Below, in pieces: positions 1 to 37,386 of a DNA stretch of 37,386 nucleotides. Both the position numbers and the translations under genes were made by a program. How positions within the stretch are numbered: position 1 is the first letter of the stretch; each line of letters starts with the position of its first letter. Origin of the DNA: an uncultured Puniceicoccaceae bacterium (GTDB taxonomy: Bacteria; Verrucomicrobiota; Verrucomicrobiia; Opitutales; Coraliomargaritaceae); assembly GCA_905479975.1 (NCBI GenBank), contig CAJQOS010000088.1, forward strand, positions 1 through 37,386, written 5' to 3'. The notes beneath the pieces are model-generated. The model worked only from the letters and a program-made list of their open reading frames with translations, had not been told where the DNA came from and did no database searches.

Positions 1-25
1 TCCGCTCCACCTGCCTATTAGTATT

Positions 26-670
26 ATGAACATAGCCCTACTTGGTAAAAAGATAGGTATGACGCAGGTATTCGACGATGCAAATCGTTTGATCCCTGTC
101 ACTGTCATCGAAGCAGGTCCTTGCCCGGTCACACAGGTCAAGTCGACTGAGAAGGACGGATATGATGCCATTCAAATTGGCTTCCGTCAGCAAAAGGAGC
201 ACCGCCTGACTAAGGCTGCTCTTGGACACTTCAAAAAAGCTGGAGTTGAGCCGGTTGCAGAGCTCAGCGAGTTCCGCACTAATGGTGACACAGAAATCAA
301 CCTCGGCGATGTGCTGACAGTTGAGCACTTTGAAGCTGGCCAGAAAATTGACGTCATCGCGACAACTAAGGGGCGCGGCTTCCAAGGTGTTGTGAAGCGC
401 TACGGTTTTGCTGGTGGTCCTGCATCCCACGGTTCCATGTTCCACCGTCGTGGTGGTTCTTATGGTATGTGTCAGTGGCCCGGCCACGTGATCAAGGGCA
501 AAAAGATGCCAGGTCACATGGGCGATGTGCAACGCACAGTCCAGAACCTCGAAGTTGTTAAAGTGATTGCTGATAAGAATCTGATCCTTGTTAAGGGCAG
601 CATTCCTGGTTCACGTGGTGGCCTCGTCACCGTCCGCACTGCGATTAAAACAAAAGCCTCTAAGGCGTAA
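26..670 (+). CDS. rplC: 50S ribosomal protein L3
   Basis: L3 is a primary-binding protein of the large subunit, close to the peptidyl-transferase centre. The 214-residue protein has the conserved N-terminus (GKKIGMTQVFDD) and the loop HRRGGSYGMCQWPG near residues 140-153. Gln150 lies at the position that the PrmB methyltransferase modifies in other bacteria. The gene opens the window and is followed by rplD, as in S10 operons, so rpsJ is probably just upstream. No Shine-Dalgarno sequence is visible in the 25 bases before the ATG. Confidence 0.98.
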   Translation: MNIALLGKKIGMTQVFDDANRLIPVTVIEAGPCPVTQVKSTEKDGYDAIQIGFRQQKEHRLTKAALGHFKKAGVEPVAELSEFRTNGDTEINLGDVLTVEHFEAGQKIDVIATTKGRGFQGVVKRYGFAGGPASHGSMFHRRGGSYGMCQWPGHVIKGKKMPGHMGDVQRTVQNLEVVKVIADKNLILVKGSIPGSRGGLVTVRTAIKTKASKA

Positions 671-688
671 TCGAAGGGACATACTAAG

Positions 689-1324
689 ATGAAACTTAAC
701 GTATATACAGCTGACGGGACTCAGAGCGAAGAGAAGGAATTCTCAACGTTCCCCGCTTTCACCGACGACAAGGGCATCGCTGCTCTTCGTCAGGTAGTAA
801 TCGCGCATCAGGCGAATCTTCGCCAAGGCAATGCTTGCACAAAGACACGCGCTGATGTTCGTGGCTCTGGTAAGAAGCTCTTCCGTCAAAAGGGAAGTGG
901 CACGGCTCGCCAAGGTTCACGTCGCGCTCCGCACCAGCGTCATGGTGGTGTGGCACACGGCCCGAAGCCTCGCGACTACTCGCAAAAAATTAATAGCAAG
1001 ATGAAGGCGCTTGCGTTCCGTCGCGCTCTTTTCAATCGCGCAACCGAAGGCGGTCTTTCCGTTATCGAAGCGTTTGAAGTGAAGGAGCCTAAGACAAAGC
1101 TTTTCAATCAGGTGTTGACTGCGGTGCTTCCAAAGCGCGGCAAGGTGCTCATCATCGACGATGCTTTTGAAACAAATGCTGCACTGGCTGCTCGCAACAT
1201 CGATGGTCTTTCCCTCGCTGAAGCAGGTAACCTGAGCACTCTCGATGTTGTCCGCTACCGCCACATTATTGTGAGCGCTAAGGGCATCGAAACTATCATC
1301 GCTCGTGCAAACGGAGGACAGTAA
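689..1324 (+). CDS. rplD: 50S ribosomal protein L4
   Basis: L4 is an early-assembly large-subunit protein whose extended loop lines the exit tunnel; in some bacteria it also regulates its own operon. The protein has 211 residues. The basic loop RQGSRRAPHQRHGG around residues 74-88 is the tunnel extension. The gene lies 18 bp after rplC, and its stop codon shares one base with the rplW start, so translation of the two is probably coupled. A weak AAGGGA sits about 11 bases upstream of the start. Confidence 0.98.
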   Translation: MKLNVYTADGTQSEEKEFSTFPAFTDDKGIAALRQVVIAHQANLRQGNACTKTRADVRGSGKKLFRQKGSGTARQGSRRAPHQRHGGVAHGPKPRDYSQKINSKMKALAFRRALFNRATEGGLSVIEAFEVKEPKTKLFNQVLTAVLPKRGKVLIIDDAFETNAALAARNIDGLSLAEAGNLSTLDVVRYRHIIVSAKGIETIIARANGGQ

Positions 1325-1614
1325 TGATTATTGCAAATAATATTCTACGCGAATTTCGCGTTACTGAGAAGGCTGCGAATCTCGCGGCTAACTTGAACCA
1401 ATACACTTTCGAAGTGAACCCTCGCGCTAATCGCAAGGAAGTCGCTCGTGCAGTGGAGAAGGTGTTCAGTGTCTCAGTAACCAACGTAAACATTCTTAAC
1501 AGAAAGCCTAAAGCTAAGACAGACCGCTCTCGTGGTGGTCGTCCTGGCACTAAAGGTGGCCGCAAGATGGCCATTGTTAGCCTTAAGGAAGGAGATAAGA
1601 TCGAACTCGTCTAA
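1324..1614 (+). CDS. rplW: 50S ribosomal protein L23
   Basis: L23 sits at the polypeptide exit and is the docking site for trigger factor and SRP. The product has 96 residues with the usual layout: an N-terminal helix, then the basic hairpin KPKAKTDRSRGGRPGTKGG, then the C-terminal strand. The ATG overlaps the rplD TAA by one base, and a clear GGAGG inside the end of rplD serves as its ribosome-binding site. Confidence 0.97.
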   Translation: MIIANNILREFRVTEKAANLAANLNQYTFEVNPRANRKEVARAVEKVFSVSVTNVNILNRKPKAKTDRSRGGRPGTKGGRKMAIVSLKEGDKIELV

Positions 1615-1635
1615 GACGATAGAGACCTAAATATC

Positions 1636-2484
1636 ATGGCACTCGTAAAATCCAGACCTTTGACTCCAGGCACTCGTTTCCTCATCCGAAACAAGGCGGA
1701 CGTCTCCAAAAAGCAGCCTGAGCGTCAGCTCACTACTTACAATCACAAGAAGAAGGGTCGTAATTGCTACGGTCGTATCACTTCTCGTCGTCGTGGTGGT
1801 GGTCACAAGCGCGCTTATCGTATCATCGACTTCCGTCGCGACAAGCTGGACATTCCAGCAAATGTCCAGGCGATCGAGTATGATCCGAATCGCTCTTCTA
1901 ACATTGCTCTCCTCGCATATGCAGATGGTGAAAAGCGTTACATCCTCGCACCTCGCGGTGTGAAGGCTGGTGACAAGCTCATCAACTCAAGCGAGCGCGT
2001 CGATATCACGCCCGGTTTCAGCATGCCTCTCGCTGTGATCCCGCCAGCAACTAAGATTCACGCAATCGAATTGCACCCAGGCCGTGGCGCTCAAATCGCC
2101 CGTTCTGCTGGTCAATCCGCTCAGCTGATCTCGATTGATGGTGAGCGTGCAACTGTGAAGCTTCCTTCCGGTGAGATTCGTTTCCTCAACTCTCGTTGCC
2201 GTGCAACGATCGGTGAAGTCGGTAATCACGAACACGGCAGCCAAAGCCTCGGTAAGGCTGGTCGTAATCGCTGGTTGGGCCGTCGTCCGCGCGTTCGTGG
2301 TGTTGCGATGAATCCTGTCGATCACCCAATGGGTGGTGGTGAAGGTAAGACCTCCGGTGGTGGTCATCCGCAGTCTCCTTGGGGGCAACTCTCTAAGGGC
2401 TTCCCGACTCGTAAGAAGTCTAATCCAACAAATTCGCAGATTCTCGTTCGTCGTAACGGTCGTCAGCTGAAGAAAAAAAAGTAA
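1636..2484 (+). CDS. rplB: 50S ribosomal protein L2
   Basis: L2 is a 23S rRNA-binding protein needed for subunit association and peptidyl transfer. The length of 282 residues is close to the family norm. The conserved C-terminal segment with [12 protein letters not shown], including the important His, is present near residues 226-237. The C-terminus is strongly basic (KKKK). The gene lies 21 bp after rplW and 12 bp before rpsS. Confidence 0.98.
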
Positions 2485-2496
2485 ACTCTCTTAGCT

Positions 2497-2760
2497 ATGT
2501 CTCGTTCAATTAAAAAAGGTTTCTTTGTTGATCCGCATCTTGCCAAGAAGGTAACTGTGGCTCAGGCCAATAATGATCGCAAGCCGATCCAAACTTGGTC
2601 TCGTCGTTCGACGATCACTCCTGACTTCGTAGGTCTCAACCTCAACGTCCACAACGGTCGCAGCTTTCTGCCCGTTTATGTGACTGAGAATATGGTTGGC
2701 CACAAGCTTGGTGAGTTCTCGCCAACACGCACGTTCAAGGGCCACGTCGCCAGCAAGTAA
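2497..2760 (+). CDS. rpsS: 30S ribosomal protein S19
   Basis: S19 is a small-subunit head protein that pairs with S13. The 87-residue product contains [10 protein letters not shown] at the N-terminus and the family core [13 protein letters not shown]. The normal neighbour rplV is displaced by a 124-codon foreign gene that begins 23 bp downstream. No Shine-Dalgarno sequence is visible before the start. Confidence 0.97.
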
Positions 2761-2783
2761 TAAGTAAACCTCTTATTCACGTC

Positions 2784-3158
2784 ATGCACCTTTTGTCCGC
2801 ACAACGCTTATCAAAGCTCGCTAGCCTGTTCCTCTTCGGGGCACTGGTTGCCGGGTGCGTTGTGCGTGCGGAAGTTCCCGCTTTCGTCAAAGAGTCGATC
2901 TACAGCCCGAACGCAGCCACGGTCTCGACCGTGGTGCCTGCCCTTGCCGCAGACGTTGTCATTCTTGATGGCGGACTTGAGCAAGGCATCCGTCTGGGAA
3001 TGGTCTGCCGCATTAATCGCGGCGCACAAACGATCGGCGAATTGATTATTATCGAATCACGAAGCGACCGCTCCGCAGGACTCATCCTCGGACTGGTCGA
3101 CGACTCCACAATTCAAGCGGGAGACATTGCCCGCGTAAAAACACTTCAAAACAGCTGA
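2784..3158 (+). CDS. Putative lipoprotein or secreted protein inserted between rpsS and rplV
   Basis: I do not recognise this 124-residue protein as a ribosomal protein. Residues 1-24 look like a signal peptide (basic RLSK, then a hydrophobic LFLFGALVAG) that ends in VAGC, a plausible lipobox with Cys25. The mature part is a small, probably beta-rich domain with a GLEQGIRLGMVCRINRG motif, an IGELIIIE strand and a closing GDIARVKTL strand. That pattern recalls the C-terminal beta domains of FlgT-like envelope proteins, but the resemblance is loose. It fits tightly in the operon: 23 bp after rpsS and only 5 bp before rplV. Codon use (several GGA, CGA) is less biased than in its ribosomal neighbours. 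A functional role is unknown; an envelope function co-expressed with ribosome and SecY synthesis is inference. Confidence 0.8.
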   Translation: MHLLSAQRLSKLASLFLFGALVAGCVVRAEVPAFVKESIYSPNAATVSTVVPALAADVVILDGGLEQGIRLGMVCRINRGAQTIGELIIIESRSDRSAGLILGLVDDSTIQAGDIARVKTLQNS

Positions 3159-3163
3159 ATCTC

Positions 3164-3499
3164 ATGCAGGTCCAAGCCTATACCAAATACGCCCGTATGT
3201 CGCCCCGCAAGGTGCGCGATATCACCCGTGCCATCCAAGGCCGTAATGCTGCCGAAGCAGTCGAAATTTTGCGCTTTATTCCGCGCAAGTCGGCTCGTCT
3301 CGTAAGCAAAACGCTTCAGTCGGCAATCGCCAACGCGGAAAACAATAACAACCTGTCTTCGGATGCGCTCACAGTTGAGTCTGCAATCGTCGAGCAAGGT
3401 CCTACGTTTAAGCGTTTCCGTCCCGCAGCTCGCGGTTCGGCGCACCCTTACAAGAAGGCTACTAGCAATATTCGTATCGTCCTTACAGACGAAGCCTAA
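3164..3499 (+). CDS. rplV: 50S ribosomal protein L22
   Basis: L22 reaches from the subunit surface into the exit tunnel. The product has 111 residues. The N-terminal YARMSPRKVRDITR segment and the beta-hairpin tip FRPAARGSAHPYKKATSNI are present; changes in this hairpin give macrolide resistance in other bacteria, and it looks normal here. The start lies 5 bp after the inserted lipoprotein-like gene, so the two are almost certainly co-transcribed. Confidence 0.97.
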   Translation: MQVQAYTKYARMSPRKVRDITRAIQGRNAAEAVEILRFIPRKSARLVSKTLQSAIANAENNNNLSSDALTVESAIVEQGPTFKRFRPAARGSAHPYKKATSNIRIVLTDEA

Positions 3500-3522
3500 G
3501 TTAACACGACACCGATTTTATT

Positions 3523-4155
<633 letters not shown>

Positions 4156-4204
4156 TTCACACGTCACTTACGACACCTTTTTAATCTATTAAACTGAGCG
4201 AACA

Positions 4205-4618
4205 ATGGCATATCTTCCATCACGCACAAAATACCGCAAGGTTCACACTGGCCGCATCTACGGAACGGCTCAGTCGTGTAACACGCTCGCTTTCGGCGAT
4301 TTCGGTATCCAATCTCTCACTCGCGGTCGTATGACTTCCCAACAAATTGAAGCTGCTCGTGTTGCAATGACACGTAGCCTCAAGCGTAAGGGTAAAGTTT
4401 GGATCCGCGTTTTCCCGCACAAACCGGTTACCAAGAAGCCAGCTGAAACACGCATGGGTAAAGGTAAGGGGTCTGTTGAAAAGTGGGTCGCTGTGATCCG
4501 CCCGGGCACAATGCTCTTCGAAATCGCAGGTTGCACGCACTCTGCTGCTCAAGAAGCACTCCGCTTGGCTGATACTAAGCTTCCGTTCCACTGCCGCTTC
4601 GTGACTCGCGAAGACTAA
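4205..4618 (+). CDS. rplP: 50S ribosomal protein L16
   Basis: L16 binds near the A-site and helps position aminoacyl-tRNA. The length of 137 residues is standard. The N-terminus YLPSRTKYRKVHTGR and the motif KPAETRMGKGKG around residues 77-88 are diagnostic. A 49-bp gap separates it from rpsC, and the usual L16-L29-S17 order follows. Confidence 0.98.
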   Translation: MAYLPSRTKYRKVHTGRIYGTAQSCNTLAFGDFGIQSLTRGRMTSQQIEAARVAMTRSLKRKGKVWIRVFPHKPVTKKPAETRMGKGKGSVEKWVAVIRPGTMLFEIAGCTHSAAQEALRLADTKLPFHCRFVTRED

Positions 4619-4651
4619 GCGTAATTAATTTTATAAAAGGAATCATTTAAT

Positions 4652-4858
4652 ATGAGCACCACAAAAGATATCCGCGAAATGTCCGAAGTCGAAATCGAAA
4701 AGAAGCTACGCGACACGCACGATGCACACGTTAACCTTCGCTTGCGTAAGCAGACCGGTCAGGTCGAGCGCCCGCACGAATTTACTCAATTGCGTCGCGA
4801 AATCGCACGCCTCGAAACCATTCTCAAAGAGAAGAAGTTGGCTGCGGCCACTGCTTAA
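4652..4858 (+). CDS. rpmC: 50S ribosomal protein L29
   Basis: L29 is a small helical hairpin protein at the tunnel exit beside L23. The 68-residue product has the characteristic LRLRKQTGQVERPHEF centre and the terminal helix RREIARLETILKEK. A good ribosome-binding site (AAGGA) precedes the ATG. Confidence 0.95.
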   Translation: MSTTKDIREMSEVEIEKKLRDTHDAHVNLRLRKQTGQVERPHEFTQLRREIARLETILKEKKLAAATA

Positions 4859-4879
4859 TCTCAACAGCCGACACATAAT

Positions 4880-5158
4880 ATGGAAGCAACACGCAATTCC
4901 CGTAAGTCCCTGATTGGCACCGTAACGAGTCGTTCCGGAGACAAGACAATCAAAGTCACTTACCTCTACAAGATCCCACACCCGCTTTACCGTAAGGAAA
5001 TTAAGCGTAAGACAGTGGTTCACGCTCACGACGAAACAAATGACTGCTTCCTTGGTGATAAGGTTGAGATCATGGAAACACGTCCTCTTAGCAAGCTCAA
5101 GCGCTGGCGCGTCACTAAGGTTCTCGAACGAGCACCACGAGTTGGCGACGAAGCATAA
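4880..5158 (+). CDS. rpsQ: 30S ribosomal protein S17
   Basis: S17 is an OB-fold protein that binds 16S rRNA early in assembly. The protein has 92 residues with the signature GTVTSRSGDKTIKV followed by a YRKEIKRKTVVHAHDE segment. It lies 21 bp after rpmC and has no obvious Shine-Dalgarno sequence. Confidence 0.96.
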   Translation: MEATRNSRKSLIGTVTSRSGDKTIKVTYLYKIPHPLYRKEIKRKTVVHAHDETNDCFLGDKVEIMETRPLSKLKRWRVTKVLERAPRVGDEA

Positions 5159-5209
5159 GTGCTGCACGCTAAGTATTTTATTTTTTAACCGTATAACGGA
5201 GATTTAGAT

Positions 5210-5572
5210 ATGATTCAGATGAACAGCCGCGTTTTTATCGCGGATAACACAGGTGCCAAGGAAGCGGAGATGATCCGTCGCCTAGGGCAAAACAAGCGCA
5301 CAGCTGATGTTGGCGACGTAATCGTCTGCAACATCAAGGTGACGTCCACAGACTCATCCGTCAAAAAGGGTGAAGTCGTTAAGGCAGTCGTCGTTCGCAC
5401 CAAAGCTCCGATTCGTCGTGGTGATGGCAGCTACCTGCGCTTCGATAACAACGCAGTTGTTATCCTTAACGCCGATGGTAATCCCAAAGGCACACGTATT
5501 TTCGGACCGGTCGCTCGTGAGCTCCGTGCCAAATACATGAAAATCATTTCCCTAGCTCCGGAGGTTCTCTAA
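5210..5572 (+). CDS. rplN: 50S ribosomal protein L14
   Basis: L14 is a subunit-interface protein and the target of the silencing factor RsfS. The protein has 120 residues, near the usual 122, and begins [18 protein letters not shown]. The conserved [13 protein letters not shown] is near the C-terminus. A GGAG ribosome-binding site lies before the start. The stop is two bases from the rplX ATG. Confidence 0.97.
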
Positions 5573-5574
5573 TC

Positions 5575-5817
5575 ATGGCTAAAACAATTAAACGCGAACA
5601 AGAAGTTGTCGTCATCTCTGGCTCTCACAAGGGCAAGCGCGGTAAAGTTCTCTCTGTCAAAGCAGGGCAGAGCGTTATTATCGAAGGTGTCAACCTCATC
5701 ACTAAGTTCCTTCCAAAGTCTCAAGAGAACCCCGAAGGCGGTTCTGTAGAGCGCGAAACTCCAGTTCATTACTCAAATGTAGTGCTCGCTGAGAAGTTCG
5801 ACGCAAAGACAAAGTAA
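5575..5817 (+). CDS. rplX: 50S ribosomal protein L24
   Basis: L24 is an assembly-initiator protein of the large subunit. At 80 residues it is shorter than the roughly 100-residue average; the shortfall is in the C-terminal part. The KOW motif VVVISGSHKGKRGKVLSV is intact. A strong GGAGG inside the end of rplN serves as its ribosome-binding site. A 106-bp gap with a small hairpin follows before rplE. Confidence 0.95.
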   Translation: MAKTIKREQEVVVISGSHKGKRGKVLSVKAGQSVIIEGVNLITKFLPKSQENPEGGSVERETPVHYSNVVLAEKFDAKTK

Positions 5818-5834
5818 AAGGAAGCTTGCCAGAC

Positions 5835-5853
5835 TGAGTAAAATACTCATTTT
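5835..5853 (+). terminator. Small hairpin with T-run in the rplX-rplE gap
   Basis: TGAGTA and TACTCA form a 6-bp stem around an AAA loop and are followed by TTTT. The stem is AT-rich and weak. It could be an attenuator or an mRNA-processing site rather than a true terminator, because the operon continues on the same strand. Confidence 0.3.
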
Positions 5854-5923
5854 CACGCACTTTTTCCAAATCCACATCGACAATCCATTAATTTAGCCGG
5901 GACAGAAATCCGACTTAACTCCG

Positions 5924-6508
5924 ATGCAAACACCAGCACTCAAGACACAATACACCGAAAAGGTAATACCTGAACTCATGAAAAAGTTCGGTTTTGCTAA
6001 CCCACACCAGGTTCCTTCGGTCAAGAAAATCGTCATTAACTCGGGCTTTAGCGCGACTGATGACAAGAACCACATCCTGTATGTGAACCAAGAGATCGCC
6101 AAGATCGCTGCGCAGCGTCCCGTGACGACTAAAGCGAAGCTCAGTATCTCTAACTTCAAGCTCCGTGAAGGCCAGCCGATTGGCGTTAAGGTAACACTCC
6201 GTGGCCGCGCCATGTATGAGTTCCTTAACCGCTTGATCCAAGTTGCGCTTCCTTGCATTCGTGACTTTCGTGGCGTTCCTGCAAAGCTTGACGGTCAAGG
6301 TAACTACACGCTCGGTGTTTCTGATCACTCGATCTTCCCCGAAGTTAGCTCCGACGGCACAACAGCTACCATTGGTATGGATATTTGCATTAACACAAGT
6401 GCAAACAACGACGACGAAGGCCGTGAACTCCTCGCCCTCTTCGGAATGCCGTTCCGCAAGACTAGTTCCGAAGTTGCTGACGAAGAAGCAGCAGCCGCTC
6501 AAGCATAA
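5924..6508 (+). CDS. rplE: 50S ribosomal protein L5
   Basis: L5 binds 5S rRNA and contacts P-site tRNA. The protein has 194 residues, about 15 longer than the common form, owing to an Ala/Glu-rich C-terminal tail (EEAAAAQA). Core motifs KIVINSGF and GMPFRK are present. The start follows a 106-bp gap and has no visible Shine-Dalgarno sequence. Confidence 0.97.
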   Translation: MQTPALKTQYTEKVIPELMKKFGFANPHQVPSVKKIVINSGFSATDDKNHILYVNQEIAKIAAQRPVTTKAKLSISNFKLREGQPIGVKVTLRGRAMYEFLNRLIQVALPCIRDFRGVPAKLDGQGNYTLGVSDHSIFPEVSSDGTTATIGMDICINTSANNDDEGRELLALFGMPFRKTSSEVADEEAAAAQA

Positions 6509-6523
6509 CAGAAAGAATTTCTC

Positions 6524-6829
6524 ATGGCTAAAAAATCAGCAATCCAACGTAATCTCAAGCGCGTCCGTCTCATCGAGAAGTTCGCAGCCAAGCGTGCAGA
6601 ACTTAAAGCAATTCTTAAGAATCCGGAAACTCCGGATGAAGAGTTCTACAAGGCGCAAGCGAAGCTTACAAAACTTCCTAAGAACAGCTCTCCGATCCGT
6701 GCTCGTAACCGTTGCTCCGTCACCGGTCGTCCACGTGCTTACATCGGCAAGTTCGGTCTTTCTCGTCTCACTTTCCGCGAACTTGCCACACAAGGCAAAA
6801 TTCCCGGTGTGACAAAATCATCTTGGTAA
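6524..6829 (+). CDS. rpsN: 30S ribosomal protein S14, zinc-independent long form
   Basis: S14 is a head protein of the small subunit. This 101-residue version is the long type without the two CxxC pairs of the zinc-binding short form; only one Cys (in [10 protein letters not shown]) is present. The C-terminal [11 protein letters not shown] and TKSSW are typical. It is placed between rplE and rpsH as expected. Confidence 0.97.
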
Positions 6830-6871
6830 TCCACCAAGGCTCAATACACCCACTGAAAACCCATTAGTTAG

Positions 6872-7273
<402 letters not shown>

Positions 7274-7289
7274 TTCGGAGACTACTATA

Positions 7290-7826
7290 ATGAGCAGAAT
7301 TGGTAAACTTCCTATTCCCGTCCTTGATAAGGCAACAGTGGCTATTGACGGCCAGACTGTCCGCGTCGAAGGCCCTAAGGGTAAACTTGAAAAGACGTTC
7401 GATCGTTCTACGAACATCGAGATGGTCGACAATGAAATCCGTGTGACACCTGCTGATAGCAGTCGCCACGCCAAAGCAATGTTCGGCACTGTGCGTTCAA
7501 TCATCAACAACATGGTGATCGGCGTCGTCGAAGGTTATAAAAAAGAAATCGTTCTTAAGGGGGTCGGCTTCCGTGCTGTCCTCACTGGCAACGTTCTTGA
7601 CCTTGCACTTGGCTACTCACACCCGTGCCTCCTGACTATCCCAGAAGGCATCACCGTTAAAATCGCTGAAAATACGAAGCTGACTATCGAAGGTGCTGAT
7701 AAGCACATGGTTGGTGAAATCACAGCGACTATCTTTAATTACTACCCAGCCGAGCCTTATAAGGGCAAGGGTGTCCATATCGTCGGCAAATACGTCCGTC
7801 GTAAGGAGGGTAAGAAATCCGCTTAA
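7290..7826 (+). CDS. rplF: 50S ribosomal protein L6
   Basis: L6 is a two-domain protein near the sarcin-ricin loop and the factor-binding site. I start it at the ATG at 7290, giving 178 residues that begin MSRIGKLPIPV, with GGAG just upstream. The reading frame is open back to 7224, but those extra codons overlap rpsH. Both L6 repeats and the C-terminal motif PYKGKGVHIVGKYVRRKEGK are present. Confidence 0.97.
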   Translation: MSRIGKLPIPVLDKATVAIDGQTVRVEGPKGKLEKTFDRSTNIEMVDNEIRVTPADSSRHAKAMFGTVRSIINNMVIGVVEGYKKEIVLKGVGFRAVLTGNVLDLALGYSHPCLLTIPEGITVKIAENTKLTIEGADKHMVGEITATIFNYYPAEPYKGKGVHIVGKYVRRKEGKKSA

Positions 7827-7848
7827 TTTCTAAAGAGGCATACATACC

Positions 7849-8202
7849 ATGAAACTCGATAAGAAAAAATCTCTCTTACAGAAGCGCAAATGGCGCATTC
7901 GCAAGAAAATCAACGGCACCGCCGAACGACCACGTCTTGCAGTCACTTTCTCCAACAAGCACATCTATGCGCAATGCATTGATGATGTAAAGGGCCACAC
8001 ATTGGTCTATGTTACATCGCTTGCTAAGGATTCATCTCTTAAGGCAAACGCTGAGGGTGCACTTGCACTCGGTAAGACAGTCGCTGAGAAGGCAAAGGCA
8101 GCAGGCATCGAGTCTGTCGTTTTTGACCGCTCCGGTCGCCGCTACCACGGTTGCGTTAAATCATTTGCAGAAGCTGCCCGCGAGGGTGGTCTACAGTTCT
8201 AA
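7849..8202 (+). CDS. rplR: 50S ribosomal protein L18
   Basis: L18 brings 5S rRNA into the ribosome together with L5. The length of 117 residues is standard. The sequence has the basic N-terminus, [16 protein letters not shown], and the C-terminal [10 protein letters not shown] motif. A plausible AGAGG ribosome-binding site precedes the ATG. rpsE follows after 9 bp. Confidence 0.97.
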
Positions 8203-8211
8203 GTTTACCAT

Positions 8212-8739
8212 ATGAGCAGACAAAACAGATCATTCTCTCAGAAGAAAGAGCCAGAAGAAGCACCCGAATTCGTTGAAAAGGTGGTTCACATTAACCGTTG
8301 CGCGAAAGTTGTAAAAGGCGGTCGCCGTTTCAGTTTCTCGGCTCTCGTTGTTACAGGTAATCAAAAAGGTAAAGTTGGCGTCGGTTACGGCAAAGCGAAG
8401 GAAGTTCCTGAAGCGATCCGTAAAGGCACAGAACAAGCCGAAAAGAACCTGGTTACTATCAAACTCCGCGGCGATACAATCCCACACCATGTGTTGGGTG
8501 AAGCTGACGGCGGTAAAGTTCTTCTTCGCCCGGCATCGGACGGAACAGGCGTAATCGCAGGTGGCGGTTGCCGCGCGGTTCTTGAGTCTGTCGGCATCAA
8601 GAACATTCTTTCTAAGTCTCTCGGTTCGAATAACCACCTTGCAATGGTCAAGGCGACAATGGCAGCACTCGTGCAGCTTCGTTCGAACGAGGAAATCAAA
8701 AACGTCCGTTTCGGTGATAAAGCCGCTGCGGAAGCGTAA
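8212..8739 (+). CDS. rpsE: 30S ribosomal protein S5
   Basis: S5 sits at the mRNA entry site and affects decoding fidelity. The protein has 175 residues with a polar N-terminal extension of about 20 residues ([10 protein letters not shown]). The double-stranded-RNA-binding core [20 protein letters not shown] follows, and the C-terminal domain has GVIAGG. rplO comes directly after it; rpmD (L30), usually found here, is absent. Confidence 0.97.
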
Positions 8740-8750
8740 GGATTATTATA

Positions 8751-9224
8751 ATGAATCTCGAAAACATTCCTACAATTACAGGAGCAACACACCCTACTAA
8801 GCGTCTTGGGCGCGGTGAGGGTAATGGGCGCGGTAAAACTTGCTGTCAGGGGCATAATGGCCAAAAGTCTCGTTCCGGCGGTGGTATCCGTATCGGCTTC
8901 GAGGGTGGTCAAATGCCACTCTATCGTAAGCTTCCACGTCGTGGCTTCAATAACTTTAACTTCAAGACTAGCTACCAGCTTGTCAACGTTGGGCAGCTCG
9001 CAAAACTCGAAGGAGACGTCGTCTCTCGCGAGGCTTTGATCGCAGCCGGTCTGATCCGTGACAACGAGCAAGGCGTTAAGCTGCTTGGTGATGGTGAAGT
9101 TTCCAAAGCATTTACGGTAACAGTCTGTAAAGTCTCTGCTTCTGCAAAGAAGGCAATTGAGGCAGCAGGCGGTAAGATCGTCGAAGCAACACCTGTTGTT
9201 GCAGAAACGAAGGCAGAGGCTTAA
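8751..9224 (+). CDS. rplO: 50S ribosomal protein L15
   Basis: L15 is a late-assembly protein of the large subunit. The 157-residue protein contains the Gly-rich N-terminal region RLGRGEGNGRGKTCCQGH, which differs from most homologues by the CCQ, and the core GFEGGQMPLYRKLPRRGF. It ends in an Ala/Lys/Glu-rich tail. A good AAGGA ribosome-binding site lies ahead of it. Confidence 0.97.
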   Translation: MNLENIPTITGATHPTKRLGRGEGNGRGKTCCQGHNGQKSRSGGGIRIGFEGGQMPLYRKLPRRGFNNFNFKTSYQLVNVGQLAKLEGDVVSREALIAAGLIRDNEQGVKLLGDGEVSKAFTVTVCKVSASAKKAIEAAGGKIVEATPVVAETKAEA

Positions 9225-9264
9225 TCGCATTCTCCTTTAATCGCTTCGTTTAGAGTTACCACTC

Positions 9265-10779
9265 ATGCTATCTGCTTTCACAAATTCTCTGAAGATCCCA
9301 GAGCTGCGCCAGAAGATTTTCTTCACGCTGGCGTTGCTTTTCATCGCACGTGTCGGGGCTAATATCCCGCTCCCTGGGATGAATGTTGCCCCGATCCGCG
9401 ATTTCATGGCGGATCAGGCGTCAGCCAGTGGCGGTCTTGTTGGTCTCTACAATATGTTTACCGGTGGAGCGCTCCTGAATGGAGCTGTCTTCGCTCTTGG
9501 TATCATGCCTTACATCAGTGCTTCGATCATCATGCAGTTGGTCGGCGCAGTGTTCCCCGTTATTGCTCGTTTGCAGCAAGAAGGGGATGTGGGACGTCAG
9601 AAGATCAATCAATACACTCGTTATCTGACACTTGGTATCTGTGTGGTTCAAGGTCTGCTTCTCTTGGTGGCACTTAGCACCAATCCGGGCAGCATTATTG
9701 GGCAGGGCTTTAGTCCTGAGCAGTATGGCCCCGTTGTGATTGCTGGTAAGGTGCAGTTCTTGATTACAGGCACGATCTTCCTGACGGCTGGTTCCATGAT
9801 CATGGTTTGGCTTGGTGAGCAAATTACTGAGAAGGGGATCGGTAACGGTATCTCGCTCTTGATTACAATCAGCATTATTTCTGGTCTGCCTGCTGCAGTT
9901 GCATCTGCTTACCAGATGTTCGTCGCTCCCGTCGGTTCTGAAAGTGCCGCGTTGGGAGTGCCGGAAGGTGTGCTGATGCTCGCTCTCTTGTTTGTGGTGA
10001 CTGCCGCCCTCGTGGCCATCACTCAAGCGCAGCGTAAGATCCCAGTTCAGTATGCAAAGCGCGTTGTCGGCCGTAAGGTCTATGGCGGGCAGAGCTCGTT
10101 CCTTCCGCTCAAGGTCAATTATGCAGGTGTCATGCCCGTCATTTTTGCCTCTGCGATCCTGATGTTTCCAACGCAGATCCTGAGCTACCTTGGCACAGCA
10201 ACTGGTATGCGTTTCTTTAACGATGTCGCTGATTCACTCGGTCGTGGTGAGCCTGCTTACTACCTCGTGTTCGGCTTCTTGATCTTCGTATTCAGTTACT
10301 TCTGGGTGTCGATGATGTTCAAGCCGGTTCAGATCGCTGACGATTTGAAGAAGAATGGTGGCTATATCCCGGGTGTTCGCCCAGGTGAGCCCACTGCGAA
10401 GTTCTTGGATCATATCATGACACGCCTCACACTGTTCGGTGCCTTGTCGCTGACTGCGATCGCGTTGTTCCCTGATATCCTCCTCTTTACTTACAACGTT
10501 CCTTTCTCTGTCGCCGTGTTCTTCGGTGGCACAGGGATGCTCATTACTGTCGGTGTTTTGCTCGATACAATGCGTCAAATCGAAACCTACCTGTTGCAGC
10601 GCCATTACGATGGCTTCCTCAAGAAGGGTAAGATCCGCGGTCGTTCTGCAGCACGTAATAAGCAACTCGTTGACTCCGCTGGCTTGCAAGATTTCTGGAC
10701 CGCTTGGCGTCCGCTCTTGTTTATTGCCGTCGCACTTTTCGCCCTAGGGATCATTTCCTTCTTTCTTAACATCGGTTAA
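9265..10779 (+). CDS. secY: Preprotein translocase subunit SecY
   Basis: SecY is the channel of the Sec translocase in the inner membrane. The protein has 504 residues, longer than the roughly 440 of E. coli, with ten hydrophobic segments. Diagnostic stretches are IPLPGMN near residue 37, the TM2 region GIMPYISASIIMQL, EKGIGNGISLLI, and the cytoplasmic loop NGGYIPGVRPGEPT. It lies 40 bp after rplO, as in spc operons. It supplies the export route for the signal-peptide proteins found elsewhere in this window. Confidence 0.98.
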   Translation: MLSAFTNSLKIPELRQKIFFTLALLFIARVGANIPLPGMNVAPIRDFMADQASASGGLVGLYNMFTGGALLNGAVFALGIMPYISASIIMQLVGAVFPVIARLQQEGDVGRQKINQYTRYLTLGICVVQGLLLLVALSTNPGSIIGQGFSPEQYGPVVIAGKVQFLITGTIFLTAGSMIMVWLGEQITEKGIGNGISLLITISIISGLPAAVASAYQMFVAPVGSESAALGVPEGVLMLALLFVVTAALVAITQAQRKIPVQYAKRVVGRKVYGGQSSFLPLKVNYAGVMPVIFASAILMFPTQILSYLGTATGMRFFNDVADSLGRGEPAYYLVFGFLIFVFSYFWVSMMFKPVQIADDLKKNGGYIPGVRPGEPTAKFLDHIMTRLTLFGALSLTAIALFPDILLFTYNVPFSVAVFFGGTGMLITVGVLLDTMRQIETYLLQRHYDGFLKKGKIRGRSAARNKQLVDSAGLQDFWTAWRPLLFIAVALFALGIISFFLNIG

Positions 10780-10878
10780 GCGAAGCCCCTGGTCGACTGT
10801 TTCCGAAGGCGCATTTTGATCTGAAATGCCTCTCCGTTTTATTTCCCGTTCTTTGAATAATCTCCTCCCTGCAAACCG

Positions 10879-11646
10879 ATGAAAACGATTCGTTCCGACG
10901 AAGAAATCCAATCGATTCGCGAAGCCTGCCAAATCGCAGCGACTGTATTAAAGCAGTTGGTCGATGCCGTGGGTGAGGGGATGACTACCTACGATCTCGA
11001 TCAACTTGGCCGCAAGGCCATCGAGGCACTGGGAGCCGAAAGCGCTTGTTACAATTATCGTAACGGTGAGCACGTCTTCCCCGCTTATACCTGCATTTCA
11101 GTCAATGAAGAAATCGTGCATGGTATTGGTAGCATGCGTCGCGCCATTCAGGGCGGTGACGTTGTTTCCATCGATGTAGTTGTTCGTTACCGCGGATTTA
11201 TCGGCGACAATGCGAAGACGGTTTTGATTCCACCAGTAGTGGATGAGAACCAGAAGCTCATTGATGCAACGAGTGAAGCTCTGACCTATGCGATCAGCTT
11301 TGCGCGTGCCGGTAATCGTGTTGGCGATATTTCGAATGCTGTGCAGCGCTTTATTAAGCGTCGCAATTACGGCATCGTTCGCGAGTTTGTAGGACATGGG
11401 GTAGGCGCTACGATGCATGAAGCACCGCAGATTCCGAACTATGGTCGTCGCGGCAGCGGTGCATTACTCAAGCCTGGTATGGCGCTCGCAATCGAGCCGA
11501 TGATCAATCTTGGAGGTGCCGCAATCGAGATGCTCGATGATGGTTGGACCGCGGTAACACGTGATCGCAAGCCATCTGCCCACTTTGAACACACTGTTCT
11601 CGTCACTGGCGGGGATCCGGAAATCTTAACAATTCCGAAAAATTAA
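10879..11646 (+). CDS. map: Methionine aminopeptidase, type I
   Basis: This enzyme removes the initiator methionine from nascent proteins. The protein has 255 residues with the pita-bread fold. The five metal ligands are all visible: the Asp pair in SIDVVVRYRGFIGDNAKT, the His in GHGVGATMHEAP, the Glu in AIEPMINLG and the Glu in HFEHTVLV. It sits between secY and rpsM. adk, infA and rpmJ, often neighbours here, are absent. A 99-bp gap precedes it, which may hold a separate promoter. Confidence 0.97.
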   Translation: MKTIRSDEEIQSIREACQIAATVLKQLVDAVGEGMTTYDLDQLGRKAIEALGAESACYNYRNGEHVFPAYTCISVNEEIVHGIGSMRRAIQGGDVVSIDVVVRYRGFIGDNAKTVLIPPVVDENQKLIDATSEALTYAISFARAGNRVGDISNAVQRFIKRRNYGIVREFVGHGVGATMHEAPQIPNYGRRGSGALLKPGMALAIEPMINLGGAAIEMLDDGWTAVTRDRKPSAHFEHTVLVTGGDPEILTIPKN

Positions 11647-11685
11647 CTTTTCAAACTAAACTTAACTGCTACGTTCCACCGTTTT

Positions 11686-11701
11686 CCCGTAATTCAACGG
11701 G
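11686..11701 (+). other. Small hairpin in the map-rpsM leader
   Basis: CCCGT and ACGGG pair around a 6-base loop 20 bases before the rpsM ATG, and an AT-rich stretch (TTATATAAC then seven T) follows. It could be a weak terminator for map or part of a leader structure for the alpha operon, which in E. coli is controlled by S4 at this position. The evidence is structural only. Confidence 0.25.
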
Positions 11702-11721
11702 TTATATAACATTTTTTTATC

Positions 11722-12084
11722 ATGCCACGTATACTTGGAGTCGATATCCCCGCAAACAAGAAGCTAGAATACTCGCTTCGCTACATCTATGGCATTGGGC
11801 CAACACGCGCTAAGGCAATTGTCGAAGCGTCTGGTTTCGATGCTGATCGCCGTTCCGGTGATCTTAGCGAAGAGGAGCTCAATCAGCTCGCATCTCTTGT
11901 TGCGGATAAACAATACATCGTTGAAGGTGATCTCCGTCGTGAGCGCACTGCCAACTTAAAGCGCCTTTCGGCCATTCGCAGCTATCGTGGTATCCGCCAC
12001 ATGCGCGGACTTCCGGTTCGTGGCCAACGCACTAAAACAAATGCCCGCACACGCAAGGGCGCGGTCAAGCCAGTCCGTAAGTAA
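11722..12084 (+). CDS. rpsM: 30S ribosomal protein S13
   Basis: S13 is a head protein that contacts the P-site tRNA and forms inter-subunit bridges. The protein has 120 residues. It has [18 protein letters not shown] at the start, then the helix-two-turn-helix segment, and the basic tail [13 protein letters not shown]. It opens the alpha-operon part of the cluster. Confidence 0.98.
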
Positions 12085-12104
12085 CCATTTAGAGGATCTT
12101 TCCT

Positions 12105-12614
12105 ATGAGCGAAGAAGAAACAAAATCTGTAGAAGAAGAAAAAGTAGTTGTTGATGCAGCCGTTGAAGGCGAAGCCGAAGCACCTGTTAAAAAGCAAGAA
12201 ACTGCTGAAGATCTTCTCAAAAGCGATCTCGATGGTGTTAAAATCCGTCGTGCCAAGGGCAGCAAAAACATTACCGTCGGTATTGTGAATGTCCTCGCTA
12301 CTTTCAATAACACTAAAGTGACTTTCAGCGATCCGCGCGGTAATGTTATTTCCTGGTCAAGTGCCGGTAAATGCAACTTCCGTGGCTCTCGTAAGTCCAC
12401 TGCATACGCAGCGCAAGTTGTGACTCAAGATGCAGGTCGTGTCGCTATGTCGCACGGTATGAAGGAAGTCGTCGTCAAGCTCAACGGCCCAGGTATGGGA
12501 CGTGACTCAGCTGTCCGCGCACTCCAGTCTTTAGGCATGGTTGTTACCGAAATTATTGATGTGACTCCGGTCCCTCATAACGGTTGCCGTGCTCCAAAAC
12601 GTCGTCGTGTCTAG
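12105..12614 (+). CDS. rpsK: 30S ribosomal protein S11 with acidic N-terminal extension
   Basis: S11 is a platform protein near the mRNA exit and the Shine-Dalgarno helix. Standard S11 has about 128 residues; this one has 169. Residues 1-45 form an acidic, low-complexity extension ([12 protein letters not shown] and EGEAEAP). The conserved core starts near [17 protein letters not shown] and ends with [13 protein letters not shown]. The upstream ATG has a good GAGGA ribosome-binding site, which supports the long form. Confidence 0.97.
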
Positions 12615-12672
12615 CGTGCATCTGCCACGTAGATACATTTAAACTAGTCCGCAGAAAACCAAAGGAAATATT

Positions 12673-13281
12673 ATGTCCCGTTACACTGGACCAACAACCC
12701 GCATCAATCGCCGCTTCGGTCAGGCCATCTTCGCGCCTACTAAAGCATTCGAGCGTAAGCCACACCCTCCTGGTCAGCATGGACCACGCCTTCGCCGTAA
12801 ATACAGCGAATACGCGATCGGCCTGAACGAAAAGCAAAAGCTTCGTTTCATGTATGGCATCACGGAAAAACAATTCCGTCTAACTTTCGAAAAAGCTAAA
12901 AGCGTTCGCGGTGTTACCGGTGAAGTGTTCCTCCAGATCTTGGAAACACGTCTCGATAGCGTCATTTACCGCTTAGGCTTTGCTAAGTCACGCGCTGGAG
13001 CTCGTCAGCTTGTCGGCCACGGTCACATTTGCGTGAACGGCCAGAAGACTGACATTGCCAGCTTCATCGTGAAGGAAGGCGACGAAATCGAAGTGCGTGA
13101 GCGCACCTCGTCTCGTCAGCTTGCGACACGCAGCATGGAAGAAAGCCAAGGTCGCACCGTTCCTGAGTGGCTCACTCTCAACGCGGACGCACTTAAAGCG
13201 ACTATTAACCGCCTTCCGTCTACAGAAGAAACTGAAAACAGCATCAACGTTCAACTGATCGTTGAATTCTATAGCCGATAA
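12673..13281 (+). CDS. rpsD: 30S ribosomal protein S4
   Basis: S4 starts small-subunit assembly and in many bacteria represses the alpha operon. The protein has 202 residues. The N-terminus SRYTGPTTRINRRFGQ lacks the zinc-binding cysteines of some S4 proteins. The S4 RNA-binding domain has RLDSVIYRLGFAKSRAGARQ. An AGGA ribosome-binding site lies just before the ATG. Confidence 0.98.
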   Translation: MSRYTGPTTRINRRFGQAIFAPTKAFERKPHPPGQHGPRLRRKYSEYAIGLNEKQKLRFMYGITEKQFRLTFEKAKSVRGVTGEVFLQILETRLDSVIYRLGFAKSRAGARQLVGHGHICVNGQKTDIASFIVKEGDEIEVRERTSSRQLATRSMEESQGRTVPEWLTLNADALKATINRLPSTEETENSINVQLIVEFYSR

Positions 13282-13352
13282 TCAGTTCTCGTCCATGGCC
13301 TTTCAGGTCAGACATCAGCAATTCATAGCAATCAGTTAAAACAAAGCATATT

Positions 13353-14354
<1,002 letters not shown>

Positions 14355-14386
14355 TCCCGCCACTTAGGCACAAGTAATTTAGAAAA

Positions 14387-15043
14387 ATGCGTCACAGCAA
14401 AAGAAGACATTCACTCGGGGTCTCCGGACCACACCTTTCAGCCATGATGGGCAACCTCGCGGTTGCATTGATCACTCATGGTCGTATCCAAACCACACTG
14501 ACTAAAGCCAAAGCGCTTCGTCCTTTCATCGAGAAGATCATTACACTCGCGAAGAAGGCAGAGAAGGCAAACGACTCAGCTCGTAAGCTTCACTACCGTC
14601 GCCTTGCGATCTCTCGTGTTCGTGACAAAGCTGCCGTTGCTAAACTCTTTGATGAGCGCGCGAGCGAGTTCACAGAACGCGCTGGTGGTTACACACGTAT
14701 CTACAAGGTTGGTCAACGTATCGGCGATGCTGCTGAAATGGCACTAATCGAATTGATCGACGGTAACGACGAAGGCTACTCCAAGAGGCCAGCAAAGAAG
14801 GCTGCCAAAAAAGCAACCAAGAAGGCTGCTAAGGTCGAAGAGGAAGCCCCAGTAGCAGAAGAAACTGAAGCACCAGCGACTGAAGCACCAGCGACTGAAG
14901 CGGAAGCACCTGCGGCTGAAGTCACGGAAGCACCTGCGGCTGAAGAAAAGAAGCCAGTCAAGAAAGCAGCAAAAAAGGCAGCCAAGAAGGCCGCAAAGAA
15001 AGCTGTTAAGAAGGCTCCTGCTAAAGAAGAGAAGGACGCATAG
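14387..15043 (+). CDS. rplQ: 50S ribosomal protein L17 with long Lys/Ala/Glu-rich tail
   Basis: L17 sits near the tunnel exit on the large subunit. The core of about 128 residues is normal (MRHSKRRHSLGVSGPHL, then GGYTRIYKVGQRIGDAAEMA). Residues 129-218 form a low-complexity tail: a Lys/Ala block, an acidic Ala/Pro/Thr/Glu block built on EAPATEAPATE repeats, then a second Lys/Ala block (AAKKAAKKAAKKAVKKAP). It resembles histone-H1-like tails. It is the last gene before a strong terminator. Confidence 0.97.
   Translation: MRHSKRRHSLGVSGPHLSAMMGNLAVALITHGRIQTTLTKAKALRPFIEKIITLAKKAEKANDSARKLHYRRLAISRVRDKAAVAKLFDERASEFTERAGGYTRIYKVGQRIGDAAEMALIELIDGNDEGYSKRPAKKAAKKATKKAAKVEEEAPVAEETEAPATEAPATEAEAPAAEVTEAPAAEEKKPVKKAAKKAAKKAAKKAVKKAPAKEEKDA
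14866..14955 (+). repeat. Tandem repeats coding for the acidic part of the L17 tail
   Basis: GAAGCACCAGCGACT occurs twice in tandem and is followed by two copies of GAAGCACCTGCGGCTGAAG separated by a short spacer. The repeats keep the reading frame and encode the EAPAT/EAPAAE blocks. They could change in number by slippage. Confidence 0.7.
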
Positions 15044-15068
15044 TCCCTTTCCGAATTCCACTACTTTC

Positions 15069-15102
15069 AAAAAGCCCGTCCTGCAAAGGACGGGCTTTTT
15101 TT
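15069..15102 (+). terminator. Rho-independent terminator of the ribosomal super-operon
   Basis: GCCCGTCC and GGACGGGC form a perfect 8-bp stem around the loop TGCAAA, followed by seven T. The A-run on the upstream side means it could also end transcription from the minus strand, where a small gene stops at 15135. Confidence 0.93.
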
Positions 15103-15134
15103 GGTTCGTAGAAGCGATACGTTTGTCGCTTTCT

Positions 15135-15404
15135 TCAGCCAAAGATCGCCATCGCAGCGGCACTCTCGCAGATCAGCCAGCCCAGTGCGACTACAAGCGC
15201 GAGTGTAAAGGTGTTCCGCAGCCAGCGCCGGCGTTTCTGCGGCAGGTCGAAGCGGTCGAAGTTTCTACCTTTGACGGATGGCTGCGAGAGATAGCTGCCG
15301 AAGTTCCCGCGAAACCCATTCCCTTTATAATCATGCTTGGGCAATGAGAAAGCTCCTGCGAATTGGGAGCGGCGGTAGCGCCATTTATAGTAAAGGTGGA
15401 ACAT
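15135..15404 (-). CDS. Small hypothetical protein with C-terminal membrane segment
   Basis: This is a small gene of unknown function. From the ATG at 15404 it encodes 89 residues; a GTG at 15461 would give 108. The first two thirds are basic and aromatic (HLYYKWRYRRSQ and PQKRRRWLR). The last 25 residues form one hydrophobic helix (TLALVVALGWLICE), so it may be a tail-anchored inner-membrane protein with its N-terminus in the cytoplasm. It lies alone between the rplQ terminator and divergent panB. No family is recognised and no clear ribosome-binding site was seen, so the gene call is moderate. Confidence 0.5.
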   Translation of the reverse strand: MFHLYYKWRYRRSQFAGAFSLPKHDYKGNGFRGNFGSYLSQPSVKGRNFDRFDLPQKRRRWLRNTFTLALVVALGWLICESAAAMAIFG

Positions 15405-15542
15405 GAATCGTGGCGATTTGGGCTGTTTTTTTAAGTTCTTTGTGGTGGCAATCTCTGTCACGACAAATTGTTGTCTTAACCGTCGAAGCTGACCAAGATT
15501 TGTGGCTTCTCAATTTTTTTAATCAATGCAAATTCCCGTATC

Positions 15543-16319
15543 GTGAGAATTACTACACAAACTATTTCCCTCCTGAAGGGTGAGCGCCTAATTGTTGCAG
15601 TCACTGCATACGATGCAGTCATCGCTCGTTATGCTGATGATGCAGGTGTCGACCTGATCCTCGTCGGAGACTCCGTTGGCACGACGCAGTTGGGCTTTGA
15701 GACGACTGTTCCAGTTACGCTGGAAATGATGCTGCATCACACTGCGGCGGTCGCGCGTGCGAAGCCGAATGCGCTGGTCGTTGCGGATATTCCGTTTGCA
15801 GTCGCGCATGGTGATTTCGCAGATCTATTAAACGCGTGCGTGCGCTTAATGCAGGAAGGCGGTGCAGAGGCGGTTAAGATCGAATGCGGTGCAAGCATGG
15901 CTCCTGCAGTGGAGCGTCTCACGCGGGCCGGCATTCCGGTGCTAGGGCATATCGGTTTGTTACCGCAACAGTTTCATCAGCTCGGTGGCTATCGTAAGTT
16001 CGGGCGCAGTGAGGCTGAGAAAGTTGCCCTCGTGGACGACGCGCTGGCGCTGGAGAAGGCCGGTTGTTTCTCTGTGCTCTGTGAGATGGTCGATGGCACC
16101 GTGGCCGGTGTGATTGCTCAGGAGCTATCCGTGCCTTTGATCGGTATCGGCAGTGGCCCGCATTGCGATGGGCAGATCTTAGTGACGAACGACATCCTTG
16201 GAATGACGACCGGGTATGTGCCATTGTTTGTGAAACAGTATGCGCAGCTAGGAGATCAAATTAAGGGAGCCTTTGGCGAGTATGCAGAGGATGTGAAGCA
16301 ACGAAAATTTCCATCCTGA
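15543..16319 (+). CDS. panB: 3-methyl-2-oxobutanoate hydroxymethyltransferase
   Basis: PanB makes ketopantoate from 2-oxoisovalerate and methylene-tetrahydrofolate, the first committed step of pantothenate and coenzyme A synthesis. The product has 258 residues from a GTG start. Motifs [37 protein letters not shown] and [17 protein letters not shown] match the family, including the metal-binding Asp residues and the catalytic Glu in KIECG. panC and panD are not in this window. It appears to be a single-gene unit, divergent from the small membrane-protein gene. Confidence 0.97.
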
Positions 16320-16465
16320 GCTGCGAGAGTTCGTGTCGGCAGGTTGTTTTCGCTTCCTAATTGTTCTTTCAGTCGCTCTAAGGGCACCCACTTCAATCAC
16401 CCCTCTGGGGCAGATCGTTCCGATTTACCATCTCCGCGCTGCTCGCGCTCCGTCCAAATTTTTAA

Positions 16466-16495
16466 TTGCTTCGTCATCTCCGGCAGACTTCAGTC
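16466..16495 (+). repeat. Dispersed 30-bp repeat, copy 1
   Basis: This 30-base segment in the panB-gpsA gap matches 19927-19956 at 27 of 30 positions; both copies contain CATCTCCGGCAGAC. Both lie in intergenic DNA just upstream of a plus-strand gene. The nature of the element is unknown. Confidence 0.6.
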
Positions 16496-16521
16496 CTAAC
16501 TCCTTATTTTAAATTGTATCT

Positions 16522-17520
16522 ATGAATTGTTGTATTTTAGGAGCCGGTGCTTGGGGCACTGCCATGGCCTTGCATTTAGATCGTTGCGGACATTCCGTGA
16601 CATTGGTGCCTCGCCGCATCGAGCACGCCTTGGCGATCGCATCCACGCGCGAGAATGTGGACTACCTGCCTGGTTATAAGTTGCCGCATACGATTCAAAT
16701 CGGCTGTGAGGTCGCACCCGTGTTGATGGAGGCCGAAGTCGTCTTCCTCGCCTGTCCTTCGAAGGCACTGCGCCAGCTGTGCGAAACGGTGCGTGCGGCA
16801 AGTGATGTCGCTTGGCAGTTGAAGCTCTTCTTGGTGATGTGCAAAGGCTTGGAGCTGGAGACATTCAAAACGCCGTCCGAGATCGTGAATGAGATCTTCC
16901 CTGACGTGGCTTGTGGTGCTTTATCAGGGCCGACATTTGCCGGCGAGGTCGCCGCGGGGAATCCGACGGCGGTGACACTGGCGGTGGGTGCGGGGCTGGA
17001 AAATGCGGAGGCCTACCAGGAAGCCTTTAGTAATGCAGCGCTGCGAGCGTATCTTTCCCACGATGTGCGCGGCACGGAGCTGGGCGGCACGCTGAAGAAT
17101 GTCTATGCGATTGCTTCGGGCATGTGTGATGGTTTGAAGCTCGGCGATAATGCCAAGGCCGCGTTGTTGACGCGCAGCATGAATGAATTTGTGCAGCTAG
17201 GGCAGTTGCTTGGCGGGCAGAAGGAAACGTTTTATGGTCTCAGTGGCTTTGGTGATTTAGTTGCCACTTGCTCCGGTAGTTGGAGCCGTAATCGCACTTT
17301 TGGTGAGCGCGTGGGGCAGGGCGAGACGCCTGAGTCGATCGTTGCCGGTCAGAAGGCCGTGGTCGAAGGCTACCGTGCCACGGATTGCATGAAGCGCCTG
17401 TGCGACGAGAAGGTGATGGATGCGCCCATCCTGTCGCAAATTCACGCCATTTTGTATGATGGTCAGGAGCCGTTGTCTGCGCTGCAAGCATTGATGGGCC
17501 GTGGGCTCAAAGCCGAGTAG
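16522..17520 (+). CDS. gpsA: Glycerol-3-phosphate dehydrogenase [NAD(P)+]
   Basis: GpsA reduces dihydroxyacetone phosphate to sn-glycerol 3-phosphate for phospholipid synthesis in the cytoplasm. The protein has 332 residues. The Rossmann loop [10 protein letters not shown] is at the N-terminus; [13 protein letters not shown] and the catalytic-domain segment [13 protein letters not shown] containing the active-site Lys are present. It follows a 202-bp gap after panB and lies 33 bp ahead of the SET-domain gene, with which it is probably co-transcribed. It provides the acceptor for the acyltransferase route to which the DUF374 gene at 20119 may also belong. Confidence 0.97.
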
Positions 17521-17553
17521 TTTCCGTTTTTTTACCAAAGATTTGTTATTCCA

Positions 17554-18087
17554 ATGTCTGATCAACCGCTCTGCGAAGTCCGAAGCTCGTCGATTCACCA
17601 ACGTGGCTTGTTTGCCACCTGTGATATCGAGGAAGGCACCGACATTATCCAATATATCGGCGAGAAGATCTCTAAAGAAGAGTCCAATCGCCGTGCACTT
17701 GAGTGGGAGGACAAAGCCCGCACGACCGGCGAGGGGCTGGTCTATATTTTCGAGCTCGATGACGATTGGGACTTGGACGGCCGTTTAGGCGACAATCCCG
17801 CACGCTACATGAATCACTCCTGTGATGGGAATTGTGAGGCCGTGAATAGCGAAGGCGAAAATGGAGACGGCGAGATTTGGGTCGTTGCGCGTAAGGATAT
17901 CAAGAAAGATGAGGAGCTCGTCTATGATTACGGCTACGATATGGAGCACTTTTTGGATCACCCATGCTTGTGTGGGGCGGATAGCTGCATCGGCTATATC
18001 GTGCGTGAAGACCAGCGCAAGAAGGTCAAAAAGCTCCTGAAGGGCCTAAAGAAGAAAGCCAAGAAGCTGTCCGAGCAGGGGATGTAG
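17554..18087 (+). CDS. SET-domain protein lysine methyltransferase candidate with post-SET zinc motif
   Basis: SET proteins transfer methyl groups from S-adenosylmethionine to protein lysines. The 177-residue product is a compact SET domain: RGLFAT at residues 17-22, the pseudoknot motif YMNHSC at 85-90, ELVYDYGYD at 121-129, then a post-[11 protein letters not shown] (Cys138, Cys140, Cys145; CxCx4C) that with Cys90 can hold a zinc ion. That full arrangement is typical of eukaryotic histone methyltransferases and of some bacterial homologues such as those of Chlamydia. Residues 152-172 are Lys-rich. It is 33 bp after gpsA. Its target is unknown; the Lys/Ala-rich protein at 20889-21374 and the tailed L17 are candidates (inference). 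Its TAG stop lies inside a palindromic repeat. Confidence 0.92.
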
Positions 18088-18147
18088 AAGCGGCTTCCAG
18101 CCGCTTGCCTGTTTGATGATGAAAAGTGGCAGAATTTCGCTTCTACA
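18083..18147. repeat. REP/MITE-like palindromic element overlapping the SET gene stop
   Basis: Perfect 10-bp inverted terminal repeats TGTAGAAGCG (18083-18092) and CGCTTCTACA (18138-18147) enclose 45 bp. Within the left half, AAGCGGCT and AGCCGCTT form a tight hairpin around TCC (18088-18106). The TAG of the upstream gene is part of the left terminal repeat. The build (two outer repeats plus an inner palindrome, about 65 bp) is that of REP or MITE-type elements moved by RAYT-like transposases; one such gene is at 36154. Confidence 0.7.
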
Positions 18148-18159
18148 GTCCCATCTCAC

Positions 18160-18195
18160 AAAAAAATCCCGCAGCCTTGCGGCATACGGGATTTT
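18160..18195 (-). terminator. Rho-independent terminator of glyQS
   Basis: Read on the minus strand, CGGGAT and ATCCCG flank a 15-base loop that can itself fold, and seven T follow the stem. It lies 22 bp after the glyQS stop. The same hairpin could slow transcription coming from the SET gene, but the T-run on that side is shorter. Confidence 0.8.
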
Positions 18196-18216
18196 GAAAA
18201 GTGAAGCGGCTGATGC

Positions 18217-19743
18217 TCAACCGTCGATCTGCTCTTCGAGGAACTTGATGAGTTCGTCTTCGGTCACGCGGCGTTGTTCGCAAGTGTCGCGGTCGCGTAG
18301 GGTGACGGTGCCATCCTTTTCGATGGTGTCGAAGTCGATGGTGATGCCAAACGGTGTGCCGATTTCGTCCTGGCGACGGTAGCGGCGACCGATGGCACCG
18401 GAAGCATCGTAGAAGACATTCCAGCGGCGTTGTAGCTTTTTGTAGAGTGCTTGCGCACGCTCAACCAGTTCGGGCTTGTTCTTGAGCAGTGGGAAGATGG
18501 CGGCTTTGACGGGTGCAATCTTCGGGCTGAACTTGAGTAGTGTGCGCTTCTCGACCTTACCCTTGTCGTTGGGCACTTCGTCTTCGGTGTAAGCGGCGCT
18601 GAGAACGGCCAAGATAGTGCGGTCGACACCAAGCGATGGCTCGATGACGTGTGGCACGTATTTCTCTTTAGCGGCTTCGTCGAAGATAGTCATCGACTTG
18701 CCTGAGTGCTCCTGGTGCTGCTTTAGGTCGTAGTCGCCGCGGCAGGCAATGCCCCAGAGTTCTTGCTCGCCGTGTGGGAACTGGAACATGAGGTCGGTGG
18801 TGGCTTGCGAATAGAATGCGAGCTTGTCTTCGGGGTGGATGTCTTCGGTGATCCCTTCGCGAGGTAGGCCGATGGATACGAGCCAGTCGATGCAAGTGTC
18901 GATCCATTCGCGGTGCAGTGTTTTCCAGTCAGCGTTCGGGGAGATGAAGTATTCGATCTCCATTTGCTCGAATTCACGCGAGCGGAAGATGAAGTTGCGC
19001 GGAGTGATCTCGTTACGGAACGCTTTGCCGATTTGAGCGATGCCAAATGGGATTTTTACACGGCCGGTATCGACGATGTTCTTGTAGTTGGCGAAGATGC
19101 CTTGTGCGGTTTCCGGGCGTAAGTAAGCCACTGCAGAGTCGTCAGCGAGTGGGCCGACCTTGGTTTCAAACATTAGCTTGAACTCTCGTGGTGCGGTCAA
19201 CGAGCCAGGCTTGCCAGTCGCAGGGGAAGGGATGAGGTCATATTCTTCCGGCTTCGACTCGGTGTAGTCCTTAAGGACGATGGCTTCGAGCTCGCCTTGC
19301 TTGCCGGCTTTGCGCTTGAGCGTGGCAGCAGCTTTTTCAGCCACTTCCTGTTGCTCCGGGCATTCGACTACGGAGACGTAGCCAATGGTTTCGCCTTCGA
19401 CAATGACGGGTGCGAAGAAGAGCTGATCAGCGCGGTAGCGGAGCTTGGACTCTTTGCAGTCGACCATCGGATCGGAGAATCCATCGACGTGGCCGGAAGC
19501 CTTCCAGATGTCCGGGTGCATGATGATGGTTGAGTCGAGGCCTTCGATGTCGTCGCGGCGTTGCACCATATCGCGCCACCAAGCTTGCTTGATGTTGTTG
19601 CGGAGCTCGACGCCGAGCGGCCCGTAATCGTAAAAACCATTATAGCCGCCGTATATTTCGGAGGAGGGAAAGATGAAGCCGCGGCGCTTACAGAGGCCGA
19701 CGATTTCTTCCATGAGACTATCACTGGATGCTTTTGCTGTCAT
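18217..19743 (-). CDS. glyQS: Glycyl-tRNA synthetase, homodimeric type
   Basis: This class II enzyme charges tRNA-Gly. It is a single 508-residue chain of the alpha-2 type, not the split GlyQ/GlyS form. Motifs include [14 protein letters not shown] at the start, [12 protein letters not shown], the motif-2 region [21 protein letters not shown], and the C-terminal anticodon-binding domain ([12 protein letters not shown], then [10 protein letters not shown]). It is transcribed alone on the minus strand, convergent with the SET gene. Confidence 0.98.
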
Positions 19744-19901
19744 AAGCCGCCAAAAGATGGTGTTTTGAATTATTGGGTCAAGGTTGGAAAGTGAGCTGCG
19801 CTGTGGGGGCAGTGGCTATGCAAACTTGCGGGTTATTCGTAGTCCTTGCCGTCGTTTGATCAAATCAGAGACATTTCTAGGAGACCGTGACTGATGGAAT
19901 G

Positions 19902-20014
19902 AACGCTCAACATGAAACTTTAAACGTTGCTTCGCCATCTCCGGCAGACCTCCGTCAGCGCACAAGGATGAGTGTTTTAACTTGGATGTTGAGCGTTGAG
20001 CGTTGGACGTTCGA
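19902..20014. repeat. Inverted-repeat element with TTGAGCG heptamers
   Basis: AACGCTCAACAT (19902-19913) and its exact inverse ATGTTGAGCGTT (19986-19997) form 12-bp inverted repeats about 72 bp apart. The right arm continues as a short tandem: TTGAGCG twice, then TTGGACG and TTCGAGCG variants. The element lies in the 375-bp gap (19744-20118) between glyQS and the acyltransferase gene, and encloses copy 2 of the dispersed 30-bp repeat. The rest of that gap shows no gene; a frame open across it is an artefact of the repeat. Confidence 0.65.
19927..19956 (+). repeat. Dispersed 30-bp repeat, copy 2
   Basis: It matches 16466-16495 at 27 of 30 positions. It lies between the arms of the inverted repeat 19902-19997, whereas copy 1 has no such arms, so the 30-mer may be an older or independent unit. 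Confidence 0.6.
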
Positions 20015-20118
20015 GCGAAGCGTTCCGAGTCTTAGGCCTTGGCTCCATGTTGCATTGGCTGCGCTGGGCGAATCCTTGCATTGCCACGGGTGCAGAATGT
20101 GCCTTTATCATTTCAACA

Positions 20119-20829
20119 ATGGACGAACCACAGACAACCGAAACGAAGACGACCACGCCGAACGAGCCAAAGGCACCCAGAGAGTTAGAAGGCGCGTCGC
20201 GTATTGCGATGGGCATCTTTGGTTTTTTCCTGCGCATGTGGACGCGGAGTTTACGTTTTCATTTCGGTGACGATGTGCAGGCGTTTTTGGATAAGCCGGC
20301 GCAGCCGGCGGTGGTGATCTTATGGCACAATCGTATCTTGTTGGCACCTGAATTATTTCGGCGTTATTTGCCAGAGCGTAAGTTGGCGGGGTTGATTAGT
20401 GCGAGCAGTGACGGTGCGTGGCTGGCGGGTTTTTTCGAGCAACTTGGGATTAAGCCAGTGCGTGGCTCACGTCATGGTCGTGGGATGCAGGCATTTCGGG
20501 AATTGCTGAAAGTGAGCCGTGCTGGGTATGACATTGGTATTACGCCAGATGGTTCGCGCGGGCCGATCTACGATATGAAGGCTGGTGCGGCGACGCTCGC
20601 AGTTCGTGGAGGGGCACCGATCCTGCTATTGTCTTATAATTACACACGCGCTTGGCGCTTAAAGAGCTGGGACCGTTTTTATATTCCTCTACCGTTTAGC
20701 CGGATTAATGTGCGCGTGGATGATGTCGGGTCTGGTAAGGAGTTGGCGGGTGGTGACCCGAAGGAAGCGGCGGTGCTCTTGAGGGAGCGCATGATGGCGA
20801 TCACCGAGGATGAGGAGTTTTTACCATAA
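20119..20829 (+). CDS. DUF374-type lysophospholipid acyltransferase family protein
   Basis: Members of this family are membrane-associated acyltransferases related to PlsC and are often found with lipid A or KDO genes; the exact substrate is not known. I start at the ATG at 20119 (236 residues, MDEPQTTET), because the open frame upstream runs through a repeat element. Visible are a membrane-binding N-terminal stretch (GIFGFFLRMWTRSL), WHNRILLAPELFRR with the conserved His, SASSDGAWLAGFFEQLG, and TPDGSRGPIYDMKAGA. A bidirectional terminator follows within 10 bp. A role in outer-membrane lipid acylation is plausible. Confidence 0.9.
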   Translation: MDEPQTTETKTTTPNEPKAPRELEGASRIAMGIFGFFLRMWTRSLRFHFGDDVQAFLDKPAQPAVVILWHNRILLAPELFRRYLPERKLAGLISASSDGAWLAGFFEQLGIKPVRGSRHGRGMQAFRELLKVSRAGYDIGITPDGSRGPIYDMKAGAATLAVRGGAPILLLSYNYTRAWRLKSWDRFYIPLPFSRINVRVDDVGSGKELAGGDPKEAAVLLRERMMAITEDEEFLP

Positions 20830-20864
20830 AAAAAGCCCTCGTCGAAAGACGAGGGCTTTTGTTT
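20829..20864. terminator. Bidirectional rho-independent terminator
   Basis: GCCCTCGTC and GACGAGGGC form a perfect 9-bp stem closed by a GAAA tetraloop. Seven A on the left and TTTTGTTT on the right allow use from both strands. It separates the plus-strand acyltransferase gene from the minus-strand histone-like gene. Confidence 0.93.
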
Positions 20865-20888
20865 AAAATGATGTCGAGTCGACAGTAA

Positions 20889-21374
20889 TTACCAAACGAA
20901 TGTCGGCGAGCTGATGGATTCGCTGCCTGCTTCGAGTGTGATGTTTTCGCCTTCGGCCCAAAGCTCATCATTGATGAGGAACTTGAAGGTAACGGTGCCC
21001 TTCTTCGTGCTCTTGAGTGCCCACTCGTATGGAGTCGTGTTTTCAAGTGCAGTGCCCTTGTTCCAACTGAGGCCAGCGCCTTCGCCGCGAACATAAAGTG
21101 CGTTGCCGAAACCAACATCGACGCGTGCGATGATGCTAGTTGCCGCTGCTGTCTTCTTCGAAGCAGGTGCTTTCTTGGCAGGTGCTTTCTTAGGAGCTGC
21201 AGCTTTTTTAGAAGGTGCCTTCTTCGCAGGAGCCGCCTTCTTAGGAGCTGCTGCTTTCTTGGCAGGTGCCTTCTTCGCAGGAGCCGCTTTTTTAGGAGCA
21301 GCTACTTTTTTGGCAGGTGCTTTTTTAGCAGCTACTTTTTTGACTGCTTTTTTAGTGGTTGTTTTTTTAGCCAT
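20889..21374 (-). CDS. Histone-H1-like Lys/Ala/Pro tail fused to a CBM20-like domain
   Basis: The 161-residue protein has two parts. Residues 1-77 are almost only Lys, Ala and Pro, in repeats of the AAPKKAPAKK type seen in bacterial histone-H1-like proteins, which bind DNA or other polyanions. Residues 80-161 form a compact beta domain (ARVDVGFGNALYVRGEGAG, LSWNKGTALENT, VTFKFLINDELWAEGEN) that resembles starch-binding CBM20 domains: the LYVRG strand, the LSW turn and the WAEGEN segment are at the expected places. What this combination does is unknown; DNA compaction, glycogen association, or a bridge between them are possible. It is a single minus-strand gene with its own 189-bp upstream region. 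Confidence 0.88.
   Translation of the reverse strand: MAKKTTTKKAVKKVAAKKAPAKKVAAPKKAAPAKKAPAKKAAAPKKAAPAKKAPSKKAAAPKKAPAKKAPASKKTAAATSIIARVDVGFGNALYVRGEGAGLSWNKGTALENTTPYEWALKSTKKGTVTFKFLINDELWAEGENITLEAGSESISSPTFVW
21153..21323 (-). repeat. Degenerate tandem repeats encoding the Lys/Ala/Pro tail
   Basis: On the minus strand, units such as GCTGCTCCTAAAAAAGC and GCACCTGCCAAGAAAGC alternate and code for APKKA/APAKKA. Synonymous differences between units show selection on the protein. Unit number may vary between strains. Confidence 0.75.
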
Positions 21375-21563
21375 AAGACTGATTTTTCGAGTTTAATTGA
21401 GTTAAGTGGTCGAAACCTACAGCGTTATTTGACTGCGCTATTTGTTTCAACGCCGACTTACATAGCAGAATGAAGGCCAAAAAGATACAGAAATTTTCAT
21501 TTGTTCCTCGTTCACTTCAAAGTCGGTCGGGATTGTTCATCCTCACTAACTTTAGAACTTAGT
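21375..21563 (-). other. Gap between phoU and the histone-like gene
   Basis: This 189-bp gap is AT-rich and must contain the promoter of the histone-like gene, since phoU ends at 21564. I could not fix a convincing -35/-10 pair and saw no GTNAC pair like those of the phosphate genes. No strong terminator for phoU is visible. Confidence 0.4.
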
Positions 21564-22196
21564 TTATTTGAGGAGATAAATGACTTCTTCCGCCAAGTTT
21601 TTCGCATGGTCTGCGATGCGCTCGATTGATTTCGAAATGAATACTTTTTGAAAACGAGTGGGAGAGTCTGTGTCGTCATCCTCTGCGTGGGTGGTGAGGG
21701 TTTTGTAATTCTCCTGATGTAATTCGTTTACTTCTTTGTCGCGTGCGATGACTTCCTGAGCCAGTTCGAGGTTTTCTTCGACGAGCGCGGTGATGGCATC
21801 TCGCATCATTGAGCAAGTTAGCTTGCTCATTTGCTCAATGGTGACGGTGTTGCTTGCGCAGCCATCGCGGCTAAGAATGTCTTTGGCGCGGAGTGCGATA
21901 TTGTGGGCTTCGTCGCCTGCGCGTTCGAGGTCGTGGCTTGCCTTGATGGCGACGAGGATAAACCGCACATCGCTAGACACTGGGGATCGTAGCGTGATGT
22001 AGCGCACCGAGGCTTGATCGATTTCCACTTCGAGTTGATCAATCGCATCATCTAGAGCGATCGCTTGTTCGACTTTAGCCATATCGCCTTCGAGGTAACC
22101 GTCGATGGCGATGCGGGCGGCCTCGTTGGCCTTTTCGCCGATCAGGATGAGCTTGGTGCGTAGGTCTTCGAGTTCGTGGTGGTAGAATCGTTTCAT
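21564..22196 (-). CDS. phoU: Phosphate transport system regulatory protein PhoU
   Basis: PhoU links the Pst transporter to the PhoR kinase and represses the Pho response when phosphate is plentiful. The 210-residue protein is all helical and has two three-helix repeats. Each repeat has its metal-binding motif: DLERAGDEAHNIA near residue 90 and SIERIADHAKNLAEE near residue 193. It is the last gene of the pst cluster, 39 bp after pstB, the usual arrangement. phoB and phoR are not in the window. Confidence 0.97.
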   Translation of the reverse strand: MKRFYHHELEDLRTKLILIGEKANEAARIAIDGYLEGDMAKVEQAIALDDAIDQLEVEIDQASVRYITLRSPVSSDVRFILVAIKASHDLERAGDEAHNIALRAKDILSRDGCASNTVTIEQMSKLTCSMMRDAITALVEENLELAQEVIARDKEVNELHQENYKTLTTHAEDDDTDSPTRFQKVFISKSIERIADHAKNLAEEVIYLLK

Positions 22197-22235
22197 TGTA
22201 TTAGTGGTAGAGCGTTGTTTGATGTGGTGTGGGGA

Positions 22236-23036
22236 TCAACCAAAACGTCCGGAAATATAGGCTTCGGTTTGTGGGTCGCGTGGGTTCATGAAGATCTGAT
22301 CGGTCTGGCCGTATTCGATCAGTTTGCCGAGGTAGAAGAATGCGGTGCGGTCGGAGACACGTGCGGCTTGCTGCATACTGTGGGTGACGATCACGATGGT
22401 ATAATCCTTTTTCAGTTCATGGATGAGTTCCTCTACTTTCGCCGTGGCGATGGGGTCGAGTGCGGAGCAGGGCTCATCCATCAGTAGGATTTTCGGCTGC
22501 ACGGCGAGGGCGCGGGCGATGCACAGACGCTGTTGCTGGCCACCGGACATACCGAGCGCGCTTTCGCCGAGGCGATCTTTCACTTCGTCCCATAGCGCCG
22601 CGCTGCGCAGGCAGCGTTCGACGACTTCATCGAGGTCGCTTTTCTTTTTTACACCTTGGATGCGGAGGCCATACGCGATATTGTCGTAGATGGATTTGGG
22701 GAATGGATTTGATTTTTGAAAGACCATGCCGACGTGCTTGCGCAGTTCAATCACATCGACGTCTTTGTTGTAGATGTTGACGTCGCTGATTTTGATTTCG
22801 CCCGCTTTGATGCGTGCGATATCGATCAAATCATTCATGCGGTTGAAGCAACGCAGGAAGGTGGATTTACCGCAACCAGAGGGGCCGATGAAGGCGGTCA
22901 CTTCCTTCTCGTTAATATCCATGTTGATGTCAAAAAGTGCCTGCGAGTCGCCGTAGGCGAAGTCGAAGTCGCGGATCTTAATGATGGGCGTGCCTGTGCC
23001 TGCGCCTGCGATTTTGGTGGTGGGGGATGTATTCAT
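22236..23036 (-). CDS. pstB: Phosphate ABC transporter ATP-binding protein
   Basis: PstB drives phosphate import by ATP hydrolysis at the inner membrane. The protein has 266 residues with Walker [11 protein letters not shown]-loop [15 protein letters not shown], signature MSGGQQQRL, Walker B ILLMDEP and the switch His in VTHSMQQA. The NPFPKSI segment is characteristic of PstB. It lies between pstA and phoU on the minus strand. Confidence 0.98.
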
Positions 23037-23075
23037 TGGGAAATGCTGAAATTATGAAAAGTTGAAATGCTGGGC

Positions 23076-24281
23076 CTACCACTTGTATTTTTTACGGATC
23101 TTGATGCGCAGGACGATGCTGCTGAGTGCGAAGAATCCGACGATGAGGAGGAAGACGAAGGCTGCGCCGTATTGCATATTACGCGTGTATTCATTTTGTG
23201 GGATTTTCGCGCTGACGACATAGATGTGGTAGGGCAGTGCCATGACGCCTTGGAAAAAGAAGTCGGTTGGTTTTTCCAGCCCTTGCCATGGGAGTTGGTC
23301 GCGCAGTGCGTAGGCGGCGGTGAACATGATCGGCGCAGTTTCGCCGGCGACGCGGGCGACACCCATGATGGAGGAGGTTAGGATGCCGGGCAGTGCGTAG
23401 GGCAGGACGTTGGTGCGAACACTCGTCCACTTGGATGCGCCGAGTGCGAGTGAGCCTTCGCGAAAGCCTTTAGGGATGGCGCGCATGGATTCTTCGCTGG
23501 CAGCAATAATAACGGGGAGTGCCATGATCGCTAGTGTGAACCAGCCGGCGAGAAGCGAGACGCCCCAGCCGAAGAAGAGCACGAACATGCCGAAACCAAA
23601 CAAGCCGAAGACAATCGATGGCACGCCGGAGAGGTTGAGAACGGAGAGGCGGATCAGTTGCAGTGTTCTGCCGGGGGTGCTGTATTCACTGAGGAAGATG
23701 GCGCAGAGTATGCCGAGGGTGAGTGCGATCGCGATCGAACCGACGACGAGCAGACAGGTGCCGACGATAGCGGGGCCGATCCCGCCACCGCTATAGGCAT
23801 AGTTGCTATATACGTAGAGTTCGCTGGAGGGCTCTTTGTTGAGTGCGCGGTAGGCGTCGTCGCCATACATGAGGCGACCGTCTTTACGTTGAATGTCGAG
23901 TGCGTCGATCTTAGTTTCTAGTGTCTCGATTTGTTGTTCGAGCTCTGCAGCTGCGCTGATTTCGCCTGAGCCGAGGTTGCGACTTTTCGCGTTGAGTGAG
24001 ACGATTTGAGCTTTGCTTGCTTTCAGCTCGGCGTCGATTTCTTTGGGCTCAAAGACGTGTAGCGTCTGTGGCTTTTGGGTGAGGAACTCGATATTGATAA
24101 ACGGAGCCTGGGTGGTGAACACCGCTTTGGATCCGTTGATTGCTATATTCAGAAAGATATAGCCTGCGCAAATGATGACGAGATACGTAGCGAGTCGAAA
24201 CAAGCAGGAGGTGATTGATTCGATGGTGCCCGTCATCGATGGGCGTTTTGAGAAAATGTGGGATTCCTTTTGTGCGGTCAT
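23076..24281 (-). CDS. pstA: Phosphate ABC transporter permease PstA with periplasmic insertion
   Basis: PstA is one half of the membrane channel for phosphate import. The protein has 401 residues against about 290 in most bacteria. The first membrane helix (residues 30-50) is followed by a roughly 85-residue insertion (about 76-160) rich in Glu, Lys, Leu and Ala ([18 protein letters not shown]), predicted as a helical coiled coil facing the periplasm. The normal core follows, with the EAA-loop region [20 protein letters not shown] and [14 protein letters not shown]. It starts 27 bp after pstC. Confidence 0.96.
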
Positions 24282-24308
24282 GGCAAATGCGGTTCGTGCG
24301 TGCTGTGA

Positions 24309-26081
24309 TTAATCACCCAGTTTGCTGTATTTTTTGACGACCCACTGAGCGCCGTAGTTGATCAATAGGGAGGCAAAAAACAGGACGATGCCGACCATGA
24401 AGAGTGCGCGGTAGTGGAGGCTGCCGTGCACGACTTCGCCCATTTCTTGCGCGATGATACCGGTCATCGTGTGGACAGGTTCGAAGAACACGCCTGGGCC
24501 GGCGGTGAAGTCTGGAATCTTAATGCGATTACCAGCACAGAGTAGCACGACCATCGTTTCGCCGATCACGCGGCCGAAGCCGAGCATGATGGCGGAGATG
24601 ATGCCGGAGAGTGCGGTGGGCACGATGACGCGCATACTTGTTTGCAGGCGAGTCGCGCCCATTGCGAAAGAGGCTTCTTTGAAGTGGCGTGGGACGTTGT
24701 TAATCGCGTCTTCGGCGAGTGTGAAGATCGTGGGGATCGCCATGAGTGCGAGTAGGCAGCCTGCGGTGAATGCGTTGAGGCGTTCTTGCACCGGAAAGAA
24801 GGGCACCCACGAGAGCGCATCCATTTGTGAGAGCAGGCGAATGGCTTCGCCGAAGACAACGACGCCGAAGAACCCAATCACGACGGATGGAATGGCCGAG
24901 ATGAACTCAATGTAGGGCTTGATGAAATTACGCTCATTCGGCCCTGCGATCTGATTGACGTAGATGGCAGCGCCGACGCCGAAGGGAATCGCAAAGAAGA
25001 GGGCAATGGACGAGATGAGTAGTGAGCCCGTGAGTAGTGGTAGGAGACCATACCAGTCTTGCTGATCGCTGGCGGTGACCCAGTTCTTGCCTGAGAGAAA
25101 AGCGCCGAGCGCACGCCAGTTGGAAATCTCAGCATGCTGATCCCAGTTGGCTAGTTTCTGCTGGTGCACAGGAATTTGGTCGATGAAGCGCTCGTTGAGC
25201 TCTTTGAATGTTTCGATGCGTTTGTTGAGTGCGGCGTTGTTGAAATCGACGGCGTCGGCGCTCTGGAGGACTTTATAGATGGAGAGATCCATCTTTGAGA
25301 GGATGTCTGCGTAGCGCTCCTGCTCGTTGGTGACTTCGATGATCTCGGTATCGAAATCGACGGGCTGTATACTGTCGGCGAGTGTTGTGTATTCGGCTTC
25401 GAGGAGAGTTAGGTAGTCGGCGCGGTCAGCGTCGGAGACTGCGGCACTGGCCTGGATTGCTTCGCTGCGTTCGGTTTGATCGGATTCGCGAAGTAGGAGT
25501 GTGAATTTTGCGAGGTCCTCGTCGTTGAGCTTGTAGCTCGATTCTTTGACGTTCTCGATTCGAGTGGCGAAGTGGACGAGTGTTTCGTTGAGATTTTGAT
25601 TGGTGGTGTGCTGGTCGCGACTCTCGATGGCGACGTCCATTTTCTGTTTAACGAATTTCTTAAGGTCGGAGCCGACTCGCATGTAGCCGAGGAAGAGCGC
25701 TTTGGCTTCGGGGCTGAAGACTGTTTTCGAAATCTCGGCCTGAGACAGGCCGTCTGCTTTGAGATTGTTGATCCACTCGGCTTTGACGTCGTTGAGGTAG
25801 CGACTGAGCTCGGTGTAGTCGTCGCGCTGCTCTTTGAGGATGTCGACATACTCCAGTCCCGATACGCGATACTCTTCCAGGCTCTTGTGATACAGGCCGA
25901 TGAATCCGGCGCCTTCTTTGAATAAGAAGATGGTGATCAGGGCGAGCACGACGATGGCGACCATGGCATTGCTGCCGAAGAAGGTCTTGATGATGCTATC
26001 GGAGTCTTGGCCTAGAAACAGCGCGCGTCGCTTGCTGAATGCCGGAGTTGAATCCTTTTGAGTATGTGAGGGATCTGCCAT
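24309..26081 (-). CDS. pstC: Phosphate ABC transporter permease PstC with large periplasmic insertion
   Basis: PstC pairs with PstA to form the phosphate channel. At 590 residues it is almost twice the usual length (about 310). One helix at residues 38-56 is followed by about 255 extra residues (66-320), mostly charged and helical (for example [18 protein letters not shown]), which must lie in the periplasm. The transport core is normal: [44 protein letters not shown] and GRVIGETM. It has its own Pho-box-like promoter, separate from pstS. Confidence 0.96.
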
Positions 26082-26105
26082 GTAAGAATCGTAGGATAGA
26101 AGGGG

Positions 26106-26157
26106 ACGCTAGTTTGCCAAGGTTACAAAAGGGCTCATTTGGTTACAATTGTGTGAC
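26106..26157 (-). promoter_or_regulatory. Pho-box-like promoter of pstC
   Basis: On the minus strand GTCACAC and GTAACCA are 11 bp apart (4-bp spacer). A third heptamer, GTAACCT (26126-26120), lies exactly 8 bp before TAGCGT, a poor but acceptable -10. The third unit is 20 bp, not 22, from the second. The layout follows PhoB boxes of the 7+4+7 type. GTNAC is its own complement, so the strand comes from the -10 and the gene. Confidence 0.6.
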
Positions 26158-26172
26158 GGCGCGGGAGCCCAA

Positions 26173-26203
26173 AACAGGCCGTTGCTGAATGCAACGGCCC
26201 GTC
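26173..26203 (-). terminator. Hairpin terminator or attenuator between pstS and pstC
   Basis: GGCCGTTGC and GCAACGGCC form a perfect 9-bp stem with a 5-base loop, 26 bp after the pstS stop. On the minus strand it is followed by TGTTTTG. Such a structure would let pstS be made in excess over pstCAB, as is known for binding-protein genes. Confidence 0.72.
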
Positions 26204-26228
26204 GGCTACACTGAAATGTGGATGAACT

Positions 26229-27056
26229 CTAGTTAATCGAGAGGAAGTGCACGCGCTTGACGATCTCTTGACCTTCTGGACTGAGGCTGAAGTCGATGAA
26301 CTTCTGGGCGATCGGGCTGAGTGGCTTGCTCTTGTTGGTTAAGTAGTAGAGCGGGCGAGCGAGCGGGTAGTTCTTCGCGTCTGGTTGTGCGCCTTCAACA
26401 GGAAGCACTTTGACCCCAGGCGTGCTGATGTAGGCGAGACCTACGTAACCAATACCGTTCGGATTGCTTGCGACTTCCGAAGCGATTTGCTCGTTGCCGG
26501 CCATCTTCTGAGTGTCGCTACCATAGTCACGGGAGTTCATTGCCATCTTTTGGAAGACAGCGTAGGTGCCGGACGAGGTGTTGCGGGTGTAGGCAGAGAT
26601 GCTGCCAGTTTGTGCGGTGATACCGGACCAGTCTGTCACATCGCCAGAGAAGATCAGTTCGATCTCTTCGAGTGCGATGCCTTCCAGCGGGCTCGCTTCG
26701 TTGACGATCAGCGCGATGCCGTCTTTGGCAACGGTGATGGTGTGCATGTCGACACCTTTGGACTTCGCTTTCGCGATTTCTTTTTCCTTGGGGTCACGAG
26801 AGGACATGCCGATTTCGGCTGTGCCATCGATGACGGAGGCGACGCCAGTAGAAGAGCCTTCAGCGGCGATTTCGAATGCAACTTCGACGCCTTCTTTGGA
26901 CATCTTAGCTTTAAATGCTTCTGCGATTTGAGGCACCATCTTTGCGCCGAGTGTGTCGGAGCCTTTGATGACGATTGTTTCAGTCGCGTTGAGCGAAGCA
27001 CCGATTGTCAGTGCTGCTGCGAATGTGACTAGATTGCGAAGTGATTTTGTTTTCAT
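26229..27056 (-). CDS. pstS: Phosphate ABC transporter substrate-binding protein
   Basis: PstS binds inorganic phosphate in the periplasm and delivers it to PstCA. The 275-residue protein has a signal peptide (about 1-23, ending SLNA). The ligand residues lie in [21 protein letters not shown] and MSSRDPK, and the central loop [12 protein letters not shown] is also present. No lipobox is present, so the protein is soluble. It sits between the porin and pstC and has its own promoter region in the 96-bp gap upstream. Confidence 0.96.
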
Positions 27057-27086
27057 ATTTTAAATTAGTTCTCGTGAACTTTGTGA

Positions 27087-27140
27087 ATGATATCAGTGCT
27101 TTGTTACGAAGTGACGCCGCTGTCGTTACAACGGCGTCAC
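27087..27140 (-). promoter_or_regulatory. Pho-box-like promoter of pstS with four heptamers in register
   Basis: On the minus strand heptamers begin at 27140 (GTGACGC), 27129 (GTAACGA), 27118 (GGCGTCA, degenerate) and 27107 (GTAACAA), each 11 bp apart with 4-bp spacers. The last is followed by 8 bp and the -10 hexamer TATCAT (27092-27087). The predicted leader is about 24 bases. The distal part also folds as a hairpin (27111-27140: GTGACGCCG with CGGCGTCAC), which lies just after the porin stop and may help end the porin message. Confidence 0.7.
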
Positions 27141-27152
27141 ATGTTGAAGGAA

Positions 27153-28283
27153 TTACCAAGAAATGCGGATGCCGGATGTGAAGGTAAGGCCTTCGTATTC
27201 GTCATCGTCAGTGAGTGTGTAGCTGAAGCCGTTCTGCCACTTGAGCTTGTGGCCGTAGAGGTAGGTGTTGAGGCCTAGATAGAACTCGTCAGCGGACTCT
27301 GTTTTGCCTGTGGCTGTATTTTTCGCGTATTTTGTAACGCTAAGGACGGCGTCGTCGGACTCGATATGTGTGTAGCTGGCTGCGATCTGGAATGTATCGT
27401 TTAGATCGTAGAATGGCATGATTTGCAGCGCATAGATCTCGTTGCCGTCGAATTGCTCGGCGTAGGCAAGGTCAGTGTGGATGTGCTTCTTGCCGTTGTC
27501 GTATTGGAATGACAGCGAGATGATGTTCTCGTGTTTCGCTGTGCCGACTACATCGAGCTCATCGTTTTCGTCCGGCTCGTCTTGGTAGACGTAGTCGAGG
27601 CGAAGGAGTGCTTTGTCGGAGTCGAATTGCTCTGCGAAGTCGTAGCCTATTGAAGTGAGGACGAAGTAGCTGTTATCGAATGTTTTATCGAATTCTTCAG
27701 TTTGAGTGTTGGTGAAGACGCCAGCTTTCCATTGCCATTGATCGACATCGCCAGAAGCGGATGCACCTGCAAAATACTCATTTTTGAACCAGATGTTATC
27801 ACCGATGAGGCTGCGCTCGGTGCGGTAGAGCTTCTTAGAGGATGTGGCGCCGTCGAGTGTGAAGCCTGCGGATTGCTTGCCAATCTTGAGTTTCCAGTCG
27901 TCGGTCGGGTGCCAGGCGATGTAGGAGTCGGTGAGTCCGGTGTAAAGTGGCTGTGGGTTGCGAGGATCTAGGTTTGCCTCGGAGTGGACGGTGAAGTCGT
28001 TGAAAACCGTTGCCTTGAAGCCAACGCGGACGCGGCGCCATGCGGTGTTGCTGTCTGTCTCGCCTGTTTCATCGTTTTCGGTCGTGTAGTAGTCGCCTTG
28101 GAGGCGGCCACTGAGTGCGAACTTTTGGATGACGCTGTTATCGGCGTTCTTATAGAGAGTCGCGTAGCTCCAGATGTTGCCCATGTCCTCTTTGAGGTCG
28201 GTATTAAAGTCTGGGAGCGCGAATGCAGTGTTCGCTGCGAAGATGGCTGTTGTGAGGCCAAGGAGTTTTGTTGTTTTGTTCAT
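27153..28283 (-). CDS. Phosphate-selective porin (OprO/OprP family)
   Basis: This is an outer-membrane beta-barrel that would admit phosphate or other anions. The 376-residue protein has a signal peptide (about 1-22, ending AFA) and an alternating strand pattern. It ends in SGIRISW, with a C-terminal aromatic residue as in proteins assembled by the BAM complex. The N-terminal part, with LSGRLQGDYY, WRRVRVGFKATVFNDF and LKIGKQ, fits the Porin_O_P family. Its place directly before pstS and its Pho-box promoter support phosphate uptake. Selectivity for phosphate or polyphosphate cannot be told from sequence. Confidence 0.87.
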   Translation of the reverse strand: MNKTTKLLGLTTAIFAANTAFALPDFNTDLKEDMGNIWSYATLYKNADNSVIQKFALSGRLQGDYYTTENDETGETDSNTAWRRVRVGFKATVFNDFTVHSEANLDPRNPQPLYTGLTDSYIAWHPTDDWKLKIGKQSAGFTLDGATSSKKLYRTERSLIGDNIWFKNEYFAGASASGDVDQWQWKAGVFTNTQTEEFDKTFDNSYFVLTSIGYDFAEQFDSDKALLRLDYVYQDEPDENDELDVVGTAKHENIISLSFQYDNGKKHIHTDLAYAEQFDGNEIYALQIMPFYDLNDTFQIAASYTHIESDDAVLSVTKYAKNTATGKTESADEFYLGLNTYLYGHKLKWQNGFSYTLTDDDEYEGLTFTSGIRISW

Positions 28284-28341
28284 TTTGTAGTTGTTGTTTG
28301 AAATTGTAACATGCCTGAGGGCGTGTTGTGTTTCGTGGGCT

Positions 28342-28384
28342 ATAGTATGCTTAAATTGTGACGAAATGATGACTCTAATGTTAC
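28342..28384 (-). promoter_or_regulatory. Pho-box-like promoter of the porin gene
   Basis: On the minus strand GTAACAT (from 28384), GTCATCA (28373) and GTCACAA (28362) are spaced exactly 11 bp apart; then 8 bp, then the -10 TACTAT (28347-28342). A fourth weak unit, TTCACCA, starts at 28395. The GTCAT half-site matches the known E. coli Pho box core. The predicted leader is about 50 bases. Confidence 0.72.
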
Positions 28385-28529
28385 AGTTTGGTGAACTGTT
28401 ACAATATTGCGCGGAATGGTACGGGTTTTGTGAATTTTGAGGCGTTTGTTACGAGGTTTGTTGCATGGCCGGATATGGCCCCTGATTTGGGCTCATTCGT
28501 GTGAACTTTGTTACAGCGAGGTGGCTCGT

Positions 28530-28572
28530 GTTACGCCGGTGTAATACCTTGGCGATGGGCTTGAATTATAAT
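28530..28572 (+). promoter_or_regulatory. Pho-box-like promoter of the TonB-dependent receptor
   Basis: GTTACGC (28530), GTAATAC (28541) and the weaker GCGATGG (28552) are 11 bp apart; the last is 8 bp before a perfect -10 TATAAT (28567-28572). The predicted leader before the ATG at 28650 is about 70 bases. Spacing is the same as at porin and pstS. Confidence 0.68.
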
Positions 28573-28649
28573 TGTGCGATTGGTTTTTAGGCGCAAAAGA
28601 GGCGCGTGTATCGGCGGCACTCTCGACCGCTTTGAAAATTAATTGTCAG

Positions 28650-31600
28650 ATGAAATATCATTTCTTAATAAAGCCATCGTTCATCAGCCTAGTGCTAAGT
28701 GTTGCCGTCGCTCCGGCGTATGCATTGAAATTTGAAATTCCTAAAGAGCTGCAGGCGCAGGTGGATGCTGAAGCTGCGACTAAAGAGGCAGCGTCCGTTA
28801 TGGCGTTTGATTCTGCGCCGACGGCGGAGGCTGAGGTTGCCGCTGGGGCGGAGGCTTCTGTGGTTGAGCCTGTGGCGTTTGAGGTGATGGATGCGGTCGA
28901 CCTCGATGAACTCGATGCGAGTGAGGGGCGTATTGTGGGGCGCGTGGTGGATAAAGATACTGGCGCACCTGTGAGTGGCGTTGCGATCCTATTGGAAGGG
29001 TCTGATTTTGGCACAGTGACCGATGCGGACGGCGCATATCGTATCGAGGACGCGCCAGCTGGGGTCTATACACTCAGTTTTATTAAAGGTGGCTATATCG
29101 AAGCGAACGTCACGGACTATGAGGTCGTTGGCGGTGAAGAGCAGGAGTTTGCATTTGCGCTACCGCCGCGTCCTGCAGAGATGTCAGATAATGTCTATGA
29201 GTTGCAGGACTTTTCGGTGTCTGCGGAAGAGGCGAATCAGTTGATGATGAACTTAGAGCTGAGGATGAATTCGGATACGATGCTGGATGTGATGTCGGCT
29301 GAGGACTTTTCTAAGTTTGCGGCAAGTGATGTTGCGGAAGCTATTAAGCGTCTTCCTGGCGTAACGATCCAAGAAGGTAAGTTTGCGGTCATCCGTGGCC
29401 TGGATGAGCGTTATACCAGCACTTTGTTTAATGGTGTTCCTGTGCCGAGTCCAGATCCGGACCGTCAATCTGTGCCTCTTGATTTATTTCCCTCAGAAGT
29501 CGTTAAGAATCTATCGATTTCGAAAACATACTCGCCAGAGTTTCAGGGGAATGCGGCAGCTGGCACGATTAATATTTTGACGAACTCTTATGCTGAAGAC
29601 TTTACCGTGAATCTATCGATGGGCGCGAGTTGGAATGAGAATGCGCAAGATGACTATATCGATGGTAACCGTGCTCGCCGCTCAATTGATTATGGTGATT
29701 TGGGCTCGCAGGGAAATGTGGACACTGCGATTGCGGCCGCGAGTGGTGGTCGCTTGACGCCGCGTAAGAAGGATGCGCCGCAAGAGTATGAATATGCGAT
29801 CGATATCAGCGATACGGTTGAGTTGAAGGGGCGTAAGATCCGTTACTTGGCAAGTGCTTCGCATGAAGAGGACTACAAAACAGTCACTGGCACGAAGCAT
29901 GATCAGTTTGCGAATCCAGGGCGTGTGTTCCCGATCCCAGGCAATCCTATTATCATTAGCTCGGGGGATTTGGCGCTGGGGCAGTTGGGGTATTCGGCTG
30001 GCGATTTTGACACGACTGAATCGCTTGCATCCGATCGCGATACATACTTAGCCTCATTCCTTGGTGACTTAGACGAAGAGGGGATGCACCAGTTGGGCTA
30101 CACCTTTTTTAAAGTGAACATCGATGATGCGATTTCGAACGTTCAAGAGAATGGCAGTTTTGAGGGAGTCTCAGAAGAAGATTTGCGCAATCAAGGAGGT
30201 TTCTATGAGGGGTATGTTGATTTATACAATGGCAATGGTGGTTATGATGCGCTGCTGGAATCAGGGCTCTACACTTCATTGATTACGGATATTGAGCGTG
30301 AGTTGAAAACGCACCAAGTGAATGGTTCGCATGATTTGGACGATCTGTTCTCTGGCTTTTCGGTTAACTGGATCTATAGCCATGCAGATACGGAGCAGAC
30401 TGAGACGAATTCATTCGTATCCAATGCGATTCGCTTGCCGGATGGGAGCTATAATACGGGGCAGAATACGGATATGGGGGATTCGTTGGCGCCGTCGGCA
30501 GCATGGCGTAAGATTGAGGAAGAACAGGATTATTATCAGGGCGAACTCACGCACGTGTATGAGCTGTCTGATGATATGACACTAGAGTCTAGCCTCGGCT
30601 ATTCTAAGGAGAATACTGACCGTGATGTGTATCAAGAGTTCTACTCGTTCTCGGCGGGTGGCTTTAAGGAGTTAACCAGTGGGAATCTACTGACATCCTC
30701 CAATTCAGATTTAGATGAGTTGATTGCGGATGCGGCTGGCTATCCTGATACGCAGAGCGTGCGTGTGGATGCGCAAGCTGAAGGTGAGCGCGAGATCGAA
30801 GCCTATTTCTTTAATGGAAAGCTAAGTATTGGCGAGAAGTTTGATGTGATTGGTGGTGTGCGCTATGAAGATATTTATATGAGCACCACGACGAGCTCGG
30901 CGGGGGACTTCTTTAACTTTGAATTGCTGCGTGACACGTCAACGGGTGGTTCGACGCCTGACCGTGCGATCGAGAATACACAAATCTTGGGAATCGGAGA
31001 TCCTTTGGATCCTGATTATGAAGGCTTGATTGATGAGGAGCATTGGCTGCCAGCTTTTACCTTTATCTATCGACCAATCGAGCCAGTGCGTGTGATTGCT
31101 AGCTATTCGCAAACAGTCGCGCGTCCGTCCTTTAAAGAGTTTACCTATGTGACGACTCAAGATCCGAGCAGTTTGGATTATTTTAGCGGTAATCCGACGC
31201 TTGAGACATCGGATGTCGAGAGCTTTGATTTGCGCGTTGAATATGTCGCAGAGAACGGCGATTTGTTTGCGATCGGTGGTTTCTGGAAGACTGTGGATAA
31301 TCCAATTGAGAAAACTTCTTTGTATGGCGCAGTTCAAACCGATCTCTATTTTAATAATCCTAACTCGGTTGATATTTATGGTCTCGAATTGGAAGCCCGT
31401 AAATCTTTGGATTTTTTTAATGATGAATTTCTCTCCTACTTCTCAGTTGGAGGAAACTTGGCATTGATTGAAGCTGAGATCGATGTGGCTGAGTCGTTTC
31501 AGCAATTGCTCTCAGGAGGGTTTTATCTTGAGAGTGGTGAGCGAATCGGAGGTGATTATTCTGCGAATGCATCGACGGGTGGTTACGATTCAGTGGATGA

Positions 31601-31970
31601 TAGTCGTCCGCTGTTTAATCAGCCAGAGTGGATCGCGAATGTGGATATTACTTTCGAGCAACCTGAGTGGGGCACTCGTGCGACCTTGGCGTTGTTCACG
31701 CAGAGTGATGTGTTGGTTTCTGCTGCGAGTTATTTGGGCGGTGTTGGTAATACTGTAGCTGTTCCTGATCGTTATATGGACTCCTATTACCAATTGGATT
31801 TTACGCTGAAGCAACGGCTCAATGATACCTGGACGCTAGGCTTCTCAGCCAAGAATTTAACGGATACTGAACGTAGCGTTAGCTACGATGATGACTTGGT
31901 GTCCGCGTCGGACAATGAAACATATAAGCTCGGGCGTGAGTATAAAATCTCACTTTCAGCGACTTTTTAA
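28650..31970 (+). CDS. TonB-dependent outer-membrane receptor
   Basis: These receptors import large or scarce substrates across the outer membrane with energy from TonB. I use the ATG at 28650 (1106 residues), which begins with a signal peptide (MKYHFLIKPSF to APAYA, about 25 residues). An acidic Ala-rich linker (30-92) is followed by a carboxypeptidase-regulatory-like domain (about 94-172, GRIVGRVVDKDTGAPVSGV), a plug domain (about 205-320, with VIRGLDERYTSTLFNGVPVP and GNAAAGTINI) and a 22-strand-type barrel ending in ISLSATF. Its divergent placement beside the porin, the Pho-box promoter and the secreted proteins downstream suggest a phosphorus compound as substrate. This is inference; the family does not reveal the ligand. 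Confidence 0.93.
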   Translation: MKYHFLIKPSFISLVLSVAVAPAYALKFEIPKELQAQVDAEAATKEAASVMAFDSAPTAEAEVAAGAEASVVEPVAFEVMDAVDLDELDASEGRIVGRVVDKDTGAPVSGVAILLEGSDFGTVTDADGAYRIEDAPAGVYTLSFIKGGYIEANVTDYEVVGGEEQEFAFALPPRPAEMSDNVYELQDFSVSAEEANQLMMNLELRMNSDTMLDVMSAEDFSKFAASDVAEAIKRLPGVTIQEGKFAVIRGLDERYTSTLFNGVPVPSPDPDRQSVPLDLFPSEVVKNLSISKTYSPEFQGNAAAGTINILTNSYAEDFTVNLSMGASWNENAQDDYIDGNRARRSIDYGDLGSQGNVDTAIAAASGGRLTPRKKDAPQEYEYAIDISDTVELKGRKIRYLASASHEEDYKTVTGTKHDQFANPGRVFPIPGNPIIISSGDLALGQLGYSAGDFDTTESLASDRDTYLASFLGDLDEEGMHQLGYTFFKVNIDDAISNVQENGSFEGVSEEDLRNQGGFYEGYVDLYNGNGGYDALLESGLYTSLITDIERELKTHQVNGSHDLDDLFSGFSVNWIYSHADTEQTETNSFVSNAIRLPDGSYNTGQNTDMGDSLAPSAAWRKIEEEQDYYQGELTHVYELSDDMTLESSLGYSKENTDRDVYQEFYSFSAGGFKELTSGNLLTSSNSDLDELIADAAGYPDTQSVRVDAQAEGEREIEAYFFNGKLSIGEKFDVIGGVRYEDIYMSTTTSSAGDFFNFELLRDTSTGGSTPDRAIENTQILGIGDPLDPDYEGLIDEEHWLPAFTFIYRPIEPVRVIASYSQTVARPSFKEFTYVTTQDPSSLDYFSGNPTLETSDVESFDLRVEYVAENGDLFAIGGFWKTVDNPIEKTSLYGAVQTDLYFNNPNSVDIYGLELEARKSLDFFNDEFLSYFSVGGNLALIEAEIDVAESFQQLLSGGFYLESGERIGGDYSANASTGGYDSVDDSRPLFNQPEWIANVDITFEQPEWGTRATLALFTQSDVLVSAASYLGGVGNTVAVPDRYMDSYYQLDFTLKQRLNDTWTLGFSAKNLTDTERSVSYDDDLVSASDNETYKLGREYKISLSATF

Positions 31971-31996
31971 GACTGTTGCACTATGTTTTCAATTCA

Positions 31997-32028
31997 GTCG
32001 CAGAATCGTAACGAAGCAATGCGAGAAT
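31997..32028 (+). promoter_or_regulatory. Weak Pho-box-like site before the beta-helix gene
   Basis: GTCGCAG (31997) and GTAACGA (32008) are 11 bp apart, and 8 bp later comes GAGAAT (32023-32028), a poor -10. The geometry equals that of the stronger sites, but the bases match less well. The gene may also be read from the receptor promoter, since no terminator is seen in the 120-bp gap. Confidence 0.35.
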
Positions 32029-32090
32029 ACCACTTCTTAACCCACTGCTGTTGGTTGAGTCTCTTAACTTAGAAAACGAATAAATATATT

Positions 32091-33566
32091 ATGAAAAAGA
32101 TTCTTCTTACGTCGCTAGCTTCTGCTTGTGCATTGAGCGCTAGTTATGCTCAAACAATTGTGTCTTCGGATGTTACTGCCGACACTACATGGTCTGGAAC
32201 TGTTGTTTTGGATGGCACAATTTTTGTTAAAAACAATGCTGCCCTGACGATTCTTCCTGGCACAATTGTTCGTGGCCAGCCACGTTCTGCCGATGGCGCT
32301 GCGGGTGCTCCTGGTTCATTGATCGTCACTCAAAGTGGTCAGGTTTTTGCTGCTGGTAATGCGGGCAGTGAGATCATCTTTACCACTGCCGCGATTGACG
32401 AGGACGGCAATGGCATTCCTGATGATTCGAATGCGGATGGTTACTTGGACCAGTGGTCTGCGGGTAAGGCATTCTATGATGCTGATCCAAAGGAAACACC
32501 GCTGGGCACGGTTGCAGCAGGTGATATCTCCGGCGCAGCATCACGAGGTCAGACGTTATTGAGCTCCAATAATACACTCTGGGGTGGTCTGATTGTTCTA
32601 GGTAATGCACCTACGAATTTGGGCACAGCGGTATCGGTAGCCAAAAAAGGTTATATTGAGGGTCTCCCTGCGACTGCAGATACACTCTACGGTGGCGATA
32701 TTGCGAATGATAATTCCGGTGTGCTTCGTTACGTTTCTGTGCGTCACGGTGGCGACCAGCTTGGTAGTGCTAATGAGATTAATGGCATCACACTGGGCGG
32801 TGTGGGCTACGGCACTACACTCGAATTCTGTGAAGTCTATAACACTTATGATGATGGCTTTGAGTTCTTCGGTGGCACCGTCAATACGAATAACCTCGTC
32901 GTAACTTTTGCAGGTGACGATATGTTTGATGGTGACCAAGGTTGGACTGGTCAAAACCAGTTCTGGGTCGCAGTGCTTCCTTATAATAACATTGGTGATT
33001 CCGGTGGTGATAAGGGCTTCGAGTTTGATGGTGATGACAGTGACAAGAATGTTGACTTTGATGGTGTGGTCACTCCGTTCCCGAATTATGCCGTGTATAA
33101 TGCAACGATCGTTGCAAACTCTGCTGCGACTGGTTTGAGCACGCCTCAAAACGGAACGATTGATTTGAAGTCCAACTTCAGTGGTCAGATCTTTAATACG
33201 ATTCTGGTTAACACTGGAGCTAGTGACGCCGTGTCAGTGAGCACTACTAATCCTGTCACAATCGACTACTGCACATTCGACGATACCGGTGCTACCACTG
33301 GAACTGTTGCAGCTGTTGCAGCAGGTGCGAACAATGTCGTGAACAACTTCGGGTTCGCTGGACTTAAGGGAGAAGACGCAGGTGTCGCAGGCGGCATCGA
33401 TCTGCGCCCTAACCTTGCGTTCTCAGGTGTGACTTCAAGCTTGGTGGTGCCAAATGGCTATGCGCAAGTTGCTTATCGCGGTGCGGTTGATCCATCGACG
33501 CTTGCTGGTGCAACTTGGACAGCTGATTGGACGGTTCTCAGCGAGAGCGGTATCCAAGTCGACTAA
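32091..33566 (+). CDS. Secreted beta-helix-like protein of a receptor-linked family
   Basis: The 491-residue protein has a signal peptide (MKKILLTSLASACA to SYAQ). The body looks like a right-handed beta-helix: TWSGTVVLDGTIFVKNNAALTILPGTIVRG, of which TILPGTIVRG is the hallmark, then WGGLIVLGNAPTN, EINGITLGGVG, DDGFEFFGGTVN and GDDMFDGDQGW. These motifs fit a widespread family of surface or secreted proteins, often called lipoprotein or T9SS-target in other phyla and often encoded beside TonB-dependent receptors. Asp-rich stretches (DEDGNGIPDD, DGDDSDKNVDFDG) look like calcium sites. No PEP-CTERM or T9SS tail is present. Function is unknown; a partner of the receptor upstream is likely. Confidence 0.85.
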   Translation: MKKILLTSLASACALSASYAQTIVSSDVTADTTWSGTVVLDGTIFVKNNAALTILPGTIVRGQPRSADGAAGAPGSLIVTQSGQVFAAGNAGSEIIFTTAAIDEDGNGIPDDSNADGYLDQWSAGKAFYDADPKETPLGTVAAGDISGAASRGQTLLSSNNTLWGGLIVLGNAPTNLGTAVSVAKKGYIEGLPATADTLYGGDIANDNSGVLRYVSVRHGGDQLGSANEINGITLGGVGYGTTLEFCEVYNTYDDGFEFFGGTVNTNNLVVTFAGDDMFDGDQGWTGQNQFWVAVLPYNNIGDSGGDKGFEFDGDDSDKNVDFDGVVTPFPNYAVYNATIVANSAATGLSTPQNGTIDLKSNFSGQIFNTILVNTGASDAVSVSTTNPVTIDYCTFDDTGATTGTVAAVAAGANNVVNNFGFAGLKGEDAGVAGGIDLRPNLAFSGVTSSLVVPNGYAQVAYRGAVDPSTLAGATWTADWTVLSESGIQVD

Positions 33567-33607
33567 GGCGTGCCTTCATCAAATTTCGAAATTTAAGAAT
33601 TAAAATA

Positions 33608-34411
33608 ATGAAAACTAAAACACTCATAATTGCTAGTGCTGCGGCTTTGACTGCGCTGTCTTCTGCGAACGCAGGGTTGGTCGCCGGGTGGGATTTCTCC
33701 CAATACGTCGGTCCAGGTTTTAACTCGACCAATGGGGCGGATTTCACTGGAGAAGGAAATGCTCAGGCAAATTATTCCGACTTCAGCACGCCGAGCCCTG
33801 ATATTGCTGCAGGCTCATTTGGCTCCATCTACTTCGACGGTAGCTTTGGTTCTACAGATGCTGTGAATGGTTTCACATATCAGGCAGCCCCTGTTTCTGG
33901 AAATCTGACTTCAAGTAATATTCAGACTGCTGACTTGAATCCATTTAATGATCTTGGTTCCTACGCACTGCTCACTAACTCTGGTCAGTCATTCACTAAT
34001 GACCTCAGTCTAGGTATCGATGACAACATTAGTGTCGTCTTCGCGGCCAACGTTACCGGCCAAGGTGCAGGTGCAGATGATTGGACATTGAACTTCGCAG
34101 CGATGGATTCCTTGAATACCTCTACGGTCTCTTGGGAAATCTCGACTGACGGTTCGAATTACACCAGTCTTGGCTTGCAGAGTAGCTTGACCACCACGGA
34201 TAGCGGATTCTCAGTGACTTCGGCTTTAGCTGATGGCTCTGACCAAGTCTTCTTCCGCGGCACGTTTGCAGACATCGAGCTTGGCACATCTCGTGCGGTC
34301 TTCGATAATGTCGGTATTAGCGGCACAGTCGTGCCTGAGCCATCCATGTTTGCTGCGATCGCAGGCGTCGTTGCTCTTGGCTTTGCTTCCTTGCGCCGTC
34401 GACGTGCATAA
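33608..34411 (+). CDS. PEP-CTERM sorting-domain protein
   Basis: PEP-CTERM proteins are exported, processed by an exosortase and placed at or beyond the cell surface. I start at the ATG at 33608 (267 residues); the longer frame would overlap the upstream gene. A signal peptide (MKTKTLIIASAAALTALSSANA) is followed by a Ser/Thr/Asn/Gly-rich beta domain (GLVAGWDFSQYVG). The C-terminus has VVPEPSM, a hydrophobic helix (GVVALGFASL) and RRRRA, the complete sorting signal. It is 41 bp after the beta-helix gene, so it is likely in the same Pho-linked transcript. The exosortase is not in the window. Function of the beta domain is unknown. Confidence 0.93.
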   Translation: MKTKTLIIASAAALTALSSANAGLVAGWDFSQYVGPGFNSTNGADFTGEGNAQANYSDFSTPSPDIAAGSFGSIYFDGSFGSTDAVNGFTYQAAPVSGNLTSSNIQTADLNPFNDLGSYALLTNSGQSFTNDLSLGIDDNISVVFAANVTGQGAGADDWTLNFAAMDSLNTSTVSWEISTDGSNYTSLGLQSSLTTTDSGFSVTSALADGSDQVFFRGTFADIELGTSRAVFDNVGISGTVVPEPSMFAAIAGVVALGFASLRRRRA

Positions 34412-34432
34412 ATCTAGCTAGCGCATCTTAAC

Positions 34433-34464
34433 AGGCACCGTTGCTTCGGCAGCGGTGCCTTTTT
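34433..34464 (+). terminator. Rho-independent terminator after the PEP-CTERM gene
   Basis: An 11-bp stem (GGCACCGTTGC with GCAGCGGTGCC, one G-T pair) is closed by the very stable TTCG tetraloop and followed by five T. It ends the receptor/beta-helix/PEP-CTERM unit. Confidence 0.93.
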
Positions 34465-34487
34465 GCGTATATCAGTTCTGTTATAAT

Positions 34488-35216
34488 ATGAATTATCTAT
34501 TCGTTCTATTGACCGCGATTCAGTGCATGCAAGTTGTTCGGGCTGTTGCTCCTGAAGAGCTCTACGAACAGTCTGAATCCTGGCCTGCTTTCTGCCATGT
34601 GACTGAGCCTGTTGAGTCTGGGCAGGTTACCATCTCGTCAGGTGCTCGGGGTGTGTTGATACGCATCATTGATGCCGGGGAGTCTGCGTTAATTGACTTT
34701 GGTCGCCAGGGGGTATGCGTCGTTCCTGTCGCAGCGACGGATCTGCAAGCACGTGCACAGGGAATTGCTTCTGGAGGTGAAGTGAAGCGTTATCCGAATG
34801 CAGTGGAGTTACTCGGTAGTCGAATCGTTCGTGTGACTGGCTCTGAGGTGGAGCGTCTTTCTATTGATGACTATCTGGCGATCAAGGGATTTGTCTGTAT
34901 TCGTTTTCCCGATACTGTAGAGATGTGGGAGGCCGTGGCCGCGTGGCAACATCGACATCAAGAAACGCTGGCTTCGAATGGGCAGCTCTTGCTGCTTTTT
35001 CCAGAAGGAGAAACATTGATGGACGATGAGTTATTTACGCGATCTCAGCAATACGCGATGGAGCCTGTTGCTTATCTGTATGCCTTTTTAAGGGAAAGCT
35101 ATCGCAAAATTCTCTGGTCAGGCGTGACCTCAGTCTCAGACGAACTTAGTTATATCCGACTGAATGCCGAAGGGCGTTTGTTGGGAGCGGGAGTAAATGC
35201 GTTACCAAGTCTTTGA
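34488..35216 (+). CDS. Secreted protein of unknown function
   Basis: I do not recognise this protein. The ATG at 34488 gives 242 residues with a likely signal peptide (MNYLFVLLTAIQCMQVVRA). The mature part contains two small beta-rich stretches (GVLIRIIDAGESALIDFGRQG and a strand around GSRIVRVTG), then a helical part rich in Trp and Tyr. Near the C-terminus IRLNAEGRLLGAG reads like a terminal hairpin. The gene starts 24 bp after a terminator, and TATAAT lies immediately before the ATG, too close to serve as a normal -10. Its 3' end overlaps the convergent gene by 15 bp. Confidence 0.7.
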   Translation: MNYLFVLLTAIQCMQVVRAVAPEELYEQSESWPAFCHVTEPVESGQVTISSGARGVLIRIIDAGESALIDFGRQGVCVVPVAATDLQARAQGIASGGEVKRYPNAVELLGSRIVRVTGSEVERLSIDDYLAIKGFVCIRFPDTVEMWEAVAAWQHRHQETLASNGQLLLLFPEGETLMDDELFTRSQQYAMEPVAYLYAFLRESYRKILWSGVTSVSDELSYIRLNAEGRLLGAGVNALPSL

Positions 35217-35900
35217 GATGCGGCTTTGATCGATTCCAAATCGTGTAGGTGAGGGAGTCGGTGTCTCGGCGTTGGTTGTTGGCTCAATCGTCGGCTCGCT
35301 TGGCTTGTTCTCACCTTCTGCTTCTAGCGTTGTCGTTGCTGCTGTCTCGTAGGTAGCGGAAAAGAGTGGATGATGAGGGTGATATATCGCCTCGTCTTGC
35401 GGTGTGCTCTGTAGTTCTGCTTCATTTGTAGCGTGTGACGCTCTAAACGCGACTGGCCGTCGATTGGCAGTTGGGGGCTCTTCGACGATTGAGCTGTGAG
35501 TGCTTTGGACACTTGTCCGCACCGCGAGGCTAGTATCATCCGGGATATTTAGGCGTATGGTTTGCTCGGCATCATTGTAGCGAATGCTGAGCAGTTGCCG
35601 TGCTGGGTCAAAGTCTAAGGCTGTTAGCCCGTTAAAACTCTCGCCCTGAATAATCCATGAAGAACGCTGTGCGTGGCTGTCAAAAATGCTGAAGTGGTAG
35701 ATGTCCGATAATTGAGCGACTCCTTTTAGTATAAAATGAGTGGGGCGCATCTGTTTTGTGTCTTCTTTGAGCGCGTCCATCTGGCTCGCGGAACTGTAGC
35801 CATTCGGCAGGAAGGGAGATTGTGTGATCAAACTACTAGTGCTAGCGTTTAGGCTAGCAGCGGTAGCGCAGGAAAAGATGATTGATGATACGAACTTCAT
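35202..35900 (-). CDS. Secreted Pro/Thr-rich protein of unknown function
   Basis: The ATG at 35900 gives 232 residues; an upstream in-frame ATG at 35939 is possible but puts charged residues ahead of the signal peptide. Residues 1-19 (MKFVSSIIFSCATAASLNA) look like a signal peptide. Residues 45-115 make up a small beta domain (THFILKGVAQLSDIYHFSIFD, SSWIIQGESFNG, LLSIRYNDAEQTIRL) loosely like the periplasmic part of GspC-type secretion proteins. The last 110 residues are low-complexity Pro/Thr/Glu-rich and probably disordered. It is convergent with the preceding gene. Family not recognised. Confidence 0.7.
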   Translation of the reverse strand: MKFVSSIIFSCATAASLNASTSSLITQSPFLPNGYSSASQMDALKEDTKQMRPTHFILKGVAQLSDIYHFSIFDSHAQRSSWIIQGESFNGLTALDFDPARQLLSIRYNDAEQTIRLNIPDDTSLAVRTSVQSTHSSIVEEPPTANRRPVAFRASHATNEAELQSTPQDEAIYHPHHPLFSATYETAATTTLEAEGENKPSEPTIEPTTNAETPTPSPTRFGIDQSRISKTW

Positions 35901-35949
35901 GGAGTCATACGATCGTGGCTCATCTCGGGCCAGGATCAATGCCCGTAGT

Positions 35950-35965
35950 GTTACTTTATTGTGAC
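35950..35965. promoter_or_regulatory. Candidate Pho-box-like pair before the 35202-35900 gene
   Basis: GTTAC (35950) and GTGAC (35961) are 11 bp apart, the same spacing as at the phosphate genes, 50 bp upstream of the minus-strand start. No good -10 lies 8 bp further on either strand, so this may be chance. Confidence 0.3.
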
Positions 35966-36039
35966 GTGCGCTTGATTCGTAGTGATTGTGGTTAGCTGTT
36001 GTGCGGTGTCTTCGGGGGCGAAATAGTCTTCATCACTAG

Positions 36040-36055
36040 TGTCCAGTTAAGGACA
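36040..36055. repeat. Short palindrome upstream of the RAYT gene
   Basis: TGTCC and GGACA pair around AGTTAA. RAYT transposases recognise small imperfect palindromes with a guide motif; this one is 100 bp ahead of the transposase gene. The link is by position only. Confidence 0.35.
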
Positions 36056-36153
36056 GATTTAGGTTTTGTTGGTTCTTCACGGGAACAAATTACTGCCAGG
36101 CAATAAAATATAGAGCGGTTTGATTGTTTTCTGATCTGTGCTATTTTGTAGTC

Positions 36154-37140
36154 ATGGGGCAGCGAATTCGTAGAACTAAACTTTCTGGAGTGAGTGCCAT
36201 TTACCATGCGATGAGTCGCACGGTGGGAGGGGCTTTTTTGTTTGAGGATCGTGAGAAAGAGGTGCTGCGGAAGATGATCCGTCAAGTGGCTGATTTCTGC
36301 GGGGTGGAGGTGCTGACCTATTGTATTATGTCGAACCATTTCCATGTGTTGATTCGGGTTCCCTTCGCTGATACTGTCTCAGATGCCGAACTGCTACGCC
36401 GTTTTAAAGTGCTGTATCCTAAACCGACTAAATATCAGGTCGCGTCTTTTGCTGAGATTGAACGTTTGTTACGCGCTGGCGGTGATGACGCGACTGAAGT
36501 GCGTCAGCGATTGTTGGCACGAATGGCGGATTTGTCCGAGTTCATGAAAACTGTGAAACAACGCTTCTCGGTCTGGTATAACCGTAACCATGGTCGCTAC
36601 GGCACGTTGTGGGCGGATCGATTTAAGTCGGTGCTGGTCGAGGGGGAGGGGAATCCTTTGCAGACGATGGCTGCCTACATTGACCTGAACCCTGTGCGTG
36701 CGGGCCTCGTCGAAGACCCGAAGGATTATCGGTTCTGTGGCTATGCCGAGGCGGTGGCCGGTGAAGTTGCGGCTAAGAAAGGCCTGATTGCTATTTGGGC
36801 GGATCGTGGTGCGAAGCGTATCGATTCGGCGCTTCGGGCACATCGTTCGTTGATCTTTGGCAAGCGCGCGTCTGAGCCTGGATTGCCTGAAATGTCTCGT
36901 AAGCAGGCGTTGAAGGTGCTGGATGCGGATGGGCATTTACCAAAGGCGGCGATGCTGCGCTGTCGGGTGCGCTATTTTACCGATGGGGCGATTCTTGGGT
37001 CTGCAGAGTTTGTGCGTGGTTTCACGGGCGCTTGGCAAATGGAGCGACAGCGGAAACATCCTCCGAAGGTGAATACGATGCGTGGTGACTGGGGCAGCCT
37101 CGCGGTGATCCAAGGGCTGCGCAAACAGGTGTTTGGGTAG
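36154..37140 (+). CDS. REP-associated tyrosine transposase (Y1_Tnp family)
   Basis: RAYTs are single-domain HUH nucleases thought to spread REP palindromes; they are usually single-copy and kept by the host. From the ATG at 36154 the protein has 328 residues (a TTG at 36124 would add ten). The HUH motif is NHFHVL (His62, His64). The helix FSVWYNRNHGRYGTLWADRFKS holds candidate catalytic tyrosines, followed by YIDLNPVRAGLVEDPKDY, a family hallmark. An added C-terminal part of about 120 residues (from about 210) is basic. The frame is intact, so it may be active. Palindromes at 36040-36055 and 37231-37267 flank it. Confidence 0.93.
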   Translation: MGQRIRRTKLSGVSAIYHAMSRTVGGAFLFEDREKEVLRKMIRQVADFCGVEVLTYCIMSNHFHVLIRVPFADTVSDAELLRRFKVLYPKPTKYQVASFAEIERLLRAGGDDATEVRQRLLARMADLSEFMKTVKQRFSVWYNRNHGRYGTLWADRFKSVLVEGEGNPLQTMAAYIDLNPVRAGLVEDPKDYRFCGYAEAVAGEVAAKKGLIAIWADRGAKRIDSALRAHRSLIFGKRASEPGLPEMSRKQALKVLDADGHLPKAAMLRCRVRYFTDGAILGSAEFVRGFTGAWQMERQRKHPPKVNTMRGDWGSLAVIQGLRKQVFG

Positions 37141-37230
37141 GATACTGTTAGATTATCTGCACCTTTTGCGGAGCGGAGCATTCGAGATTTGTGTGAATCT
37201 ATTAGGCTATGTGTATAGCGATAATACACT

Positions 37231-37267
37231 GTTGAGTCGATCAACTGCCTAGCTTTCATGCTGGGCA
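37231..37267. repeat. Double palindrome downstream of the RAYT gene
   Basis: GTTGA/TCAAC (5-bp arms, 5-base loop) is followed directly by TGCCTAGC/GCTGGGCA (8-bp arms with one G-T pair, loop TTTCAT). No T-run follows, so it is not a standard terminator. Paired hairpins next to a RAYT gene fit a REP-type unit. The remaining 3' DNA (37268-37386) shows no gene. Confidence 0.45.
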
Positions 37268-37386
37268 GTATGTGATTGCACACACGAAGATCAAACAAAC
37301 GAGGCCACGTTGTGTTAAGGTGTTAAGATTTAGTGACGCGGCTACTGGCTCGGTGTGGAGCGTTGAATCGAGGCAGTATGCCCAGA

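Follow-up and report, generated by a model that had tools for sequence, protein, structure and literature searches.

Here, we describe the upstream regions of a pst locus in an uncultured Puniceicoccaceae bacterium, analysed in a 37,386-nucleotide stretch of DNA (the window) from a 2.85-Mb genome of 117 contigs. The minus strand of the window carries phoU, pstB and pstA (21564–24281), pstC (24309–26081), pstS (26229–27056) and the gene of a Porin_O_P porin (27153–28283), and the plus strand carries a TonB-dependent receptor gene (28650–31970, with ATG 28650 preferred over TTG 28572 as the start). PstS was named from TIGR02136 (188.8 bits, cut-off 206.6) together with its context, and its nearest named relatives are from MAGs labelled Opitutales, Opitutia, Puniceicoccaceae or Verrucomicrobiota. 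PstC and PstA (23076–24281) both have a long N-terminal extension, the family match beginning at residue 327 of 590 and at residue 163 of 401, respectively. A phoB-phoR operon is found on another contig of the same genome, behind mnmG.

An 11-bp repeat upstream of phosphate genes

A preliminary description of this DNA noted by eye that GTNAC-type units recur with an 11-bp period upstream of porin, pstS and pstC, and expected an exact GTNAC-N6-GTNAC pair less than once in the window. Both statements hold: the units are far above chance by shuffling and by comparison with the upstream regions of relatives, and the exact pair occurs three times (two of these inside 26106–28572) against a shuffle mean of 0.35, with none of 100 shuffles reaching three. 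Across the whole genome the exact pair occurs 17 times per strand. GTNAC is its own reverse complement, so that its counts cannot give strand, and searching the genome with the exact pattern was rejected as a site finder because it is both too strict and strand-blind.

Upstream regions of 250 bases before pst genes were collected from 110 loci (30 plus the best 80 of 316, some genomes being in both), and near-duplicates were removed before repeat counts and unit fitting (pstS, 103 to 81; pstC, 99 to 74). GTNAY pairs at 11 bp number 35 in the 81 non-redundant pstS regions (mean 3.1 per distance) and 24 in the 74 pstC regions (mean 1.95), with no peak before pstA (0), pstB (1) or phoU (0) of the compared loci. 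Base autocorrelation was abandoned as a period finder, its signal being swamped by a 3-base period, and a search for repeated 4-mers without a preset word puts TAAC with an 11-bp spacing at the top (26 of 155 sequences; 0.6 in shuffles). The fitted unit is approximately T[CT]GT[AC]AC[AC]N[AT]A, with a core of roughly [CT]GT[AC]AC, and about two thirds of 202 pstS and pstC regions exceed the 95% null level of a matrix fitted on such regions. These tandem 11-bp units, with seven conserved and four less conserved bases, have the layout by which Pho boxes are defined in excerpts of PMC4415409.

A held-out matrix from 143 regions outside the genus was scanned over the window, with 60 shuffled windows as the null. 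Pairs of units rank pstC first (21.8; best shuffled window, 18.6), and both triples and quadruples rank porin first (quadruple score 22.6; best shuffled window, 14.5). The pstS array, scored without a −10 requirement, reaches 13.0, above the 90% level (9.2) and below that shuffled maximum. For four units with TA...T 8 bp after the last heptamer, only porin (22.6) and pstS (13.0) stand out, with the next of 725 hexamers at −9.5 and the best of 100 shuffled windows at 5.2; the receptor and pstC layouts proposed in the preliminary description score −22.5 and −20.7. A possible operator of the gene beyond the receptor (32091–33566) lies at 31973–32016 on the plus strand, its four-unit score of 13.6 being above the 90% level and below the 60-shuffle maximum, and is weak with model R1, described below (3.7 bits, E 3.0). 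The second-best unit pair of the window (35946–35967, minus strand) scores 17.2 against the 60-shuffle maximum of 18.6 and adjoins an unnamed minus-strand ORF.

Model R1, which is direction-aware, was built from 18 sites of relatives, excluding the genome's own sites and including near relatives such as G005 (porin 97% identical). Nine of 26 candidates were dropped (five pstC sites, the forward phoB sites of L121 and L140, the own porin site and L043), and one G005 porin site was added. On the own 2.85-Mb genome (150 of 204 candidates scored), R1 yields three matches at E 10 or better, at porin (E 8.5e-8), at pstS (E 2.1e-4) and, weakly, on the minus strand before phoB (E 3.8), these E-values being rough because the calibration was shortened. 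On 57 genomes, with stricter filters and at most 99 candidates scored per genome, R1 yields 61 matches at E ≤ 0.05, spread over 35 genomes, about three matches being expected; with this strict model and these filters, 22 of the 57 genomes have none. Matching by hand places 17 of the 18 training sites in the 57 genomes, one of them on two contigs, so that 18 of the 61 matches arise by construction.

Most of the matches are near phosphate-acquisition genes or phoB: 48 of the 61, and 30 of the 43 outside the training set, have a pstC, porin, receptor or phoB from our gene lists no more than 5 kb away, gene positions having been typed from lists that include only part of the phoB genes. Among the remaining 13 matches, some precede Porin_O_P, PhoU-domain, DUF3450 or TonB plug-domain genes, whereas for others no target is convincing; those in G031:C3, G034:C7, G012:C87, G002:C159 and G050:C16 are of the latter kind and may be false. 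In G005, the porin-pst region is present on two contigs (G005:C32 and G005:C51) with identical match values, possibly as an assembly duplicate.

Promoters of porin, pstS and pstC

The porin operator (28354–28397, minus strand) has four 11-bp units, AGTTCACCAAA CTGTAACATTA GAGTCATCATT TCGTCACAATT, and is kept in G005 and G010. Its predicted −10, TACTAT (28342–28347, minus strand), lies 8 bp past the last heptamer, and by eye this distance is repeated in relatives, before TATCTT in G010 and before TATTTA in G005, the latter not fitting the TA...T pattern. The pstS operator (27099–27142, minus strand) is likewise followed at 8 bp by a predicted −10, TATCAT (27087–27092, minus strand). Its four units were described as being in unbroken register; four positions at 11 bp are indeed present, but the third (GGCGT) scores −9.1 and is no unit. 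Across the genus and family, a permissive pattern detects a unit 8 bp before TA...T or TATAAA in all 13 pstS regions; in L043 this is a different unit. The boxes of porin and pstS take the place of a −35 at a fixed distance from the −10, and the 8-bp distance that had been claimed for four promoters stands for these two but not for pstC, which has its own −35, or for the receptor, where no unit is found at that position. A promoter and terminator scan of the window listed neither the porin nor the pstS promoter, nor the hairpin between pstS and pstC.

Past the porin stop, a 13-bp hairpin (27111–27140, minus strand; −23.9 kcal/mol, z −6.2) is spelled in the same letters as pstS units 1–3, and is found in the alignment only in genomes with porin adjoining pstS (own, G005 and G010). 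The terminator after porin and the pstS operator may share DNA. This overlap, and the fact that exact pattern matches read on both strands, would suit an explanation of the repeats as chance or as a by-product of hairpins, in which inverted repeats and terminators create self-complementary GTNAC. We hold this to be extremely improbable, as pstS regions of relatives without an adjacent porin keep four positions in register, and the porin and pstC sites are high in the held-out scans.

The pstC operator (26138–26159, minus strand) has two units, CCGTCACACAA TTGTAACCAAA, with an extra GTAAC at 26122–26126 that is out of register (20 bp). The promoter scan found a core promoter, TTGGCA-N16-TATCCT (26093–26120, minus strand), and TTGGCA-N16-TA...T is conserved in nine of nine genus members (own included), with varying spacer letters. 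TAGCGT, 8 bp after the last unit, had been taken for the pstC −10 and is ruled out, as the letters at this place differ in relatives, in contrast to the kept TTGGCA-N16-TA...T. Between pstS and pstC, a terminator-like hairpin (26176–26200, minus strand; z −2.2 for a 56-base stretch) is followed by T-rich sequence, which would account for a separate pstC promoter. In distant relatives (L078, L085, L087 and L097), CTTGAC or CTTGGC just past the pstC box seems, by eye, to lie in an arm of a terminator-like hairpin.

Direction of the arrays at the receptor and phoB

The receptor had been counted among the phosphate genes, and its wider context supports this: homologues adjoin pst genes in six other genomes, though not in all (G027, G020, G013, G028, G023 and G018), homologues of the neighbouring gene 32091–33566 in G028 and G022 are preceded by model matches, and a block (L191) of receptor, surface-type protein, PEP-CTERM protein and two further ORFs, one on the other strand in the window, recurs in G013. 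Upstream of the receptor, a GTTAC-N6-GTAAT pair lies at a distance from the predicted −10, TATAAT (28567–28572, plus strand), that is constant in 11 genomes, and the −10 is followed by a TTG at a distance kept in relatives. The Pho-type site proposed here survives as this pair and its fixed distance, but the heptamer 8 bp before TATAAT, GCGATGG, scores −7.5 and is no unit.

Read on the strand opposite the receptor, the putative operator (28510–28545, minus strand) consists of ATTAC, GTAAC and, with a 9-bp junction, GCCAC and GTAAC, of which two are strong and two weak (−1.5, 8.8, −3.4 and 9.5). At the pair, the reverse strand outscores the forward strand in 11 of 11 genomes, by margins from 0.6 to 8.7 bits; the reverse score is the best of seven offsets, and rescoring in a fixed register changes these sums by no more than rounding. 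In regions with several matches, one GTTAC was chosen by hand. On average, the reverse-unit score has its peaks at offsets 0, 11, 20, 31 and 42, which include one 9-bp junction, with units above zero in 8, 11, 5, 4 and 7 of the 11 genomes, respectively. Past the pair, T....TTG follows at a fixed distance, six columns being kept in at least nine of 11 genomes versus 0.03 expected at random offsets, a conservation to which common descent contributes.

These scores and peaks suggest that the receptor box is probably inverted. They also speak against a possible, if doubtful, alternative, that it is an ordinary forward box and that the opposite-strand score is a quirk of a near-palindromic unit: the reverse strand is higher throughout, though by just 0.6–2.8 bits in four genomes, and the peaks recur in the reverse register. 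A forward box would agree with the sequence past the pair, where, counted from the G of GTTAC, TTG at 42–44 is kept in 11 of 11 genomes and T at 37 in 10 of 11, position 37 sharing the 11-bp register with the −10 of forward pstS sites. It would also agree with the best pair of the region, which is forward in G028 and nearly equal on the two strands in G020.

At phoB, a four-unit array is on the strand opposite the gene. Family phoB regions are inverted in 15 of 15 cases with a score above 8, and in 18 of 20 overall. Family pstS sites are forward in 17 of 18 regions above threshold and pstC sites in 13 of 15, a result that is partly built in because forward pstS and pstC regions served to fit the matrix; the phoB and receptor regions were outside the fit. 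Of the 20 family phoB loci, 12 carry an upstream R1 match, and all 12 are inverted when strands are compared by hand, with L139 also having a weaker forward match and L112 and L114 being weak (E 0.94 and 2.9). Outside the family, R1 matches at phoB are inverted in L138, forward in L121 and both in L140. Four of the 20 family regions (L123, L124, L125 and L137), with no clear box, were dropped before distances were taken; 13 of the 16 examined have a downstream TTGAC, at 32–34 bp from the array in 12 and at 23 bp in L119. Just beyond the phoB box of L127, the only minus-strand frame of at least 100 residues is a 127-residue one antisense to mnmG, so that no gene is evident there that the box would serve forward. 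At both the receptor and phoB, the inverted arrays appear to face away from their genes, and the polarity at the receptor is a weaker claim than that at phoB.

PhoB and known Pho boxes

The candidate PhoB has TIGR02154 as its best NCBIfam match (234.6 bits, below the curated cut-off of 296.2). It shares 42 of 106 C-terminal residues with E. coli PhoB, and seven residues that we take to be DNA contacts in E. coli (R193, H198, R200, R201, R203, T217 and R219) are identical here. The earlier view that the base content of the units marks a lineage-specific PhoB site is not supported: the units fall within the E. coli consensus, this lineage's matrix picks out the E. coli phoA box as the top pair in the 100 bases upstream of that gene (10.7), and the presumed contact residues are the same. 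It is very unlikely that the sites are bound, in place of PhoB, by a different response regulator of the OmpR/PhoB family whose motif is a similar direct repeat, given that they lie at pst, porin and phoB and that these residues match, even with 33 PhoB-model matches in the genome and a candidate below its cut-off. In support of such a regulator, M. tuberculosis PhoP also reads 7-bp direct repeats with 4-bp spacers, according to excerpts of PMC4832192.

The E. coli Pho-box consensus is given as CTGTCAT-A(AT)A(TA)-CTGT(CA)A(CT) in excerpts of PMC3465305, and the CTGTAAC and CTGTCAC units found here fit its second half and depart from its first, ending in C rather than T. Like the boxes of E. 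coli phoA and pstS, the sites have 11-bp tandem units, a TGT-A core and a box in place of the −35, and the gap at porin and pstS equals that of phoA (GTCACGG-N8-TATAGT). The 11-bp, 7 + 4 likeness to E. coli that had been recognised by eye is upheld by this gap, the 11-bp peak, the unit fit and the held-out scans. The sites differ from those of E. coli in favouring GTAAC and GTCAC over GTCAT, and in having four positions in register at porin and pstS. Streptomyces complex Pho operators share the use of several direct-repeat units of varied strength, with GTTCACC-type units and PhoP instead (excerpts of PMC4415409). Putative Pho boxes have also been predicted at plcP in marine heterotrophs, and plcP is reported from Verrucomicrobia as well; these concern other genes, and the available text of PMC4796936 gives no Verrucomicrobia box. 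A limited literature survey, including parts of PMC4796936 and PMC12872454, found no description of a Pho box of marine Verrucomicrobiota.

For an inverted PhoB site, the nearest precedent met is E. coli phoB, where, in excerpts of PMC6194859, a weak PhoB site on the antisense strand of the promoter lies at the −10, beside a forward activating box, and represses at high PhoB. Its TGTCA tracts are 5 rather than 6 bp apart, which may be compared with the 9-bp junction in the receptor array. The phoB array described here differs in having four units, mostly 32–34 bp upstream of TTGAC, with the forward direction scoring lower in 15 of 15 regions; an E. coli-type antisense autorepression site at the phoB −10 was rejected, the array being upstream of a conserved TTGAC where this is present (13 of 16). 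An inverted arrangement like that at phoB and the receptor was not recognised in the sources of this limited survey, as far as their available text goes.

Periodicity, conservation, geometry, polarity by score and gene context are the observations of this analysis. The neighbouring genes, the period of 11 bp, the 8-bp spacing from the −10 at porin and at pstS, the phoB-phoR operon and the genome-wide scans together make it very probable that the repeats are Pho boxes, the operators of PhoB, and form a small Pho regulon; from this we infer PhoB binding, phosphate control and activation. Phosphorylated PhoB would bind head to tail, each 11-bp unit taking one monomer. The porin and pstS boxes would substitute for the −35, their last unit lying 8 bp upstream of the −10, and PhoB would therefore be expected to recruit RNA polymerase in the manner seen at E. 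coli phoA. The pstC gene would use its own promoter behind a terminator-like hairpin, with the two-unit box upstream of a normal TTGGCA-N16-TATCCT, and at the receptor, and at phoB elsewhere in the genome, the array would run in the opposite direction. As judged from sequence, the sites at porin, pstS and pstC are ordinary predicted Pho boxes that had been correctly spotted by eye; the inverted arrangement at the receptor and phoB is new relative to the preliminary description, and less ordinary.

These sites yield a model of the PhoB site that can be used in Puniceicoccaceae and their relatives among marine Verrucomicrobiota, and they connect the phosphate response with a TonB receptor, a surface-type protein and a phosphate porin. 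We tentatively suggest that box direction is informative in this clade, in that forward boxes over the −35 would switch on uptake genes and the inverted phoB and receptor arrays would give a different output. If so, candidate outputs are autorepression, delayed activation from upstream, or a ceiling on phoBR. The conserved inverted arrays raise a testable question, whether PhoB can act while facing away from a promoter.
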